A model generated the notes under the pieces. That model worked only from the letters and a program-made list of their open reading frames with translations. It had not been told where the DNA came from and did no database searches. DNA of 64,000 nucleotides from Sulfurimonas sp. HSL3-7. Lineage in GTDB: Bacteria > Campylobacterota > Campylobacteria > Campylobacterales > Sulfurimonadaceae. The DNA is taken from the NCBI RefSeq assembly GCF_039645985.1, contig NZ_CP147919.1:1798001-1862000 (forward strand), written 5' to 3'. The position numbers were made by a program, and so were the translations under genes. This document shows positions 1 to 64,000 of this stretch, piece after piece; position 1 is the stretch's first letter, and each line of letters begins with the position of its first letter.

Positions 1-2
1 TA

Positions 3-134
3 TTGGAAAAGGGCGGTATCAAGATCTACAAACTTCCACCGATCATCAAAGACCCCGACCTAGCGGTAAAAAATCTGCTTGTCAACTTGGGATTTGCGAT
101 CCATCTTCACACTATCAAAAAAGCGGCCCGTTAA
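3..134 (+). CDS. C-terminal end of an unidentified protein (partial)
   Basis: One frame is open from the left edge to a TAA at 132-134 and reads 43 residues ending HTIKKAAR. The peptide is basic and mixed helical, with no motif I recognise, and the start lies outside the window. It is convergent with the next gene, and a perfect hairpin at 161-180 separates the two. That it is a real gene end is inferred from the open frame and the hairpin after it. Confidence 0.5.
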   Translation: MEKGGIKIYKLPPIIKDPDLAVKNLLVNLGFAIHLHTIKKAAR

Positions 135-160
135 ATTTTTGATATAGCATCGTATTTATG

Positions 161-180
161 CTGCCTTGCTGTCAAGGCAG
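161..180. terminator. Hairpin between convergent genes
   Basis: An 8-bp perfect stem (CTGCCTTG/CAAGGCAG) with a 4-nt loop lies between a gene ending at 134 on the plus strand and one ending at 195 on the minus strand. Neither side has a clear T-run, so it may be a weak bidirectional terminator or only an RNA end-stabilising hairpin. Confidence 0.4.
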
Positions 181-194
181 TCAAAAACGTCTCT

Positions 195-614
195 TTACAC
201 TATCGAAATATACTCTTTGATAGATTCCAGTTCCTTTTTACTCACGCTAGAACCTTTGATCTGATGCATCATGGCAACCACATCGGCATAGCTTCGCAGG
301 TCGACACCTTTTTGAAACAGTGCCTGAGAGGCAATGTAGTCATAGATCGTTTTCTTCGGCAGACCCATCTTCGTTGCTATCATATGGCTCAGCAATGTCG
401 CATCATACGCATCCGACACGCTCTCAGCGGCAATGGCTTCGGCGGCTTGGTGTTCTATCCCCCGCGAGACCAGAGAACGTACAATCTCATGTTTGAAAGA
501 AGACGGCTGCTGTGAGCGTGTCTGTGATGGTTGCGGCAATGTCACCAACATATCGCCTAACGCCACATGAGAGGCGAAGACAAGAGTTCCTATCACTAGT
601 ATACGAATACGCAT
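195..614 (-). CDS. Small exported protein of unknown function
   Basis: This is a 139-residue protein with a clear Sec signal: basic MRIR, a hydrophobic stretch to about residue 19, then ALG-D as a likely cleavage site. The mature part is mostly helical and charged, with no cysteines or known motif. It ends near ESIKEYISIV. It has its own upstream gap and no close operon partner. I do not recognise the family. Location in the periplasm is inferred from the signal peptide. Confidence 0.65.
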   Translation of the reverse strand: MRIRILVIGTLVFASHVALGDMLVTLPQPSQTRSQQPSSFKHEIVRSLVSRGIEHQAAEAIAAESVSDAYDATLLSHMIATKMGLPKKTIYDYIASQALFQKGVDLRSYADVVAMMHQIKGSSVSKKELESIKEYISIV

Positions 615-722
615 TGTTGCCCTTTTTGATCTTTAGTTGCACTATTGTCTAACAAGATAGTAAACAAAGATTAAAGGAGAAGAGAACATATAAGATTTAA
701 CAATACATTATTTTCCCGACAA

Positions 723-1448
723 CTATTTTTTCATGATGAAGAGGTTGTTGCTTTTGTGGCAGTGGGCGAGAAAACGCTCTTTCAGCTCCCGGTCGAATGT
801 CATTATGTAGACATCACTGTTTTGAAGGCGAAGACGTTTAAAATTCTGTAAGAGGAGATCATCAGCAACATTTTTTCCATGGTCGCATTTTGTAAAATTG
901 AACGAGTCCAGTGTCTTTCCGTAATCATACAGGTTGGCCTCCCACTCCTTTTTTTTCAAATAGAGCGAATCGGGGTTGGCCGCAAGGTAGATATGTTCGT
1001 CGGGTATCTCGTTTGGCTCGATCAGATCATTGAAGATAGCTGTGATATTGGAGAAGTTCTCAATATCCCAGAAGAGATAGCTCTGGTCAGTCCTGCTTTT
1101 GGCCTGTTTGTTGATAAGCGAGACACGTTTGGCGATATTGAAATGCGTATGCGCCGTGTCATTGATCAGTTCGATGGCGTTTTTCAGCTGCCTGGCATCC
1201 GTCGTATCGAAACCGAGGATCTGCCCCAGTTCGATATAGAGTTCCAGGTTCAGCAGCTCCTCTCTGGCACCCCCTTTTTGATACGTTTTCAACCTTGCGA
1301 GCCTCTTCGCACCGAACAAAAGTGAGATATTGAGCGTTTCTCTCTTCTCGTAAGCCCGCTTGACCCTGAAAAAGAGCTGTTTCGCCTCTTTGGTGTCAGG
1401 CAGGGTGATGGAGCCTCTGAACGTACGCCCGATAAAGATCTTTTGCAT
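723..1448 (-). CDS. Putative NYN/PIN-like nuclease-domain protein
   Basis: I place the start at the ATG at 1448, which has AAGG six bases upstream; an in-frame TTG six codons earlier is the alternative. The product is about 241 residues. The N-terminal half is charged and helical. The C-terminal half (from about residue 122) has the acidic pattern of NYN/PIN domains: DIEN at about 128-131, GKNVADD near 191-197, and a hydrophobic strand followed by TFDREL. Known NYN proteins are metal-dependent RNases. Assignment here rests on these short motifs only, and activity is inference. It has no operon partner. Confidence 0.5.
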   Translation of the reverse strand: MQKIFIGRTFRGSITLPDTKEAKQLFFRVKRAYEKRETLNISLLFGAKRLARLKTYQKGGAREELLNLELYIELGQILGFDTTDARQLKNAIELINDTAHTHFNIAKRVSLINKQAKSRTDQSYLFWDIENFSNITAIFNDLIEPNEIPDEHIYLAANPDSLYLKKKEWEANLYDYGKTLDSFNFTKCDHGKNVADDLLLQNFKRLRLQNSDVYIMTFDRELKERFLAHCHKSNNLFIMKK

Positions 1449-1569
1449 GGATCGCCTTAAAAACAAAAAATTATAAATCTGACGAGATATTATCGAAGAG
1501 AGATTATAGAAAAATATAGCAGTCGAGGTGCGGCTGTTTCACGGCTTATTTTTAAGAAGCGTGCCGGCG

Positions 1570-2031
1570 TTAATGGTGCTTTGTCAAAAAACGGTGCAGT
1601 TGGTTGGCAAATTCGTGGGCGTCTTTCTGACTGAAAGGTTTGGGCCCTTTGGTCACCTCGCCGCTCTCTCTGATCTTTTCCATCAGGTTGCGCATGGCGA
1701 GGTACTGCTTGATATTGTCGACGCTGTAGAGCTCCCCCCTGTGGTCGATGGCGTGGGCCTTTTTGGCGATGACGCGGTCGGCCAGCGGAATGTCGGCCGT
1801 AATGACCAGATCCCCTTCTCTGACCATCTCGACAATTCGGTGGTCCGCCTCATCCGCACCCTCCTCTACTATGATGTAGGTAATATGGTGGGAGTTACCC
1901 AAAGTTATGCGCTTGTTGGAGACGACATAGGTCGGCAAAGAGAGGCGTTCTATGCTGCGAAGCACGATCGGTTTGAGTAGGTTGGGAAAAGCATCGCCGT
2001 CGATGTACAAGGTCACTGTTTTGTTCCCCAC
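1570..2031 (-). CDS. YaiI/YqxD (DUF188, UPF0178) family protein
   Basis: This 153-residue protein matches the DUF188 family in length and layout. It has an N-terminal strand followed by YIDGDAFPN, a central VEEGADEADHRIVEM, then VITADIPLADRVIAKKA and a DHRGELY segment. The family is PIN-like and conserved in bacteria, but its function is not established. The start is a GTG inside the 3' end of the upstream membrane-protease gene (19-nt overlap), so translation is probably coupled. The C-terminus (FANQLHRFLTKHH) is typical. Confidence 0.9.
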   Translation of the reverse strand: MGNKTVTLYIDGDAFPNLLKPIVLRSIERLSLPTYVVSNKRITLGNSHHITYIIVEEGADEADHRIVEMVREGDLVITADIPLADRVIAKKAHAIDHRGELYSVDNIKQYLAMRNLMEKIRESGEVTKGPKPFSQKDAHEFANQLHRFLTKHH

Positions 2032-2696
2032 TTATAGAATCCTCTCCGTCGTCTACTCTCGTTTTTTAAAAATGCAATATAAAGCAGGTAACCATAGGAA
2101 ACCAGCAACAAAACAACGGCAATGACCCGGACAGCCCCTGATATCAGCCAGTCATACTCATAGACGCCCACTTCTCTGAAGATAAACCAGAAATCATGCT
2201 TGTCCGCACCCGGGATAAAGAAGGGATAGCGCTGCGGCGTATGCGAAGTGGACATATACCATGCCACGTAAACCAGATTTTGGGCAAGCCAGATAGCGCC
2301 TAGCCCCATTACAATGCTGTTCTCTCTTTTGTAATAGTAATAGATGAATATCATCGGAAGAAGCAGCTGGAAAACAGTGCCGTTGAGTGCCGTTATCAAC
2401 TCCGGACAAGCGAAAAGATAGCATACTCCGTGCCCCGCTTCATGGACGATCATATTGGCACTGTTCAACACATTGTGAAATGACTGCATCACCCCGTCAA
2501 AATTCAGATGGATCATCTTGCCGTGAATAGAGGCGACATAAGCATCATTGTATTTGCTCAGCCAAAGCACGTATGGAAGCAGAAGCAGTATCCCGATGCG
2601 CACTGCCGTATCTGAAGGTTTACTTTTTTGATGGCTTCTACTGCGTTCCAGCATCTTCTCTACGCTGAGTTCCTTAAGATTATCCTCTTTTTTCAA
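2013..2696 (-). CDS. Membrane protein with HEAGH zinc-protease motif (M50-like)
   Basis: This 227-residue protein has about five membrane segments (roughly 31-47, 104-121, 128-147, 184-208). HEAGH is at residues 85-89, the zinc-binding core of gluzincin/M50-type proteases. A Gly-Thr-x-x-Gln segment (106-110) opens the next helix, and DKHDFWFIF near 165-173 may supply the third ligand. The rest does not look like canonical SpoIIE/RseP proteases: no PDZ domain and no NPDG motif are visible. The start is TTG with AGGA upstream. It is co-transcribed with the YaiI-like gene by overlap. Substrate is unknown, and it could be a zinc-binding protein without protease activity. Confidence 0.6.
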   Translation of the reverse strand: MKKEDNLKELSVEKMLERSRSHQKSKPSDTAVRIGILLLLPYVLWLSKYNDAYVASIHGKMIHLNFDGVMQSFHNVLNSANMIVHEAGHGVCYLFACPELITALNGTVFQLLLPMIFIYYYYKRENSIVMGLGAIWLAQNLVYVAWYMSTSHTPQRYPFFIPGADKHDFWFIFREVGVYEYDWLISGAVRVIAVVLLLVSYGYLLYIAFLKNESRRRRGFYKWGTKQ

Positions 2697-2795
2697 TACG
2701 GTCTCTATCCTAAATCATAGTTGTAAGTCGGTGCATATTCCCGCATCCGGACATGGAAGTGATCGCTTCAGTCCATCGCCGTACAGCCGGAGTAA

Positions 2796-4112
2796 TCATT
2801 TTACTACTGCAGATGGGAGATGAGAGATGGCCTGGTATGCCGTGTCCATCATAATATCTATCTCTTCCTTGCTGATGATATAAGGCGGCATGAAGTAGAC
2901 GATATGGCCAAGCGGTCGCAAAAGTACACCATGCTTCAGGCCGTATTCATACACTTTCAGCCCGATCCGTTCCTGTGGTGCGTACCCCTCAAGTTCAACC
3001 GCAGCGACCATGCCGCACTGCCTTACCTCTTTGACATTGGCCAACGTCTCAAAAGCCTGCAGTTTTGACGCGATGTAGTTGGAGTTGTCTCTGTTCTTTT
3101 CTATAACATTTTCTGATTCAAAAAGGTCCAGTGTTGCGTTGGCTGCCGCACAGGCCAAGGCATTTCCTGTGTAAGAATGTGAATGCAAAAAGGCCTTGTA
3201 AAGTCCGTAATCACAATAAAAAGCAGCGTAGACCTCCTCCGTTGTTAGTACGACGGAAAGCGGCAGATAGCCGCCTGTAAGCCCCTTGGATAACACCATG
3301 TAATCGGGTGTTATACCGGCTTGTTCACACGCAAACATCGTACCCGTTCGGCCAAAACCTGCCATCACTTCATCTGCAATAAGATGAATGCCGTAAACAT
3401 CGCAGAGTTCTCTTGCCTTCGTCAAATAGAGCGGGTGGTACATATGCATCGAACCCGCACCCTGGATCAACGGTTCTACGATCAAAGCAGCGATCTCTTC
3501 ATGTCTTGTTTTGAAACATTCTGCCAACGCAGCTGCCGCCTCAAGTGCTGCTTCTTCACTCTGATCTTTTGGCACCGGTGTCTGGATAGAGCGAATTAAC
3601 AGCGGCTCATAGGTCTCTTTGTAGAGTTCCACGTCACCGACGGAGAGTGCCCCTATCGTCTCCCCGTGATAGGAGTTACTCAAGGAGACAAACAAAGAGC
3701 GCTCCCGGCCCTGGTTTTTATGGAAATGATAGCTCATCTTCAATGCTACTTCTATAGCAGATGAACCGTTGTCGGCATAAAAACAGCGTGTTAGCCCCTC
3801 CGGGGTCAGTTTGACGAGTCTTTCACTCAGACGGATGACCTGTTCATGGGTAAATCCGGCCAGAATAACATGTTCGAGTGTGTCAAGCTGTTTTTTGACC
3901 GCTGCGTTGATGTAGCCATTGGCATGACCGAACATATTGACCCACCACGAGCTGACCGCATCGATATACCGATTGCCTTCAAAATCTTCGAGATAGACAC
4001 CTTCGCCTTTTTTTATAGGTATCATCGGCAAAAATTCATGATCCTTCATCTGTGTGCAGGGATGCCAGATTACATCAAGGTCCCGATCGGCCATCATCTT
4101 GTTATTCATCAA
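2796..4112 (-). CDS. bioA: Adenosylmethionine-8-amino-7-oxononanoate aminotransferase
   Basis: BioA is a class III PLP aminotransferase that makes 7,8-diaminononanoate in biotin synthesis, using S-adenosylmethionine as amino donor. The 438 residues show WHPCTQM near the N-terminus, SSWWVNMFGH (54-63), the phosphate-binding GSSAIEVALK (116-125), ADEVMAGFGRTG with Asp247, and the PLP lysine in LSKGLTGG (Lys276). Length fits the family. It stands alone, divergent from the ppiD-ftsA-ftsZ operon across a 150-bp AT-rich gap that must hold both promoters. No other bio gene is in the window. Confidence 0.95.
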   Translation of the reverse strand: MMNNKMMADRDLDVIWHPCTQMKDHEFLPMIPIKKGEGVYLEDFEGNRYIDAVSSWWVNMFGHANGYINAAVKKQLDTLEHVILAGFTHEQVIRLSERLVKLTPEGLTRCFYADNGSSAIEVALKMSYHFHKNQGRERSLFVSLSNSYHGETIGALSVGDVELYKETYEPLLIRSIQTPVPKDQSEEAALEAAAALAECFKTRHEEIAALIVEPLIQGAGSMHMYHPLYLTKARELCDVYGIHLIADEVMAGFGRTGTMFACEQAGITPDYMVLSKGLTGGYLPLSVVLTTEEVYAAFYCDYGLYKAFLHSHSYTGNALACAAANATLDLFESENVIEKNRDNSNYIASKLQAFETLANVKEVRQCGMVAAVELEGYAPQERIGLKVYEYGLKHGVLLRPLGHIVYFMPPYIISKEEIDIMMDTAYQAISHLPSAVVK

Positions 4113-4262
4113 TTACCCTTTATTCGAATTCGTCATCTAATCATAGCGAAATCCGTGTTTGCAAAAAATGCGACAATCTGCCTAAATTAGGGAACTTTTA
4201 GGCTAGTTTAATATTTAAAAACATAAAATATAACCAATTGATATATTAAGGGCACAATCACT

Positions 4263-5729
4263 ATGATCACTTGGATGCAAAGACACCGAAAATACCTCGT
4301 AATCACGATATGGATTTCGACATTCGCTTTTATTGGCGCAGGTTTTGTCGGTTGGGGGCAGTACAGCTACGGCGAAAAAGCAGGAGCCGTTGCCAAAGTG
4401 GGTGACATCTCGATCACCCAACGTGAATGGCAGCAGGCCTATAGCCGTCTTTATGGTCAGTACAACCAGATTTTCCAAGGGAATTTTGATGAAAAACAGG
4501 CAGAAAGTTTTGGTTTAAAACAGCAGGCGATGCGTCAGGTCGTTGAGCAGGCCTTGATTCTTAATCTGGCTAACAGTTATAACCTTGAGGTCACCAAAGA
4601 AGAACTTTCAAAAGTGATCACCTCGCAGGATATGTTTTTTGAAAACGGTACATTCTCAAAAGATCTTTATGCAAAGATTTTGAAACAGAACAGACTCAGC
4701 ATCGTTGATTACGAGAGTGATCTTCGCAACTCCATTTTGATCCAGAAGGTACTCTCTCTTTTTCAAAGCGACCCTCTTCCACTTGAAGAGAAGGTCTTTG
4801 CAACAGCAAAAAATATTGCAGATAAAATTGAGTATAAGATTCTTGATACTCAAGACGTTAGCATAGAGACAAGTGAAGAAGCTGTCAAAAGCTACTGGGA
4901 GACTCGTCAGCAAAACTACATGACCAGACCATCATTCACGCTTCAAGTACTCACACAGGAAAAAATTTCTGCAGACGCAGATGAAAATGCCATTCTAGAG
5001 TACTACAATGCCAACCGTCACGATTTCACAGATGCCCAAGGCAAGATTCTGGAACTTGCAGACGCTAAAGAACAGGTGATCGCTGCGTTAGACGATAAAG
5101 CGACTAATAAACAGGCGCTTCGCAACTATATCGCCTTCAAAAAAGGGAAACTGGACGAGAACGTTGCAACAGAAACCATTACTGTCGATGAAGCCAATAA
5201 CCCGTACTCAAAAGAGCTCTTTGCCGAGATCGCTGCGCTTAACATCACAAGCCCTTTTCTTAAACCGCGCAAAGCAGGTGACACGTACATCACATTAAAA
5301 CTTGAGCAGATCAATCCGGCAACGCCAAAATCGTTTGAAGATGCTAAAGCGGCTGTTCTGGCCGACTACACCAAAGAAGAAAGTGCGCGAAAACTTCAGC
5401 AACTTGCCGAGAACTCTCTCGCCAGCTTTAAAGGCAGATTGAGCGGTTTCATTACACCGGCACAGGCAAGTACGCTGGCAGGGCTCAATAAAGAGGAAAC
5501 AAAACTTTTTGTCTCAAAGCTTTTTGTCGCTTCGCAAAAACGCGGGTATGTGCCTCTAAACGAAAACAAGATCGTCCTTTTCAACATCAGGGAGCAGAAG
5601 CTACTTTCCAATGAAGAGCCCACTGAAGCGATGCAGGTCGCACGTCTAAAAGATTCTATATTTGATCGTTCATTGATCAAGATGCTTGAGAGTAAATACA
5701 CGGTTGAATCATTTGTAGGAGGCAATTAA
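4263..5729 (+). CDS. PpiD/SurA-type periplasmic chaperone (SurA_N family)
   Basis: This 488-residue protein starts with a short cytoplasmic tail, one membrane helix (about 11-32), then a SurA_N-like helical domain (WQQAYSRLYGQYNQIF onward). The remainder is a long alpha/beta region rather than a clear parvulin consensus. The architecture is that of PpiD-type foldases, anchored in the inner membrane and facing the periplasm, that help outer-membrane and secreted proteins fold. Whether it has prolyl isomerase activity cannot be seen. It is the first gene of the ftsA-ftsZ operon, and ftsA starts one base after its stop. Confidence 0.85.
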   Translation: MITWMQRHRKYLVITIWISTFAFIGAGFVGWGQYSYGEKAGAVAKVGDISITQREWQQAYSRLYGQYNQIFQGNFDEKQAESFGLKQQAMRQVVEQALILNLANSYNLEVTKEELSKVITSQDMFFENGTFSKDLYAKILKQNRLSIVDYESDLRNSILIQKVLSLFQSDPLPLEEKVFATAKNIADKIEYKILDTQDVSIETSEEAVKSYWETRQQNYMTRPSFTLQVLTQEKISADADENAILEYYNANRHDFTDAQGKILELADAKEQVIAALDDKATNKQALRNYIAFKKGKLDENVATETITVDEANNPYSKELFAEIAALNITSPFLKPRKAGDTYITLKLEQINPATPKSFEDAKAAVLADYTKEESARKLQQLAENSLASFKGRLSGFITPAQASTLAGLNKEETKLFVSKLFVASQKRGYVPLNENKIVLFNIREQKLLSNEEPTEAMQVARLKDSIFDRSLIKMLESKYTVESFVGGN

Positions 5730-5730
5730 A

Positions 5731-7107
5731 GTGAGTAGATCAGTTTTAGCGATTGACATCGGTTCCACTAAAATCTGTGCAATTATTGCCAATATTGATT
5801 CAGAGAACAATATACAGATTATCGGTGCCGGCATTGCTAAAGCACAAGGTCTTAAAAAAGGCAGTATTACCAACATAGAGCTTGCTTCCAAATCGATCAA
5901 AAGTGCTTTGGCAGATGCTAAACGCGTTGCAGGGACAGATATTAAAAAAGCCACTGTCAGCATCTCCGGCGCCTACACAAAAAGCCTTGTCTCCAGCGGT
6001 ATTGTCAACATCCCGAATAAGGAGATCACGCTTAAAGAGATCGAACGCGTCATGCGTACGTCACTTTACAATGCCAATATCCCCAATGAGTATGAAGTGC
6101 TGCATACGCTTCCTTTTAATTTCAAAGTGGACGATCAGGACTATATCGAAGATCCTCTGGGGATGAACGCTTCCCGCCTGGAAGTCGAGACGCACATCAT
6201 CACCACACAGAAATCAAACTTCCACAATCTCCGCAAAGCGGTGCGTGCCGCAGGTGTTGAAGTGGAAAACGTAGTCTTAAGCGGTTACGCTTCTGCCATC
6301 GCTGTCTTGAATGAAGATGAAAAAGAGCTCGGTGTCGGTGTTGTCGATATGGGCGGAAGCACTAGCAATATCGTCATTCATTCGGGTAATTCTATCCGCT
6401 ATAACGACTTCCTGGGTGTCGGTTCAAACCATATCACCAATGACCTCTCTATGGCGCTGCATACACCGTTGAATGTGGCCGACAGTGTCAAGATGGAGTA
6501 CGGTTCGCTTCACGCTCCGAACAACGATCTTATCGAGCTGCCGATCATCGGCGATGAGAACTCAACCCATGAGGTCTCTCTGGAAGTCGTGCACAATGTC
6601 ATTTACGCACGTGTCGAAGAGACATTGATGATCATTGCCCAATCTCTGGAGAAAAGTGCTCTTAAAGAACAGATGGGGGCAGGTATCGTCTTAACGGGCG
6701 GATTTACAAACATGGTAGGTCTGAGAGAATTGGCCAGTGCCATCTTTGACAACCTGCCTGTGCGTATTGCCAGACCGATAGAGGTCGAAGGGCTCTTTGA
6801 CCAGCTTCGCAATCCGGCCTATTCCGGTGCACTTGGTCTACTGCGTTATGAAGCGAACGGATATTCACTGTACGAAGTGGATGTCAATAAAAAGATGCGT
6901 CATACAAAAAATGACTTTGATGGTATGGACATTCCGCCAAGCGAAGAACCTGAAGAGATCGGCATTCCGACGATCGGCGAACCTGAAGACTCTGCGAAAT
7001 CCACGACTGTAAACATTGGAAAACCTATCACCCCTCTCAAGTCTAAGGGTGAACAGGAAGCAGGCCCGTTTTCAAAATTCTGGAACTGGATGACCCAGTT
7101 ATTTTAA
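5731..7107 (+). CDS. ftsA: Cell division protein FtsA
   Basis: FtsA is an actin-like ATPase that tethers FtsZ to the inner membrane and recruits the divisome. The 458-residue product begins SRSVLAIDIGSTKI, the actin-fold phosphate-1 motif; it has VVDMGGSTSNIV as phosphate-2, and GIVLTGGFTNM in the adenosine motif. The very C-terminus, GPFSKFWNWMTQLF, is the amphipathic membrane-targeting helix. A proline/acid-rich linker of about 65 residues precedes it. The start is GTG, one base after the preceding stop and with AGGAGG in the end of that gene, so translation is coupled. ftsZ follows 13 bases later. Confidence 0.97.
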   Translation: MSRSVLAIDIGSTKICAIIANIDSENNIQIIGAGIAKAQGLKKGSITNIELASKSIKSALADAKRVAGTDIKKATVSISGAYTKSLVSSGIVNIPNKEITLKEIERVMRTSLYNANIPNEYEVLHTLPFNFKVDDQDYIEDPLGMNASRLEVETHIITTQKSNFHNLRKAVRAAGVEVENVVLSGYASAIAVLNEDEKELGVGVVDMGGSTSNIVIHSGNSIRYNDFLGVGSNHITNDLSMALHTPLNVADSVKMEYGSLHAPNNDLIELPIIGDENSTHEVSLEVVHNVIYARVEETLMIIAQSLEKSALKEQMGAGIVLTGGFTNMVGLRELASAIFDNLPVRIARPIEVEGLFDQLRNPAYSGALGLLRYEANGYSLYEVDVNKKMRHTKNDFDGMDIPPSEEPEEIGIPTIGEPEDSAKSTTVNIGKPITPLKSKGEQEAGPFSKFWNWMTQLF

Positions 7108-7120
7108 CAAGGAGTGTGTT

Positions 7121-8269
7121 ATGAGTAGTGATATGTTTATTATCGAAGAGTCAACGCGACAGACAGGTGCTAGAATCGTTGCTGTCGGTGTCGGCGGCGG
7201 CGGCGGCAACATGATCGGACATATGATCAAAGAGGGTGTCAGCGGAATCGAGCTTGTGGTTGCCAATACCGATGCGCAAGTGCTTGACAGTTCTCTGGCC
7301 AACACGAAGATCCAGCTCGGCGGAAAACTGACAAAAGGTCTCGGTGCGGGGATGAAGCCGTCGATCGGCAAAGATTCGGCACTGGAAAGCTATGATGAAC
7401 TTCGCATGTCCCTTGACGGTGCGGACATCGTCTTCATCGCTGCCGGTCTCGGCGGCGGGACAGGTACAGGGGCCGCACCTATCGTGGCGCAGATCGCAAA
7501 AGAGATCGGAGCCCTGACGATCGCCGTGGTGACAAAACCGTTCAAGTTTGAAGGCAGTAAACGCCGTAAACTGGCGGAGAAAGGGTTGGAAGACCTTAAA
7601 AACGAATGTGACTCTATCGTTGTTATTCCGAACGATAAACTTCTTTCCATCATCGATAAGCGTCTTGGGCTTCGTGAAAGTTTCAAGATCGTTGATTCGG
7701 TACTGGCCCAAGCCGTCAGCGGAACATCCGGTGTCATCCTTTCACACGGTGAAAACGACATCAACCTGGACTTTGCCGACCTGCAGACCGTCATGTGTCA
7801 TCGCGGTATGGCGCTGATGGGTGTCGGTGAGCACCAAGGCGAAAACGCGGCTTATGAAGCGATCAAGTCGGCGATCGAATCACCGCTTCTTGACAACATG
7901 TCGATCAACGGAGCAATGGGTGTTCTTGTCCATTTCCATATCCACCCGGACTTTCCAATGATGGAACTGACCGAGGCTATGGAGGTCGTTCACGAAAGTG
8001 CGGATGAAGAAGCTGATGTTATCTTTGGTACAACAACCGACGAATCTATGCCGGTTGATTCTATCCGGATTACGCTTGTCGCAACCGGTTTTGAAAAGGA
8101 GCTCAACCAAGGTGTGAACAACGATGATTTCATCTCTGAAACGCCTACACACACTCAACCGGCAATGACGCAACAGCAAGCAACATTGCGTCCGAAAATG
8201 GTTGTAGGCGGCGATATTAGCGATGACTACTTGGACGTTCCGACCTATATGCGCCAGCAAAAAGATTAA
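7121..8269 (+). CDS. ftsZ: Cell division protein FtsZ
   Basis: FtsZ is the tubulin-like GTPase that forms the division ring at mid-cell. In 382 residues I see the N-terminal nucleotide motif VGVGGGGGNMI (22-32), the tubulin signature GGGTGTG at 111-117, and a T7 loop containing NLDFADLQTVM. After a variable linker the protein ends with a conserved C-terminal peptide (LDVPTYMR, 371-378), the site that binds FtsA and other partners. AAGGAG precedes the ATG. It is the third gene of its operon, directly after ftsA. Confidence 0.98.
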   Translation: MSSDMFIIEESTRQTGARIVAVGVGGGGGNMIGHMIKEGVSGIELVVANTDAQVLDSSLANTKIQLGGKLTKGLGAGMKPSIGKDSALESYDELRMSLDGADIVFIAAGLGGGTGTGAAPIVAQIAKEIGALTIAVVTKPFKFEGSKRRKLAEKGLEDLKNECDSIVVIPNDKLLSIIDKRLGLRESFKIVDSVLAQAVSGTSGVILSHGENDINLDFADLQTVMCHRGMALMGVGEHQGENAAYEAIKSAIESPLLDNMSINGAMGVLVHFHIHPDFPMMELTEAMEVVHESADEEADVIFGTTTDESMPVDSIRITLVATGFEKELNQGVNNDDFISETPTHTQPAMTQQQATLRPKMVVGGDISDDYLDVPTYMRQQKD

Positions 8270-8280
8270 TCACCTCTATA

Positions 8281-8571
8281 ATGCACTCCTTTGAAGAGGT
8301 CATGAAGGCCAAAACACTCCTTGGTCTTCGCGACAGTGCCTCTCTCCCTGAAATAAAAGCCCGTTACAAAAACCTTATGCACCAGTGGCATCCCGATAAA
8401 CATCTTGACGAGATCGAGACCGCGACCAAAATGAGCAGCGATATCATCGAAGCCTACAAGATCATCATGGAGTACGTCAAGCACTACGAATACCGTTTTG
8501 ACGAAGAGTTTATCAAACAGAAGACGATCTCGCCTGAAGAGTGGTGGAACAACCAGTTCGGCGGACGATAA
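8281..8571 (+). CDS. Small J-domain protein
   Basis: This 96-residue protein is almost only a J-domain: helix I (EEVMKAKTLLGL), helix II (LPEIKARYKNLMHQW), the invariant HPDK at 37-40, and helix III (ATKMSSDIIEAYKIIMEYV). J-domains stimulate the ATPase of DnaK-type chaperones. There is no G/F region or zinc domain, so it is not DnaJ itself but a specialised partner. It starts 11 bases after the ftsZ stop and is likely the last gene of the division operon. A link to division is suggested only by this position. The C-terminus ends EEWWNNQFGGR. Confidence 0.85.
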   Translation: MHSFEEVMKAKTLLGLRDSASLPEIKARYKNLMHQWHPDKHLDEIETATKMSSDIIEAYKIIMEYVKHYEYRFDEEFIKQKTISPEEWWNNQFGGR

Positions 8572-8573
8572 AA

Positions 8574-8601
8574 ATGTTGAATGTTGAATGTTGAATGTTG
8601 A
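8574..8601. repeat. Four tandem copies of a 7-bp unit (ATGTTGA)
   Basis: Four perfect copies lie directly after the stop of the J-domain gene. Degenerate copies of a related heptamer occur near 63580-63600 and, reversed, near 63681-63700. A different heptamer (GTTAAGA) is expanded to 23 copies at 28796-28956. Confidence 0.85.
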
Positions 8602-8629
8602 ATTATAATAAGGTATCAGGCCAAGCCTG

Positions 8630-8660
8630 AAAAAGGCGCTTTCACTTTAACAAAAGCGCC
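8630..8660 (-). terminator. Rho-independent terminator of the nitroreductase gene
   Basis: Read on the minus strand just after the stop at 8669: stem GGCGCTTT/AAAGCGCC with a loop of about 10 nt, followed by a run of five T (the A-run at 8630-8634 on the plus strand). The geometry is that of an intrinsic terminator. Confidence 0.75.
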
Positions 8661-8668
8661 CAGTTGCT

Positions 8669-9355
8669 CTATTCTACAAATGTTACGGTATCGTTCATCG
8701 GTACACGTGCCGGCTGATAGGTATTGATCTTCGCCTCTTTGTCTTCGTAGCCGATGACAACACTGTACAGCAGGGCCAGATTCTCAGGTACGTCCAGAAC
8801 TCTGGCAATGATCTTGCCATACTCGGTCGTTGAGCCTTGCGGGCATGAACCAAGACCGTAACCTTCTGCCGCAAGCATCAGGTTCTGCATGTATGCCCCC
8901 GAATCGATCAGCGGGCCTTGCGCCCCGTTGATGAGTTCTTTCTCCATAAAAACGAAGAAGACCGTTTGTGAACCGAACCATCGGTAGTTGTCGAACCACA
9001 TCTGTTGGCGTGTCTCGTCATCATGACGATCGACACCCATCAGTTTATAGAGGCCTGCACCTGTCACAATACGGCGCTTTTTATAGGGGTTGATCCAGTT
9101 GACTGGATAGTACTGAATGAACTGATCGACGTCCCCGCCCGCTTCGATATGTGCAATGATCGCATCGCCTATCTTTGTAAGCATCTCTTTATTACTTACG
9201 GCGTAGACGATCCAAGGCTGCATATTTGCGCCGCTGGGTGTCATTGCTGCCGCTTCCAGAATCTTTTCCTGGATCTCTTTCGGTACCGGTTTATCTAAAA
9301 ACTTGCGCGTTGAAGAACGCCCTTTGATGGCATCGATAACATTGATACTTTCCAT
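8669..9355 (-). CDS. Nitroreductase family flavoprotein
   Basis: This 228-residue protein has the FMN-binding N-terminus of nitroreductases (IKGRSSTRKFLDKPV, then AAAMTPSGANMQPW) and a C-terminal GYGLGSCPQGS segment with RVLDVPENLALLYSVVIGY. The family comprises homodimeric FMN enzymes that reduce nitro groups, quinones or flavins with NAD(P)H; the substrate cannot be told. It is monocistronic, ended by an intrinsic terminator at 8630-8660. The start is the ATG before ESINVIDAIK. Confidence 0.9.
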   Translation of the reverse strand: MESINVIDAIKGRSSTRKFLDKPVPKEIQEKILEAAAMTPSGANMQPWIVYAVSNKEMLTKIGDAIIAHIEAGGDVDQFIQYYPVNWINPYKKRRIVTGAGLYKLMGVDRHDDETRQQMWFDNYRWFGSQTVFFVFMEKELINGAQGPLIDSGAYMQNLMLAAEGYGLGSCPQGSTTEYGKIIARVLDVPENLALLYSVVIGYEDKEAKINTYQPARVPMNDTVTFVE

Positions 9356-9467
9356 TCGCTTTCGCTCCGTCGTCTCAAATTTATGCGGTATTTTACAATA
9401 AAAATAATTTGAGACACGAGGGCTGGCGTTTTTTGGGGTAATTTAGACGCTTTGCCGGCGGTAAATA

Positions 9468-11408
9468 CTATTTTTTTATTGCATTTACGATCTTTTTGAG
9501 CTGCGCGATATCTTCTGTCTCATATTTTTTCGCATATTTTATCTTGTGATAGAGCAGATCTATCTCGTCTATCATGTCCGCGTTCACTTTCTCTTTGAGT
9601 CTACAAAGAAAGTCATGCATGCTCTCATTGGGCTGCTTTTCCAATCCCGATTTTTCGGCGTGTTTCATCAGCGGGCGCAGGATACACAGTACCCTGTCGT
9701 GACAACGTCGCGCACTGACAAAGATCGCTACACCTATCGAAAGTGCGGTAAATAGAATACCGTTGACGATAAACGCGACAAGATAAGTAGAACTGTTAAT
9801 AAGCGCATGCAGAATTTCCATCTGTTTGACACGGCTGTACTCCAATATCCACGTCTCAATGACATATTTCAGGTACATCAGATGCAGGTTAAGCCGTTTT
9901 AACCACTTCTGCCCCGTATTGCTGCCTTCAACACCGAGACGCTGCAAGACATCCCCCTCTATCCTTTCGGCAAAGGCTGTCGTCTCCACCCTCGTCCACC
10001 CCTTCTCCTGCAGGTAGACTTCTACCCACGCATGGGCGTCTGATTCTCTCACCACAAGATAATTCTCCAAAGCCTCGTTCGGATTGACCAAAAATCCCGT
10101 GACCACCCGTGCCGGAAGCCCGGAAGCCCGGGCCATATATGCGAATGCAGCCGCAAAATGGACGCAATACCCCTTTTTGCTCTCATACAAAAACGAATCG
10201 ACGGGTCTTTTTTTATCCAGGTGATCGGGTTTGAGGGTGTAGACAAGATTGAGTGAGCGAAAATAGGCGGCGATGTTTTCCAAGGTCTGCTTATCGCGTG
10301 GTGCAACCAGCTGCCTGGCACGTTCCGAACTGATAGCGTCACGTTTCCCGTAAAACCGGAGCGATGCTTCACGTATCTCTTTGCGTAAAGGGGCATTCAT
10401 CAAATATGACAGGTCGGAATGCATCTCGTAACGATATCTCTTGTCGATCTTTTTGTCGCTCACGATGGTGTAATCGTCCAGCAAGGTGCTTTTTGGAGGC
10501 GATGATGCCGGAATGTCAAGGGCATAGAGCCACTTTTCATTATGCGGATAGAGCGTGATACTGTAGGCAACCCGTCCGCCTGTAGCTATCGCCTTCCGGC
10601 CTGCAGCCAAAGGCTTTTTCAGACGATCCGGCAGCTGCCGGAACGAATCGTTGCGATCGACATAAAGGGTGGTCCCCCGAAAGTAGAGCCCCTTCTCTTT
10701 CGGAAGCCCGTTTTCAAAATAGACTTCCATCAGCACCTGCGAAGAGAGGTTCATCGCCGCATCGCTGCCCAGCGACATCACACCGTTGTGGCCACTTTTT
10801 TTGACGAAGTCATCATGAAACCCGTAAACAGCCTTTTCAAAACTAATACGCGGAAAGACAAGGAACAGTAGTGCGACAACAGGCAACGCGTAGGCAAAGA
10901 GCGTGAGAGCCATTTTCAGTGCATCATAGAGCGGAGTATGCATTTTCGACCAGACAAGCAGCAGCATAAAGACGAAGAGCGTAAAAACCGTATAGAAAAG
11001 CATCGGTACCGAGTTGTGCAGAAAAAACGAAAGCATCAGCAGCATCGCCGGTGAGAAGGCAAGGTAGAAGTTCAGCTCCCCTTTGAGACGCTGTAGGGAG
11101 ACTGCATAGATCAGCAGTGCGTTCAGCAGCGAGACAAAGAGGGTGAAGCGGTTCAGCGACGAGAAGTTGAAATCGGTGTAGAAGGAGCTTATGACCGACA
11201 GAACACCGAAGAGTGCCAAAGCGTACTGCAGCGCTTTTGGGACCTTTCTGCTCGCGATCAGCACGATAAGCACGGCCAGCAGGTAGACGAGCATGGGAAA
11301 CTTGAGCTTGTCCAGGTGGGGAACAATCGATAGGACCAGCGCTATATCGACGAGATAAAGGCTTTTCGGCGGTGATTTAATATCGGCCAAGGTACGTAAG
11401 AATCTCAT
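9468..11408 (-). CDS. Membrane-anchored transglutaminase-like protein (DUF3488/TgpA type)
   Basis: This 646-residue protein has about six membrane helices in residues 15-187, a periplasmic domain, a transglutaminase core, one more helix (about 540-565) and a cytoplasmic tail. The Cys-His pair is visible: Cys415 in KKGYCVHFA and His459 in SDAHAWVEV. The third acid falls in WTRVETTA (about Glu475), where most family members have DPTA. Such proteins always travel with MoxR and DUF58 partners, as here. The gene overlaps the DUF58 gene by 32 nt and is last in the operon. Enzymatic role in vivo is unknown; an envelope function is inferred from topology. Confidence 0.88.
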   Translation of the reverse strand: MRFLRTLADIKSPPKSLYLVDIALVLSIVPHLDKLKFPMLVYLLAVLIVLIASRKVPKALQYALALFGVLSVISSFYTDFNFSSLNRFTLFVSLLNALLIYAVSLQRLKGELNFYLAFSPAMLLMLSFFLHNSVPMLFYTVFTLFVFMLLLVWSKMHTPLYDALKMALTLFAYALPVVALLFLVFPRISFEKAVYGFHDDFVKKSGHNGVMSLGSDAAMNLSSQVLMEVYFENGLPKEKGLYFRGTTLYVDRNDSFRQLPDRLKKPLAAGRKAIATGGRVAYSITLYPHNEKWLYALDIPASSPPKSTLLDDYTIVSDKKIDKRYRYEMHSDLSYLMNAPLRKEIREASLRFYGKRDAISSERARQLVAPRDKQTLENIAAYFRSLNLVYTLKPDHLDKKRPVDSFLYESKKGYCVHFAAAFAYMARASGLPARVVTGFLVNPNEALENYLVVRESDAHAWVEVYLQEKGWTRVETTAFAERIEGDVLQRLGVEGSNTGQKWLKRLNLHLMYLKYVIETWILEYSRVKQMEILHALINSSTYLVAFIVNGILFTALSIGVAIFVSARRCHDRVLCILRPLMKHAEKSGLEKQPNESMHDFLCRLKEKVNADMIDEIDLLYHKIKYAKKYETEDIAQLKKIVNAIKK

Positions 11409-12273
11409 CTGTGCTCATCTTTTTGCTCTCCAGCAGTCTCTTTCCGATCGCAATAGTGAAGGCATATCCTCGCTGTTCACATTCGAGTACCCACAGGCTC
11501 AGCTGCGAGAGCCGCTGCTCATCGTCGGTACCGCAGGACAGAAAATCGAAATGGAGCAGCTGCGCATCATTTATATAGGTGAAGACCTTGCTCATCAGGC
11601 TGCCGCCTTTGGCAATGGAGGGCCAATAGATCTGTGAGATCCGGTCGCTGCGCTCATACCCCTTTACCCCTTCAAAGTCATCCTTCTCGCCATAGATCGC
11701 CCTGTTCCTGGCGATATAGGCATCCAGGCTCTCCCCTTTCGGTTCGGGGTAGACCACAAAGCTCTTCTGCAGGTCAAAGACCTTGTAGAAGAGCTGATGC
11801 GGCAGCGGGAAGCCGCTGTCGCACTGAACGCTCTCGAATGCCCTCTCCCCTCTCTTTGCACAGGTATGGGAAAAGGTCAGCACCTCGGGTGAATCGGCGC
11901 TGATACGCTTGCAGTGCTGCCGCTCTTCGCTGCAGATGCAGGTAATGTCGTAGAGTTCTCTCTCTGATGATGAAGAGAGCAAAAGCGTATAGCTGCTTTT
12001 CTGGTTGGCAAACACGCGTTGGGATGAAAGCAGCGCTACCTCCAGTGAGCGTATGTTGTTCCTGCCGAAAAAGTAGCTGCTGAAGGCAAAAGCGAAGGTA
12101 AAGAAGAGTGCCAGGTAGACGATGTTGTAGTTATGTATGTAGGCCTGCATAAAGAGCGCAATCAATATCAGAATGAGAAGATAGATATATTTAGTCGGCC
12201 GCTCGCTGCCTTTTCTAGCAATCCTGGCAAACGAGGGCGAGAATCTTTTTTGAAGCTGGTTCAGAATGATCAT
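11377..12273 (-). CDS. DUF58 domain protein of a MoxR operon
   Basis: This 298-residue protein has two N-terminal membrane helices (about 28-44 and 51-68) followed by a cytoplasmic-type domain. The family signature is present as a variant: RSDRISQIYWPSIAKGG, corresponding to the usual G-D-x-x-R-x-I-x-W motif. DUF58 proteins are VWA-like and are paired with MoxR AAA+ ATPases. The start ATG at 12273 lies 59 nt inside the moxR gene, an unusually long overlap that implies coupled translation. Its 3' end overlaps the transglutaminase gene. Confidence 0.85.
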   Translation of the reverse strand: MIILNQLQKRFSPSFARIARKGSERPTKYIYLLILILIALFMQAYIHNYNIVYLALFFTFAFAFSSYFFGRNNIRSLEVALLSSQRVFANQKSSYTLLLSSSSERELYDITCICSEERQHCKRISADSPEVLTFSHTCAKRGERAFESVQCDSGFPLPHQLFYKVFDLQKSFVVYPEPKGESLDAYIARNRAIYGEKDDFEGVKGYERSDRISQIYWPSIAKGGSLMSKVFTYINDAQLLHFDFLSCGTDDEQRLSQLSLWVLECEQRGYAFTIAIGKRLLESKKMSTDEILTYLGRY

Positions 12274-13129
12274 GGTTGCTTAACTCCAATCGGTGTATGA
12301 CGACAGGTTCCAGAACATCGGTGACATCGTTAGGTATCACGAAATTCCTGCCGCTGACGACGGCGTGCGCTTTTGCAAGCTGCAGAAGCGCCAAAGCCCC
12401 TCTGGTCGAAAGTCCGTACTCAAAGAGCCCGTGTTCCCTGGTGATCTTGATGATCTTCTGGACAAGGTCGAGTATCTCGTCGCTGACATGGACGTTTCTG
12501 CTGAGGCTCAGGAGCTTCATGACCGCCTCTTTTTCAAAGGTCTTAAGGGCATGCAAATCTTTCTCCTCACCCTGCCTGAGTATCTCCCGCTCGGATTCCC
12601 CGTCGGCGTACCCAAGGGAGATCGTACAGATAAATCGGTCAAGCTGCGAGCTCGGCATCCTGAAGACGCCCGACTCCTCGAAGGGGTTTTTTGTCGCTAT
12701 GACGAAAAAAGGATCCGGCAGAGGGTATGTCTTGTTCTCGACACTGACCTGGCGTTCCGCCATCGCCTCCAAAAGGGCACTCTGGGTCTTGGGTGTCGCA
12801 CGGTTGATCTCGTCCGCCAGCAGGACAGAGCTGAAAATCGGCCCTTTTTTGAAGAGGAACTCGCCGCTCTTGACATCATAATAGTTGACGCCGATGATAT
12901 CGGCCGGCAACAGGTCGGAGGTGAACTGGATACGTCCGAAGTCCAGACCGAGCACCTGCGAAATCGCCTTGGCCAGCGTCGTCTTGCCGACCCCCGGCAT
13001 ATCTTCGATCAGCAGGTGCCCGCCGGAGAGAAATGCCGCCATCGCCAGCTCGATCTTTTCGCGCTTGCCGATGACGACCTTCTCGATCTCGTCAATAATG
13101 GTATGAATAAGTGTATGGCTCTCTTTCAC
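12215..13129 (-). CDS. MoxR-type AAA+ ATPase
   Basis: This 304-residue AAA+ protein has Walker A MPGVGKTT at 44-51, Walker B SVLLADEINR at 101-110, a sensor region (FFVIATKNPFEESGVF) and a C-terminal lid. MoxR proteins act as chaperone-like remodelers for VWA/DUF58 partners, often for envelope stress or enzyme maturation. It is first in a three-gene operon with DUF58 and a transglutaminase-like protein. The target in this organism is unknown. The last residues, VCQDC, are encoded within the overlap with the next gene. Confidence 0.92.
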   Translation of the reverse strand: MKESHTLIHTIIDEIEKVVIGKREKIELAMAAFLSGGHLLIEDMPGVGKTTLAKAISQVLGLDFGRIQFTSDLLPADIIGVNYYDVKSGEFLFKKGPIFSSVLLADEINRATPKTQSALLEAMAERQVSVENKTYPLPDPFFVIATKNPFEESGVFRMPSSQLDRFICTISLGYADGESEREILRQGEEKDLHALKTFEKEAVMKLLSLSRNVHVSDEILDLVQKIIKITREHGLFEYGLSTRGALALLQLAKAHAVVSGRNFVIPNDVTDVLEPVVIHRLELSNHDHSEPASKKILALVCQDC

Positions 13130-13348
13130 GTGCTATTCCTACTCTTTAACTAATAGAAACAAGCATAACACAAAAGGATTTAGAGGATTACCCATAAGAC
13201 AAGCTATTGAAGGGATCAACAGAAATATTAAGGTTCAATCTTTTGTCTACGCTGCCGATAGCACGGCAGGTACCTGGAAAATCATCAAAAAAACGTTCTG
13301 CGCTCGAGAGCTGCCATGAAGATCCATAACAGACAATGCGTGCAATCC

Positions 13349-14512
13349 TCAAAGCTCTCTGGAGACAATGATGGCGATGGCCATCTGCTGTGCCGCAAGG
13401 ACGGAGTTTTGCGTTGCGAAAAGGTTCGCGCTCTGAAACTGCTGTGTTGTGATAAAGGTATCGGCCACCATTCCTATATTGTCGGCCATAAGCAGAATAG
13501 TATCGCCCATCTCCCCGATCCGGTCGGCCATGACGCCGATATCGGCTGAGAGCTGCAGCATACTGCCGAGCGAATCTTTGAGCGTCAATGTCGATGTTGA
13601 CGGCTCAAGCCCCTCAATCGCGATGACATAGCCGTCAACCGCCGTTGCTATGAAGGTCAGCATAACCGACATGTCGTAGAGCTGCATCATCGACGTGCCG
13701 TCGATATAGAGTGTGCCGTTCGCCGCATCGCTCTCGACACCGTTGCTGAGCGCCGTGACCTGCTCAAGAAAGCTCTCGACGTCATCCGCGACACTTTGAA
13801 GCTGGTACTTCATCGTCCACGGGCTGAGCATCACCGAGTGCATACGCGAGGAGAGCTCCATGCCGTCGGAAATGAGCGCATCGTAGTCGAGTTCGCGCGT
13901 GCTCGTCTCGATCACCGAGACCAGCGTCAGCGCATTAGTCTGTGTCTGCAGCAGTGTATCGACGCTGGAGGTCATGTTCGCGCTCTGAATCTCCTGAGTC
14001 GCGATAATGCGGTCAGCCATGATGTCTATATTGTCGGCCATGACAAGAATCTTGTCCGCCATCTCCCCTATCCTGTCCGCCATCGTACCGATATCATCGG
14101 AGAGCTGCAGCATGGCGGTAATGCCGTCTTTGACGGTCAGTACCGAGGCCGCATTGTCAAGCTGCTGCAGGTCAAGTGAGAGGCGCAGCGCTTCATTGGC
14201 CAGGCTCAGATTGGTCACCGAGAGCTGTTCAAGGGCATCGAGCGTATCAGCATCGATCTGCAGCGGGGCGGAGAGGCTTTCATCGACGGCGGCGATGGCG
14301 TTGACCATGTCGCGTGCCATCTGGTTCACCTGCAACAGCGGCGAACAGACCGAAGAGGCATTGAGTTCAAGCGTGCTCAATTCACCCTCAAGTGCCTCGG
14401 ACTGAAAAACAAGATCTTGCAGGTCATCATTCAGGGCAGCGGCTGCCGGCATACCCGTAAAAAGCATAAAAACGGCGGCAGCGCCGATACAGTTGTTCCA
14501 TAGTTGTTTCAT
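13349..14512 (-). CDS. Secreted protein with two blocks of a seven-residue (I-x-x-M-A-D-x) repeat, paralogue 1
   Basis: I choose the ATG at 14512 because GAGGAG lies six bases upstream; an ATG nine codons earlier would start before this site. The product is about 387 residues with a signal peptide (hydrophobic core FMLFTG, cleavage near AAAA). Two blocks, at about 137-172 and 321-355, repeat every seven residues: DIGTMAD, RIGEMAD, KILVMAD, NIDIMAD. Each block is followed by a conserved QSAN segment. The two halves of the protein look like an internal duplication. It starts 16 nt after the stop of a paralogue (14529-15683). Function is unknown; the period suggests a coiled coil or amphipathic helix. 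Confidence 0.7.
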   Translation of the reverse strand: MKQLWNNCIGAAAVFMLFTGMPAAAALNDDLQDLVFQSEALEGELSTLELNASSVCSPLLQVNQMARDMVNAIAAVDESLSAPLQIDADTLDALEQLSVTNLSLANEALRLSLDLQQLDNAASVLTVKDGITAMLQLSDDIGTMADRIGEMADKILVMADNIDIMADRIIATQEIQSANMTSSVDTLLQTQTNALTLVSVIETSTRELDYDALISDGMELSSRMHSVMLSPWTMKYQLQSVADDVESFLEQVTALSNGVESDAANGTLYIDGTSMMQLYDMSVMLTFIATAVDGYVIAIEGLEPSTSTLTLKDSLGSMLQLSADIGVMADRIGEMGDTILLMADNIGMVADTFITTQQFQSANLFATQNSVLAAQQMAIAIIVSREL

Positions 14513-14528
14513 TCGGTTCTCCTCTTTC

Positions 14529-15683
14529 TTAGAGTCCATAGGACTCGATTATGCCGACAGTGATCTTCTGCGAAGTGGTCAGGGAATCGACGGTGTAGGC
14601 CATATTCGATGTCTGTATCCCTTCGACCTCGACGATCCGCTCACTCATCGCACCGATGTTGTCGGCCATGACGATGATCTTGTCACTCATCTCCATGATG
14701 CGGTCGCTCATCAGTCTGATATCCTGCACCAGCTTCAGCATGGAGTTCGTGGCATCGGAAAGGACGGGTGTCTCCGTCAGCGGGGCGATCAGCTGCACGG
14801 TTCTGGCGAAATTTTCGGTACTCTGCGCCAGAGCCCTGTTGATCTCCGAGAGGTCGCTGAAATAGGTCAGTGTATCACCGTCGACATAGTGCGAAGCCAT
14901 CGCACTGTTCAGGCTGGCGAAGGTGTAGAGGCTGAGTACTTTCCCCATCAGCAGTGCCGACTGTTCCTGCAGCTGGCCCAGTTCATCCGCCATGTTAAAG
15001 TTGGTCAGGATGGTCATATTCATATCGGAACTCAACGCATCACCGTCGGATTGGACCTGCTCGAGGGTAAGGTTGTAGACAATCGACGAAAGAGAGCTGT
15101 TGAGCGCGGCCATATTCTGCTGTGTCGTCAAGAGGGAGGCCTGAATGAACTGCATATTGCTGCTTTGCAGCGTCATGGTGACGACGATCTTGTCCGCCAT
15201 CGAACCGATATTGTCCGCCATGACCAGAATGCGGTTGGCCATCTCGAGAATGCGGTCGGCCATCGTACCGATATCGTCGGAAAGGCGCAGCATCGCACTG
15301 AGCCCGGCCCGGTACTCGAAAAGGTCGGCAACCGATTCGATGCTGTTGAGCTCCAGTGCCATCCGGACACTCTCTTCGGCCATCGATCTGCTGATGGTGC
15401 TAAGATCATCAAGCGATGTCATGTCCTCCTGTGTCAGGCTCAGCGGCGAAGAGAGCTGGGCATAGATCGCCTCGATGCTTTCGATATACGCTTCAATAGA
15501 GGTGTTGAGGGTACCCAGTTGGGAACAGTCATCCCCCTCATCAAAACTGAACGCAGAGAGATTGGCGTCGAGCGCACTGCCCTGGCTGACAAGTCCCTGC
15601 AGTTCGGTCGTCAGCGACGCCTGGGCCTTGGCCAGAAACAGGACAAACAGCAACAACGCCGATGCAAAATGTTTTTTGAACAT
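14529..15683 (-). CDS. Secreted protein with two blocks of a seven-residue (I-x-x-M-A-D-x) repeat, paralogue 2
   Basis: The start at 15683 is supported by AAAGGA seven bases upstream and by the signal peptide that follows (FKKHFASALLLFVLFLAKAQA); the open frame upstream runs into an inverted-repeat element. The protein has 384 residues. Heptad blocks at about 138-169 and 321-352 read DIGTMAD, RILEMAN, RILVMAD, NIGSMAD and DIRLMSD, RIMEMSD, KIIVMAD, NIGAMSE. They are followed by QSSNM and QTSNM. Layout matches the downstream paralogue over its full length, so the pair arose by gene duplication after an internal duplication. Periplasmic or extracellular location is inferred; function is unknown. 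Confidence 0.7.
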   Translation of the reverse strand: MFKKHFASALLLFVLFLAKAQASLTTELQGLVSQGSALDANLSAFSFDEGDDCSQLGTLNTSIEAYIESIEAIYAQLSSPLSLTQEDMTSLDDLSTISRSMAEESVRMALELNSIESVADLFEYRAGLSAMLRLSDDIGTMADRILEMANRILVMADNIGSMADKIVVTMTLQSSNMQFIQASLLTTQQNMAALNSSLSSIVYNLTLEQVQSDGDALSSDMNMTILTNFNMADELGQLQEQSALLMGKVLSLYTFASLNSAMASHYVDGDTLTYFSDLSEINRALAQSTENFARTVQLIAPLTETPVLSDATNSMLKLVQDIRLMSDRIMEMSDKIIVMADNIGAMSERIVEVEGIQTSNMAYTVDSLTTSQKITVGIIESYGL

Positions 15684-15698
15684 GATGGTTTCCTTTAG

Positions 15699-15860
15699 GG
15701 CACCTCTAAAAACCCTGGTTAGCCTCAGCAGCACAGTAAAATTCATAATCAAGGCGGTACTTTGCAAGCCTAGACATAGCTTAAGTGAGAAGTACCAACC
15801 CAAAGTATGTATTTCTCAGTGTTGCCCGCAGGGAGGCGGACTAAGGTTTTTAGAGGTGCC
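15699..15860. mobile_element. MITE-like element with 16-bp terminal inverted repeats
   Basis: A 162-bp segment is bounded by perfect inverted repeats GGCACCTCTAAAAACC and their complement. Inside are further complementary pairs (GCCTC/GAGGC near each end, GGTACTT/AAGTACC centrally). TTTA occurs at both outer flanks (15694-15697 and 15862-15865) and could be a target duplication. No transposase is encoded. The left end is 15 bp from the start of the repeat-protein gene, so its promoter probably lies in the element. Confidence 0.6.
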
Positions 15861-16010
15861 ATTTAGTTTGAATATGTTGTTTTTATAATAAATTGTTATT
15901 ATAAAAGAAGCCCGGCATTATACTTGCCACAGATTAGAGTGTCATAAAATATAGCATTCTCTTATTCTTGGAAGGATCGCTGAAGCTCGATATGCCAACA
16001 CACTACCAAA

Positions 16011-16076
16011 GTGCTGTTATCTGACAACCCGGCATTAGGCTGACGCGCCTTTTCACCCGGTTATCTGTCTGAACAG
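16011..16076 (+). other. Possible structured leader region upstream of the Mop gene
   Basis: Between 15866 and 16216 there is no gene. This part is GC-richer than its surroundings. It holds nested complementary pairs: CTGTT (16014-16018) with AACAG (16072-16076), GACA with TGTC, CCGG with CCGG, and an inner AGGC/GCCT. TTATCTG occurs twice. The segment 16085-16200 is very AT-rich and promoter-like. I do not match it to a known riboswitch. Confidence 0.3.
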
Positions 16077-16216
16077 AAACCATGCAAAAAACCGAAACTA
16101 TTCTAAAATATTATATACCACAATAATAACACAAAGTAATTTTTATTATTAGATTTAAGTTATGAATTACTTTATTCGGACTATTATTACAAAATACTAA
16201 ACAACAAGGATTAACC

Positions 16217-16630
16217 ATGAAAACAAGTGCACGCAACCAATTAAAAGGCACGGTAAGCAGTATCAAGGCCGGTCAGGTCAACAGCGAAGTCGTCATTGAT
16301 CTGAAATCAAATGTGATCAAAGCTGTTTTGACCAATGAAGCCGTTGAGGAGATGGCGCTGGCTGTCGGTGAGGAAGTCTATGCCATCATCAAAGCATCTT
16401 TTGTCATTGTAAGCAAAGAGAAACCGGGCCAGATAAGCACCCGCAATGTTTTTGAAACAACCGTTACCGATGTCAAAAAAGGGATGGTCAACAGTACGCT
16501 AAAACTGGCGATGGGTGATGACACGCTCTCTGCCAACATTACCAATGAAGCGACTGAAGAGCTTGAGATAGCTAAAGGTGACACCCTTTACGCGCTTGTG
16601 AAAGCAAGCTCAATCATCCTGGCCAAATAA
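16217..16630 (+). CDS. Molbindin-like protein with two Mop domains
   Basis: This 137-residue protein consists of two tandem Mop (TOBE-type) units, about 5-67 and 73-136. Each has the form S-x-R-N-x-x-x-x-T-V-x-x-[IV]-K-x-G-x-V-N-S, then a strand, an A-x-[IL]-T-N-E-A segment and A-[IL]-[IV]-K-A-S. Mop domains bind molybdate or tungstate in oligomers. Di-Mop proteins are taken to store or buffer the oxyanion in the cytoplasm. AAGGA precedes the ATG. No mod transport genes are nearby. It is preceded by a long non-coding leader. Confidence 0.9.
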   Translation: MKTSARNQLKGTVSSIKAGQVNSEVVIDLKSNVIKAVLTNEAVEEMALAVGEEVYAIIKASFVIVSKEKPGQISTRNVFETTVTDVKKGMVNSTLKLAMGDDTLSANITNEATEELEIAKGDTLYALVKASSIILAK

Positions 16631-16920
16631 CAACGGTAGCGTGAACGCCGCCCTCTTTTCAGGCGGATAATCAATTAAAGTATATAGAGGCGGAAGACAT
16701 TTGCATTTTTCTGCCCCCTTTTGACCTAACCTTTTTCACTTCCAAAATAATTTTCATCATTCACTCAGTCGAGTGGATAGTGATTACTTTTTTCATATGA
16801 CACAAAACGGCGCCTATTTGGCTTCCTGTTTTTCAATAAGGCCTTGAGATGCCTATCCAGCTTATGATTGTGGCGTTTTAACCGCTGGAGTACCTATTAT
16901 AACAGTGTTCGCATGAGTGA
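16631..16920. other. Gene-free gap
   Basis: I see no gene here. A hairpin CCGCC/GGCGG follows the Mop gene at about 16660 without a T-run. A second weak pairing (GGCGGAAGA with TTTTCTGCC) is followed by C- and T-rich sequence near 16715 and may be a weak terminator. The gap separates convergent genes, so it needs no promoter. Confidence 0.4.
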
Positions 16921-18201
16921 TCATCGTTGACTATCGTTTAATTCGTTTCCACTGCGCAATATGTCCATTCCGTACTTTTCCCGTGCCTTGTTTACAGCCG
17001 AATCGAGCCGGTGCATCTTCTTGTCATTTTCAAACGCAAAGATATCCACCGCCTTGGGATCATGGTGCAGAAATTTTGTCGCGCTCATCGTGATATAGAG
17101 TATCGCGACATTGGGGTAGATATCGAGCTCCTGAAACTTCTCCCTTGCAAAGTGCTGGATGAACTGCTCGTTGAATATTCGGTAGGTGGTGTACTGTTTC
17201 TTGCTTCTGAGATGATGTTCATACCCGATCCCAAAAAAGAAGGTGGTCGGATTCACGTTCAGACGTTTGATAGTATGGCTCCAGTGGCGTACCATGGTAC
17301 TGACACGCCGATAAAACTCGGCACGGTCTTTGATCGGGTGGTCCATACTGCGTGACATCCCGACACCTTTACGGCTCTGTTTTCTGCTCACGCCTTCATG
17401 GTCCGTACCGCTCAACCGTTTATAAAGATCTCTTCCTTGTCGCCCCCAGCTTTCAAAGAGCCTTCGGGCATGTAAAGCGTCACCGATGGTCTTGATGCCG
17501 TATTGCCGCATCTTCTTTCCGAAGGCTCTGCCCACGCCCGGGAACGCATGGATATCGATATCTTTGACAAAGTCATGGATCTCTTCATCATAGACCACTT
17601 TCAATCCAAAAGGCTTGACGGTAGATGTCGCCAGCTTGGCAATCCACTTTGCATTACAGGCACCGATGGAGACGGGAAGCAGCATCTCCTTGGCAACTTT
17701 CTCCTGTAGATAGGCGATGAAGTCGTACATATCTTTTTCGTCTATCCAGCCGGTGACATCCCCGAAGAGTTCGTCGATGCTGTACTGTTCTACCAGCGGT
17801 ATCTCATTGCCGAGCAGCTCCATCATCTCATGCGACAGAGTGTGATAGAGCAGATGATCTGGCGGCAGCAAGATCGCATCGGGACAGAGGTTCAAAGCCT
17901 CTCTGATCGTCATGGCGGTCTTCACCCCGCAGTGTCTCGCCTCGTAGCTGGCAGTCGTAACGATCCCCCGTATGCGATCGCCCTCGAAAAAGTAACTTGA
18001 AGCGTCATGCTCGGCATGAAAAAGAGAGGGGACAAACGCCCCCTGGTTGAGCTGGATAAGCCGCTTCGCTTTGGCCGGTTTTGTGTCAAAGATAAAAGGA
18101 TCGCCCCGTCCGCCTACGATGAGTGGTTTACCGATGAGTTCCACGTTTCGAGTACGTTCGGCAGAAGCAAAAAAACTGTCCAGGTCAAGGTGCAATATCA
18201 T
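16921..18201 (-). CDS. dinB: Y-family DNA polymerase (Pol IV/DinB type) with an N-terminal insertion
   Basis: Y-family polymerases copy past damaged bases. The 426-residue product has the metal-binding start HLDLDSFFAS (Asp6), YEARHCGVKTAM (86-97), YSIDE with Asp143/Glu144, a helix-hairpin-helix thumb (FPGVGRAFGKKM) and a C-terminal little-finger domain. Between GKPLIVGG (24-31) and the VTTASYEAR segment (81-89) there are about 45 extra residues (FDTKPAKAKRL..., FHAEHDASSYFF) that ordinary DinB lacks. This explains the length, compared with about 350. It is near a SRAP-domain gene, also for damaged DNA. The C-terminal end (NELNDSQR) has no clear beta-clamp motif. Confidence 0.9.
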   Translation of the reverse strand: MILHLDLDSFFASAERTRNVELIGKPLIVGGRGDPFIFDTKPAKAKRLIQLNQGAFVPSLFHAEHDASSYFFEGDRIRGIVTTASYEARHCGVKTAMTIREALNLCPDAILLPPDHLLYHTLSHEMMELLGNEIPLVEQYSIDELFGDVTGWIDEKDMYDFIAYLQEKVAKEMLLPVSIGACNAKWIAKLATSTVKPFGLKVVYDEEIHDFVKDIDIHAFPGVGRAFGKKMRQYGIKTIGDALHARRLFESWGRQGRDLYKRLSGTDHEGVSRKQSRKGVGMSRSMDHPIKDRAEFYRRVSTMVRHWSHTIKRLNVNPTTFFFGIGYEHHLRSKKQYTTYRIFNEQFIQHFAREKFQELDIYPNVAILYITMSATKFLHHDPKAVDIFAFENDKKMHRLDSAVNKAREKYGMDILRSGNELNDSQR

Positions 18202-18246
18202 GTTGACATAATATGACGAGTTGACAAATTTCAGTGAATATATTAC

Positions 18247-18579
18247 ATGCTGACATACACTTTCAGTATGAGACGATACATAGAATTTGAGGCGTTAATG
18301 GCAAGTTATTTTGTGGCCTATTTCCTCTATGGCAAAGTGAAATACGGGTCTAAAGGCTACAGTGAAGAGAGGCTGGGGAGGATGAGTGCCTATAAGAGTC
18401 TGATGCAGGTATACCAGCCTTATCTCTGGCAGAAAGAGCGGATTAAAAGCGAAGTAATTTTGGAGCGTTTTCGGTATCTGGAGCAAAAAGCGGAGGCACT
18501 GCCTGATGATCGCTTTAAAAGAGCGTTTCTGGAGACATTGGCGCAAGCAGCTCCGCATCATCATTTACAGGAGAATTGA
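18247..18579 (+). CDS. Hypothetical protein, 110 residues or fewer
   Basis: The open frame encodes a helical, Tyr-, Arg- and Glu-rich protein (ASYFVAYFLYGKVKYG, RMSAYKSLMQVYQPYLWQKERI) ending HHHLQEN. The ATG at 18271 (RRYIEFEAL) or 18298 may be the true start. It is divergent from dinB. Its last 65 bp overlap the 3' end of the SRAP gene on the other strand, which lowers confidence somewhat. No family is recognised. Confidence 0.5.
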   Translation: MLTYTFSMRRYIEFEALMASYFVAYFLYGKVKYGSKGYSEERLGRMSAYKSLMQVYQPYLWQKERIKSEVILERFRYLEQKAEALPDDRFKRAFLETLAQAAPHHHLQEN

Positions 18580-19198
18580 CTCTCGTAGAGACTTTGTATG
18601 CGACCATTCGATCGCTTCCGCATGGCTGCAGCAGTTCATAGAGTGCTTCGGGTTCCTGAACTTCGCTATCAAGCCAGAGCCCCCAGGACTCTTTCGGAAT
18701 GATCACCGGCATGCGGTCATGGATCGGTTCCATCAGTTCATTAGAAGCCGTTGTGATGATCGCCGACGTCGTGATACTTTTTTCCTGTTCATTGTCATAC
18801 CACTTATCCCATATGGCACCCAACGCAAAATAGTCACTTTCTGTCGGATGTATCCAGTAGGGTTGCTTATGACCACCTTCCTGATGCCATTCGTAAAAAC
18901 CGTTGACCGGGATCAGAGCACGCTTGTGTCTAAAAGAGCCGCGAAACATCGGTTTGTCATTGATCGTCTCTGCTCTGGCATTGATGAGTTGCCGTTTCCT
19001 GTCTTTTGCCCAATGCGGTATGAGCCCGAATGAGGTCTCAGTGTAGTGATGGTTGTTCAGAAGTGCCGCTAAAGCTTGGGAAGGGGCGATGTTGTAGTGC
19101 GGCGTCAGATAACCGATGTCGTTAACAAAATCGCCGAGAACGGCCTGTACATCATTGATAAAAAGACCGTCTGAAAAGAAACCGACCCGTCCGCACAT
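18515..19198 (-). CDS. SRAP-family protein (YedK/HMCES type)
   Basis: SRAP proteins form a covalent link between their Cys2 and abasic sites in single-stranded DNA and so shield them. The 227-residue product starts MCGR (Cys2 after Met removal), then has NIAPSQALAALL, INARAETINDKPMFRGSF, the conserved GFYEWHQ, and MPVIIPKESWGLWLD. All are family hallmarks with normal length. It lies beside the Y-family polymerase gene, which suggests a small damage-tolerance neighbourhood. No SOS box is evident to me in the short upstream region. Confidence 0.93.
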   Translation of the reverse strand: MCGRVGFFSDGLFINDVQAVLGDFVNDIGYLTPHYNIAPSQALAALLNNHHYTETSFGLIPHWAKDRKRQLINARAETINDKPMFRGSFRHKRALIPVNGFYEWHQEGGHKQPYWIHPTESDYFALGAIWDKWYDNEQEKSITTSAIITTASNELMEPIHDRMPVIIPKESWGLWLDSEVQEPEALYELLQPCGSDRMVAYKVSTRVNSPVNDDAELLAPMSPETLF

Positions 19199-19397
19199 AC
19201 CTCTGCCTCATTGTATCTTATCTCACAGACACTATTATACATAAGAATGAAACGGTATAAAAAACAGCACTCCGGTTGATATGGATAGATCAAAATCGGC
19301 AGAACATCTTACGTATGTGTTCAATACCTATAGAAAACTATTGACTTTTAACAGTAGTAAGAATGATATGTGCGGATGATTATTCTTGGAAAGCTAA

Positions 19398-19474
19398 TGG
19401 TACGCCCGACAGGATTCAAACCTGTGACCGCTGGTACCGGAAACCAGTGCTCTATTCAGCTGAGCTACGGACGC
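19398..19474 (-). tRNA. tRNA-Arg (anticodon CCG)
   Basis: Read on the minus strand, the 77-nt sequence folds as a full cloverleaf. It has acceptor GCGTCCG paired with CGGGCGT (one G-U end pair), a D-arm with AGCTCAGCTG, an anticodon stem CTGGT/ACCAG with loop TTCCGGT, a T-arm with GGTTTGAATCC, and an encoded ACCA 3' end. The anticodon CCG reads CGG (Arg). Confidence 0.95.
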
Positions 19475-19582
19475 GTCTTTTTTACAGGCAGCATTATAAT
19501 AGATCTCTCTTGTAAAAAGATTTATAATGCAAAAAATCGGAAGTATTCTGCAGCGGCGGCACAGGCCGCCGCTACTGTTGGG

Positions 19583-20065
19583 CTACTTCTGCACGAACAT
19601 CAGCCGCATGCGGCGGATAAAGAGCACACCGAGGGCCACAGCGAGGATCTTGAAGTCGATCTCGCTGCCCATATGGAGCGCCTCGAAGGCCTCGCTCTGT
19701 GTCGCCTCGGCACCGAGCGCCTGCATCTCGAGTATCTTCGGGGTATAGACGCCGCTGAACATCAAAGCCGTTATGATGACGACAAAACCGCTCACCATCG
19801 CGTAGTTGTCACGGCGGCCGTGTTTGTACTCATTGCCTTCGAAGGCGAAGACAACCGCCGCGATGAAGTAGATGAAGTAGCTGAAACGGCGGAATATCTC
19901 CGCCATCAGAATACCCTCGTTGTAATGATCCAGCATCACACCCGAGAGGTAGCTGTCCGAGTGAAAGAGCGTCGCCGTCACAAAGATGCCCAGGGTCAAA
20001 ACCGCACCGAGGGTCATCGCTATCAAAAGCAGGTAGAGTGTTACCGTCCACTGTTTAGCCGTCAT
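19583..20065 (-). CDS. DUF4149-type membrane protein
   Basis: This 160-residue protein has four predicted membrane helices (about 8-28, 60-76, 88-106, 135-150). The spacing and the loop with FSGVYTPKILEMQA resemble DUF4149/TMEM205-like proteins. The family's role is not established. It starts 12 bases after the prmC stop and is the last gene of an M48 protease-prmC-DUF4149 operon. Assignment rests on topology and loop pattern, so it is moderate. Confidence 0.65.
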   Translation of the reverse strand: MTAKQWTVTLYLLLIAMTLGAVLTLGIFVTATLFHSDSYLSGVMLDHYNEGILMAEIFRRFSYFIYFIAAVVFAFEGNEYKHGRRDNYAMVSGFVVIITALMFSGVYTPKILEMQALGAEATQSEAFEALHMGSEIDFKILAVALGVLFIRRMRLMFVQK

Positions 20066-20077
20066 ACGTTTTCCTTT

Positions 20078-20917
20078 TTATGTTTTAAGAACAAACCCGC
20101 GGTCCAGGCCCGCCAGATCTTCATAGAACTTCAGCTCATTATACCTTTTTCCCTCAAGGTAGTGCTGGACCTTCGGCTTCTGGTCATAGCCCATCTCGCA
20201 GGCAAAGATCCTGATACCGCGTTCAAACACCGCGTCGAGAAGCCGCTTGATGATCTCATCACCGATCTCGCCGCCGAAAAGGGCCAGGTCGGGTTCGTAG
20301 TCAAGGTTGGACTCAAGAGGCTCGTCATTGGCGATATAGGGCGGGTTTGAGACGAGGATGTCGATACTCTCGCTTACCGGCTCCAGCAGATCGCCCTGAC
20401 GCAGTTCGATACGTCCGCCAAGACCGAAGCATTCGATGTTTTTTTTGGCAACCTTCAGGGCCTCCGGACTGATGTCAACCGCAATGATCTTTGCCTTCGG
20501 CAACTCCTGCGCAAGGACAGTCGAGATGATACCGCTGCCCACACCGATCTCGACGATGGTCAGCTCCGCATCCCTGTCGGCCAGCGCAAGTACCTCATCG
20601 ATGAGCAGCTCCGTCTCGGGACGGGGGATCAGTGCCCCCGGTTCGATGTGGAACTCCTGCGAATAGAAACTGACCCTATTGGTAATGTACTCGATAGGCT
20701 CGTTCTTTTTGCGGCGTTCTACCCAGGAGGCGAGTTTCTCCCCCTCCTCCACAATGTCGGCCTCATGCGTCATCAGCCAGAGCTCGTCTTTTTCCAGCAG
20801 GGCCATGATGAGCAGCTGGGCTTCACGCCTCGGCCGCTCGACAGCCCCCTGCAGTTCTGCCGTGATCAGCCGCAGCCACTCTCCGACCGATTGCATCTTC
20901 AATCGATTGTCGGACAT
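20078..20917 (-). CDS. prmC: Peptide chain release factor N5-glutamine methyltransferase
   Basis: PrmC methylates the glutamine of the GGQ loop in release factors RF1/RF2, raising termination efficiency. The 279-residue product has a helical N-terminal domain, IPRPETE (97-103), the SAM motif IVEIGVGSGIIS (121-132), and the catalytic NPPY at 191-194. It ends with LDRGFVLKT. It overlaps the upstream M48 protease gene by 19 nt, so translation is likely coupled. Confidence 0.95.
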   Translation of the reverse strand: MSDNRLKMQSVGEWLRLITAELQGAVERPRREAQLLIMALLEKDELWLMTHEADIVEEGEKLASWVERRKKNEPIEYITNRVSFYSQEFHIEPGALIPRPETELLIDEVLALADRDAELTIVEIGVGSGIISTVLAQELPKAKIIAVDISPEALKVAKKNIECFGLGGRIELRQGDLLEPVSESIDILVSNPPYIANDEPLESNLDYEPDLALFGGEIGDEIIKRLLDAVFERGIRIFACEMGYDQKPKVQHYLEGKRYNELKFYEDLAGLDRGFVLKT

Positions 20918-22146
20918 GTTCCCTCAAGCGCTTCACGGGTGTTTACATTCGTGTCAACACCGAGTTCCTTGAGCCGTTCCAGCACCGGCGGATGGGTGTA
21001 GTAGAAGAAGATATAGACCGGGTGTGAAAGCGGAAAACTCTTGTTCTCACTTACCAGTTTTTTAAGTGCTTCGCTTAAAAAAAGTTTTCCGCCCAGATCC
21101 GCACCAGTCCGGTCCGCTTCGTATTCGTTGTGACGGCTGACGATCCCCATAATCGGCATCATAATAAAGCCAAGCAGCGGCATTACGAGCATAAAAAGGA
21201 TCATCATATTGGCCGCGCTCTTCTGAATGCCGAGCTCCATATAGAGCGTATCGGGGAGGTTACCGAAAAGGGCAAACATCGCAAAGAGCATCCCGCCCAT
21301 CAGGGCGATGTTTTTATAGATGTCGCCGTGCTGAAAATGGCCGAGTTCATGTCCCAGAACCGCCAAAAGTTCATTCGGCGTCAGTTTCTGCAGCAGCGTA
21401 TCGAAAAGCACGACCCGTTTTGTCTTTCCCAGACCGCCGAAATAGGCATTGAGGCGGGCATCGCGTTTGGATGCATCGGAGATAAAGACGCCGGAGCTTT
21501 GAAAGCCTGTCTTCTCCATCAGCTGATTGATCTGTCGGTTGAGCTCCTCGTCTTCGAGCGGGGTCAGCTTGTCAAAAAAGAGCGCACGCATGGTCGGATA
21601 GAACATATTGAGCAGAACAACCACACCGAAGATAAAACCGAAACTCCAGAGCCACCACAGGGCTGTCGAAGAGATGATAAGATAGATCCCCCAGATAATC
21701 AGGCCGCCAAACACAATGGTCAACATCGTCGAAATCAGAGTATCTTTGATATAGAGAGCCTTGGTTGAGCGGTTGAAGCCGAACTTGGCATCCAGAACGA
21801 ACTTCTCATAATACTCCATCGGCAGAGAGATCAGGCCGTTGATCAAAATAAATCCAAGCACACCCAGTATCGTCGAGAAAGCCGGATCAAAGACCATGAC
21901 ATTCTGCTCGAGAAAAGCGATACCGAAACGCATCCACGCCAGAAAGACAATAAAATCGATCAGTGTCGACAGCATCGAAAGCTTCTCTTTGGCGACGGCA
22001 TAATTACCGGCTTTCAGATAGTCTGCGCTGCCCATCAAGACGGCACCCTGGCGCTTGGCCTGGTTGACAAAACCGATCTGCATGACACTGACATACATTT
22101 TCAGGAGAACATAGACGGAATAGATTGCTATTATAGCGGTTAACAT
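20899..22146 (-). CDS. M48-family membrane metalloprotease (Ste24/CAAX-protease-like)
   Basis: This 415-residue protein has about six membrane helices, zinc motif HELGH at 266-270, and a later EYEADRTGA supplying the third ligand. Length and order (two N-terminal helices, FNRSTKALYIKD, LNAYFGG, HELGH, C-terminal helices) match Ste24-like bacterial M48 proteases. They are placed in the inner membrane with a role in envelope protein quality control. It is first in an operon with prmC. Confidence 0.92.
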   Translation of the reverse strand: MLTAIIAIYSVYVLLKMYVSVMQIGFVNQAKRQGAVLMGSADYLKAGNYAVAKEKLSMLSTLIDFIVFLAWMRFGIAFLEQNVMVFDPAFSTILGVLGFILINGLISLPMEYYEKFVLDAKFGFNRSTKALYIKDTLISTMLTIVFGGLIIWGIYLIISSTALWWLWSFGFIFGVVVLLNMFYPTMRALFFDKLTPLEDEELNRQINQLMEKTGFQSSGVFISDASKRDARLNAYFGGLGKTKRVVLFDTLLQKLTPNELLAVLGHELGHFQHGDIYKNIALMGGMLFAMFALFGNLPDTLYMELGIQKSAANMMILFMLVMPLLGFIMMPIMGIVSRHNEYEADRTGADLGGKLFLSEALKKLVSENKSFPLSHPVYIFFYYTHPPVLERLKELGVDTNVNTREALEGTCPTID

Positions 22147-22255
22147 GAAAGCCCTTAGGAAAGAAGGTTTAACAGGGTTTTGAACATCCCTGTTAGAATT
22201 GCGCTATTTTAGCATGATTGCATTAAGCGCCAATATATGCAATAGCGTTTAAGCT

Positions 22256-22447
22256 TTATTTGACCCTCGGCACTTTGACGATCTCGTCTTGCGTCTCGAT
22301 CATGTCGTTAGGCACGAAATAGCTTCTGGCTGCCAGGTAGACCGTTCCGATGATCAGACCCGCGATAATAACGGCCCAAAAAATACGACGCTTTTCACCT
22401 TTAAGTGTGTTGTAATCACCTAACTCTTCTAATCTTGGTTCACCCAT
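22256..22447 (-). CDS. Small single-pass membrane protein
   Basis: A 63-residue protein with a soluble N-terminus (GEPRLEELGDYNTLKGEKRR), one membrane helix (about 22-42) and a short polar tail. AAGGAG lies seven bases before the ATG, which supports expression. The layout resembles small accessory subunits of respiratory complexes, but no motif decides this. It is monocistronic and divergent from the next plus-strand gene. Confidence 0.7.
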   Translation of the reverse strand: MGEPRLEELGDYNTLKGEKRRIFWAVIIAGLIIGTVYLAARSYFVPNDMIETQDEIVKVPRVK

Positions 22448-22673
22448 TGCTAACTCCTTGTGGGAAATTTTATTATTTTGTGTCTTTGTACTGTAGAAGA
22501 ATACAAAAAAATGATACTAACAATCGTAAACACTATAAGTTAATATGACGCCTTAAGTTTGCTTTTTATATATTTTATTCGTCATATCCGTACTACGCAG
22601 ACCCGTAGGACAGATGGCAAAAGTCCAACAAATACTGCCGGGAAGCAAACTGATAATTCGATATAATGCCGTC

Positions 22674-22982
22674 ATGCAAAATGACTTTATTCCCGAGATC
22701 GAACCGACCCCTGTTTTCACATCAAAAGAGTGCGTTTTTCTGGTCAATGTTATCGCTTTTAAACTCACCTATATACCCCTGATATTGACCCTGATGGTCG
22801 CCTTTATTGTGGACTATTTTTACGCGGCGGCCACGCTGCTTATCAGTTATCTGGTCACCGGCATTATCCGTTCATACATGCGAAACAACTCTATTCCTAA
22901 AAAACAGCAGGAGTACAGCTATAGCGACAAAGCGATCGCTTCATGGTTTTTATATCGGACCTATTGCTTCGGCAAAAAATAA
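22674..22982 (+). CDS. Small membrane protein of unknown function
   Basis: I start at the ATG at 22674 (QNDFIPEIEPTPVF); an open frame 20 codons longer begins inside promoter-like sequence. The 102 residues hold two adjacent hydrophobic segments (about 24-41 and 45-67), then a basic, Tyr-rich tail (SYMRNNSIPKKQQEY). uup starts 36 bases after it, possibly in the same transcript. Family not recognised. Confidence 0.6.
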   Translation: MQNDFIPEIEPTPVFTSKECVFLVNVIAFKLTYIPLILTLMVAFIVDYFYAAATLLISYLVTGIIRSYMRNNSIPKKQQEYSYSDKAIASWFLYRTYCFGKK

Positions 22983-23018
22983 CGATTATATAAACAGTAA
23001 ACTACTTTTGGAGAACCT

Positions 23019-24971
23019 ATGGCCCTGATCGACCTACTTGGTGTACACAAACATTATGATCTGCAGAAGATCCTAGTCAATGTCAATTTTCATGTTGACG
23101 AGGGTGAACGTATTGTCATTGTCGGTAAAAACGGCAGCGGCAAATCGACCCTGATGAAGATCATCAACGGCAAACTCGATATAGACGAAGGTGAACGCAT
23201 CACCAAGCAGGACCTTGAGATCAAGATGCTCGACCAGGTCCCGCGCTTTGAAGCCGATGACTCTGTCAGGCAAGCCGTCGAGCGGGGTCTGAAGGAGCTT
23301 TATGCTGCCAGAGAACGCTACGATGCCCTCTCGCTGCAGCTCGCAGACGATTTTGAGAACCCGCAGCTTTTGAAAGAGCATGCCGAGCTCAACCACTATC
23401 TCGACCATCACAACGCCTGGACGCTCGACGACAAGATCGAACGCGTTCTTCTGAACTTCAACCTCAAACATATGGAAGATAAGCCGGTCGTCATGCTCAG
23501 CGGGGGTGAACAGCGCCGCGTCGCCCTTGCCGGGCTGCTCCTGCAGAAACCCGATATCCTGCTGCTCGATGAGCCGACCAACCACCTTGACGTCTATATG
23601 GTGGAGTTTTTGGAAGAGCTGATCCTCAAAGAGCAGTTCACCCTTGTCTTCATCTCCCACGACCGTTACTTCATCGACCAGATCGCGACCAAGACCATCG
23701 AGGTCGAAGACGGCAAACTCAGAGAGTACCGCGGCGGCTACTCCAACTACCTTGAGCAGAAGGCGGAGTACCTCCGCACCCTGCAGAAACAGCACGACAA
23801 CCTGCTTGGGCTGCTCAAGACCGAGAACGAGTGGTTTGCCCGCGGTGTCCGCGCCCGTCTCAAACGCAACGAGGGACGAAAAGAACGGCTGATGCAGCTG
23901 CGCGAAGCGGCCAAGACCAACCCCGCCAAGATCCGAAAGATGAGCGTCGAAATCCAGCGCGAAGAGAAGCACTTCAACCGTGACAAAAGCGTCAACAAGC
24001 AGAAGATGCTCTTCGAGGTCGAAAACCTCGGCGTCACCCTCGGCGACAAAGTGCTGATCAAAAACTTCACCACCCGTATTCTCCAGAAAGATGTGATCGC
24101 CATCGTCGGGCCCAACGGCACCGGAAAATCGACCCTGCTCAAGACCCTGCTCGGGCGTATCAAGCCGACCGAAGGGAAGATCAAACAGGGCGAGTTCTCC
24201 ATCGGCTACTTCGACCAGCACCGAGAGCTGCTCGACGATTCAAAAAACCTCATCGAGACCTTCTGTCCCAACGGCGGGGACCGGGTCCAGGTGCGCGGTT
24301 CGAACATGCATGTCTACGGCTACCTTAAGAACTTCCTCTTCCCGAGAGAGTTCCTGGACAAGAAAATCGGCGTATTGAGCGGCGGGGAGAAAAACCGTGT
24401 CGCCCTCGCCCTCCTCTTTACCAAAAATGTGGACTGTCTGATCCTGGATGAACCGACCAACGACCTCGACATCCCGACCATCAACATCCTTGAAGAGCAG
24501 CTGCAAAACTTTCCCGGCGCGGTCATCCTGGTCAGCCACGACCGATACTTCGTCGACAAGATCGCCAAAAAGCTCTTTATCTTCAAAGGCCATGACGGCG
24601 AGATCGAAGAATCCCACCAGCTCTACTCAGAGTACCTCGAACATGAGAAAGAGATGCTGGAGATCGAGAACATTGTCAAAGAGGCAGAGCAGAGCACGCC
24701 TAAAAAAGTACACAAAGAGAAGCCCAAGGCGCTGAAACTCACCTACAAAGAGAATGAGGCCCTCAAATCCCTGCCTCAGGAGATCGAAGAGATCGAGGCC
24801 AGGATCGATCAGATCAATGCCTGCCTGGCCGATCCGGAATGCTACAGCGAAAAAGGGATCTCTGTTGTCGCGCAGGAGCTCTCACAAAGCGAAGCCCTCT
24901 ACGAAGCGAAAGTCGAAGAGCTGCTCGCTATCGAAGAGAAACTCGAAGAGATCGAAGCGCAGAAGGGGTAA
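23019..24971 (+). CDS. uup: ABC-F ATPase Uup
   Basis: This 650-residue soluble protein has two ABC domains in tandem: Walker A GKNGSGKS (36-43) with signature LSGGEQRR, and GPNGTGKS with LSGGEKNR. LLLDEPTNHLD and LILDEPTNDLD follow the two signatures. The linker between the domains is charged and helical. The C-terminal 80 residues form a coiled coil (KSLPQEIEEIEARIDQI, EEKLEEIEAQKG), the Uup-type DNA-binding tail. ABC-F proteins lack membrane parts and act on ribosomes or nucleic acids. GGAG precedes the ATG. A methyltransferase gene follows four bases after its stop. Confidence 0.92.
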   Translation: MALIDLLGVHKHYDLQKILVNVNFHVDEGERIVIVGKNGSGKSTLMKIINGKLDIDEGERITKQDLEIKMLDQVPRFEADDSVRQAVERGLKELYAARERYDALSLQLADDFENPQLLKEHAELNHYLDHHNAWTLDDKIERVLLNFNLKHMEDKPVVMLSGGEQRRVALAGLLLQKPDILLLDEPTNHLDVYMVEFLEELILKEQFTLVFISHDRYFIDQIATKTIEVEDGKLREYRGGYSNYLEQKAEYLRTLQKQHDNLLGLLKTENEWFARGVRARLKRNEGRKERLMQLREAAKTNPAKIRKMSVEIQREEKHFNRDKSVNKQKMLFEVENLGVTLGDKVLIKNFTTRILQKDVIAIVGPNGTGKSTLLKTLLGRIKPTEGKIKQGEFSIGYFDQHRELLDDSKNLIETFCPNGGDRVQVRGSNMHVYGYLKNFLFPREFLDKKIGVLSGGEKNRVALALLFTKNVDCLILDEPTNDLDIPTINILEEQLQNFPGAVILVSHDRYFVDKIAKKLFIFKGHDGEIEESHQLYSEYLEHEKEMLEIENIVKEAEQSTPKKVHKEKPKALKLTYKENEALKSLPQEIEEIEARIDQINACLADPECYSEKGISVVAQELSQSEALYEAKVEELLAIEEKLEEIEAQKG

Positions 24972-24975
24972 TCGG

Positions 24976-25626
24976 ATGCAGTGCAAAATCTGTGAAGGCC
25001 AGACACATGCTTTTTTCGATGACTATATGCAGTGCATGACCTACCACTGCCCGGAGTGCGAATTCCTTTTTAAAGATCCGCAGGCGATCGTCTCTGACGA
25101 AAAAGAGCTGAAGGTCTATCAGCAGCACAACAATACCGAAGAGAATCTCGGCTATGTAGCGATGTTCCAGGACTTTATCGACAAGACAATAGCACCCCAT
25201 AAAGAGAAGATCGAAACGGCCCTCGACTTCGGATCGGGGCCGAATCCCGTCCTAGCCAGGATGCTCGAGAGAGAGGGGTTTGCAACCGACCACTACGACA
25301 AGTTCTTCGCCCCCGAAAAGGTCTATCAAGGCAAGCGTTACGACCTTATCACCTCGACTGAAGTGATCGAACACATTGCCGATGTCCGGGGTATCATACA
25401 GCTCTTGACAGAACATCTCAATCCGGGCGGCTACCTGGCGCTGATGACGCAGTTCCACAGCAACACGCAAGAGCACTATCTGCAGTGGTGGTACCGGCGC
25501 GATCCGACACATATCGTCTTCTGCAAACCAAAAAGTTTTGAGATATTGGCAAAACAGTTCGGTCTGACTCTTTTCTATCATGATGACAAAAAGGTCGTTT
25601 TACTACAAAAGAATAGCAATTTGTAA
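24976..25626 (+). CDS. Class I SAM methyltransferase with N-terminal zinc ribbon
   Basis: The start is the ATG at 24976, four bases after the uup stop; the frame remains open farther upstream only as a shadow of uup. The 216-residue protein begins with a zinc-ribbon pattern, Cys3-x2-Cys6 and Cys25-x2-Cys28. It then has a Rossmann SAM fold: ALDFGSGPNPVLARML (motif I), RYDLITSTEVIEHI (motif IV) and LNPGGYLALMTQF. The zinc ribbon suggests nucleic-acid or translation-related targets, but the substrate is unknown. Likely co-transcribed with uup. Confidence 0.85.
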   Translation: MQCKICEGQTHAFFDDYMQCMTYHCPECEFLFKDPQAIVSDEKELKVYQQHNNTEENLGYVAMFQDFIDKTIAPHKEKIETALDFGSGPNPVLARMLEREGFATDHYDKFFAPEKVYQGKRYDLITSTEVIEHIADVRGIIQLLTEHLNPGGYLALMTQFHSNTQEHYLQWWYRRDPTHIVFCKPKSFEILAKQFGLTLFYHDDKKVVLLQKNSNL

Positions 25627-25686
25627 AAGAAAATCCGCTATGCTACAATAGTATCAGGAATCCACCCTTTTCTATAAGGAAATGTT

Positions 25687-26097
25687 ATGTCAGAAGAGAG
25701 TTCAATCGGCCTTGTTTTCAAAGAGGCCCTTCAGGAATTTGGTGCGAAGCATCAGAACGACGCAAATATCTGCGGGGTCAAGATCGACCTTCGGTCACAG
25801 GGGATCGACCTGATCGTCGGTCTTCGTTTTGTCGAAGGCGAGTCGCAGTTCAGTATCTGTACCGGCAATACCAACTGTGAAGGCATCAATGATGATGCAA
25901 CCTTCAACCTGCTCTCCGACACCCTCAAAAACATCGGGGTAGAGAGCAAAAGCGGCGCCTCAGTTATGATCAAACGCAATGCCTCGATCGTCTCGACCGA
26001 AGAGGGGTGTAAAGCCATCGAAGCAGCCGAAGAGAAACCGACGGAAGAGAACCCGAAAAAACGTACCGGCATTTTCGCCCTCTTCGGCAAAAGGTAA
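25687..26097 (+). CDS. Hypothetical protein, 136 residues
   Basis: A soluble protein with a mixed alpha/beta body (IGLVFKEALQEFGAKH, IDLRSQGIDLIVGLRFVEGE, FSICTGNTNCEG) and a low-complexity Glu/Pro/Lys-rich tail ending GIFALFGKR. AAGGAAATGTT gives a good ribosome site. It is alone on the plus strand, convergent with the next gene. Family not recognised. Confidence 0.65.
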   Translation: MSEESSIGLVFKEALQEFGAKHQNDANICGVKIDLRSQGIDLIVGLRFVEGESQFSICTGNTNCEGINDDATFNLLSDTLKNIGVESKSGASVMIKRNASIVSTEEGCKAIEAAEEKPTEENPKKRTGIFALFGKR

Positions 26098-26151
26098 ACG
26101 CTGACGCCCCGGTATCGATCTTCGTTAAAGTCGATCTTTACCCGGCGAACC

Positions 26152-26442
26152 TTACTTTTCGTAATCCACCACTTTGCTTGATGTCGTCACCTCTTTAATG
26201 AAAGCAACAACTTCCAGATGCGCCGGATGCGTGGCATACTCCGCCAGCCCCTCTTTTGTTTCAAATGTCGAGATCAAGGAGAGGTCCATCGCCCGTTCAC
26301 TGCCGTTGAAATCAATGCCCACTTCCATGGAAAGCAGCGGATCGATCTTTTCGACAAGTGCTTCAAGCATCTCTTTAGCCTTGGCAATATTTTCTGCCTT
26401 GTTTTCCTCTTTGAATGTAAACATCACAATATGAACGATCAT
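26152..26442 (-). CDS. Dabb-family (stress-responsive alpha/beta barrel) protein
   Basis: I start at the ATG at 26442 (IVHIVMFTFKEEN), preceded by GGAG; eight more codons are open upstream. The 96-residue protein fits the dimeric ferredoxin-like Dabb fold: VHIVMFTFK strand, a helix AKEMLEALVEKI, MEVGIDFNG, DLSLISTFETKEGLAEYATHPAHLEVV with the conserved His. These are small proteins of various or unknown activity. Monocistronic. Confidence 0.85.
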   Translation of the reverse strand: MIVHIVMFTFKEENKAENIAKAKEMLEALVEKIDPLLSMEVGIDFNGSERAMDLSLISTFETKEGLAEYATHPAHLEVVAFIKEVTTSSKVVDYEK

Positions 26443-26495
26443 TTTTTCTCCATTTCTTTTTCGCAATTTTACCCAAACTAGGCTACTATCTGTTT

Positions 26496-26678
26496 ATGAG
26501 AGAACTTTATGGCAGTGCAATTCTTTTTTTCTACTTTTTGACATGGCCTTTTCTTGCCTGTCTGCCTCTTCTCTACTATTTCTCTGATCTGAACAACCGT
26601 CCCGTTTTAAATACGTTTTGGCCGCTTTGTCTTGTTCTGATCATTCAGAATCGACGGAAGCTTTTCAATGCAAAGTAA
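26496..26678 (+). CDS. Small hydrophobic protein upstream of cls
   Basis: A 60-residue frame with two hydrophobic stretches (FFYFLTWPFLACLPLLYYF and FWPLCLVLII) and a basic tail. It overlaps the start of the cardiolipin synthase gene by 11 nt, which suggests coupled translation. There is no strong ribosome site. It could be a genuine two-pass peptide or a chance frame. Confidence 0.4.
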   Translation: MRELYGSAILFFYFLTWPFLACLPLLYYFSDLNNRPVLNTFWPLCLVLIIQNRRKLFNAK

Positions 26679-28059
26679 CCTGTTCGAATTTTTGGGCCTG
26701 CACGGCGTTTTTATCATAACCGAGATCATCATCGTGTTTGCCATGCTGCATATGCTCTATCAAAGACGTTCTCCGACAAGTATCATATCCTGGCTCCTGC
26801 TGATGGTGATCGTACCCTACGTCTCCATTCTGCTCTACGTTATCTTCGGTATTCGCAAACGTCCGGTTAAAAAGAGCAAGTCTTCGCTGCACGTCAAAGG
26901 GGTCGGTGAAACGGCAGGAAAGGTCAACAGCATCGACGGTATCCTGCGTTCCAACGGCATTGCCGGGGTAAGCGCACATAACAGTTTCGAGTTTATCAGT
27001 GACAATGTCAAAGCCTACGAAACCCTAATGGATGAGATCAAAAATGCGAAGAAGAGCATCAGTCTCAGCACCTATCTCCTGAAAAAAGACAAGGTCACAA
27101 AAACAATCATCAATGCCCTGATAGAGAAAGCCTCAGAAGGTATTCATGTACGGCTGCTGCTTGACTCGCTCGGCTCCTACAAACTCTATTTTTTTCAAGG
27201 TCCGCTCAAAAAACTGAGAAAAGCGGGATGTGAGGTCCACTTTTTCATGCCTCTTCTTCGTCTGCCCTATCAGAACTCCATCAATCTTCGCAACCACCGC
27301 AAGATCTACCTTTTTGACGAAACCACCCTGATCACCGGAGGGATGAACCTCTCAAAGAAGTATATGGGACCGGCAAAGGACCCGCGTCAATGGGGGGATA
27401 TACTGTTCAAATCACAGGGGGATGCGGCCTACCAGTATGCCCAGATCTTTGAAGCCGACTGGGCCTATGCCACCGGTTCTGCACTTCGCCAGGCAGCCCT
27501 GCCTGTTAAGAAAGTCTACGGTGACGCCTATATCCAGGTCGTACCCTCCGGACCCGACATCGAAGGGGATGCCCTTTTTGAAGCGCTCATCAGTGCGATC
27601 CACTCCGCGACAGAGCGCATCTGGATCGTCACCCCCTATTTTTTACCCGATGAGACCCTGATGCTGGCACTTCGAATCGCCAAACACAAAGGGCTTGATA
27701 TCAAACTGATCACACCGAAACAATCCGATCACATCGTCGCCGACTTGAGCCGAAGTTCCTACATGCGCGAACTCCAGGAAGAAGGCATTGATCTGGTCTT
27801 GTATACAGGTAATATTCTGCATGCCAAAGCCATTCTCTTTGACAGGAAGGCGGTCATGATCGGCTCAGTCAATATTGACAACCGCTCTTTGCTGCTCAAT
27901 TACGAAGCCGTCAGTTTTGCCTATTCTGAAACCATCATCGGCGAGATAGAGGCGTGGATGAAAGGTTTTATCGACAATGCAGAGACGCGAATGCCGGAGG
28001 CTTCAAAATTGCGTCGTATCATAGAAAATTTCATGCGTATCTTAGCTCCGCAGCTCTAA
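26668..28059 (+). CDS. cls: Cardiolipin synthase (phospholipase D superfamily)
   Basis: Cls joins two phosphatidylglycerols, or PG and another phospholipid, into cardiolipin at the inner membrane. The 463-residue product has two N-terminal membrane helices (about 12-30 and 38-60) and two HKD motifs: His210-x-Lys212-x4-Asp217 with GGMN, and His385-x-Lys387-x4-Asp392 with GSVN. This is the full ClsA-type layout. An EEP-family gene follows 10 bases after the stop. Confidence 0.93.
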   Translation: MQSNLFEFLGLHGVFIITEIIIVFAMLHMLYQRRSPTSIISWLLLMVIVPYVSILLYVIFGIRKRPVKKSKSSLHVKGVGETAGKVNSIDGILRSNGIAGVSAHNSFEFISDNVKAYETLMDEIKNAKKSISLSTYLLKKDKVTKTIINALIEKASEGIHVRLLLDSLGSYKLYFFQGPLKKLRKAGCEVHFFMPLLRLPYQNSINLRNHRKIYLFDETTLITGGMNLSKKYMGPAKDPRQWGDILFKSQGDAAYQYAQIFEADWAYATGSALRQAALPVKKVYGDAYIQVVPSGPDIEGDALFEALISAIHSATERIWIVTPYFLPDETLMLALRIAKHKGLDIKLITPKQSDHIVADLSRSSYMRELQEEGIDLVLYTGNILHAKAILFDRKAVMIGSVNIDNRSLLLNYEAVSFAYSETIIGEIEAWMKGFIDNAETRMPEASKLRRIIENFMRILAPQL

Positions 28060-28069
28060 AGGATCACCT

Positions 28070-28807
28070 ATTTTAAAACCCAAGCTCTTCCCGCAACAAC
28101 TTCAGCACCAGCATCACCTCCTCCCAAAAGAGTTTTCCCTGCTTGTATGGAACATTCATAAAGAGAACCTTCAACCGCAATTTCAGCACGCCTTCAAAGC
28201 CATTCTTCACGACTACCCGTCAGATTTTCTCCTCTTTCAAGAGGCCAAGTTTCCCAAAAAAATGGCCTCTATCCTGGACGATTTCTCCTATGCAATGGCA
28301 AGCAACATCGAGACGTTTCAGCACCTCTACGGTGTCTTGACAGCGACCCAGGTCGCTTTTAAAAAGATCCGCCAGAACCTCTCGCACCGCCGCGAGGTCG
28401 GTATGATCACCCATAAAAGTATGCTCATCACACACCACCAGCTTCCTAATGGCCAGAATCTCCACGTTGTCAATATTCATGCCATCAATTTTGTCTCTAT
28501 AAAGATATTTACGAAAGAGCTGGAGAAGATCAAAACGGAGCTGCACAGCTGCAGCGGACCGATGATCGTCGGAGGAGATTTCAACAACTGGACGAAAAAA
28601 CGGATGAAGGCACTGGAAGCTTTTCAACAAGCACTCGGATTGGAAAAAGCAGAAGTCCATCAGGAACATCACATCAAACAGATCTTTGCAAAACCCCTTG
28701 ACCATATCTTCTACAAAGATCTTAAACTGCTCAAAGCAGAAGCGATCGATACCAAAAACGTCTCAGACCACAATCCCATCTATGCCACGTTCAGCGTTAA
28801 GAGTTAA
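28070..28807 (+). CDS. Endonuclease/exonuclease/phosphatase (EEP) family protein, probable ATT start
   Basis: The reading frame encodes the whole EEP fold: WNIHKEN, the catalytic FLLFQEAK, VNIHAINF, IVGGDFNNW, LDHIFY and VSDHNPI. The first two motifs lie upstream of the first ATG (28262), so that ATG would give a broken enzyme. The frame is open back to 28046 and contains no ATG, GTG or TTG there. AAAGGA at 28058-28063 sits six bases before ATT at 28070, giving 245 residues. The gene follows cls closely, so it may act on lipids or nucleic acids; the substrate is unknown. Its last codons are the first units of a long 7-bp repeat. Confidence 0.75.
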   Translation: MLKPKLFPQQLQHQHHLLPKEFSLLVWNIHKENLQPQFQHAFKAILHDYPSDFLLFQEAKFPKKMASILDDFSYAMASNIETFQHLYGVLTATQVAFKKIRQNLSHRREVGMITHKSMLITHHQLPNGQNLHVVNIHAINFVSIKIFTKELEKIKTELHSCSGPMIVGGDFNNWTKKRMKALEAFQQALGLEKAEVHQEHHIKQIFAKPLDHIFYKDLKLLKAEAIDTKNVSDHNPIYATFSVKS

Positions 28808-28956
28808 GAGTTAAGAGTTAAGAGTTAAGAGTTAAGAGTTAAGAGTTAAGAGTTAAGAGTTAAGAGTTAAGAGTTAAGAGTTAAGAGTTAAGAGTTAAGA
28901 GTTAAGAGTTAAGAGTTAAGAGTTAAGAGTTAAGAGTTAAGAGTTAAGAGTTAAGA
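28796..28956. repeat. 23 tandem copies of a 7-bp unit (GTTAAGA)
   Basis: The unit repeats perfectly for 161 bp. It begins inside the last codons of the EEP gene, whose TAA stop is itself made by the second unit. Every reading frame through the array hits TAA within seven codons on either strand, so copy changes cannot extend a protein through it. Confidence 0.97.
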
Positions 28957-28990
28957 AAGGTGGCGCAGCTCATCTTAACCAGAACTGAAC

Positions 28991-29119
28991 TTTGAAGCGT
29001 TAGATTTGGTGCAGGTTGTGCAGAAGTGAACCCGAAGATGTACATCGGTACATCGAGAGGTGAACTTCTGTGCAAAGTGCGCCGATACCCGAAGGGGCAG
29101 ACCCAGCTAACGCTTCAAA
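28991..29119. repeat. 129-bp palindromic element with 13-bp terminal inverted repeats
   Basis: Ends TTTGAAGCGTTAG and its complement are perfect. Inside, two 36-nt arms (about 29008-29043 and 29048-29083) match at 25 of 36 positions around the loop ATCG, with GATGTAC/GTACATC perfect at the tip. The right end contains the TGA stop of the transporter gene at 29115. No coding potential is evident. Confidence 0.7.
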
Positions 29120-30470
29120 TAAGGTGGCTCCAGAAGAGTTTGGCGATCAGGACGATCAGCGCAATACCGACCAGGTTAAAGACCAGCCCATACTTCGCCA
29201 TGACCTTCACATCCACTACCCCCGATGACATGGCGATCGCATTCGGTGGTGTCGCAATGGGCAGCATAAAGGCGTAACTGGCACAGAGTGTCGCCACCAT
29301 CATGAAGAGACGGGTATCGATACCACTCTGCTCTGCCACCGAGTAAATCACCGGCAGCATAATCGAGATCAGTGCCGTATTGGAGGTCACCTCCGTCGTA
29401 AAAGTGACGATCGCCGCAATGGCCAGCAGAAGCAGAACCGGGGCCAGGGTGGTCATCCCCACGATATACGAAGCGACCTGATCGGCCAAACCGGTCACTG
29501 AGAAAGCCTCCGCAATCGAAAAACCGGCACCAAATAGCAGCATAATACGGTACGGGATCTTATCTTTGTCGCCCATCCACTCAAGCAGACGAAACGGCGG
29601 TGCGAAAAGAAGCAGCCCGGCAGAGAGCAGGATGACCGGTTCGCTCATCCCCAGACCGTTCCAGTAAGGTTTTATCGGCGCATTAACCAACAACAGCAGC
29701 ATCAGCGAGGCCAATAAGAACATCACTTTCTTCTGCGACAGTGTCATCGCTTTATGCTCGATATTTCTCGTTATTTTCACCTTGCCGACACCGATACTCA
29801 ACACAGAGGCGACCGCAATAAACATCGTGACTGAGAGCGGCGCGACCATCCAGATCCATTGAAAAAAGGGGATCGCTTCCATCCCTTTCTCCTCCATCAC
29901 CCCAAGAAGGATCAGGTTCGGCGGCGTCCCGATCGGCGTCAATATCCCCCCTACACTCGCCCCATAGGCAATAGAAAGTGCGAAACGGAGTTTGAGCTTA
30001 GGCTCAGCAGAGAGATAGAGCGCTATAGGGATCAGCAGCAGGGCCGTTGTCGTATTGGAGAGTATGGAGCTGAGCAGGCCCGAAGTGATCGTCAGAGAGA
30101 AGACGATCCCCTTTGCCGTATTGGGAAACAGCAGCAATACCTTGTCTGCGATCCAGGTATGCAGCCCTGTCTTTTCCACCGCTATTGCCAGTAAAAATCC
30201 CCCGAAAAAAAGATAGATGATGGGATTGGCATAGTTGACCGTTGTCGCTTTGGTACTTAAAATACCCAGCGTCGGAAAAAGGACGATCGGTAAAAGAGAG
30301 GCCACACCAAGGGCGAGTCCCTCATTGGTCCAAAGCGTCACTAAAAGGACCAGCGCCCCGATTAACGCCGACTGCTGATAGTTCAGAAAAAGGAAGGCAA
30401 GAGCGAACGAAAGAACACCCAGAATCAGCGCAGTTGCTATCTTCTTTATCTGTAGACGCTCTTCATTCAT
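29115..30470 (-). CDS. DASS/SLC13-family anion transporter
   Basis: This 451-residue, about 12-helix protein has the two SNT signatures of sodium/dicarboxylate symporters: SNTTTALLLIP in the first half and TSNTALISIMLP in the second, each followed by conserved Pro-rich loops (GTPPNLILLG, ATPPNAIAMS). The family imports dicarboxylates, sulfate or phosphate with Na+. The substrate cannot be read from sequence. It lies just downstream of gpsA (8-nt gap). Its stop codon sits within the arm of the 129-bp palindrome, which may act as 3' structure. Confidence 0.92.
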   Translation of the reverse strand: MNEERLQIKKIATALILGVLSFALAFLFLNYQQSALIGALVLLVTLWTNEGLALGVASLLPIVLFPTLGILSTKATTVNYANPIIYLFFGGFLLAIAVEKTGLHTWIADKVLLLFPNTAKGIVFSLTITSGLLSSILSNTTTALLLIPIALYLSAEPKLKLRFALSIAYGASVGGILTPIGTPPNLILLGVMEEKGMEAIPFFQWIWMVAPLSVTMFIAVASVLSIGVGKVKITRNIEHKAMTLSQKKVMFLLASLMLLLLVNAPIKPYWNGLGMSEPVILLSAGLLLFAPPFRLLEWMGDKDKIPYRIMLLFGAGFSIAEAFSVTGLADQVASYIVGMTTLAPVLLLLAIAAIVTFTTEVTSNTALISIMLPVIYSVAEQSGIDTRLFMMVATLCASYAFMLPIATPPNAIAMSSGVVDVKVMAKYGLVFNLVGIALIVLIAKLFWSHLI

Positions 30471-30478
30471 CGTTATCC

Positions 30479-31375
30479 CTAGCGCGTCAAAAGATCGTTC
30501 AGGCTTTTCAGCGGCTCTTTGCCTTCTAAAATAGCATAAACCTCTGCTGCGATAGGCAGGTAGATACCGCGTTCTGCGGCAATAATATTGAGCGCATAGG
30601 CCGTACCGATTCCCTCGGCCACCTCACCCAATTCTTCAAGAATCTCCGTTTGCGATTTCCCAGCGGCAAGTCCCAGACCCACGCGAAAATTACGTGACAT
30701 GGTCGAAGACGCTGTCAGGAAAAGATCCCCCGCACCGCTGAGACCCAAAAAGGTGTCATCTTCGGCACCGTAATGCTTGCCAAAACGGTGCATCTCGACC
30801 AGACCGCGGGAGATAAGTGACGCACTTGCATTATTGCCGAGCTTCAGCCCCTGCGTGATCCCCGCTGCGATAGCGATCACGTTTTTATAGGAGCCTGACA
30901 CCTCGGCCCCCACCACATCGGCACTCACATAGGTACGGATAAAGGCGGGAAAAAATTCGGCAAAAGCCATCGCGAGCTGCTCGTCAGTGGAGTTGATCAC
31001 CAGGGCGGTAGGCAGTGACTGCATGACCTCGGCTGCGAATGAAGGGCCGGAAAGATAGGCCAGGCAGGCTTCGGGCACATGTTTTACGAAAATCTCGTTA
31101 AGAAAACGACCGCTGGAAGCTTCGATACCTTTGGCGGCGACCAGGACTTTCTGGTCATGATAGGTAAAGTGGTCATCCAGCCAACAGGCCACCTGCTGTG
31201 CCGGTATCGCCATGACCAGATACTCCAGCTTCAGTACCTCTTCGAGTGAAACAAAGTTTTCGATATCACGCTTTGTCCGCGAGGTGATATAGACCTCGTT
31301 CTCGGGATTTTGACGAAAAGCAAACGCAAGCGCCTGTCCCCATTTCCCCGCTCCAATAACGCCTATCTTCTTCAC
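30479..31375 (-). CDS. gpsA: Glycerol-3-phosphate dehydrogenase [NAD(P)+]
   Basis: GpsA reduces dihydroxyacetone phosphate to sn-glycerol-3-phosphate, the backbone of phospholipids. The 298 residues start with the Rossmann GVIGAGKWGQAL, then have VAAKGIE, YLSGPSFAAEV, GSYKNVIAIAAGI with the catalytic Lys, and GLSGAGDLFLT. It is short compared with the about 340 of enterobacteria, as is normal in Campylobacterota. It shares one base with the upstream RCK-domain gene. Confidence 0.96.
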   Translation of the reverse strand: MKKIGVIGAGKWGQALAFAFRQNPENEVYITSRTKRDIENFVSLEEVLKLEYLVMAIPAQQVACWLDDHFTYHDQKVLVAAKGIEASSGRFLNEIFVKHVPEACLAYLSGPSFAAEVMQSLPTALVINSTDEQLAMAFAEFFPAFIRTYVSADVVGAEVSGSYKNVIAIAAGITQGLKLGNNASASLISRGLVEMHRFGKHYGAEDDTFLGLSGAGDLFLTASSTMSRNFRVGLGLAAGKSQTEILEELGEVAEGIGTAYALNIIAAERGIYLPIAAEVYAILEGKEPLKSLNDLLTR

Positions 31376-32061
31376 TACACTCTCCTTTTAAGTTTCTCAA
31401 TATTCTCATCATATCCGATCACAACTAAAATATCCCCCACTTCAATTCGGTGTTTATACCCTTTTGATGTAAACACGAAATGGGTCTGCATCGTCTCGTC
31501 AACAACGGCCAGAACGATCAACTCGCTCTGCAGCTGCAGCGAAACGTCATACAGTAGCTCGCCGATGAGCGGCGAACCGGCTTCGAGTACGATCTGTACC
31601 GTTTTCAAGGCCGCCTCTTCCTGCATGATCTCCCCCATGACATAGGTGACGATCGGCCGTTCAAGCACCTCGATGATGATATCTGCCGTCGTCTGAAGTT
31701 TGGAGATCACCTTGTTCGCTCCGGCCAGACGAAGTTTTGAGGCATGTTCCTGGGTCGAGGCGAGCGCGATCAGCCTGGCATCATCCAGGCCGTCACGCAG
31801 ACCGATCGTCAAAAAGACATTCGAAACGTCATCGTCCAGTGCACAGATGAAGAGGGTCTCCTGCATATTAAAACGCTTGAACTCATCCCAGTTGTCATCA
31901 AGATCAAATATTTTGGCGGCAATCCCCTCTTTTTTAGCCTCCTCGACAGAGGCCTCGGTCAGTGCATAGACCTCTACGCCGAGATAAGCCTCTCTGACCT
32001 GCCGTACGACCTCTTTGGCAAACTCTTCATAACCGAAAACGACCACATGATATGTCTTCAT
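31375..32061 (-). CDS. RCK/TrkA-N domain protein, partner of the adjacent K+ channel
   Basis: The 228-residue soluble protein has an N-terminal Rossmann-like TrkA-N domain (HVVVFGYEEFAKEVVRQV, IFDLDDNWDEF, FICALDDDVSNVFLTI) and a C-terminal TrkA-C-like domain (YKHRIEVGDILVVIGYDENI). Such domains bind NAD(H) or nucleotides and gate K+ transport. It overlaps the channel gene by 4 nt, so the two proteins are probably made together and may form a mixed gating ring. No separate TrkH/KtrB is in the window. Confidence 0.85.
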   Translation of the reverse strand: MKTYHVVVFGYEEFAKEVVRQVREAYLGVEVYALTEASVEEAKKEGIAAKIFDLDDNWDEFKRFNMQETLFICALDDDVSNVFLTIGLRDGLDDARLIALASTQEHASKLRLAGANKVISKLQTTADIIIEVLERPIVTYVMGEIMQEEAALKTVQIVLEAGSPLIGELLYDVSLQLQSELIVLAVVDETMQTHFVFTSKGYKHRIEVGDILVVIGYDENIEKLKRRV

Positions 32062-33683
32062 CGCAACCTCATATGGGTAAATAGTCTGAACTCGTTGATC
32101 ATCGAATGTTCACCCGCGACGATCATAATATCCCCCTTCTCCAGAGGCGTCTCCGGCGGCGGATTGAAAAGGAAGCCTTCTGCACTCACTTTTGACAGTC
32201 CGATCAGCAGGAGCCGGTGCCGGCGGATATGCATATCATCGACCTTCTTGAAGTTGTCTGCGATCCGTTCATTTACAACGATCTCTTCCATCGCCGTACC
32301 CGACTCTTCCGCACGCAGCATGCTCATCGTCTCGAAAGCGATCGGCCGGCCGCTGTACTCTTTGGAAAGCAGTCCGATCAGCTCCTGAGAATAGACGATA
32401 TGGTTGACCCCGGCAAGCTGCAGCTTGCGGCGGTTTCTTTTGTCATGCAACAGGGAAAGAATCCGCATATTGTGATCGATGGAACGCAGTGTCAGCGCGG
32501 TGTAGACATTGGCGATATCACTCTCACCCAGCAGAATAACGGCGTTCACCTGTTTCTCAAAATCGAGTCCCATCTTTTGATAGGAGGAGAGCGATGCCGC
32601 ATCTAACTGCAGAGCATAAAGCTGATTTTCTTTTGCCTCTTTGACCCGCTGATGGTCCGTATCCAGAACCACGACGTTGCGGCCGCTTCGGCGCAGTTTC
32701 GAAGCGGTCTGACGGGCGACGATGCCGTAGCCGCAGATCAGATAGAAGTGTTTGAGCCCTTTGACGTCTGCCAGTATTTTGTTCTCGCGGATATCATCCA
32801 GCTTTTCGGTAAAGGCGGTGACGACGATCGAGGTGGCGAAAGAGATCACCGCGATACCCGAGATGATCACGACGATAGCCACCGTCCGTCCCTCGCTTGT
32901 CACCGGGGTCACATCGCCGTATCCGACAGTCGAGATCGTCACGATCGACCAGTAAAACGCATCGAAAAGAGTGTTGATCGGCGAATTCGGGTTGTTGGAC
33001 TCCATCACATAGATTAGAACCGAAGCGACGAAGACCACGACGCTCGCGAAAGTCAAAAGGGTCAGCAGTTCGAACTTTTTGTGCGAAAGAATGTAACCGA
33101 AATACTGCATATTCTGGGTGTAGCGGAAGATTTTGAAGACCCGAAACAGTATGAAAAGCCGCAGCAGCCTCAGTTCATGGAAGAACGGCATAATCGCCAG
33201 AAGGTCGATGATCGCCGCCGGCGAACGGACATAGTTCCATTTGGCAAGAAATATCTTGAAGAGCGCGTGCCCGGTACGAAAACGCCGCTGCAGATGTTCG
33301 TCTCTCTCATACTGGTCGATGACGATATCGGACGAGTCGCTGATCACCCAGAAACGCAGCAGATATTCGATCAGAAAGATCACCGAGATGATGTAGTTGT
33401 TGAAAACGGCCCAAAAATCATTGATCTCATGACGCACTTCTCGAATCAGGATAATGACGCTTGAAAAGATCAGCACCATCATAAAGAGGTCAAAATAGCG
33501 TTTATAGACAAAGGCATTGTTTTCAAGAAGATTGTAGAAGAAGTTTTTCGCACTCTTGTAGCGCGGTGATGTCTTTAGGAAATAGGCCGTATCGACCAGA
33601 AACCGCGAAAGCAGCCCGACATATTTCTGTTTATACGATGAAGAAGAGACCCGCTCTGACTCTGTAAGCTCTTCTTGCATCAT
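32058..33683 (-). CDS. Six-helix K+ channel with cytoplasmic RCK domain
   Basis: The 541-residue protein has membrane helices between about 62 and 225, a pore with the K+ selectivity filter TVGYGD at 252-257, a last helix, then a TrkA-N domain (HFYLICGYGIVARQTA) and a TrkA-C domain (FNPPPETPLEKGDIMIVAG). Residues 172-187 carry regularly spaced basic residues (Arg172, 175, 181, Lys184, Arg187), as in an S4 voltage sensor. It thus looks like a voltage-gated-type channel with ligand-binding RCK domains in the inner membrane. The next gene encodes a second RCK protein. Confidence 0.9.
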   Translation of the reverse strand: MMQEELTESERVSSSSYKQKYVGLLSRFLVDTAYFLKTSPRYKSAKNFFYNLLENNAFVYKRYFDLFMMVLIFSSVIILIREVRHEINDFWAVFNNYIISVIFLIEYLLRFWVISDSSDIVIDQYERDEHLQRRFRTGHALFKIFLAKWNYVRSPAAIIDLLAIMPFFHELRLLRLFILFRVFKIFRYTQNMQYFGYILSHKKFELLTLLTFASVVVFVASVLIYVMESNNPNSPINTLFDAFYWSIVTISTVGYGDVTPVTSEGRTVAIVVIISGIAVISFATSIVVTAFTEKLDDIRENKILADVKGLKHFYLICGYGIVARQTASKLRRSGRNVVVLDTDHQRVKEAKENQLYALQLDAASLSSYQKMGLDFEKQVNAVILLGESDIANVYTALTLRSIDHNMRILSLLHDKRNRRKLQLAGVNHIVYSQELIGLLSKEYSGRPIAFETMSMLRAEESGTAMEEIVVNERIADNFKKVDDMHIRRHRLLLIGLSKVSAEGFLFNPPPETPLEKGDIMIVAGEHSMINEFRLFTHMRLR

Positions 33684-33690
33684 CGGATCT

Positions 33691-35115
33691 CTAGCCGAGT
33701 TTTGCTTTCAGCATCTCGTTGACCGTTTGCGGATTGGCCGTTCCCTTGCTCGCTTTCATCGTCTGACCGACAAAGAAGCCGAAGAGTTTGTCCTTGCCGC
33801 CGCGGTACTCTTCCACCTTGTCAGCATTGGCTGCGATGATCTCATCAATGATCTTTTCCAGAGCACCGGTGTCGTTCATCTGTTTAAGACCGAGCTTATC
33901 GATCGCACCGTCGACATCGCTCTCGTTCTCCATCAGATAGTCAAGGACCTCTTTTGCCGCCTTTCCGCTGATCGTTTTGTCTTCGATCCGCTTGACAAGG
34001 GTTCCGAGTGTCTTGGCATCCACTGGAGAACTTGTGATCGTCATGCCGCCTTTAAGGCGTCCCTGCAGCTCCACTGTCAGCCAGGTAACCGCATTTTTGG
34101 CATTGATGCCCTCTGCAAGCATCGCTTCAAAGAAGTGTGCCGTCTCAAGCTCGGCGGTAATAACGGCGGCGTCATATTCACGCATACCGTATTCGGAGAC
34201 CAGACGCTCTTTTTTCTCATCCGGCAGTTCCGGGATCTGCGAGTACGTTTCAAACATCTCGTCATCGATCACCGCTTTGAGCAGGTCAGGTTCCGGGAAA
34301 TAGCGGTAATCCGCCGCTTCTTCCTTGCCGCGCATTGAACGGGTCTCCTGCTTGTTCTGGTCAAACAGACGGGTCTCCTGGTAGATCTCTTCGTCATAGA
34401 CCCCGTCTTCCCACGCTTCAATCTGGCGCTCTACCTCGATCTCGATCGCTTTCTGGATAAAGCGGAAGCTGTTGATGTTCTTGATCTCGACACGGGTATA
34501 GAGCTTTTCATCGCCTTTCGGGCGGATTGAGACGTTGACGTCGACACGGAACGACCCCTCCTGCATATTCGCATTGGAGATGTCAAGGTAACGGACGATC
34601 GAGTGCAGCTTTTTGACGTACAGGACTGCCTCTTCGGCTGAACGCATATCCGGCTCAGAGACGATCTCCAGAAGCGGTGTTCCCGCACGGTTCAGGTCCA
34701 CTTTGGAGACAGCCCCTTCGTGGATGTTTTTACCGGCATCCGCTTCGATATGCGCACGGTTGATGCGGATGGTCTTTTTGGAGCCGTCCTCAAAATCGAT
34801 CTCCAGCTTGCCGTGCTCGACCACAGGCGTGTAGAGCTGTGTAATCTGGTATGCGGACGGACTGTCCGGGTAGAAGTAGGACTTGCGGTCGAAGAACGAG
34901 GTACGGTTGACCGTCGCACCGATCGCCGTTCCGAGCATTACCGATTTTTCCAGGACGCTTTTGTTAAGGACCGGCAAAGCACCCGGAAGTGCTAAACAGG
35001 TCGGACAAGTGTTGACATTGGGACGGTCATTGAAACTGGTCGGGCATGAACAAAAGAGTTTGGTATCTGTGTTGAGTTGGACGTGGACTTCAAGGCCGAT
35101 AACGACTTCAAACAT
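33691..35115 (-). CDS. gatB: Asp-tRNA(Asn)/Glu-tRNA(Gln) amidotransferase subunit B
   Basis: GatB is the kinase-like, tRNA-binding subunit of the GatCAB amidotransferase that forms Gln-tRNA and Asn-tRNA. The 474 residues begin [13 protein letters not shown], have the CSC...CPTCLALPG zinc region, the conserved [26 protein letters not shown] and [10 protein letters not shown], and end with the YqeY-like tail domain ([15 protein letters not shown]). gatA and gatC are not in the window. It ends 7 bases before the channel gene. Confidence 0.97.
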
Positions 35116-35167
35116 TGGTTTCCTTGTGGAGAGGTCAGTCCCGGGACTGACTTTTTTAAAATATTTT

Positions 35168-35725
35168 TTAATTGTCTATAAAGTAGCGGATCGAAGCAAA
35201 GCCGTAACAGCCGCTCTGCTCAACCGCTTTAACCTGCGCTTTCGTGGTGATCCCGCCCAGCGCGATAATAGGTAGGCTTATTTTAGCCACTCTTTCATTT
35301 AAATCCTCTAAACCCTTCGGCTCACCCTTGTCCGGTGTGTTGAAAATGGGGCTGTAAGTGACGGCATCGGCCCCTCTTCGCTGCGCTTCGAGGATTTCCG
35401 CTTCACTGTGGCAGGAGATGACAACAAAGAGTCCCGACGCTTTTGCTGCTTCGATCTCGTCGAACTGCTGTGACGTCAGGTGCACCCCGTATGCATGAAG
35501 TTCGGCGGCAAGTCCGACATTGCCGTGCAGTATGGCTTTTGTTTTGCCGGAGCCTGAACAGAGCTCCAGGAACAGTTTCGCCATTTCGGCGTAATCCGGG
35601 TTGTTCTTGTCCCGGTAGAGTGCAAAATCGGGTTGATGTTTTTGCAAAGTCTTTTGCATGGTCATACGAAACGTTGTCGGCGTTGTTGAGTAGAACCGGG
35701 GATCGGTTATCAGATAGGACTTCAT
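35168..35725 (-). CDS. ThiE/TenI-family protein
   Basis: The 185-residue TIM-barrel protein has [50 protein letters not shown] and PIIALGGIT, the ThiE/TenI pattern. ThiE couples the pyrimidine and thiazole halves of thiamine; TenI is a thiazole tautomerase. The protein is about 20 residues shorter than ThiE. Where ThiE needs its pyrimidine pocket the early region reads [15 protein letters not shown] rather than the usual VQLRxK. I cannot decide between synthase and TenI-like roles. It precedes gatB. Confidence 0.8.
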
Positions 35726-35792
35726 CTCTCGGCCTCTAATCTTTCATATTTCATATCAGACAACCTCGTCTTGGAACAGTTGGAGCCGGACC

Positions 35793-36056
35793 TTATGTCC
35801 GAAGTGCGTCGCGGATGTCTTCGAGAAGCTCTGTCTGTTTTTTTGACTCGTTTAAACGCTCTTTATAGGTTAGCATCGTTTCAAGCAGAAGAATGAAAAA
35901 CAGGCCGAGGATGATATAGAGTATGGCGAAAAAGAGTGCCGAACCGACACCCATAAAAAGAAAGATTTTAAAGACGATGTAGGCACCGAGGACAATAAAT
36001 GCCCAGGAGATGCCTAGAAGGAAGCTGATGATGTTATCAAAAACACTTCGCTTCAT
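35793..36056 (-). CDS. Two-helix membrane protein next to atpB
   Basis: An 87-residue protein with two membrane helices (about 8-30 and 36-62) and a charged helical tail (YKERLNESKKQTELLEDIRD). It starts 12 bases after the atpB stop. Position recalls small accessory proteins of ATP synthase operons, but I see no AtpI/AtpZ signature. Function unknown. Confidence 0.65.
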   Translation of the reverse strand: MKRSVFDNIISFLLGISWAFIVLGAYIVFKIFLFMGVGSALFFAILYIILGLFFILLLETMLTYKERLNESKKQTELLEDIRDALRT

Positions 36057-36068
36057 ACGGCAGAGTGT

Positions 36069-36746
36069 TTAGTGCTCGTCGTGGATCTGGATCGCGCCGC
36101 CAAGGTAGACGTATGTCAGCATCATGAAGATGAATGCTTGAAGCAACGCCATGAAGGTAAGCAGTGCGAACGGGATCATCGGCAGCAACCACGGAGCCAG
36201 CATCAAAAGTACCATCAGGAACATATCATCACCCTTGACATTACCGAAAAGACGGAAAGAGAGAGAGATGATACGTGAAATGTGCGAAACGATCTCGATC
36301 GGGAACATCAACCATGCCAACCACCAGACCGGGCCGAAGAAGTGTTTGAAATAGGCGATAACACCGTTACGGCGGATACCTTCGAAGTTGTAGTAGACAA
36401 AAACGACAAGCGCAAGAGCCAGTGTGAAGTCAAGGAACGCTGACGGTGCTTCGAAGCCCGGAACGATACCGATAAGGTTGGCAATACCGACGAAAAGACC
36501 GATCGTCGCAACAAGCGGAAGATAGCGGCGCGCCTCTTCCTTACCCATTACGTCCGCACCCATGGCAAGTACGCCGCCAAGGTAAGCTTCTAAAAGGTTT
36601 TGTGTTCCGGTTGGAACCACTTTCATGTTGCTTGTTGCCAGCTTGGCGATAACAACTACAATCAGTGCTGTAAGCAGCATGTGCGTCATATAGATAAAAG
36701 TGTGATCATGACTGATCAGACCAAAGAATGTAAATAATTCACCCAT
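36069..36746 (-). CDS. atpB: ATP synthase F0 subunit a
   Basis: Subunit a provides the two proton half-channels beside the c-ring of the F0 motor. The 225 residues form about five helices. The essential arginine lies in [16 protein letters not shown], and the last helix reads [16 protein letters not shown], as in the family. As usual in Campylobacterota, atpB is separated from the other atp genes. It stands after a 146-bp gap from ribF and heads atpB-membrane protein-thiE/tenI-gatB. Confidence 0.96.
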
Positions 36747-36892
36747 TCATCGTTCCTTAAATGCAAAATAGTTCCGCGATTTTACTCTCTCTTGGATTAA
36801 AAGTTTCTAAGAAGAGCCCCTCTTTATCAGCGAATTGCGCAAATTCACTGATTCTGTATCAAATAAGCAAAGAGTAGAATCCAAACAGGCGC

Positions 36893-37714
36893 TTAAAGAC
36901 TCAGCCGCTGTGTATCACGCTTTGCAATCGCTATATCATCGGCGATCGCTGCTTTCAAGCTCTCCAGGTTCTCAAACTTTTTGTTCGGTCGGATAAAGTC
37001 GACGAAAGAGATGCGTACTCTTTTAATATCGCCGACATTCATGTCTAAAATGTGCGTTTCGACGGCAAAAGAGCCGTCCGTCGTTACACGGTGACCGATA
37101 AAAGTAACCGCAGGGTGGTAATGTTCTTCGTCGTCCAAACGGGCAAAAGTGACATAGACCCCCTCTTTGGGCAGGAGAAACCCTTTTACATCGATGTTGA
37201 TCGTTGCGAAAAGCTCTTTTTCTCCAAGTCCCTGCCCCGGTACCTTTTCGCCGTGGACCGTATAGTTATACCCTAAAAACCGGTTCGCCCCTTTGACATC
37301 ACCGATCTGCAGTTTGGCCCGGATCTTGTGCGAATGGACCGAATCGTTGTCGATCGCGACCTCGTCGATCACCTCGACCTCCCCGCTGAAATACGCACGC
37401 AGATCGTCAATGGCATAACGGCGGTCCTTGCCAAAATGAAAATCATACCCAACAACGATCTTCTCCAGTTTTGGAAATTCTTCGGAGAGTTTTGCAATAA
37501 AACCTTCTGCATCAAGATGACGGATAGTCTCAAGTTCATAATAAAAAACCGGCAGATCTGTGTAATGCTCTCTTGCCCGCCCGGGGGTCAGGTTGGCATA
37601 GCCCGTCTCGATCACTAAAACAGCCCCCGTCTCTCCCACGGCCTCAAAAAGTTTTTGATGCCCGATATGCATGCCGTCAAACCCGCCTATCGCTATCGCT
37701 TTAACATTTTTCAA
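36893..37714 (-). CDS. ribF: Riboflavin kinase / FAD synthetase
   Basis: RibF makes FMN from riboflavin and then FAD. The 273-residue protein starts with the nucleotidyltransferase motif AIGGFDGMHIGHQKLF, continues with VVGYDFHFGKD, and has a C-terminal flavokinase region with GEKVPGQGLGEKELFATINI and VETHILDMN. The flavokinase part is somewhat divergent and the protein is shorter than the about 310 of E. coli. It overlaps tlyA by 14 nt. Confidence 0.93.
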   Translation of the reverse strand: MKNVKAIAIGGFDGMHIGHQKLFEAVGETGAVLVIETGYANLTPGRAREHYTDLPVFYYELETIRHLDAEGFIAKLSEEFPKLEKIVVGYDFHFGKDRRYAIDDLRAYFSGEVEVIDEVAIDNDSVHSHKIRAKLQIGDVKGANRFLGYNYTVHGEKVPGQGLGEKELFATINIDVKGFLLPKEGVYVTFARLDDEEHYHPAVTFIGHRVTTDGSFAVETHILDMNVGDIKRVRISFVDFIRPNKKFENLESLKAAIADDIAIAKRDTQRLSL

Positions 37715-38407
37715 AACAGTAACACTCCTCTATATTGCCCTCTTTACCGCTGAGTTTTGAGGGTTCATGATGGACCAGTCTCCAGCCCAACGCCTTGGTC
37801 GCCTCTTCAAAACGCGTTTTAGCGGCGGCAATAGCCTTGTCATCCGTCACGACACCGTTGCTGTCACGTTTGACATCTTTGCCCACCTCAAACTGCGGTT
37901 TAAAAAGCAGGATGATCCACTTTTTACTCAGCGCATCAACCGACTCCAGGATATGATGCAGGGAGATAAAAGAGACATCGCTGGTAACAAGATCATACTG
38001 TTTTTGTCGTGGATAATCACGGATATCCATATTTTCAAAACTGGTGACACGATTATCATCAAGCAGTTTCTGGTGCAGCTGTCCGCGTCCGACATCGACA
38101 CAGGTCACACTTTTGACACCCTCTTCAAGAAGGACCTGGGTAAAGCCGCCTGTACTTGCGCCAATGTCAAGCGCTTCGAGCCCTTTCGGGGTAAAAGGCA
38201 GCGTTGGCAAAAACCCCTTGAGCTTGTGCGCCGCTCTTGAGACATAGATCATCTCGTCGGCAACCTCGACCTTCTCATCAGTGACATTGAAAGCAGGTTT
38301 CGTGACCGCTTTGGCGTTGACACTCACTTTTCGCCCTTTTATCAGTATCTGGGCTTTGGTTCTTGAATCGACAAAGCCCTCTTGTACCAGGTATTGATCT
38401 AAACGCA

Positions 38408-38408
<1 letters not shown>
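37701..38408 (-). CDS. tlyA: TlyA-family rRNA methyltransferase
   Basis: TlyA proteins 2'-O-methylate cytidines in 16S/23S rRNA. The 235 residues comprise an N-terminal S4 RNA-binding domain (RLDQYLVQEGFVDSRTKAQ) and an FtsJ-like Rossmann domain with ALDIGASTGGFTQVLLEEG, DVGRGQLH and VTSDVSFISLHHIL. Its start shares one base with the upstream outer-membrane gene, and its 3' end overlaps ribF. Capreomycin sensitivity is tied to this family in other bacteria. Confidence 0.93.
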
Positions 38409-40944
<2,536 letters not shown>

Positions 40945-41041
40945 TCAGCCTCTTTACTTCGACCGGAAACCGGTCTTATCGATGGTACCTCTCTCAAAGC
41001 TGAGAAGATCGTCTCGTGTAAACTCTTCATTCCCTGCCTTT

Positions 41042-43246
41042 CTACAGCCGTACCACTTTGGCACCGAAACCGCCCATGTTCTGCGGCGCGTCTTCAAAGG
41101 ACTTGACCTTCGGGTGTGCTTTCAGAAAGCGCTTGACTGCATAGGAGAGTTTGCCGGTACCGATACCGTGATAGATCACCACCTCGTTCCAGCCGTCGAT
41201 CAGTGCGTCGGAGAGGAACTTGTCCATCTTCTCTTCCGCCTCTTCGGCTCGAAGACCGTGGATATCAAGCCTCAGGCTGCCGCGGCGTTCGATCTTGTGA
41301 TGGACCTCCGTCTTCGGCCTCTTTTTGGGCGGCTTGCCTGAGGGACGCAGCTCGTCGCGCCGGACACGCAGGCGCATTCCCTCCACTTCGATCATCGCCT
41401 CTTTCTCTTTCAGGCTGATAATGGTTCCTTTGGCGCTGCGGTATTTGACATTGTCGCCGACCTTGAAATCGTAGCGCTCATTTTTCCTGATGGGTTCCTG
41501 CTTCGGCAGTGCGATGTTGGCTTCGTTCATCTTTTTATGGATCGCTTTGGCATCAGTGAGACGGGCCGCCTCTTTGGCTATCGCGATCGACGCGGCATAG
41601 CTCGCTTTGAGCTTGGCGCGCTCGGCTTCAAGGTTCAGAGCAAGCTGCTCTCTCTGCTCTTTGAGCCTGCGCTCTTCGGCCTCGACTTCGGCGAGCTTTT
41701 CATCCAGCAGCGCATTTTTCGCTTTTAAGGCGCGCTCCAGCTCGGAACCTCTCTCGATAAGCAGGTTGAGTTTTTCATGGTTCTCGCCGTATACTTTTTT
41801 GGCGCGTTCGACCACGGCGTTGGAGATGCCGTAGCGCAGTGCCGTCTCAAAGGCGTAGGATTTGCCGATGATACCCTGCAGAAACTCGTAGGTCGGCTGG
41901 CGGTGTTCCTCGTCGTAGATCGCCGCCATCAGCTCCACGTCATCGCGGTCCGCCATCAGGGCGGCAAGCCGTTTGTGGTGGGTCGTCACGACGATCTTCT
42001 GCCCCTTGGCGATCAGGTCGTCAAGTATGACGTTGAAAAGTGCCGCCGCCTCGTCGCTGTCGGTACCGAGTTCGATCTCATCCACGCCGACAAGTGCCTC
42101 GTTCTGCGAAAAAAGCTGTGCAAACTGCTGCATCCGCCCGGCGAAGGTGGAGATGTCGTTTTTGACATTCTGCGGATCGTCGATGACCGCTTCAAAGCGC
42201 TTGAAGTTTCCGATCACCGATTTATGCTTGTTCACCTTCATCGGGATCAGGTATTTGGCCATCACCGCCGCGGAGAGTATCGCTTTCAAAAGCATTGTCT
42301 TACCGCCGGCGTTCACCCCGGTCACCATCAGCACCGATTTCGAAAAATCGACATTGACCGGTTTCGGTTTGTGCAGTGCGGGATGTTCGAAACCGACAAG
42401 CCTGATCTCTCTGCTTCGCTCGGCTTTGATGATACTGAGACTTTTCGCCCTGGCAAACGTGACGCGGGCCTGGTAGTGGTCGAAACGGTCAAACTCTTTG
42501 TCGATAAAGCTGATAAAAGGCAGAAGCTCGGAGAGGACTTTCGAAAAGCGCTTGGCGTACTCATAGAACTTCACCTCGCGCATCGTCTCGACAACCCTGA
42601 TCTGCTCGCGGTTTTTGCTCAGCGCGTCGGGAACAACGTAGAAAAAGCCCGCGCCGGTACGGCCGACCACCTGGCCTTTGAGCACATGGTTGAAACCGCC
42701 GCGCACCAGGAGACACTCTTCATTGTTGACGTAGTGGATCTGCGTATCGACCAGATAGGAAGAGAGCTTTGAGTGGTAGAGCAGACGGCGCATCGAGGCG
42801 TTGATATCATCCTTGATGGCTTTGATGCGCTGTCCGAGTCCGTACAGCTCTTCGTCAAGCTCTTCATTGAAGTTTCCCTCAAGGTCAAAATAGCTCTCCA
42901 CCTCTTCGCCGAAACGTTCGGGGATCTCGATCTTCTTCAGCCATTCACCGATAATACCCTCGTAGCCGTTGTTTTTGAGCGAACGGAAATAGCGCACCAC
43001 CTTGATGATCTCAAAGATCTGTTCAAAACGCATAATGCCCTGTTTTTTGAGATGGGCTTTGATGATATGAAAGGAGTCGACTTTCGGCGGGGCATTGAAA
43101 GAGAGTTTGTCCAGCGCTTCGATATAGTTAAAATGGCGTTCTTGATCGCCCTCGATAAAGAGCGGCTTATGACGGCTGAGAAAGCCGTTAAAAGAGTCGA
43201 TATGGCCGTGTAGGTCCAGACGGTCGATCAGCGCGTTAAGACTCAT
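41042..43246 (-). CDS. mutS2: MutS2 family ATPase/endonuclease
   Basis: The 734-residue protein has MutS core and ATPase domains with Walker A VTGVNAGGKTML, a Walker B VGVDEIELGTDSDEAAALF, a long coiled coil (about 520-600, Glu/Arg/Leu-rich) and a C-terminal Smr nuclease domain (LDIHGLRAEEAEEKMDKFL, YHGIGTGKL). MutS2 proteins lack the mismatch-recognition domain. They limit homologous recombination and, in some bacteria, act on collided ribosomes. It overlaps the preceding membrane-protein gene by 4 nt. Confidence 0.95.
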   Translation of the reverse strand: MSLNALIDRLDLHGHIDSFNGFLSRHKPLFIEGDQERHFNYIEALDKLSFNAPPKVDSFHIIKAHLKKQGIMRFEQIFEIIKVVRYFRSLKNNGYEGIIGEWLKKIEIPERFGEEVESYFDLEGNFNEELDEELYGLGQRIKAIKDDINASMRRLLYHSKLSSYLVDTQIHYVNNEECLLVRGGFNHVLKGQVVGRTGAGFFYVVPDALSKNREQIRVVETMREVKFYEYAKRFSKVLSELLPFISFIDKEFDRFDHYQARVTFARAKSLSIIKAERSREIRLVGFEHPALHKPKPVNVDFSKSVLMVTGVNAGGKTMLLKAILSAAVMAKYLIPMKVNKHKSVIGNFKRFEAVIDDPQNVKNDISTFAGRMQQFAQLFSQNEALVGVDEIELGTDSDEAAALFNVILDDLIAKGQKIVVTTHHKRLAALMADRDDVELMAAIYDEEHRQPTYEFLQGIIGKSYAFETALRYGISNAVVERAKKVYGENHEKLNLLIERGSELERALKAKNALLDEKLAEVEAEERRLKEQREQLALNLEAERAKLKASYAASIAIAKEAARLTDAKAIHKKMNEANIALPKQEPIRKNERYDFKVGDNVKYRSAKGTIISLKEKEAMIEVEGMRLRVRRDELRPSGKPPKKRPKTEVHHKIERRGSLRLDIHGLRAEEAEEKMDKFLSDALIDGWNEVVIYHGIGTGKLSYAVKRFLKAHPKVKSFEDAPQNMGGFGAKVVRL

Positions 43247-43572
43247 TCACAGTCACTTGCTACGACCATTTTGCCGGAGTACGGCGTCTGCTCTTTGGCG
43301 ATAAAGGTCTGCGTCCCCACGCTCAGGGTAAAGTTCTGCTTGTCGACCTCCAGGTCGCCGCACTGCAGGCTCTTTCCCTGGTTGAAACGGAGCATCACAT
43401 CACGAAGATGTTCCGCCTTCGCGTTTTGCAGCGTGTTGTAATAGAGCGCAGCCATCACGAAAGAGAGGGTCAAGACGGTAGCCCCCATTTTTTGTTTCAG
43501 GTCAAGCTCCGTAAAAAAGTGCATCACGGCAAAGAAAAGCGCAACTATGATCAAGCCGTAGATATAGGCCAT
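43243..43572 (-). CDS. Membrane-anchored hypothetical protein between murC and mutS2
   Basis: A 109-residue protein with two membrane helices (about 2-19 and 28-46) and a small domain with paired cysteines (QCGDLEVDKQNF and the C-terminal VASDCE) that could form a disulfide. It shares one base with the murC stop and four with the mutS2 start, so all are translated in series. Family not recognised. Confidence 0.75.
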   Translation of the reverse strand: MAYIYGLIIVALFFAVMHFFTELDLKQKMGATVLTLSFVMAALYYNTLQNAKAEHLRDVMLRFNQGKSLQCGDLEVDKQNFTLSVGTQTFIAKEQTPYSGKMVVASDCE

Positions 43573-44879
43573 TACTTTGTTCCTCTCAGCTGATAGGTGA
43601 TGTCGCCGGCACCGAAACCGATGATGATCCCCTCATCCAGGCTTTCGATGACCTCATTGTGTTTACAGAGGTTGACACTGTCGCCGTCGCGGGTAAGGTA
43701 GTCCATCATGGTGAGGTCATACCCGCCGAACTCTTTTTCAAAGTCGATAAACTGTTCGGCTTCGCTCGCGGCCCAGACCGGCAGGATGATGAGCCGGTCC
43801 ACCCCCTCAAAACATTTTGTGAAGGCGTCAAGGTTGTCAATGGTACGCGAATATTTGTGCGGTTGCCAGATGGCCGTGATCCGTTTGATCCCTTTGAGTC
43901 TCTTGTACTCCTGCACGGAACCCATCGTTGCCGCGATCTCCGTAGGGTGGTGGCCGTAATCATCGATGATGACAGCCTCATCCCCTTTCGCAACGATATC
44001 AAAGCGCTTTTTGATCCCCTTGAAGTGCAGCAGGCGGATGCGGATCGTCTCGATATCCATGCTCTCATGGGCCGCCAGAATAGCCAGTGCGGCGTCGATG
44101 GCGATATGCTCGCCAAAGCCCCAGACATTAAAGCTTCCAAGATCTTTCAGCGTAAAAGAGGTGTAGGGTTCGTCATCGATAAGCAGGTACCTGATATCTT
44201 TGATATCTTTGCTCGGGTAGAGACGGATCGCTTCGCCTTCGATCGTACTCAAAAACGCATCTTCGGCATTGATGACACGCAGTTTTGCCGAAGCGATGAA
44301 CTTGCGGTAGGAGTCGTAGAAGAGCTCATAGTCGTAGTTGTAGTACTCCATATGTTCCGGTTCGGCGTTGATCACGATCGCACAGTAGGGGTTGGCGTTC
44401 AGGAAACTGCCGTCACTCTCATCGGCTTCAAAAATGAGCTGATCGGAGGTATCGTCATAGCGGACGTTGGAACCGAACGCTTTTGACTCCGCCCCGATAA
44501 TGGCGGAACCGTCCATGATCGCAGCCAGGATCGCCGACGTCGTGCTCTTGCCGTGTGCTCCGGCGACCGCATAGACCTTCTGTTCGTGCAGCAGGTCCAG
44601 AAGCGCCTCACGACGTGCCAGGACTTTGATCCCCTTCTCTTTTGCCGCAACGACTTCGGGGTTGTTCCCGCGGATAATGGCGGAGTGGATCACCAGCTCC
44701 TGCTCCTCGATCGCCTTTTTGTTGTGGGGGATGGTGACTTCGATCCCTTTGTCGCGCAGGATCTTTACAATACGCGAATCGGCGACATCCGAGCCGGTAA
44801 TATCATGCCCTTTGAAGTGCATGTACTGCGCCAGTCCCGAGATGCCGATGCCGCCTATGCCGATAAAATGGATCTTCAC
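43572..44879 (-). CDS. murC: UDP-N-acetylmuramate-L-alanine ligase
   Basis: MurC adds the first L-Ala to UDP-MurNAc in peptidoglycan synthesis. The 435 residues contain FIGIGGIGISGLAQYM, the ATP loop GAHGKSTTSA, the conserved FEADESDGSFL, NAEPEHMEYY and DDYGHHPTEI with the family His, and IWQPHKYSRT. Length is normal. It is in a run of genes with 1-4-nt overlaps: aminotransferase, 164-residue protein, murC, membrane protein, mutS2. Confidence 0.97.
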   Translation of the reverse strand: MKIHFIGIGGIGISGLAQYMHFKGHDITGSDVADSRIVKILRDKGIEVTIPHNKKAIEEQELVIHSAIIRGNNPEVVAAKEKGIKVLARREALLDLLHEQKVYAVAGAHGKSTTSAILAAIMDGSAIIGAESKAFGSNVRYDDTSDQLIFEADESDGSFLNANPYCAIVINAEPEHMEYYNYDYELFYDSYRKFIASAKLRVINAEDAFLSTIEGEAIRLYPSKDIKDIRYLLIDDEPYTSFTLKDLGSFNVWGFGEHIAIDAALAILAAHESMDIETIRIRLLHFKGIKKRFDIVAKGDEAVIIDDYGHHPTEIAATMGSVQEYKRLKGIKRITAIWQPHKYSRTIDNLDAFTKCFEGVDRLIILPVWAASEAEQFIDFEKEFGGYDLTMMDYLTRDGDSVNLCKHNEVIESLDEGIIIGFGAGDITYQLRGTK

Positions 44880-45370
44880 TGTTTCCCCCCTTCGGCATCC
44901 AGTATCTTCCGGGCATCTTTCTTAAACTCGGAGATATAGAAGTTGCCGGCGCGGTGCGTTGCGTCCACGTCGCCGATCTTTTCAACAAAGGCATCGATGC
45001 TCATACCCGAATCGGCACCGGCCTGATGCATCTTCATCGCGTCAGAGAAGGTCTTGTCGCTGCAGAGACCCGACAGGATCTCAAACAGTGCCGAAGCATC
45101 TGTCTTTTTACCCGCACTGTAATGTTCCATCGCATACTCGTAGAGCGCACGGAGCGTCGCGAAGTCCTGAACTTCGGTGATATCCATTTGACGGGCCGAC
45201 TCCAGTGCGTCCGTCAGGTTCTCCAGGGCGAGGTCTAAAATGTTGGCATAATAGGCGATCAGCTCCTGCTCGTCAAATGCCTCTTGCGCCTGGGCCTCCA
45301 GAACATACAACCCGGCGATACTGCCCTCTTGCTGTGCTTTTAATATCTTCTCTTTCAGTTCTTCGTTCAT
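44876..45370 (-). CDS. Helical hypothetical protein upstream of murC
   Basis: The 164-residue soluble protein is acidic and nearly all helix (EELKEKILKAQQEGSIAG, YANILDLALENLTDALES, MEHYSAGKKTDASALFEIL). Stop and start codons overlap by 4 nt on both sides with the aminotransferase and murC genes. No motif gives a function. It may be specific to this phylum. Confidence 0.75.
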   Translation of the reverse strand: MNEELKEKILKAQQEGSIAGLYVLEAQAQEAFDEQELIAYYANILDLALENLTDALESARQMDITEVQDFATLRALYEYAMEHYSAGKKTDASALFEILSGLCSDKTFSDAMKMHQAGADSGMSIDAFVEKIGDVDATHRAGNFYISEFKKDARKILDAEGGKQ

Positions 45371-46503
45371 GCCAATGCCTCCTTAATACGCAGTAGTGCC
45401 TCTTTTGTCTTCGCTTCGTTCTCGACCAGGGCGATACGCAGGTATCCGCGGCCCGGGTTCTCGCCTTTCTCATCCGTTCGCGCCAGGTACTCGCCCGGAA
45501 GGACCTTGAGGTTGTAGTCGCGGTAGAGCTTTTTCGTCATCTCTATCGCATCGTCGACTTTGAGCCAGATATAGAAGGTCGCTTCGGGCATGGCGACACC
45601 GAGGATCTCTTGTGCCAGTTCAAAATTGCGTCTGTAGACAGCGCGGGAACGTTCGACATGTTCTTCCTCATCCCAGGCAGCTGCCGCAGCCATTTGCAGC
45701 GGCAGCGGCGAGGCGGCACCGACATAGGTACGGTATTCCATATACCCCTTCAATATCTCGGCATCCCCCGCGATGAATCCGCTTCTCAGTCCCGGCGCCG
45801 ATGAGCGTTTGGAGATCGAGTTGATGACCAGGACATTGGTGTAGTCGCTGTTGCCCACATGCACGGAGGCTTCCAGCAGCGACGGCACGGCCTTGTCGGT
45901 ATAGATCTCCGAGTAACACTCGTCGTTGACCAGGACGAAGTCATGTTTGAGCGCCAGCTTGACCCATTCGCCCAGCTCTTCGAGGCTCAGGCATGATGCC
46001 GTCGGGTTGTTCGGAAAGTTCAGGATCACAAGATCACACTCTTTCAGGCGCGCTTCGTCCATTTCGGGTCTGTAGCCGTTGGATTCATCCAGATTTAAAA
46101 AATGCATCTTTGCACGGCTGGCGATCGCGGCACCCTCGTAGATCTGGTAGAAGGGGTTGGTGAAAGCGATGACCGGCTCTTTCTTGTCGAAAAGAAAGTA
46201 TTGCGGAAAATTGAAAAGCACCTCTCTTGTCCCGAACGATGGGACAAGCTGCGCGTTGCTTACCGTCACGCCGAAACGGCGTGAAAGAAAGTTGCGCATG
46301 GAGTCACGCAGGTACTCTTCGCCCGCCGTTTTAGGGTATTTTTTAAGCAGCGGGGTACTCTCTTTCAGGGCATTTTGAATAAACGCGGGGGTCTCAAACT
46401 GCGGCTCGCCGATCGTCAAAAGAATGGGATCAAGCTCAGGGTTGGGCGCAATATCCGCCAAAAGTGTGTTCAGTTTTTCAAATGGATAGGGTTCAAATCT
46501 CAT
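45367..46503 (-). CDS. Class I/II PLP aminotransferase, probably succinyldiaminopimelate transaminase
   Basis: The 378-residue protein has the fold-type I pattern: an N-terminal IGEPQFETPAFI, LVPSFGTREVLFNF, VILNFPNNPTASCLSLEE, LVNDECYSEIY and the PLP lysine in SISKRSSAPGLRSGF, and a C-terminal Arg region (RGYLRIALVENE). In Campylobacterota such a gene is usually called DapC, making N-succinyl-LL-2,6-diaminopimelate for lysine and peptidoglycan. Its place before murC agrees. The specific substrate is inference. Confidence 0.85.
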   Translation of the reverse strand: MRFEPYPFEKLNTLLADIAPNPELDPILLTIGEPQFETPAFIQNALKESTPLLKKYPKTAGEEYLRDSMRNFLSRRFGVTVSNAQLVPSFGTREVLFNFPQYFLFDKKEPVIAFTNPFYQIYEGAAIASRAKMHFLNLDESNGYRPEMDEARLKECDLVILNFPNNPTASCLSLEELGEWVKLALKHDFVLVNDECYSEIYTDKAVPSLLEASVHVGNSDYTNVLVINSISKRSSAPGLRSGFIAGDAEILKGYMEYRTYVGAASPLPLQMAAAAAWDEEEHVERSRAVYRRNFELAQEILGVAMPEATFYIWLKVDDAIEMTKKLYRDYNLKVLPGEYLARTDEKGENPGRGYLRIALVENEAKTKEALLRIKEALA

Positions 46504-46562
46504 GTCTGCTCTAATGTTTTAGTCTCTCTATGTAATCGCGATTATACCCTTTTTTTTCTTTT

Positions 46563-46706
46563 GGGCATCTCTAACAATACTGAGGCACATTTCCGAGGAA
46601 GAAGACGATGATACTTTTTCGAGCGTAAAACCAGGGGCACTTCCAGAAACCCTCGCCGCGTCTCTTCTCTATCGCTGAAGCTGTCCTGGGTTTTAAAGGT
46701 GCCCTT
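46563..46706. repeat. Degenerate inverted-repeat element, possibly related to the one at 15699
   Basis: The ends read GGGCATCTCTAA and, reversed, GGGCACCTTTAA (10 of 12 match). They resemble the 16-bp ends of the element at 15699-15860, and GGGCAC also recurs inside. This fills most of the gap 46504-46796. A TATAAT at 46759-46764 upstream of the cytochrome gene is a likely -10. No gene is seen in the gap. Confidence 0.35.
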
Positions 46707-46796
46707 AAACCTGCATTAACATTTCAACATTGCCCCAACTCTCTAAGAAGTGCGATGTTATAATCTTCCGCATACTAAAACGTATTGGAAAAAACT

Positions 46797-47237
46797 ATGA
46801 AACCGACCCTCTTAATAACGCTTATGCTTCTCTTGGGTGCCTGCAGCGACAACCGCTCAAATGCGACAACAAAAGAAGCGGCATCACCGTCTGACGTTCC
46901 TGTGAAGCAAGAGCCGTCTTCCGCTGAAAAGGAACCGCTGCAAACAGCGCCTCAAAGTACGGAACCGGCACCATCGGCCAAGGCGGAGACACCGCAGAAC
47001 GGCCGCCTTCTTTTCGTCCAGAAGTGTGCTTCATGTCATGGCCAGCATGGTGAGAAAGCCGCCCTCAACAAGTCGCAGATCATTGCGGGGTGGGAGAAAG
47101 AGAAGAGTATCAACGCGCTCAAAGGCTACCAAAACGGCACCTACGGCGGCAATATGAAAGCCATTATGAAAGGCCAGGCAAGCAGCCTGAGCGAAGCGCA
47201 GATCCGGGCGATCTCCGAATATATCGCTACGCTTTAG
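46797..47237 (+). CDS. Lipoprotein c-type cytochrome, monoheme
   Basis: I start at the ATG at 46797. The signal ends in the lipobox LLGAC (Cys16), so the protein is probably lipid-anchored on the periplasmic side. A Pro/Ala/Glu-rich linker (about 20-66) leads to a class I cytochrome domain with CASCH at 77-81 and a distal Met in the GNMKAIMKGQ segment. The 146-residue size fits a c553-like electron carrier. It is the only plus-strand gene in a long minus-strand block and has its own -10 element. Confidence 0.9.
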   Translation: MKPTLLITLMLLLGACSDNRSNATTKEAASPSDVPVKQEPSSAEKEPLQTAPQSTEPAPSAKAETPQNGRLLFVQKCASCHGQHGEKAALNKSQIIAGWEKEKSINALKGYQNGTYGGNMKAIMKGQASSLSEAQIRAISEYIATL

Positions 47238-49042
47238 TCTTTCGGCGCAGCCTGGTGGATTGTCATGGCCGGGTAGGCAAAATCCAGATCATTCGCCTTT
47301 AAGATCTCGGCGATCTTAAAGAGCACATCCTCCTTGACCTCCTGCCACTCGCTCCAGATTACCGAACGGCTGAAACAGTAGACCAGAATATCGATACTTG
47401 AACTTCCGAACGCATCGAGATAGACCATAATAAGGCGTTTGATCCCCTTGAGGTCCTCTTTGGAGACCAGTTTCTTCTGACGTTCACTGCTCAAATACTC
47501 GGTCCGTTCCGTCACGATACCCGGATGGTTCTGCAGCATCTCCCTGATCTCCGCTATCGCTTTTTTGATCTTCTCCATATCAGACTCATAGGTCACGCCG
47601 ATCTTCATCTTGATGCGGCGGCCCATGGTCCGCCGGCTCCAGTTCTTGATACCGTTATCGGCGAGTTTATAGTTGGGAATAGCGATCAGGGCGTTGTCAA
47701 AGGTCCGGATCGTCGTCGCCCTCAGACCGATCTCGACGACGGTACCTTCCATATCGTTGACAGCGATCCAGTCCCCCTGTTCAAAAAGGTCTGTCAAAAG
47801 GATGGAGACCGACCCGAAAAAGTTTGCAATCGTATCTTTCGCGGCAAAAGCGACCGCAATACCGCCGATACCAAGACCGGAGAGGATCGCCGTCAGGTTC
47901 ACATTGAGTATTTTCAGGATGATGATCAGCGCTGTCAGCCCCACCAGACCGTTCAGCACTTTCAACCCGAGGTTAACGACCTCGTTTCTAAAAAACTTGT
48001 TGCTGTGCAGCTGCTCCATCTTGACGACAGCGATCGCATTGCCCAGGCGATAGACCAGGAACGAAACCAGGAAGACATAGGCGATGTTATAGAGGGTGAT
48101 GACCCACGAGACATCGCTGAAGCCGGAGTAGACCGTAAAGACCAGTTCGGATGCCAGTATGATGACAAGCACCGTAAAAGGGCGGGTGGTCTGTTCAAAT
48201 ACGTACCAGATATCCTCCTCGTCGCTGCTCACAAAATAGAGCAGGCGCTGCAGGACAAAGACGATGGTCTTGCCCACAACGTATATCACAAAGAGAATCG
48301 CCGTGATGTAGACAAGCTTGGCACTGCTGAGATAGACATAATCCAGATAGGGGTCTACGGCTCTGGCCACATCGGAATCGTTGATGATGACCGCCAGGGA
48401 GAGGATCCCGTAGCGATAGACCGCACCGGCCTTATAGACCTGTTTCGCGTTTTCTATCAATTCGGCACTTAGGGTGTTGTGTATGTTTTGGATATAACGG
48501 TACTCGTCAAGATTCGCCCTGACACTCAGCATTAACGGATCGGGATCGGCTATCTTCGGGATATAAGCATATTTCTGCAGATCGATGGAAGGCTCTTTTT
48601 CATGGCGTTTTTCAATGATCTCCTGCAGCCGCGCCGCAAACGCTTTGTAGGAGTCCAGTTTCACAGCCTGAACGACCTGCTCCATCGTACTCCATATGTT
48701 CTGCTTGAGAGCGAATGTGGCAAGTTTCAGCTCGTCACGCATGATGGCCAGGGTGTTGCCGCGCTGACTGTTCGCCTGGATGCGGCGCTTGAGCCTGAAT
48801 ATCTCGCTGCTGTAGAGGTCCTGCTCTAACCCGCCCTCTTTTTTATCTTTGGTAATGTAATCGACGAAGAACTGGTTGAAGAGCCTGTCCTCTTCTACGA
48901 GGATCTCTTCCAAGGTGTCACTGCTGAGATTCTGATCTTCGAGCTGTCTTTCAAGTTCGATCTGTTGGGTAAAAAAATCGTCAAAAAAGTCGTTGCCAAG
49001 CAGAGAGAGTGTCAAAAGAAGGAGCAAAAGCGTCTGTTTCAT
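47234..49042 (-). CDS. MscS-family mechanosensitive channel, large form
   Basis: I start at the ATG at 49042, which begins a signal peptide (KQTLLLLLLTLSLLG). The 602-residue protein has a long periplasmic helical region with coiled-coil character (about 15-220), then about five membrane helices, ending with the pore helix GIGGIAVAFAAKDTIANFFG and the MscS beta domain (LFEQGDWIAVNDMEGTVVEIGLRATTIRT). These channels release solutes upon osmotic downshift. Its 3' end overlaps the cytochrome gene on the other strand by 4 nt. Confidence 0.92.
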   Translation of the reverse strand: MKQTLLLLLLTLSLLGNDFFDDFFTQQIELERQLEDQNLSSDTLEEILVEEDRLFNQFFVDYITKDKKEGGLEQDLYSSEIFRLKRRIQANSQRGNTLAIMRDELKLATFALKQNIWSTMEQVVQAVKLDSYKAFAARLQEIIEKRHEKEPSIDLQKYAYIPKIADPDPLMLSVRANLDEYRYIQNIHNTLSAELIENAKQVYKAGAVYRYGILSLAVIINDSDVARAVDPYLDYVYLSSAKLVYITAILFVIYVVGKTIVFVLQRLLYFVSSDEEDIWYVFEQTTRPFTVLVIILASELVFTVYSGFSDVSWVITLYNIAYVFLVSFLVYRLGNAIAVVKMEQLHSNKFFRNEVVNLGLKVLNGLVGLTALIIILKILNVNLTAILSGLGIGGIAVAFAAKDTIANFFGSVSILLTDLFEQGDWIAVNDMEGTVVEIGLRATTIRTFDNALIAIPNYKLADNGIKNWSRRTMGRRIKMKIGVTYESDMEKIKKAIAEIREMLQNHPGIVTERTEYLSSERQKKLVSKEDLKGIKRLIMVYLDAFGSSSIDILVYCFSRSVIWSEWQEVKEDVLFKIAEILKANDLDFAYPAMTIHQAAPKD

Positions 49043-49126
49043 AAGAGTACTTCCGATTGTGAGTATCACACATTGTAATCAAGATAACATAAAACTTTGA
49101 AAATGTTCTGCTCTCCTCAACAGAGG

Positions 49127-49798
49127 TCAGCTTTTGGGAAGCCCGAACTTCTGCGTGATCAATTCGCCCTCGTCGTTGAAAAAGAGGTAGTAGAGGTAAT
49201 CTTTTTTGACACTCAGACCGGCCAGGTAGCGCAGTGCCAGGTTGGCCTGCAGCGAAGCGATATGCATGACGATCGGTGCCGCGATGCCGGCCGGGGTCTT
49301 CTGCGTGATCTTGAAGACCTCTTCGAATGAGGCCTCTTCAAAGAAACAGACCTGCCCGTTAAAGGCTTCGACCGAACCGTAGAGCCACGGGGTGTCGACC
49401 GATTTGGCATAGGCGTTGATCGCACCGCGTGTCGGCAGGTTGTCGGTCGCATCGATGATCAGGTCGACCTCGATCCCCATCTTGGCAAAGGTCTCGAAAT
49501 CGCATTCGTGGGCGACCGCTTTGACATAAGGGCAGCGCTCTTCGATGATCCGCGCGTTGATACGGGCTTTGTTCTTCCCCTCGTCGCCGGTTTTGAATGC
49601 GATCTGGCGGTGGATGTTGTGCAGACTCACTTCGTCAAAATCGACCATATGGATCTCGCCGATGCCGGATGCGCCCAGAGCAAAGGCCAGAGAGCTGCCG
49701 AGGCCGCCGCTGCCGATAATGGCGATCTTTTTCTCCTGAAGAGAACGTTGGGTATCTTCGCCCCACAACTGCACCTGTCTATGGAAATATTTCAACAT
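49127..49798 (-). CDS. ThiF/MoeB/HesA-family adenylyltransferase-like protein
   Basis: I start at the ATG at 49798 (LKYFHRQVQLWGED), matching the usual start of the family. The 223-residue protein has the ATP-binding IIGSGGLGSSLAFALGASG, VDFDEVSLHNIHRQI, ATDNLPTRGAINAYA and GSVEAFNGQVCFF. The CxxC pairs that hold zinc in MoeB and ThiF are absent. It probably activates a C-terminal Gly-Gly carrier (ThiS, MoaD or a sulfur carrier), but no carrier gene is nearby, so the partner is unknown. Confidence 0.85.
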   Translation of the reverse strand: MLKYFHRQVQLWGEDTQRSLQEKKIAIIGSGGLGSSLAFALGASGIGEIHMVDFDEVSLHNIHRQIAFKTGDEGKNKARINARIIEERCPYVKAVAHECDFETFAKMGIEVDLIIDATDNLPTRGAINAYAKSVDTPWLYGSVEAFNGQVCFFEEASFEEVFKITQKTPAGIAAPIVMHIASLQANLALRYLAGLSVKKDYLYYLFFNDEGELITQKFGLPKS

Positions 49799-49951
49799 CG
49801 CTTTACACCTTTTTTGCAAGTGGATTAGTGTAGCATGTCTGCTCTAAAATTAGCAGCAATCCTACTCTTTTACTAAAGATTGGGACGCTTTTAAAAAGAT
49901 TTTCCTTTTCATCGGTATAATACGGCTACCAACCAATAAAAGAGTCCCGAC

Positions 49952-50455
49952 GTGAATAAAATATTAGAACTTGTTGATAAGTATATTGTGCCCTTTGTGT
50001 TCGCCAGGAACAACGAGCCCCTGCTTTTTCGCGAACTGCTCAAAGCCAACAAGATGTACGATGACGGTCTGAACCTCGAGGGGAAGATACCCGGCACCCG
50101 CGTCAGGATAGGTCGGAACATCCTTGTCTTTCTGGTCATCTGGCACGTCATCCTGCTGCCGCTGAGCGCCCTCTTTCACAGAGAGCTGGCCAAGATCGAC
50201 TGCCATCTGCTCATCATCGCGGCGGTGATCTTCACCGGCTTCTTCTTCGGCACCTACTCCATCTTCAAGGCGTGGCTTGTTGACCGTGTCTCACTGAAGA
50301 TCATCAAAGAGGCGTGGCATAACCACTATCCGCATTTTGCCTATGAGAAGCACCATCAACAGGTCTCCCGTCTCTACGGCAAAGCGCTTGACAAAGAGCT
50401 GCCTGCCAAAGAGATTCAGCTCTATATTCTCGACCATATGATCGAAGAGGAGTAA
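49952..50455 (+). CDS. Two-helix membrane protein of unknown function
   Basis: The 167-residue protein begins with GTG and has a soluble N-terminus (IVPFVFARNNEPLLFRELL), two membrane helices (about 57-76 and 85-105) and a charged C-terminal helical region with several His and Tyr (HNHYPHFAYEKHHQQ). It has its own upstream region and is followed by the long gene-free repeat array. Family not recognised. Confidence 0.7.
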   Translation: MNKILELVDKYIVPFVFARNNEPLLFRELLKANKMYDDGLNLEGKIPGTRVRIGRNILVFLVIWHVILLPLSALFHRELAKIDCHLLIIAAVIFTGFFFGTYSIFKAWLVDRVSLKIIKEAWHNHYPHFAYEKHHQQVSRLYGKALDKELPAKEIQLYILDHMIEEE

Positions 50456-50550
50456 TCTTCGATCTCAACTTTATATACGCATACTCACTTCCGCCAATAG
50501 ATATTCTTTCTCTTTTTAGACTTTTTTAATTACTTCATATCGCTAGAGAT

Positions 50551-50975
50551 GCTACTTTTTTCTTTGCGTGCACAAAGAAAAACCTAGCGGAAAAAAGAAA
50601 GTGCAATACCCTCCGGCCAGAAGTTACTGCTCAAACTTTGACTTTCATCTCTGACGCACAAAAAATACAGACTTCATTGATAATACAAAATCAAATGAGA
50701 GTCTGTTACTGCCCACAATGAGCCAAAGCCGAATTGAAAAGCGTCAGCTTTTAAATTAAAAATAGATGCGTCACCGCTTGGCTCTTTTTCGAAAAATCTG
50801 CAGAGCGAGCCGGAGGTATATTACTTCCGTTAAGAAAACGCATTGAACGTAGTGACCCATGCGTTTTTAGGATGGAATATATCGTAGGCTTGGTACCCGA
50901 CAGCCTGTCGGGCTCGAAGCCGTTTCGAGAGCTTTTTTGCTTACTTTTTTTGCGGCGTAAAAAAGTAAGAGAGAA
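50551..50975. repeat. Hairpin-module array, copy 1
   Basis: Blocks in order: A hairpin (50551-50600, arms TTTTTCTTTG/CAAAGAAAAA), a CCCTCCGGCCAGAAGTTACTG spacer of the array type, a truncated C block near 50650, B block (50715-50818, AAAAGC/GCTTTT inside GAGCCAA/TTGGCTC), D palindrome (CCCGACAGCCTGTCGGG, 50896-50912), and E hairpin (50936-50970, arms CTTACTTTTTT/AAAAAAGTAAG). There is no credible open frame in this stretch. Confidence 0.75.
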
Positions 50976-51059
50976 GTCAGGAATATTTGTTATTTCTAAC
51001 AATTTCACAACATTGTTGCAAGTCTACCTTCTTCTTTTAATGCTTTTTAATAGTAGTAA

Positions 51060-51206
51060 TGTCACTTTTTTCTTTTGCGTGCCCAAAAGAAGAAGTAACC
51101 AAAAAAGAAAAGGGCAAGAACCTGACGGATACCGTTACTGCTAGAACTTTTACTTGTCAACAAATGGCATTCCGTCACTTCTGCCGGAATTAATGCCATG
51201 ACGCAT
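51060..51206. repeat. Hairpin-module array, copy 2 (partial)
   Basis: This copy holds only block A (arms TTCTTTTG/CAAAAGAA) and block C (51161-51206). In block C ATTCCG pairs with CGGAAT, and an outer ATGGCATT pairs with AATGCCAT. Blocks B, D and E are missing; the next copy begins at 51346. Confidence 0.7.
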
Positions 51207-51345
51207 ATTGAAATACAACCATTACTGAAAATACAAAATTGGATAAAGGAAAGAGTGTAGGAGACAAAAGTCATTCGTTCCTACATCTTCGCCACAATAC
51301 ATCTAAGCTAAACAACTTCTTTTGAATGAGTTTTGATAGCTAGTA

Positions 51346-51893
51346 TGTCACTTTTTTCTCTGCTCATCCAGAGAAAAACCTGACGGAAAAAAGAGAAGAT
51401 GATACCCTCCGGCCAAAAGTCACTGCTAGAACTTTCACCTCTCTCCCGATGGCATTCCGTCACTTCTGCCGGAATTAATGTTCTGACGTGTAAAAAGCAC
51501 AAACTTCAATGAAAAATTAAAATTGCGAGAAAGTCCATCACTCTGCACAAGAAGGCGAAGCCGCATTGTGAAAAGCGTCGGCTTTTAAAGTCAAATCAAT
51601 GCGTCACCGTTTGGCTCTTTTCACAACATCTGCAGAGTGAGCTGGAACTCTATTTTACTCGTTAAGAAAATCACGCTGTCTGAGCTAGGGAGTGCCAAAG
51701 GCGTTAAAAAAAGGCAAATTTCTTTGCGTTTTTTAGCCGACGCGCCAAACCGTTATGCGAAGCATCGGTGCGGCAGTTTTTAGGAAGGAGCGAGTGTAAA
51801 GAAGGTACCCGACAGCGTGTCGGGCTGTGACCAAAGGAAATGCCCTCGGGTAAAGCCGATTCGAGAGCTTTTTTGCTTACTTTTTTTGCGGCG
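51346..51893. repeat. Hairpin-module array, copy 3
   Basis: The order is A (arms TTTTTCTCTG/CAGAGAAAAA), C (51448-51490), B (51545-51650, AAAAGC/GCTTTT inside CGCATTG/CAATGCG), D (CCCGACAGCGTGTCGGG at about 51808-51824) and the left half of E (to 51893). E lacks its right arm because other sequence (51894-51985) follows. There is extra sequence of about 120 bp between B and D compared with copy 1. Confidence 0.75.
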
Positions 51894-51985
51894 ACACAGC
51901 GCTAAAGCGCCGCACAGGGCGGAACTTAAAGAGCTAAAGCTCTATGCAGGGTGACACTAAATGTCACATCGTAAAATTCCGCATC
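51894..51985. other. Cluster of three small hairpins inside copy 3
   Basis: GCG-CTAAAG-CGC (within 51899-51910), GAG-CTAAAG-CTC (51931-51942) and GTGACA-CTAAA-TGTCAC (51951-51967) share a CTAAA loop. GCGGAA (51918-51923) pairs with TTCCGC (51977-51982), enclosing the last two hairpins as in a branched RNA. CAGGG follows the first two hairpins at like spacing. Confidence 0.6.
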
Positions 51986-52090
51986 GTGAAAAAAGAAAGA
52001 GTATGATCGATAAAGCTCATGATCTTTGGCATCTCCGCCTCAATAAATCTGAGCAGCACAACTTCTTTTGAATATTTTTTGATAGCAGGG

Positions 52091-52555
52091 ATGTCACTTT
52101 TCTTTCTTGCTAGCTCAAGAAAGAAACCTGACGGAAAAGAAAGAAGAGCTATACCCTTCGGCCAAAATTCACTGCCAAAACTTTCACCTTTCAACAGATG
52201 GCATTCCGTCACTTCTGCCGGAATTAATCTCCGGACGCATCACAACATCAACTTCTTTGACATTTTAAATTGTGTAAAAATTTTGATGTTCCGTACAATG
52301 AGGCGTAGCCGAATTGAAAAGCATCAGCTTTTAATTTCAAATCAATGCGTCACCGCTTAGCTCTTTTCGTGGCATCTGCAGCGTTGACTGTAAGGAGAGA
52401 AGGAGCGTTAAAAAAACGGCAATGTTTGACCGTAGGGAGTTTTGTCGTTTTTAGCGAGTGAAGGACTGAAAGGAAAGCAGTCGGCAGCTAGCCGACCGCG
52501 AAGCCGTCACGAGAGCTTTTTCGTTTCCTTTTTTGCGACGTAAAAAGGAAAGAGT
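52091..52555. repeat. Hairpin-module array, copy 4
   Basis: The order is A (arms TTTCTTTCTTG/CAAGAAAGAAA), C (52196-52240), B (52296-52392, AAAAGC/GCTTTT), D as a different palindrome (GTCGGCAGCTAGCCGAC, about 52481-52497) and E (arms TTTCCTTTTT/AAAAAGGAAA, about 52520-52552). Arm sequences differ from the other copies yet remain complementary. truD ends 70 bp farther on. Confidence 0.75.
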
Positions 52556-52622
52556 ATGGTTAATAAAAGTTAATTGTTCAACAAACTTCAAAGACACAAT
52601 ATAAGTCTTTACCCCTTAAATC

Positions 52623-53771
52623 CTAATACTCATCATCGTAATCATCCGGATCATCGAACCGGAAAGAAGCAGACTTCTTCGTTTTCTTAGGCTCGTGCAC
52701 GCCCTCTATATCCCGGTTGGCGAGGTTCTCCAGAAGCACGGTGGCGTAGGAGCCTTTCGGCAGTGCGAAAGAGAGCTCATAGACGCTCTCTTTTTTGAGG
52801 TACTTCGACTTTATCTCCTTGGGGTAGACCCAGGCGACGCGGCGTTCGCCGGCCATCGTCACCTCGTCATCGTCATGACGTGCTTCGATCGCACCGGCCG
52901 CGCCGCGCGAGCGCCACACCTTGTTACCTACCAGCAGTCCCGTCGGTTGAAGCTTGCGCTCTTTGTAGGGCTTTTTAACCGACTGGAGGTCGGTGACATT
53001 GACCCATTTGCCACTTTGAACGTCGAGCATGATCTCGCCCGGAAGCACCTTGAAGATGGAGGACTGCCCCTGAAGCTGTTTGACCTCTTCGGTCGAAAGC
53101 CCCCACTTCTTCTCAAAGAGATCCAGGTCCATGTAGTCCAGATCGCGGCAGAGACGGACCCGTTCGTCCAGCCAGTCGTTGAAAAGGTAGGACTGGTAGG
53201 CATTGGTCATCAGCTTGTTCAGACGGCGGTCGCGGAAGACCTTGGAGCCGTGCGCCGCCTCTTTGGACTTCTCGAAGTGGTCTTCGTCCTGCCCGAAACG
53301 CTGGTACCCGAAGTAGTTCGGCATCCCCTGACGGACGATCTCCTGAAGCACCTCATCGAGCTTCTCGGCACTTTTCGGCGTCACGTCGTGAAGGCGGATC
53401 TTGAAGCGGTTCCCTTTGAGGTCACCGATGTTGAGCTTCTCTTTATGGAGGAACGAGTCGAGTATCTCTATCTGCGGGTGCTTGAACTTCGCAAAATACT
53501 TCTCATACGAGGCCGGCATCGAGATGTACTGCGTGGTCGTCGCGTACTTGTCCTTCAATCCCGCGTAGGAGATGTTGTGGAACTTAGTCTGCTCCTCCAG
53601 AACGGCGATCATCTCCATAGTGGACATGTCGGTCTTTTTGATGTGCAGATGCAGGTAATTGCCTCTTTTGCCCTCTTCGTAAAGGGGGATCTCATCGACG
53701 ATGAAATCCTCGCGGGTCGGTTTAAAGCTGAATGTCACGGGATTATGGTTCTGTATGTATTTGCGTTTCAT
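52623..53771 (-). CDS. truD: tRNA pseudouridine(13) synthase TruD
   Basis: TruD converts U13 of certain tRNAs to pseudouridine. I start at the ATG at 53771 (KRKYIQNHNPVTFSFKPTREDF); 30 more codons are open upstream but lie in promoter-like sequence. The 382 residues have REDFIVDEIPLYEEG, the catalytic Asp in YAGLKDKYATTTQ, LKGNRFKIRLH and NYFGYQRFGQDEDHF. The C-terminus is acidic (DDPDDYDDEY). It is monocistronic. Confidence 0.95.
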   Translation of the reverse strand: MKRKYIQNHNPVTFSFKPTREDFIVDEIPLYEEGKRGNYLHLHIKKTDMSTMEMIAVLEEQTKFHNISYAGLKDKYATTTQYISMPASYEKYFAKFKHPQIEILDSFLHKEKLNIGDLKGNRFKIRLHDVTPKSAEKLDEVLQEIVRQGMPNYFGYQRFGQDEDHFEKSKEAAHGSKVFRDRRLNKLMTNAYQSYLFNDWLDERVRLCRDLDYMDLDLFEKKWGLSTEEVKQLQGQSSIFKVLPGEIMLDVQSGKWVNVTDLQSVKKPYKERKLQPTGLLVGNKVWRSRGAAGAIEARHDDDEVTMAGERRVAWVYPKEIKSKYLKKESVYELSFALPKGSYATVLLENLANRDIEGVHEPKKTKKSASFRFDDPDDYDDEY

Positions 53772-54119
53772 GGGCGTATTATATCTTTTATTTCCACTGT
53801 ACTGTCTGCGATGAAAACATGAGGTTGTCAACCCTTTTTTCTTCCAATGATCATCTTTCAAATACCGGACAAAATGTACGGATATTGTCTAAATCGGCAA
53901 ATATCCCTACACTTTGTCAAGATATTGGCCTTAAAACCAATATTTAGACATTAAAAATGATTATCTTATCAGTGAAAATATCAATTACAATATAGAAATA
54001 TTGCATCTTGACAAATATTTTAAAATACAAGAACATATTTTTTGTTAGATATTGAGGAGATATCAGGTTAAAAGCTATACCATGTCAGATATTAAATAGT
54101 TATATAAAAAGGAGAAATC
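53772..54119. other. AT-rich gap with nested inverted repeats
   Basis: I see no gene. TGTCTAAAT (53886-53894) pairs with ATTTAGACA (53942-53950), ATATTGG with CCAATAT (53922-53943), and GACAAA with TTTGTC (about 53868-53918). A TTGACA at 54008-54013 could be a -35. AAGGAG at about 54109-54114 serves the next gene. AT content rises sharply from here to about 56100. Confidence 0.5.
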
Positions 54120-55229
54120 GTGAAATATACAGCTATGATTGCCCTATTAGCCATGATGCTATTTTCGGGATGTGCACGTTTGAACTCAATAGCACGTGAT
54201 TTTAATGTTAATGATGGGAATGGCCAGCTCATTGATGCCAAGCAACGAGCTATTATTGTTGTTCAAAATGAGAGCAACAGAACAGTGGTATGTTCAGAGC
54301 CCAGTCCAGACGCATTATCTGCCTATGCCATGCAGTTGGCATTGGAAGGGAAAATTCCTGAACAAGCTGCATTAAAATTGGCTACATCGTCACAAGAAGG
54401 AACTTCCTTCATTGGGCTTCGTACACAAAGTATTCAGCTGCTTCGTGATGCAATGTATCGGAACTGTGAAGCATATGCGAACGGTGCACTTGATAAGGCA
54501 CAATATGGTATTGCAGCTAGAAGATATCAGCGAAGTATGATCGCTTTATTAGCTATTGAACAATTAACTGGAACTGTACGAGTGCCACCAGTAACAATTA
54601 CAACTGTAGGTACTACAGAAGTCGCAAAATCTATTAGCGAAATGCAAGCAGAAGTTGACACCATTCAAAAAGAAATTGATAAACTCACGGAAGAAATCAA
54701 ACAGGTAGAAGATACAAATACTACTGGGAAGACTGACGATGAGATTAATATTCTAAAAACCAAACAAGCTGAGCTTGAAAACCAAAAATTTAGTAGAGAA
54801 CTAAATAAGAAAGCCATAAATGAAGGTATGGCAAATGCGCGAGGTTTAATTACAACAGGTCAAACCAGTGCTATGGTTGTTGGGGATAGTATTATTCATA
54901 GAAGTGACGATCATATCAACGAAGTTGCCAGTACAGTTTATAAAATTTTTGAAAATATAAATGAGGCTGATGATTTCACACAAATATGTTTATCGTACTT
55001 GGCACATAACAAAAATATCAACAATTCTTTTGTACAAATTTGTACAAATCGTCTTCAAGAAGTCACTAATGCAGTTAAGATAAAAATACAAGCATCAGAT
55101 GCTTTACTTAACGAAAATATTAGAATGCTTTCCGACCAGAATTGTACAAAACAAGAAAAGGCTAGGGAAAGTTTAGAACAGCTTTTAAATAACGATTTCC
55201 TAAACGATGTAGTAAGAATCAAAAAATAA
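54120..55229 (+). CDS. Lipoprotein with central coiled coil, in AT-rich region
   Basis: The start is GTG with AAGGAG upstream. The 369-residue protein has a lipoprotein signal (MIALLAMMLFSGC, Cys18). The domain up to about 165 has RAIIVVQNESNRTVVCSEPSPDALSAYA, and a coiled coil spans about 178-235 (EMQAEVDTIQKEIDKLTEEI). A C-terminal helical part with several Cys follows. Base composition is much more AT-rich than neighbours, which suggests recent transfer. It ends just before an attC-like site, so it may be, or lie beside, an integron cassette. I do not recognise the family. Confidence 0.75.
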   Translation: MKYTAMIALLAMMLFSGCARLNSIARDFNVNDGNGQLIDAKQRAIIVVQNESNRTVVCSEPSPDALSAYAMQLALEGKIPEQAALKLATSSQEGTSFIGLRTQSIQLLRDAMYRNCEAYANGALDKAQYGIAARRYQRSMIALLAIEQLTGTVRVPPVTITTVGTTEVAKSISEMQAEVDTIQKEIDKLTEEIKQVEDTNTTGKTDDEINILKTKQAELENQKFSRELNKKAINEGMANARGLITTGQTSAMVVGDSIIHRSDDHINEVASTVYKIFENINEADDFTQICLSYLAHNKNINNSFVQICTNRLQEVTNAVKIKIQASDALLNENIRMLSDQNCTKQEKARESLEQLLNNDFLNDVVRIKK

Positions 55230-55233
55230 TATT

Positions 55234-55299
55234 ACAAAACTGTGGAGCCTATCAAAAATCAGCGGGCGGCTTTTTGACTGCTCATTTTAAACGTTATCA
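55234..55299 (+). other. attC-like recombination site 1
   Basis: The site opens with ACAAAAC and closes with GTTATCA, with partly complementary arms between (GAGC...GCTC, TCAAAAA/TTTTTGA, AGC/GCT). The last 23 bases before the junction are nearly identical to those of site 2 (TGCTCATTTTAAACGTT in both). The expected crossover is between G55293 and T55294. Match to integron attC structure is by eye. Confidence 0.55.
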
Positions 55300-55312
55300 T
55301 GAAAGCAATATA

Positions 55313-56023
55313 ATGAATAAACAACTAGCATCTTTATATGAAAAAACTTTGTTAAAAGTAAATTTTCATGGGATTGATGAAACTCATATTTCACCGCCTC
55401 TTCTTCTCAGTACTACAGCAAAATGGGTTAATTCCAATAAAAGGATTTTAGTCATTGGACAAGAAACTCTTGGTTGGGAATGGGGAAAAATTCGTAATCT
55501 TTCAGATTTTAAAGAGCTAAAAGCAATAAGTTCAATGATTGAAAATTACGAAAGATTTTCTTTTGGAGAGAATTATAGACATAAGTCAAGTCCATTTTGG
55601 AAAGCATTTAGGCTTGTTCGAACCTCTTTATCGGGATCAGAAAATACTGGCTTTGAGTCCAACGTTCTTTGGACAAACTTGTTCAGGTCTAGTTACGATG
55701 GAGGATCATTTTTAAAAAAAGCAAATTTAGCCATAGCTAATGAATTTATTACTAACACTAGTTCTGTATTAATACAAGAAATTGCGTTATTACAACCTAC
55801 AGAAGTTATTTTTTTTACTGGTCCGAACTATGACAAGTATATAAAAAAAACATTTCAACAAGTTACATTTAAGCCACTAAACGAAAATACCCCCTTACGA
55901 GAACTTGCTAAAATTGAAATTCCATCATTCAATGCGTCATGCTATAGAACATATCATCCCAACTATTTGCAAAGAAGTAAAAAATTTGGGTATATTAATA
56001 CAATTATCAATGATATCAAATGA
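55313..56023 (+). CDS. Cassette gene: uracil-DNA-glycosylase-superfamily-like protein
   Basis: I start at the ATG at 55313. An ATG 13 codons upstream lies left of the predicted cassette border at 55294, so would not travel with the cassette. The 236-residue product has a UDG-like order: ILVIGQETLGW (45-55), VLWTNLFR (118-125), EVIFFTGPNY (164-173) and TYHPNYL (213-219). These correspond to the water-activating, TN, beta-strand and HPS-type loops of that superfamily. The usual catalytic Asp/Asn positions are not plain. Enzyme activity on uracil is unproven; it could be a distant, repurposed member. Base use is AT-rich. Confidence 0.6.
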   Translation: MNKQLASLYEKTLLKVNFHGIDETHISPPLLLSTTAKWVNSNKRILVIGQETLGWEWGKIRNLSDFKELKAISSMIENYERFSFGENYRHKSSPFWKAFRLVRTSLSGSENTGFESNVLWTNLFRSSYDGGSFLKKANLAIANEFITNTSSVLIQEIALLQPTEVIFFTGPNYDKYIKKTFQQVTFKPLNENTPLRELAKIEIPSFNASCYRTYHPNYLQRSKKFGYINTIINDIK

Positions 56024-56093
56024 GATAACAAATTAGAGGAGTCAATCAAGAATCCGCGAGCGATTTTTTGATTGCTCATTTTAAACGTTTTAT
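56023..56093 (+). other. attC-like recombination site 2
   Basis: It opens with AGATAAC (56023-56029). The arms are GAG-T-CAATCAA and TTGATTGCTC, which pair except for one bulged T, like the extra-helical base of attC sites; the tip CGC/GCG pairs as well. It closes with CGTTTTA, with crossover between G56087 and T56088. AGATAAC matches, at 6 of 7 bases, the complement of GTTATCA, the border sequence of its own cassette on the left. Confidence 0.6.
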
Positions 56094-56131
56094 ATGCCTA
56101 CACTCTTTTTATACGCTTTGAAACAGCGCTG

Positions 56132-56419
56132 TCAAATAAAACTGATATTATCAGCTTTAATACGTTCTAAATCCTCTTCATCCAATGTCTCATTGCTGTA
56201 GACAAAGCAGCAGGGTTTCTCTTTGATCTCTTTGTGGACTTCCCAAAACCTGGTCATATCACTTACTACATAGACCCTCTCGGCACGCAAAGATTTGAGG
56301 GGCAGGCCGATCAGGCCGTGCGACAATGTGATCGTAATCAGTTCCATCATTTCACTGTTAACCGTAATGGGACCGTTTCCTTTTAACAAGACGACTTTCG
56401 GGTAGTTTTTTATCTGCAT
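56132..56419 (-). CDS. Hypothetical protein, 95 residues
   Basis: A small alpha/beta protein: VVLLKGNGPITVNSEMMEL, LPLKSLRAERVYVVSD, KPCCFVYSNETLDEEDLERI. AAAGGAA precedes the start. It lies just beyond attC-like site 2 in opposite orientation, so is probably chromosomal rather than part of the cassette. I do not recognise the family. Confidence 0.65.
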   Translation of the reverse strand: MQIKNYPKVVLLKGNGPITVNSEMMELITITLSHGLIGLPLKSLRAERVYVVSDMTRFWEVHKEIKEKPCCFVYSNETLDEEDLERIKADNISFI

Positions 56420-56505
56420 AGAATTCCTTTTCTTTGGGTATACAAAAAACGTTCCTGTATAAAAACCGGGTGAAAGTCATAACGCATAAGGGGAACAAAA
56501 CAAGC

Positions 56506-57366
56506 TCACTTTTTGACGGTCTGCGAAAACGGAGGAATCTCCGTTACGTGAAGGACAACGGACCGCCTGCTCGACTTTTTGTCTTCAATTTTGCTTCCCC
56601 CGTGAGGGAAAAGAGGATGCCATATAAGCAGATCGCCTTTGGACAACTCTATCTTCTCCTCTCTGAGACCCGCTGCTTCATATTTTTGCTTTAACGCATC
56701 CTGATATTTTCGCCACAGGACAGGGTCCTGTTCGGGGATCTCCTCAAAACGGCTGTAGAACCTGTGCGGCATCCTGTACTTGTCAGCAGCCACCCTGTGG
56801 CCACCTCTCACCCCTGTCAATGTCCCGTTCTCAAATGTCGCGTCTTCCAGTGCAAACCAGATCCTGAAATAGAAGTTGTCGGGCGAAACATTAAAAACAG
56901 GGATATCCCGGTGCAGTGCCTGCTGACTTCCCTGCAAAAAAGTGATACTGGTATAGAGTGACTTTCCGCGCCCGAACAGCAGCTCCCGGAGCCTGAGCGT
57001 CACCTCGTTTGAGAACAGCGCCTGTATGGCAGGCACCTCTTCATGCAGACCGATGAGTCTCGGGTAGGTTCCGTCCGGTTTTTTATTGGCCACCAATCCG
57101 GATATATTGTCGATCATCCATTCGTCTACCGCATTATCGATCTTGTCAATGACATCATCGCTGATGGCATTTTTGTAAAGGTAGCACCCCTCTTTTTTGA
57201 ACTGTTCGACGATCTCTTTCTCTTTTTTTGAAAGATTCAGAAAACGGGCATGCTGTTTATAATTTTCATATTCGAACCAGAGTCTTCCTTTTGCTAAAGG
57301 GGCTATTCGCATCTTTTCCCTCTCCGCCGGTCGGCTTCCGTACTCACTCAACTCTTTGGCTTTCAC
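56506..57366 (-). CDS. Phytanoyl-CoA dioxygenase-like (PhyH) protein
   Basis: The 286-residue protein has the iron ligands of 2-oxoglutarate oxygenases: His152-x-Asp154 in LHRDIPVF and His255 in HPLFPHGGSKI, followed by SRRSVVLHV, whose Arg could bind 2-oxoglutarate. The region between (FYFRIWFALEDATFENGTL, GGHRVA) is typical of PhyH. These enzymes hydroxylate diverse small molecules; the substrate here is unknown. It overlaps the preceding gene by 4 nt, so the two are expressed together. Confidence 0.85.
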   Translation of the reverse strand: MKAKELSEYGSRPAEREKMRIAPLAKGRLWFEYENYKQHARFLNLSKKEKEIVEQFKKEGCYLYKNAISDDVIDKIDNAVDEWMIDNISGLVANKKPDGTYPRLIGLHEEVPAIQALFSNEVTLRLRELLFGRGKSLYTSITFLQGSQQALHRDIPVFNVSPDNFYFRIWFALEDATFENGTLTGVRGGHRVAADKYRMPHRFYSRFEEIPEQDPVLWRKYQDALKQKYEAAGLREEKIELSKGDLLIWHPLFPHGGSKIEDKKSSRRSVVLHVTEIPPFSQTVKK

Positions 57367-57935
57367 ATCTTCGCATACCAGCGGTGGTGTGCGGGTGCGA
57401 TACTCTCAAATGAATACCACATATCCGAAGCTGATTCAAACTGCGAAGCGATTCCCGAATAGACCTCCCGGCAGAGGGCTTTGTCATCACTGTCTGCCTG
57501 TTGAACCGTCTCTTCCAAAACGACAATCGGGTTAAACGTACCCACGAAGTTTGCCTTGAACTCCATGGCACGGTGCAGCTCTTCGGTGACGAGCATGACG
57601 CCGTACTCCTGCATTCTCAACAGTGCCCGGGCAACCGCATGCTCTCTGTCTTGCATCAGGTCAAGGTTTAGACTGCAGACGAGGCTGTCTCTGCCGTTAA
57701 GACGGAACTGCACGACACATAGTGCGAAAGTCTGCCCGTGATAGGTGACATTCAACATGGCCGGCTTGAATTCGCAGCTCAGAGGTTCGTCCAGATCGGG
57801 TGCGAAATTTTGCGGCAGTTTCAGTGCAAAGAAGGGTGTATCCCGGTTGATACCAAGCGCATACGCCTGGTAATCTGCCATGAGATCGATACTTTTTTGT
57901 AAAGATTCCGACAATTCGGTATTTTTAGTGGCCAT
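57363..57935 (-). CDS. Hypothetical protein paired with the PhyH-like oxygenase
   Basis: A 190-residue soluble protein with ALKLPQNFAPDLDEPLSCEF, NVTYHGQTFALCVVQFRLNGRD, a helical FKANFVGTFNPIVVLEE and a C-terminal HHRWYAKM. Its stop overlaps the start of the oxygenase gene by 4 nt. No family recognised. Co-expression hints at a joint role, but this is inference. Confidence 0.65.
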   Translation of the reverse strand: MATKNTELSESLQKSIDLMADYQAYALGINRDTPFFALKLPQNFAPDLDEPLSCEFKPAMLNVTYHGQTFALCVVQFRLNGRDSLVCSLNLDLMQDREHAVARALLRMQEYGVMLVTEELHRAMEFKANFVGTFNPIVVLEETVQQADSDDKALCREVYSGIASQFESASDMWYSFESIAPAHHRWYAKM

Positions 57936-58095
57936 AACTGCTTCTTTTGGTCTGTTTGGGTCTTAGATACATATTGTGTTCCCGACGTTAAGGGCACAAC
58001 CTCCGGCGTCTCTTCCACTGGTGCGCTTTAGGGCATTGGTACGTATATTGCATATCATTAAAAACGCGTTCAACCCCTCAAACAGGAGATGACCC

Positions 58096-58635
58096 ATGCA
58101 TGACAACGACCTGTGCTCCGAGGAAGAAGAACAGTGGGTCATCTGGAATGACGCCTACGGCATATGCGATACGGTGACGATCGCCCGGGTCGAAATCGGC
58201 TCCGACAGCAGAAAGGCCTGGCTGGATGAGCCCTACGACATGGTGGGGCCGTTCAGCCTCGACGAGCTCGAGAGAGGCGGCCGGATCAGCTTCGCTGCGT
58301 GTGTCGTCATGTCCCACCAACGATGGCAGGAGGATCAGGTGGCGTTGCGCCGGGCATCTCTCGAAAAACGCCGTGAAGCCCAGGGGCGGCTTTTCGAAGA
58401 GCTTGAGCGTGCCAACGGACGCCGCAGACGGCGCCCGAACCGTTTTCAGCAATGCAATGAGAAGCAGCATCGAGAGCTGCTGGAGCTGCCGGCCGACGGG
58501 ACGCTTGAGCCGTCCAAGATCAAAGCCGCTTTTCGCCGGCTTGCCAAGAAGGTGCATCCCGACGTCGGCGGCAGCCATGACCATTTTGTTCAGATCACCG
58601 AAGCGCGTGACGCGCTGCTCGAGCTCGTTTCATAA
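58096..58635 (+). CDS. Protein with C-terminal J-domain
   Basis: The 179-residue protein has an acidic N-terminal region (EEEEQWVIWNDAYG), a basic, Arg-rich middle (about 90-117) and a J-like domain at the end: LEPSKIKAAFRRLAKKVHPD with HPD near 154-156, then GGSHDHFVQITEARDALLEL. The order is opposite to DnaJ. CAGGAG precedes the ATG. Its codons are noticeably GC-rich compared with neighbours, which suggests acquisition. It probably recruits a DnaK-type chaperone to an unknown client. Confidence 0.75.
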   Translation: MHDNDLCSEEEEQWVIWNDAYGICDTVTIARVEIGSDSRKAWLDEPYDMVGPFSLDELERGGRISFAACVVMSHQRWQEDQVALRRASLEKRREAQGRLFEELERANGRRRRRPNRFQQCNEKQHRELLELPADGTLEPSKIKAAFRRLAKKVHPDVGGSHDHFVQITEARDALLELVS

Positions 58636-58945
58636 CCGTTCCCGCGTTCTACGTGCGAATGCAGGCAGCGCTTATGTCGATCAATAAAAGACAACAGAGC
58701 CGGGCCATTGTCTTAATCTACCAACGTCCGGTCACACCTTGACAAGATCCCTCCGCTGCTGCCGGTTGTTTCTCCGAATGACTGCCATTTACCGGATGCT
58801 TAACATAAACCAAAATATTTCAACTGTTTCCATCGTAAGGGGATATATGCGATATAGCCTGTCTTATAATGGTTATATACGCAGGTGGAAAAACACCTGC
58901 AGAGACGTGAAATGAAGAGAATAGAGCAATCTGAGGAGGGTTGAT
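58636..58945. other. Gene-free gap before the YdhR-like gene
   Basis: I see no gene in this 310-bp gap. It carries the promoter and hairpin described at 58865-58900 and little else of note; the left 200 bp look featureless. Confidence 0.5.
58865..58900 (+). promoter_or_regulatory. -10 element and leader hairpin
   Basis: TATAAT at 58865-58870 is a perfect -10. Ten bases on lies GCAGGTG-GAAAAA-CACCTGC (58881-58900), a perfect 7-bp stem that would stand at the 5' end of the mRNA. A -35 is not evident, as is common in this phylum. GAGGAGGG precedes the ATG at 58946. Confidence 0.5.
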
Positions 58946-59254
58946 ATGGCTGCTATTTTATTTGTCCGCTTAAAGTCGGAACTGGCATTCGAAGAGCTTG
59001 AACGTCGAATGGAGGACCGTCGTCCGCAATTTCTAGAGGTGCCCGGATTGGTGCAGAAGTTTTACGGCAGAGACAAGGCGACGGGTGCTGTCTGCGGCAT
59101 CTATCTCTTTGAGACCCGGGCGGCGCTCGATGCATTTCGCGAGACCGAACTGGCGAAAACGATACCGAGCGCTTACGAAGCGACAGAGGTTCGCCCGGAA
59201 GTCTACGACCTGCTCACTTCCTTACGGCCGGAGCGCGGTCCGCTTGCAGAGTAG
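58946..59254 (+). CDS. YdhR-like small monooxygenase-fold protein
   Basis: The 102-residue protein fits the dimeric ferredoxin-like fold of YdhR/ABM proteins: AAILFVRLKSELAFEELERRM, a loop with VPGLVQKFYGRDKATGAVCGIYLFETRAALDAF, and a final EVRPEVYDLL. Family members may oxidise aromatic compounds, but no activity is known for most. It is co-transcribed with the next gene, six bases away. GGAGG precedes the start. Confidence 0.75.
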   Translation: MAAILFVRLKSELAFEELERRMEDRRPQFLEVPGLVQKFYGRDKATGAVCGIYLFETRAALDAFRETELAKTIPSAYEATEVRPEVYDLLTSLRPERGPLAE

Positions 59255-59260
59255 TTTAGT

Positions 59261-59677
59261 ATGAAAACGAAAATAATGCGTCACGGTTTTATCCTCATGC
59301 TGCTGGCGTTACTATCGGGCATGTTCGTTTCGCAGATGGCCATACCCCGTTTGGGCCTGTCAGCGCATACGATCGGTGTTTTAAGCGGTGTGCTTCTAAT
59401 AGCCGTGGGCGCTGTTTTTCAGGAGTTCTCGCTGACGACCGGACAGACAAAGACGATGTACTGGGCCTGGTTGATATCGAGTTACCTGAATTGGCTTGCC
59501 TGCCTTGCCGGTGCGATTCTCGGTACAGGCATGGCAACGCCGCTTGCCTCGAACGGGTTGGAAGGCAATGCGTTCAACGAATTCGTCGTCACCGCTATGC
59601 TGGTCGTGGTTGTCATAACATCATTCGCAGCGGTGGGATTGTCTATTTGGGGTTTACGCTCTAAAGCAAATGCCTGA
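59261..59677 (+). CDS. Four-helix membrane protein resembling hydroxylaminobenzene mutase (HabA)
   Basis: The 138-residue protein has four membrane helices. The segment IPRLGLSAHTIGVLSGVLLIAVGAVF and a later SYLNWLACLAGAILGTG resemble the HabA/HabB family, which rearranges hydroxylaminobenzene to aminophenol. The family also contains many untested members. It follows the YdhR-like gene, so a shared role in aromatic metabolism is possible. Assignment is from motif memory. Confidence 0.6.
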   Translation: MKTKIMRHGFILMLLALLSGMFVSQMAIPRLGLSAHTIGVLSGVLLIAVGAVFQEFSLTTGQTKTMYWAWLISSYLNWLACLAGAILGTGMATPLASNGLEGNAFNEFVVTAMLVVVVITSFAAVGLSIWGLRSKANA

Positions 59678-59691
59678 CAGAAGCAGCAACG

Positions 59692-60489
59692 CTACTGGCG
59701 CTTGTTCAGCGCCTCTTTAAAGCCCCAGCTCCGTCTGGCTTCGACGACCCTCTTGTGATCGATCTCCGTGATCATCAGCTCTTCGCTGTCACCGAGGTGC
59801 TCTTCGATCTCGCCGTAGGGGTTGGCAAGCACCGAGTCGCCGTAGAAGTGCCAGGTGTAGCCCTCCTCTTTGTAGTCGCCGATGCGGTTGGCCCGGAGGA
59901 CGTAGCAGTTGTGGGTAAAAGCGCGCATCTTGATGATCTCTTTCCACCGTTCGTGCGATTCGAAGGTCGAGATGGTCGGCAGCAGCACGCAGTCGACGTT
60001 CTTCATCGACGTGTAGTACCAGAGGTCGTCGAAGTGGAGTTCAAAACCGCCCATGATCATAAACCTCACGCCGTCAAGACTGAAACTCATCGGCGCTTTG
60101 ATCCCCTCTATCGGGTTGGCAAAGTACTTCTCTTCGTTCCAGTGGCTGTAGTTGATAAGGAACTGCTGGTGATAGTAGCTGGTCGAGTTCGGCGAGATCT
60201 TGGCGACCACCTTGTAGGGCTCTTTTTTCTTGACGATAATGATGGGCGCGACGATGACCATGTTGTGCGTCTGCGCCATCTCTTTTAAGACGGCAAGGTG
60301 GTGTTCGCTCTGCTCTTTGATCATCGAGATCGGTGTGGATTCGAGCTCCTTGAAAAAGGAGTTGAGCATATACTCGCCCAGAAGCAGCAGTTTCACCCCT
60401 TTCTTATGCGCGATGCGGATAAAGTGGTAAAGCTTGGTCGAGCTCATGCCGATGGATTGAAGTTGTAGGACAGCGACTTTCATTGGCAT
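59692..60489 (-). CDS. Nitrilase-superfamily homologue lacking the catalytic Lys and Cys
   Basis: The 265-residue protein has the carbon-nitrogen hydrolase fold: VAVLQLQSIG, LLLLGEYMLNSFF with the Glu, NMVIVAPIII, VDCVLLPT, WKEIIKMRAFTHNCYVLRANR and GDSVLANPYGEI. The Lys position (usually YRKIHL) reads YYHQQFLIN, and the Cys position (usually ICYD) reads MGGFELHF. Both essential residues thus appear lost. A non-catalytic or regulatory role is inferred. It is last in the metY-metX-xseB operon, 15 bp after xseB. Confidence 0.8.
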   Translation of the reverse strand: MPMKVAVLQLQSIGMSSTKLYHFIRIAHKKGVKLLLLGEYMLNSFFKELESTPISMIKEQSEHHLAVLKEMAQTHNMVIVAPIIIVKKKEPYKVVAKISPNSTSYYHQQFLINYSHWNEEKYFANPIEGIKAPMSFSLDGVRFMIMGGFELHFDDLWYYTSMKNVDCVLLPTISTFESHERWKEIIKMRAFTHNCYVLRANRIGDYKEEGYTWHFYGDSVLANPYGEIEEHLGDSEELMITEIDHKRVVEARRSWGFKEALNKRQ

Positions 60490-60504
60490 GCTCTCTCTTT
60501 GACC

Positions 60505-60702
60505 CTACTGTTTGGTCCGGATCTGTTCGATCTGTAGCTGCGCATTTTCCAACATCTTCTGCGCTTGCTGAAGCTCTTTCATCCCCTCTTCGTAAGCTTT
60601 TACGCTCTCATTCAGGGTGATCTCAGGGTTCATCAGCTTCTCAAGGATCGCTTTGGCCTTTTCCAGTCTTATCTCAAAATCTTCTGCGGTTTTTTCACTC
60701 AT
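60505..60702 (-). CDS. xseB: Exodeoxyribonuclease VII small subunit
   Basis: The 65-residue protein is a two-helix XseB: FEIRLEKAKAILEKLMNPE, then LNESVKAYEEGMKELQQAQKMLENAQLQI. It binds several copies to XseA, which degrades single-stranded DNA. The start overlaps metX by 8 nt. xseA is not in the window. Confidence 0.9.
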   Translation of the reverse strand: MSEKTAEDFEIRLEKAKAILEKLMNPEITLNESVKAYEEGMKELQQAQKMLENAQLQIEQIRTKQ

Positions 60703-61822
60703 GTAGCGCCTTTCTCACATAATCCTCAAATTTGTCCAGCTCAACCAAAAAGGCGTCATGCCCGTAGTTGCTGTCGACTTCAAAATAGTCGCTTTTTACT
60801 CTTTGGTTGCCGGCAAGTATATCAGCGATCACCTTCATCTCGTCGCTTAAGAAGAGCATGTCATTTTTAAAGCTTAGCAGATAGGTCTCCGACTGTATCA
60901 GCGAAAGCGCCTCTTCAAGCGAATCGAACCCCCGTGAGAGATCGTAGATATTGATCGCTTTGGTGATGTAGAGGTACGAAAGCGGATCAAACCATTTGGT
61001 AAAGTTGTGGCCGTTGTACTCCAGGTAGGATTCCACCTGGAAGCGGCCGAAGAGCTCGTAAAGGCCGTCCGTCAGTTTGTACTCACGTCCGAACTTCTCC
61101 TGCATCGAGTGGTGGGAGAGGAAGCTGATATGCCCCGCCATACGCCCGACGGCCATACCGCGCAGCCCGTTCTCTTTCAGATCTTTCGGATCATAATAAC
61201 CGTTTTTAAAATCCCTGTCGGACAATATCGACTCTTGGGCCACCTTGTTGAAAGCGATTGCCCAGGGCTGGGTCGCATAGGTGGCTGCCATCGAGATCAC
61301 TTTCGTCGCAAACTTCGGAAAGTGCACGGCGAACTGCAGTGCCTGCATACCGCCCATCGACCCGCCGATAATAGCGTGGACATGGTGGATCTCCAGACGG
61401 TCAAAGAGAATGCGCTGCGCCTTCACCATATCTTTGATCGTCACAACAGGAAATTTATAGCGGTAAGGCTCCTGATGGGGGTACATCGTCGACATCGGCC
61501 CGGTCGAACCGAAACAGCTGCCGACCACATTGGTACAGATTACAAAGTACTCATCCGTGTCGATCGCCTTGCCCGGCCCGATGAAGCCGTCCCACCAGCC
61601 CGGTTTATGTTCGCCTTCATAGTAACCGGCGGCATGATGCGACCCCGTCAAGGCATGGCAGACCACGATAATATTGGACTTATCCTCGTTCATCTTGCCG
61701 TAGGTCTCGTAGATGATATCGTACGGCTCAAGGATACGCCCGCTCTCAAGATAGAGCGGATTGGTAAAGTGCTCGGTGTGCGTCTCCAGATGCAGGAGAG
61801 CTTGACTTTTTACTGCTTCGAT
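60695..61822 (-). CDS. metX: Homoserine O-acetyltransferase (or succinyltransferase), non-standard start
   Basis: MetX acylates homoserine, the first step to methionine by direct sulfhydrylation. The alpha/beta-hydrolase has the oxyanion NIIVVCHALTGSHHAAG, nucleophile Ser in GGSMGGMQAL, and a C-terminal GHDAFL with the His. The family's first block (HTEHFTNPLYLESGRILEPYD) lies upstream of the first in-frame ATG (61693), and no ATG, GTG or TTG lies between there and the metY stop. GAGG before ATC at 61822 gives 375 residues, the usual length; CTG at 61795 is the other candidate. It starts two bases after metY. Confidence 0.9.
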   Translation of the reverse strand: MEAVKSQALLHLETHTEHFTNPLYLESGRILEPYDIIYETYGKMNEDKSNIIVVCHALTGSHHAAGYYEGEHKPGWWDGFIGPGKAIDTDEYFVICTNVVGSCFGSTGPMSTMYPHQEPYRYKFPVVTIKDMVKAQRILFDRLEIHHVHAIIGGSMGGMQALQFAVHFPKFATKVISMAATYATQPWAIAFNKVAQESILSDRDFKNGYYDPKDLKENGLRGMAVGRMAGHISFLSHHSMQEKFGREYKLTDGLYELFGRFQVESYLEYNGHNFTKWFDPLSYLYITKAINIYDLSRGFDSLEEALSLIQSETYLLSFKNDMLFLSDEMKVIADILAGNQRVKSDYFEVDSNYGHDAFLVELDKFEDYVRKALHE

Positions 61823-61824
61823 GA

Positions 61825-63090
61825 CTACGCCTCTAGTGCCTGGGACAGGTCTGCAATAAGGTCGTTGACATTTTCCAGACCTGCACTCAGACGTATCAAC
61901 CCTGCCGGTACACCGCAGGCTGCAAGTTCGGCATCCGACAGCTGCTGGTGCGTGGTCGATGCCGGGTGGGTGATGATCGACTTCGAATCACCGATATTGA
62001 CCACCAGTGAAAAGATCTTGGTCGCATCGACAATGGCTTTTGCCTGGTCAAAACCGGCCACCTCAAAACTGAGCAGTCCGCTCGCCTGGCCGTTCTCAAA
62101 ATAGCGCTGCGCATTGGCATAGTTGCTGTTTGACGGCAGCCCCGGGTAGTTGACTTTGGCCACCTTAGGATGTTTCTCCAGAAACTGCGCCAGCATCAAG
62201 GCGTTGTGCGAATGCTCTTTCATACGCAGAGCGAGTGTCTCAAGACCCTGAATAAAAAGCCATGAGTTAAACGGTGAGCTCACCGCGCCCAGGTCGCGCA
62301 GCAGCGAAAGACGTGCGCGAAGGGTGTAAACAGGCAACGGCACATCCACATAGACCAGCCCGTGGTACGATGTATCGGGTTCGTTGAAGTGCGGATAACG
62401 GGCATTGCCCCTGATCTTCTCGACAAGGTCTTTACGCTCGACCATGATCCCGCCGATGGCAAGCCCCTGGCCCGTCGTATATTTACTTGCACTGTGCACG
62501 ACAACGTCCACACCGTGCTCAAACGGACGGCAGAGTGCCGGCGTCGCTACGGTGTTGTCAACCACGGTCAGGACATTGTGTCTGTCCGCGATCTCGGTGA
62601 TCGCAGCGATATTGGCGACATCGATGCTCGGATTGGTCAGGGTCTCAAAAAAGATCACTTTCGTCTTGTCGTCGATCAGCTTTTCGGCATCCTGCGGGCT
62701 CTGGACATCAAAATAGCGTGCCTCGATCCCGAAACGTTTCAGCGTATGCGAGAAGAGCGTCAGCGAACCGCCGTAAAGCTGGGAAGCACAGACAATGTTA
62801 TCGCCCGCTTCGGCGGCATTGGCAATGGCATAGAAGATCGCCGACATCCCGCTGGAGGTCGCAATGGCAGCCTCGCCGCCTTCCAGCTGGGCAAAACGTT
62901 TTTCAAAGACATCCGTTGTCGGGTTGTTCAGACGGGTATAGATGTTGCCGAGCTCTTTGAGCGCGAAGAGGTTGGCTGCATGTTCAACATCACGAAACTC
63001 ATACGCCGTGGACATGTAGATCGGTACCGCCATGGTTGATTGGTTGTCTTTATCGTAACCGGCATGAAGCGCTTCTGTTTGAAAATGCAT
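61825..63090 (-). CDS. metY: O-acetylhomoserine aminocarboxypropyltransferase
   Basis: MetY condenses O-acyl-homoserine with sulfide (or methanethiol) to homocysteine or methionine. The 421-residue PLP protein starts FQTEALHAGYDKD, has IYTRLNNPTTDVFEKR, ATSSGMSAIF, the PLP lysine in HSASKYTTGQGL, and IRLSAGLENVNDLI at the end. These are the marks of the Cys/Met metabolism family, with MetY-type length. It is 9 bases downstream of the RDD gene and coupled to metX. Confidence 0.95.
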   Translation of the reverse strand: MHFQTEALHAGYDKDNQSTMAVPIYMSTAYEFRDVEHAANLFALKELGNIYTRLNNPTTDVFEKRFAQLEGGEAAIATSSGMSAIFYAIANAAEAGDNIVCASQLYGGSLTLFSHTLKRFGIEARYFDVQSPQDAEKLIDDKTKVIFFETLTNPSIDVANIAAITEIADRHNVLTVVDNTVATPALCRPFEHGVDVVVHSASKYTTGQGLAIGGIMVERKDLVEKIRGNARYPHFNEPDTSYHGLVYVDVPLPVYTLRARLSLLRDLGAVSSPFNSWLFIQGLETLALRMKEHSHNALMLAQFLEKHPKVAKVNYPGLPSNSNYANAQRYFENGQASGLLSFEVAGFDQAKAIVDATKIFSLVVNIGDSKSIITHPASTTHQQLSDAELAACGVPAGLIRLSAGLENVNDLIADLSQALEA

Positions 63091-63099
63091 CTCTATCCT

Positions 63100-63618
63100 T
63101 TATTTGTAAATGACAACCGTCTCAGCCAGCAGATCGTGCAGAGCCCGCTTGTCTTTTCTCAGCCCGACCATCAGGAACCCTGCCCCCAACGGAATGGCTG
63201 AAATAATATAGCCAATATAGCGAATAATCGCTTGCTTGTTATTAATATCGTCGCAACTGGCAGCATCAACCACGTGAATACCGAGCAGTTTTTTGCCCGG
63301 TGTCGCGCCCGCCCAGCGTTTCCAGAAAACGATGGTCACGCCGGCGACCAACAGTTCAAACAGCGACTCCCACTTCATACTTGCTTTTGGCATCGTCTGC
63401 AGTGCATCGGCAGGCGCACTGCTCTGTGCCAGTGCAATACTTTGGGAAAGTTGTGAAAAGTCCAGCCAGGCACCGCCGCTGAGCAGATAGACGATCAGAC
63501 CTATCGGAACGATCAATACAAGAGTATCGATCCAGCTTGCCAGGAACCGAACCCAGAACCCGGCGTAACGGATGTTTACTGTTGGATGCTGGATGTTATT
63601 TGATTCTTTTTTCATCAC
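63100..63618 (-). CDS. RDD-family membrane protein
   Basis: The 172-residue protein has about three membrane helices and the RDD pattern: GFWVRFLASWIDTLV (Arg/Asp), a helix at about 77-95 (ELLVAGVTIVFWKRWAG), ATPGKKLLGIHVVD, and a last segment with KRALHDLLAETVV. Function is unknown, with transport suspected for some members. Its N-terminal codons for NNIQHPTVNI are made of degenerate 7-bp repeats (63580-63600). It heads the metY operon. Confidence 0.88.
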   Translation of the reverse strand: MMKKESNNIQHPTVNIRYAGFWVRFLASWIDTLVLIVPIGLIVYLLSGGAWLDFSQLSQSIALAQSSAPADALQTMPKASMKWESLFELLVAGVTIVFWKRWAGATPGKKLLGIHVVDAASCDDINNKQAIIRYIGYIISAIPLGAGFLMVGLRKDKRALHDLLAETVVIYK

Positions 63619-63717
63619 ACCCGGTTCTATTAAACAGTGCCATTATTATAATGACAGGCTTTTTAAAAAAGCAAGCCTTCATTCAACATCCATCATTGAA
63701 AATTCATTATTTTATCG

Positions 63718-64000
<283 letters not shown>

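Follow-up and report, generated by a model that had tools for sequence, protein, structure and literature searches.

The array between positions 50551 and 52551 of the window (the whole 64,000-nucleotide stretch of the Sulfurimonas sp. HSL3-7 genome that was analysed) is best explained, with confidence that is about evenly balanced, as copies of a non-coding, chromosome-resident repeat of the BIME/REPIN-like kind, whose inverted ends would be intrastrand-triplex pseudoknots selected for their folding. The loop pairing, the stem and the third strand of these ends covary, and the copies are numerous, lie between genes and hardly occur in phages or on small plasmids. If this reading is correct, many genomes in several phyla hold tens of copies of one folded-repeat family, which annotation pipelines partly misread as small proteins.

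The region from 50456 to 52622 is flanked by convergent genes, both aimed into it, and the array within it comprises three full A-C-B-D-E units and one partial (A-C) unit. The original prediction had described five blocks recurring in this order from the starts of the three units, with a partial A-C copy, and this arrangement was recovered by a repeat search and module BLAST, the partial copy starting at 51061 and block C being degenerate in unit 1. Copies of a block, of which there are three or four, are 60-87% identical over 39-94 bases, which is far beyond chance. In the features below, R1 is a covariance model trained on 36 foreign units alone, with the window excluded, and the names of the two neighbouring genes are those of the original prediction.

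49952..50455, plus strand: left neighbour, a 167-aa ORF ("membrane protein"), 3' end toward the array
50551..50605, fold assigned to the minus strand: block A of unit 1, end pseudoknot with the stem GCTACTTTTTTCTTTG/CAAAGAAAAACCTAGC, the purine third strand GGAAAAAAGAAAG and a TGCA loop that pairs with TGCA
50715..50789, no strand: block B of unit 1, GAAAAGCGTCAGCTTTT hairpin plus GCGTCACCG (repeat search, module BLAST)
50786..50838, no strand: block D of unit 1 (repeat search, module BLAST)
50913..50969, plus strand: block E of unit 1, opposite end; hairpin CTCGAAGCCGTTTCGAG, pyrimidine third strand GCTTTTTTG, stem CTTACTTTTTT/AAAAAAGTAAG
50927-50969, plus strand: R1 match in block E of unit 1, E 9.6e-6
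51061..51116, minus strand: block A of the partial unit, loop TGCCC pairing with GGGCA; R1 match 51061-51112, E 5e-6
51166..51197, no strand: block C hairpin of the partial unit, GGCATTCCGTCACTTCTGCCGGAATTAATGCC
51347..51402, minus strand: block A of unit 2, loop TCATC pairing with GATGA
51451..51479, no strand: block C hairpin of unit 2 (repeat search)
51549..51621, no strand: block B of unit 2 (repeat search, module BLAST)
51618..51670, no strand: block D of unit 2 (repeat search, module BLAST)
51863..51999 (about), plus strand: block E of unit 2, hairpin loop enlarged by several small hairpins in a row, GCGCTAAAGCGC, GAGCTAAAGCTC, GACACTAAATGTC
52093..52151, minus strand: block A of unit 3, loop TAGCTC pairing with GAGCTA; third strand GAAAAGAAAGAA mirrors AAGAAAGAAA
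52200..52229, no strand: block C hairpin of unit 3 (repeat search)
52295..52367, no strand: block B of unit 3 (repeat search, module BLAST)
52364..52416, no strand: block D of unit 3 (repeat search)
52511..52551, plus strand: block E of unit 3, opposite end; covarying arms TTTCCTTTTT/AAAAAGGAAA, third strand now CTTTTTC; weak R1 match, E 0.83
52623..53861, minus strand: right neighbour truD, 3' end toward the array

Folded as single-stranded DNA, unit 1 is far better than its shuffles (z -6.1) and unit 3 moderately better (z -2.4), and a promoter scan stayed at chance level. A weak model match elsewhere in the window, at 9586-9613 (E 0.08), is probably due to chance. The loop expansion of the E hairpin by small hairpins with TAAA loops (51863-51999) is also present in loci L017, L018, L024 and L238. 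A tandem array of units of about 559 bp, with the same A...E order as in the window, occurs in genome G343 (L283, C1:332073-333232), and the linker from E to the next A measures about 90-115 bp there and 91-93 bp in the window.

In block A, a hairpin (GTCACTTTTTTCTCTG-loop-CAGAGAAAAACCTGAC) comes first; behind it lie a second purine strand and, after that, bases that can pair with the loop of the hairpin. Read 5' to 3' on the other strand, the order becomes helix strand, pyrimidine strand, stem, loop and stem, which is that of an H-type pseudoknot, with a first loop that lies parallel to the stem's purine arm and is compatible with a Hoogsteen third strand. By sequence, the three consecutive blocks are able to form the Hoogsteen or reverse-Hoogsteen triads that characterise intrastrand triplex repeats. 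Across phyla, the motif GTNAC...GTNAC and an A-rich tract in the centre are conserved. A single dispersed repeat has blocks A and E as its inverted ends, since Caballeronia ends repeatedly face each other at a distance of 430-530 bp and since the foreign-only model matches A on the minus and E on the plus strand. Both this relation between A and E and the presence of a third strand go beyond the original prediction. The E ends in the window's genome are less regular than the A ends, which weighs against the explanation preferred here.

Evidence for the fold comes from changes shared among the three strands. In the window's genome, 18 A ends, with 9 arm and 13 loop sequences among them, were compared with 5000 shuffles. 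Pairing of the loop with the flank is found in all 18, over 4-7 bases (mean 5.33, shuffled maximum 4.06), and the third strand is an exact mirror of nine arm bases in 17, with 8 of 9 matching in the remaining end (mean mirror identity 8.94 of 9, shuffled maximum 8.39). A mirror relation, in which it differs from an inverted repeat, cannot be produced by template copying. The idea of a decayed element is not supported for the ends, given that every one of these 18 readable A ends keeps the pseudoknot and all but one a perfect mirror strand.

The same relations hold across phyla, where the loop complement is 3.68 against a shuffled maximum of 3.26. In a set of 36 selected distinct units, some of them picked for a complement of at least three bases, which favours the helix and not the third strand, double changes occur at all six pairs of the pseudoknot helix, with a covariation of 0.227 as compared with 0.105 in shuffled sets (0 of 500 reaching the observed value), and every slid structure is worse than the unslid one on both cells paired and covariation. 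All third-strand positions in these units (249 of 249) are T.A-T or C.G-C in one register, while registers up to three bases off give 44-73% compatible triples. A looser count over 155 units yielded AA 953, GG 141, AG 11 and GA 7, with matching bases in 1094 of 1112. The foreign-unit model recovers the A block of the window's partial unit, which among the window's four A blocks is nearest to the cross-phylum form, on the minus strand (E 5e-6) and the E block of unit 1 on the plus strand (E 1e-5); judged by such matches, the window's ends are shown to belong to the same element as those in other phyla. Covariation of three strands is rare evolutionary evidence for a triple helix and, if the reading is right, would make it possible to test directly if triplexes are of importance to living bacteria, which is unsettled for BoxC/PIT elements.

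About 20 further sites in the window's genome (2.87 Mb, one contig) carry the element, often in parts only, and the 20 sites examined there, the window included, are all intergenic. Element DNA is matched in 26 of 101 genomes of the same family. In the window's phylum, 27 of 298 genomes were matched at an E-value of 0.01, many of them weakly, and the distribution is therefore patchy. A generic end pattern finds at least 120 matching stretches in a collection of species genomes, and zero or nearly zero when it is read backwards. Among the matches listed, the same end is present in about seven phyla as read from organism names, with Pseudomonadota, Bacteroidota, Negativicutes and other Bacillota, Myxococcota, a Nitrospirae MAG and Desulfuromonadales represented; an element match in Ilyobacter (Fusobacteriota) was obtained by BLAST. 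Model matches number 149 in Silvimonas, 131 in a Cystobacterineae MAG, 100 in Chitinophaga, 97 in a Selenomonas MAG and 84 in Caballeronia. No match was found in E. coli with the one variant queried.

Almost all units lie on chromosomes or very large replicons. Plasmid matches lie mostly on replicons of at least hundreds of kilobases, with a few on plasmids of 29-77 kb, no phage record covers 80% of the query by BLAST, and 7 among 2.9 million viral contigs were matched, all of these searches using single variants and missing diverged copies. Ordinary plasmid or IS-like mobility was rejected on the basis of the plasmid matches, and a phage origin on the basis of the phage and viral searches. 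A fixed neighbouring gene was likewise rejected, as no recurrent neighbour family is evident among the clusters of flanking ORFs, the largest of which are few and mixed, several being element DNA in translation.

The strand on which the fold is conserved has a bearing on function. On the A strand, the GTNAC clamp contains 34 C.A/A.C cells as against 2 G.T/T.G cells, so the outward-reading strand, which is the pyrimidine-motif strand, retains U.G/G.U wobbles. These counts indicate that the conserved fold probably sits on the outward-reading strand, with the wobble arising mainly from one pair position and G.T being tolerated in DNA too. Wobble in the pseudoknot helix gives no strand signal, and the C hairpin has a few T.G pairs on the plus strand, opposite to that of A and too few for use. 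Of the structured RNA array that had originally been proposed, the structured nucleic acid is strongly supported, and it may be either RNA or single-stranded DNA. Mosaic and tandem copies are also compatible with a recombination substrate, and these two proposals and that of a decayed element are not mutually exclusive.

A tentative alternative, rather improbable as it stands, is that the repeat is a two-way 3'-end signal acting at the RNA level. Transcripts from either of two convergent neighbours would cross the palindrome, and their last part would be the outward-reading end; its hairpin, U-rich strand and U.A-U/C+.G-C triple-helix pseudoknot would stop RNA polymerase or protect the 3' end. 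The wobble-marked strand carries the pyrimidine motif, and Holder et al. 2015 (PMC4666352) state that no other intrastrand triplex motif can form in RNA. U.G is the most frequent pair at one stem position, and no third-strand A faces A on the outward strand, although the purine motif would permit the equivalent. The genomic context points the same way, with 60 convergent and 21 divergent gene contexts (baseline 132 and 121), 23 of 27 Selenomonadales units lying behind the 3' end of a co-directional gene, and a triplex unit shortly beyond the 5S rRNA of six G343 rRNA operons (L281, L282, L284-L287; the 5S was identified in one, and the others share the 23S-5S end sequence). In the window, terminator-like hairpins with a T run precede block E in units 1 and 2. 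However, the neighbouring mRNA in Selenomonadales bears the purine version and not the RNA-competent strand, Silvimonas lacks such a bias, and many copies lie between co-directional genes. The related PIT motif, moreover, is reported to have no terminator activity (cited in PMC4666352), and that paper describes the TM/BoxC/PIT family as being without promoter or terminator activity. It is similarly doubtful that the repeats form a widespread class of element, present in about seven phyla with up to about 150 ends per genome, whose basis is a natural Hoogsteen triple-helix pseudoknot that works at the RNA level, at the 3' ends of transcripts.

In the preferred explanation, that of a chromosomal repeat with selected ends, selection would act on the folded outward-reading strand, in which a pyrimidine third strand would complete an H-type pseudoknot with a run of T.A-T/C.G-C triples. 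The fold would form on single strands exposed in replication or transcription, and the folded end may be recognised by a host or trans-acting enzyme that copies or spreads the element, the spread presumably being DNA-level copying. At gene 3' ends, the folded end could also serve as a cap or as a structural block. Arrays like that in the window would then result from duplication in tandem and from mosaic shuffling.

It is unlikely that the repeat is instead a passive instability motif, in which a functionless triplex-forming sequence arises and persists by stalling polymerases and provoking duplication, a view that has been put forward for the G/C-rich TM motifs. The fold class is shared with the PIT/TM motifs, which PMC4666352 links to genome instability, and tandem units, expanded loops and truncated copies all exist. 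The site at the 3' end of truD, whose protein has 80% identity in four relatives, is also variable. The array is found there in the window's genome, a hairpin remnant alone between the same two neighbours in G043, a unit beside a different neighbour in G049, and a different neighbour with no unit seen in G035, the last three being draft assemblies. However, the GTNAC clamp and the loop-pairing helix are kept across phyla despite sequence change in every strand, which is unexpected for a by-product.

That the blocks are sites for a sequence-specific DNA-binding protein and palindromic by chance is very improbable; conserved GTNAC...GTNAC motifs and the A-rich tract would suit such sites, but the arms (nine types in the window's genome), loops and third strands vary while the structure is kept, and a mirror rather than an inverted relation is unexpected of a protein site. 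Short protein-coding genes can be virtually discounted, for although short ORFs occur on both strands, those tested in the region (45-113 aa) have no Pfam or NCBIfam match above the cut-off, and conservation across phyla tracks base pairing. The original prediction of a region without a credible gene agrees with this result, and its statement that similar DNA is mis-called as protein elsewhere was right in kind, as element ORFs encode, for example, '..VTFFAAPKKVTKERRPQ..' and '..CFAKESNQRK..'.

Among published repeats, the closest relatives are the G/C-rich intrastrand-triplex repeats BoxC/PIT/TM, treated by Holder et al. 2015 (PMC4666352, citing Hoyne and Maher) together with intrastrand triplex repeats in general; A/T-rich motifs are counted in bulk there. 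Like BoxC/PIT/TM_ECO, the present repeat has three consecutive homopurine/homopyrimidine blocks on a single strand (class II one way, class IV the other), and is multi-copy and dispersed, with inverted pairs. In contrast to the G/C-rich TM, it is A/T-rich, with a GTNAC clamp and a loop-to-flank pseudoknot helix, and its ends cap a body that is a palindromic mosaic several hundred bases long, in many phyla. The TM consensus, CCCTCNCCCN3-6GGGNGAGGGN3GGGNGAGGG, does not occur in any of the 299 fetched loci, among which are copies of the element, even with gaps relaxed to 3-9 and 2-6. The present repeat is therefore of the same structural kind, but not a member of the TM/BoxC/PIT family. In the accessible parts of that paper, no pseudoknot (the word itself is absent), A/T-rich family or long palindromic element is described. 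The exact element sequence does not occur in the open-licence papers searched, and an earlier description elsewhere is possible.

Other known systems share part of this organisation. Like BIMEs and REPINs, the repeats are intergenic non-coding mosaics of ordered palindromic blocks, with inverted end pairs, a high copy number and a location at gene 3' ends. However, the present units are much longer and have triplex pseudoknot ends, and the Y1 (RAYT-type) transposase with which BIMEs/REPINs are associated is absent from 5 of 14 element-rich genomes, so that the REPIN mechanism is not general. The window's genome contains two Y1-type transposase genes (C1:1571473 and 2353733), neither of which adjoins a known copy, and RAYT was rejected as the general mover on both grounds. 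Nor did the analysis turn up any other enzyme that spreads the repeat. MITEs and foldback elements likewise have inverted ends and palindromic gene-less bodies, whereas the present repeat is nearly absent from small plasmids and phages and has ends conserved across phyla.

Telomerase RNA and the SAM-II riboswitch are triple-helix pseudoknot RNAs. The predicted fold of the ends resembles them in being an H-type pseudoknot whose pyrimidine loop lies in the deep groove and makes U.A-U and C+.G-C triples, but the present fold is repeated, occurs at both ends of a repeat and is known here from DNA sequence. A known structured RNA was rejected, as no curated Rfam family matches the element, either in the window or in the scanned loci. 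The other Rfam matches in those loci are to tRNA, rRNA, SRP and one TwoAYGGAY (L158, 1469-1532, minus strand), which lies about 60 bp from an end at 1378-1413.

The bodies between the ends are palindromic beyond shuffles in 33 of 36 cases and differ between copies, and their palindromes may perhaps come from replication errors and not from selection. In genome G101, near-identical ends, extending beyond 110 bp, enclose differing bodies. Several variant copies were also observed. One 1.5-kb element (L116:1600-3069) has nested inverted arms around two ORFs of 156 and 134 aa, as if these were cargo, and the hairpin of a Selenomonas unit (L178:9159-9433) is broken by another structured insert. Stenotrophobium bodies (L195, L196, L229) hold a nested palindrome (..CTCACTGCGTTCGGGATGAC..) that resembles a different repeat family. 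Finally, some Caballeronia elements (L197, L201, L202, L206) are preceded by a truncated second outer end that is cut inside the hairpin (ACTTTCTTTGCACAAGG).
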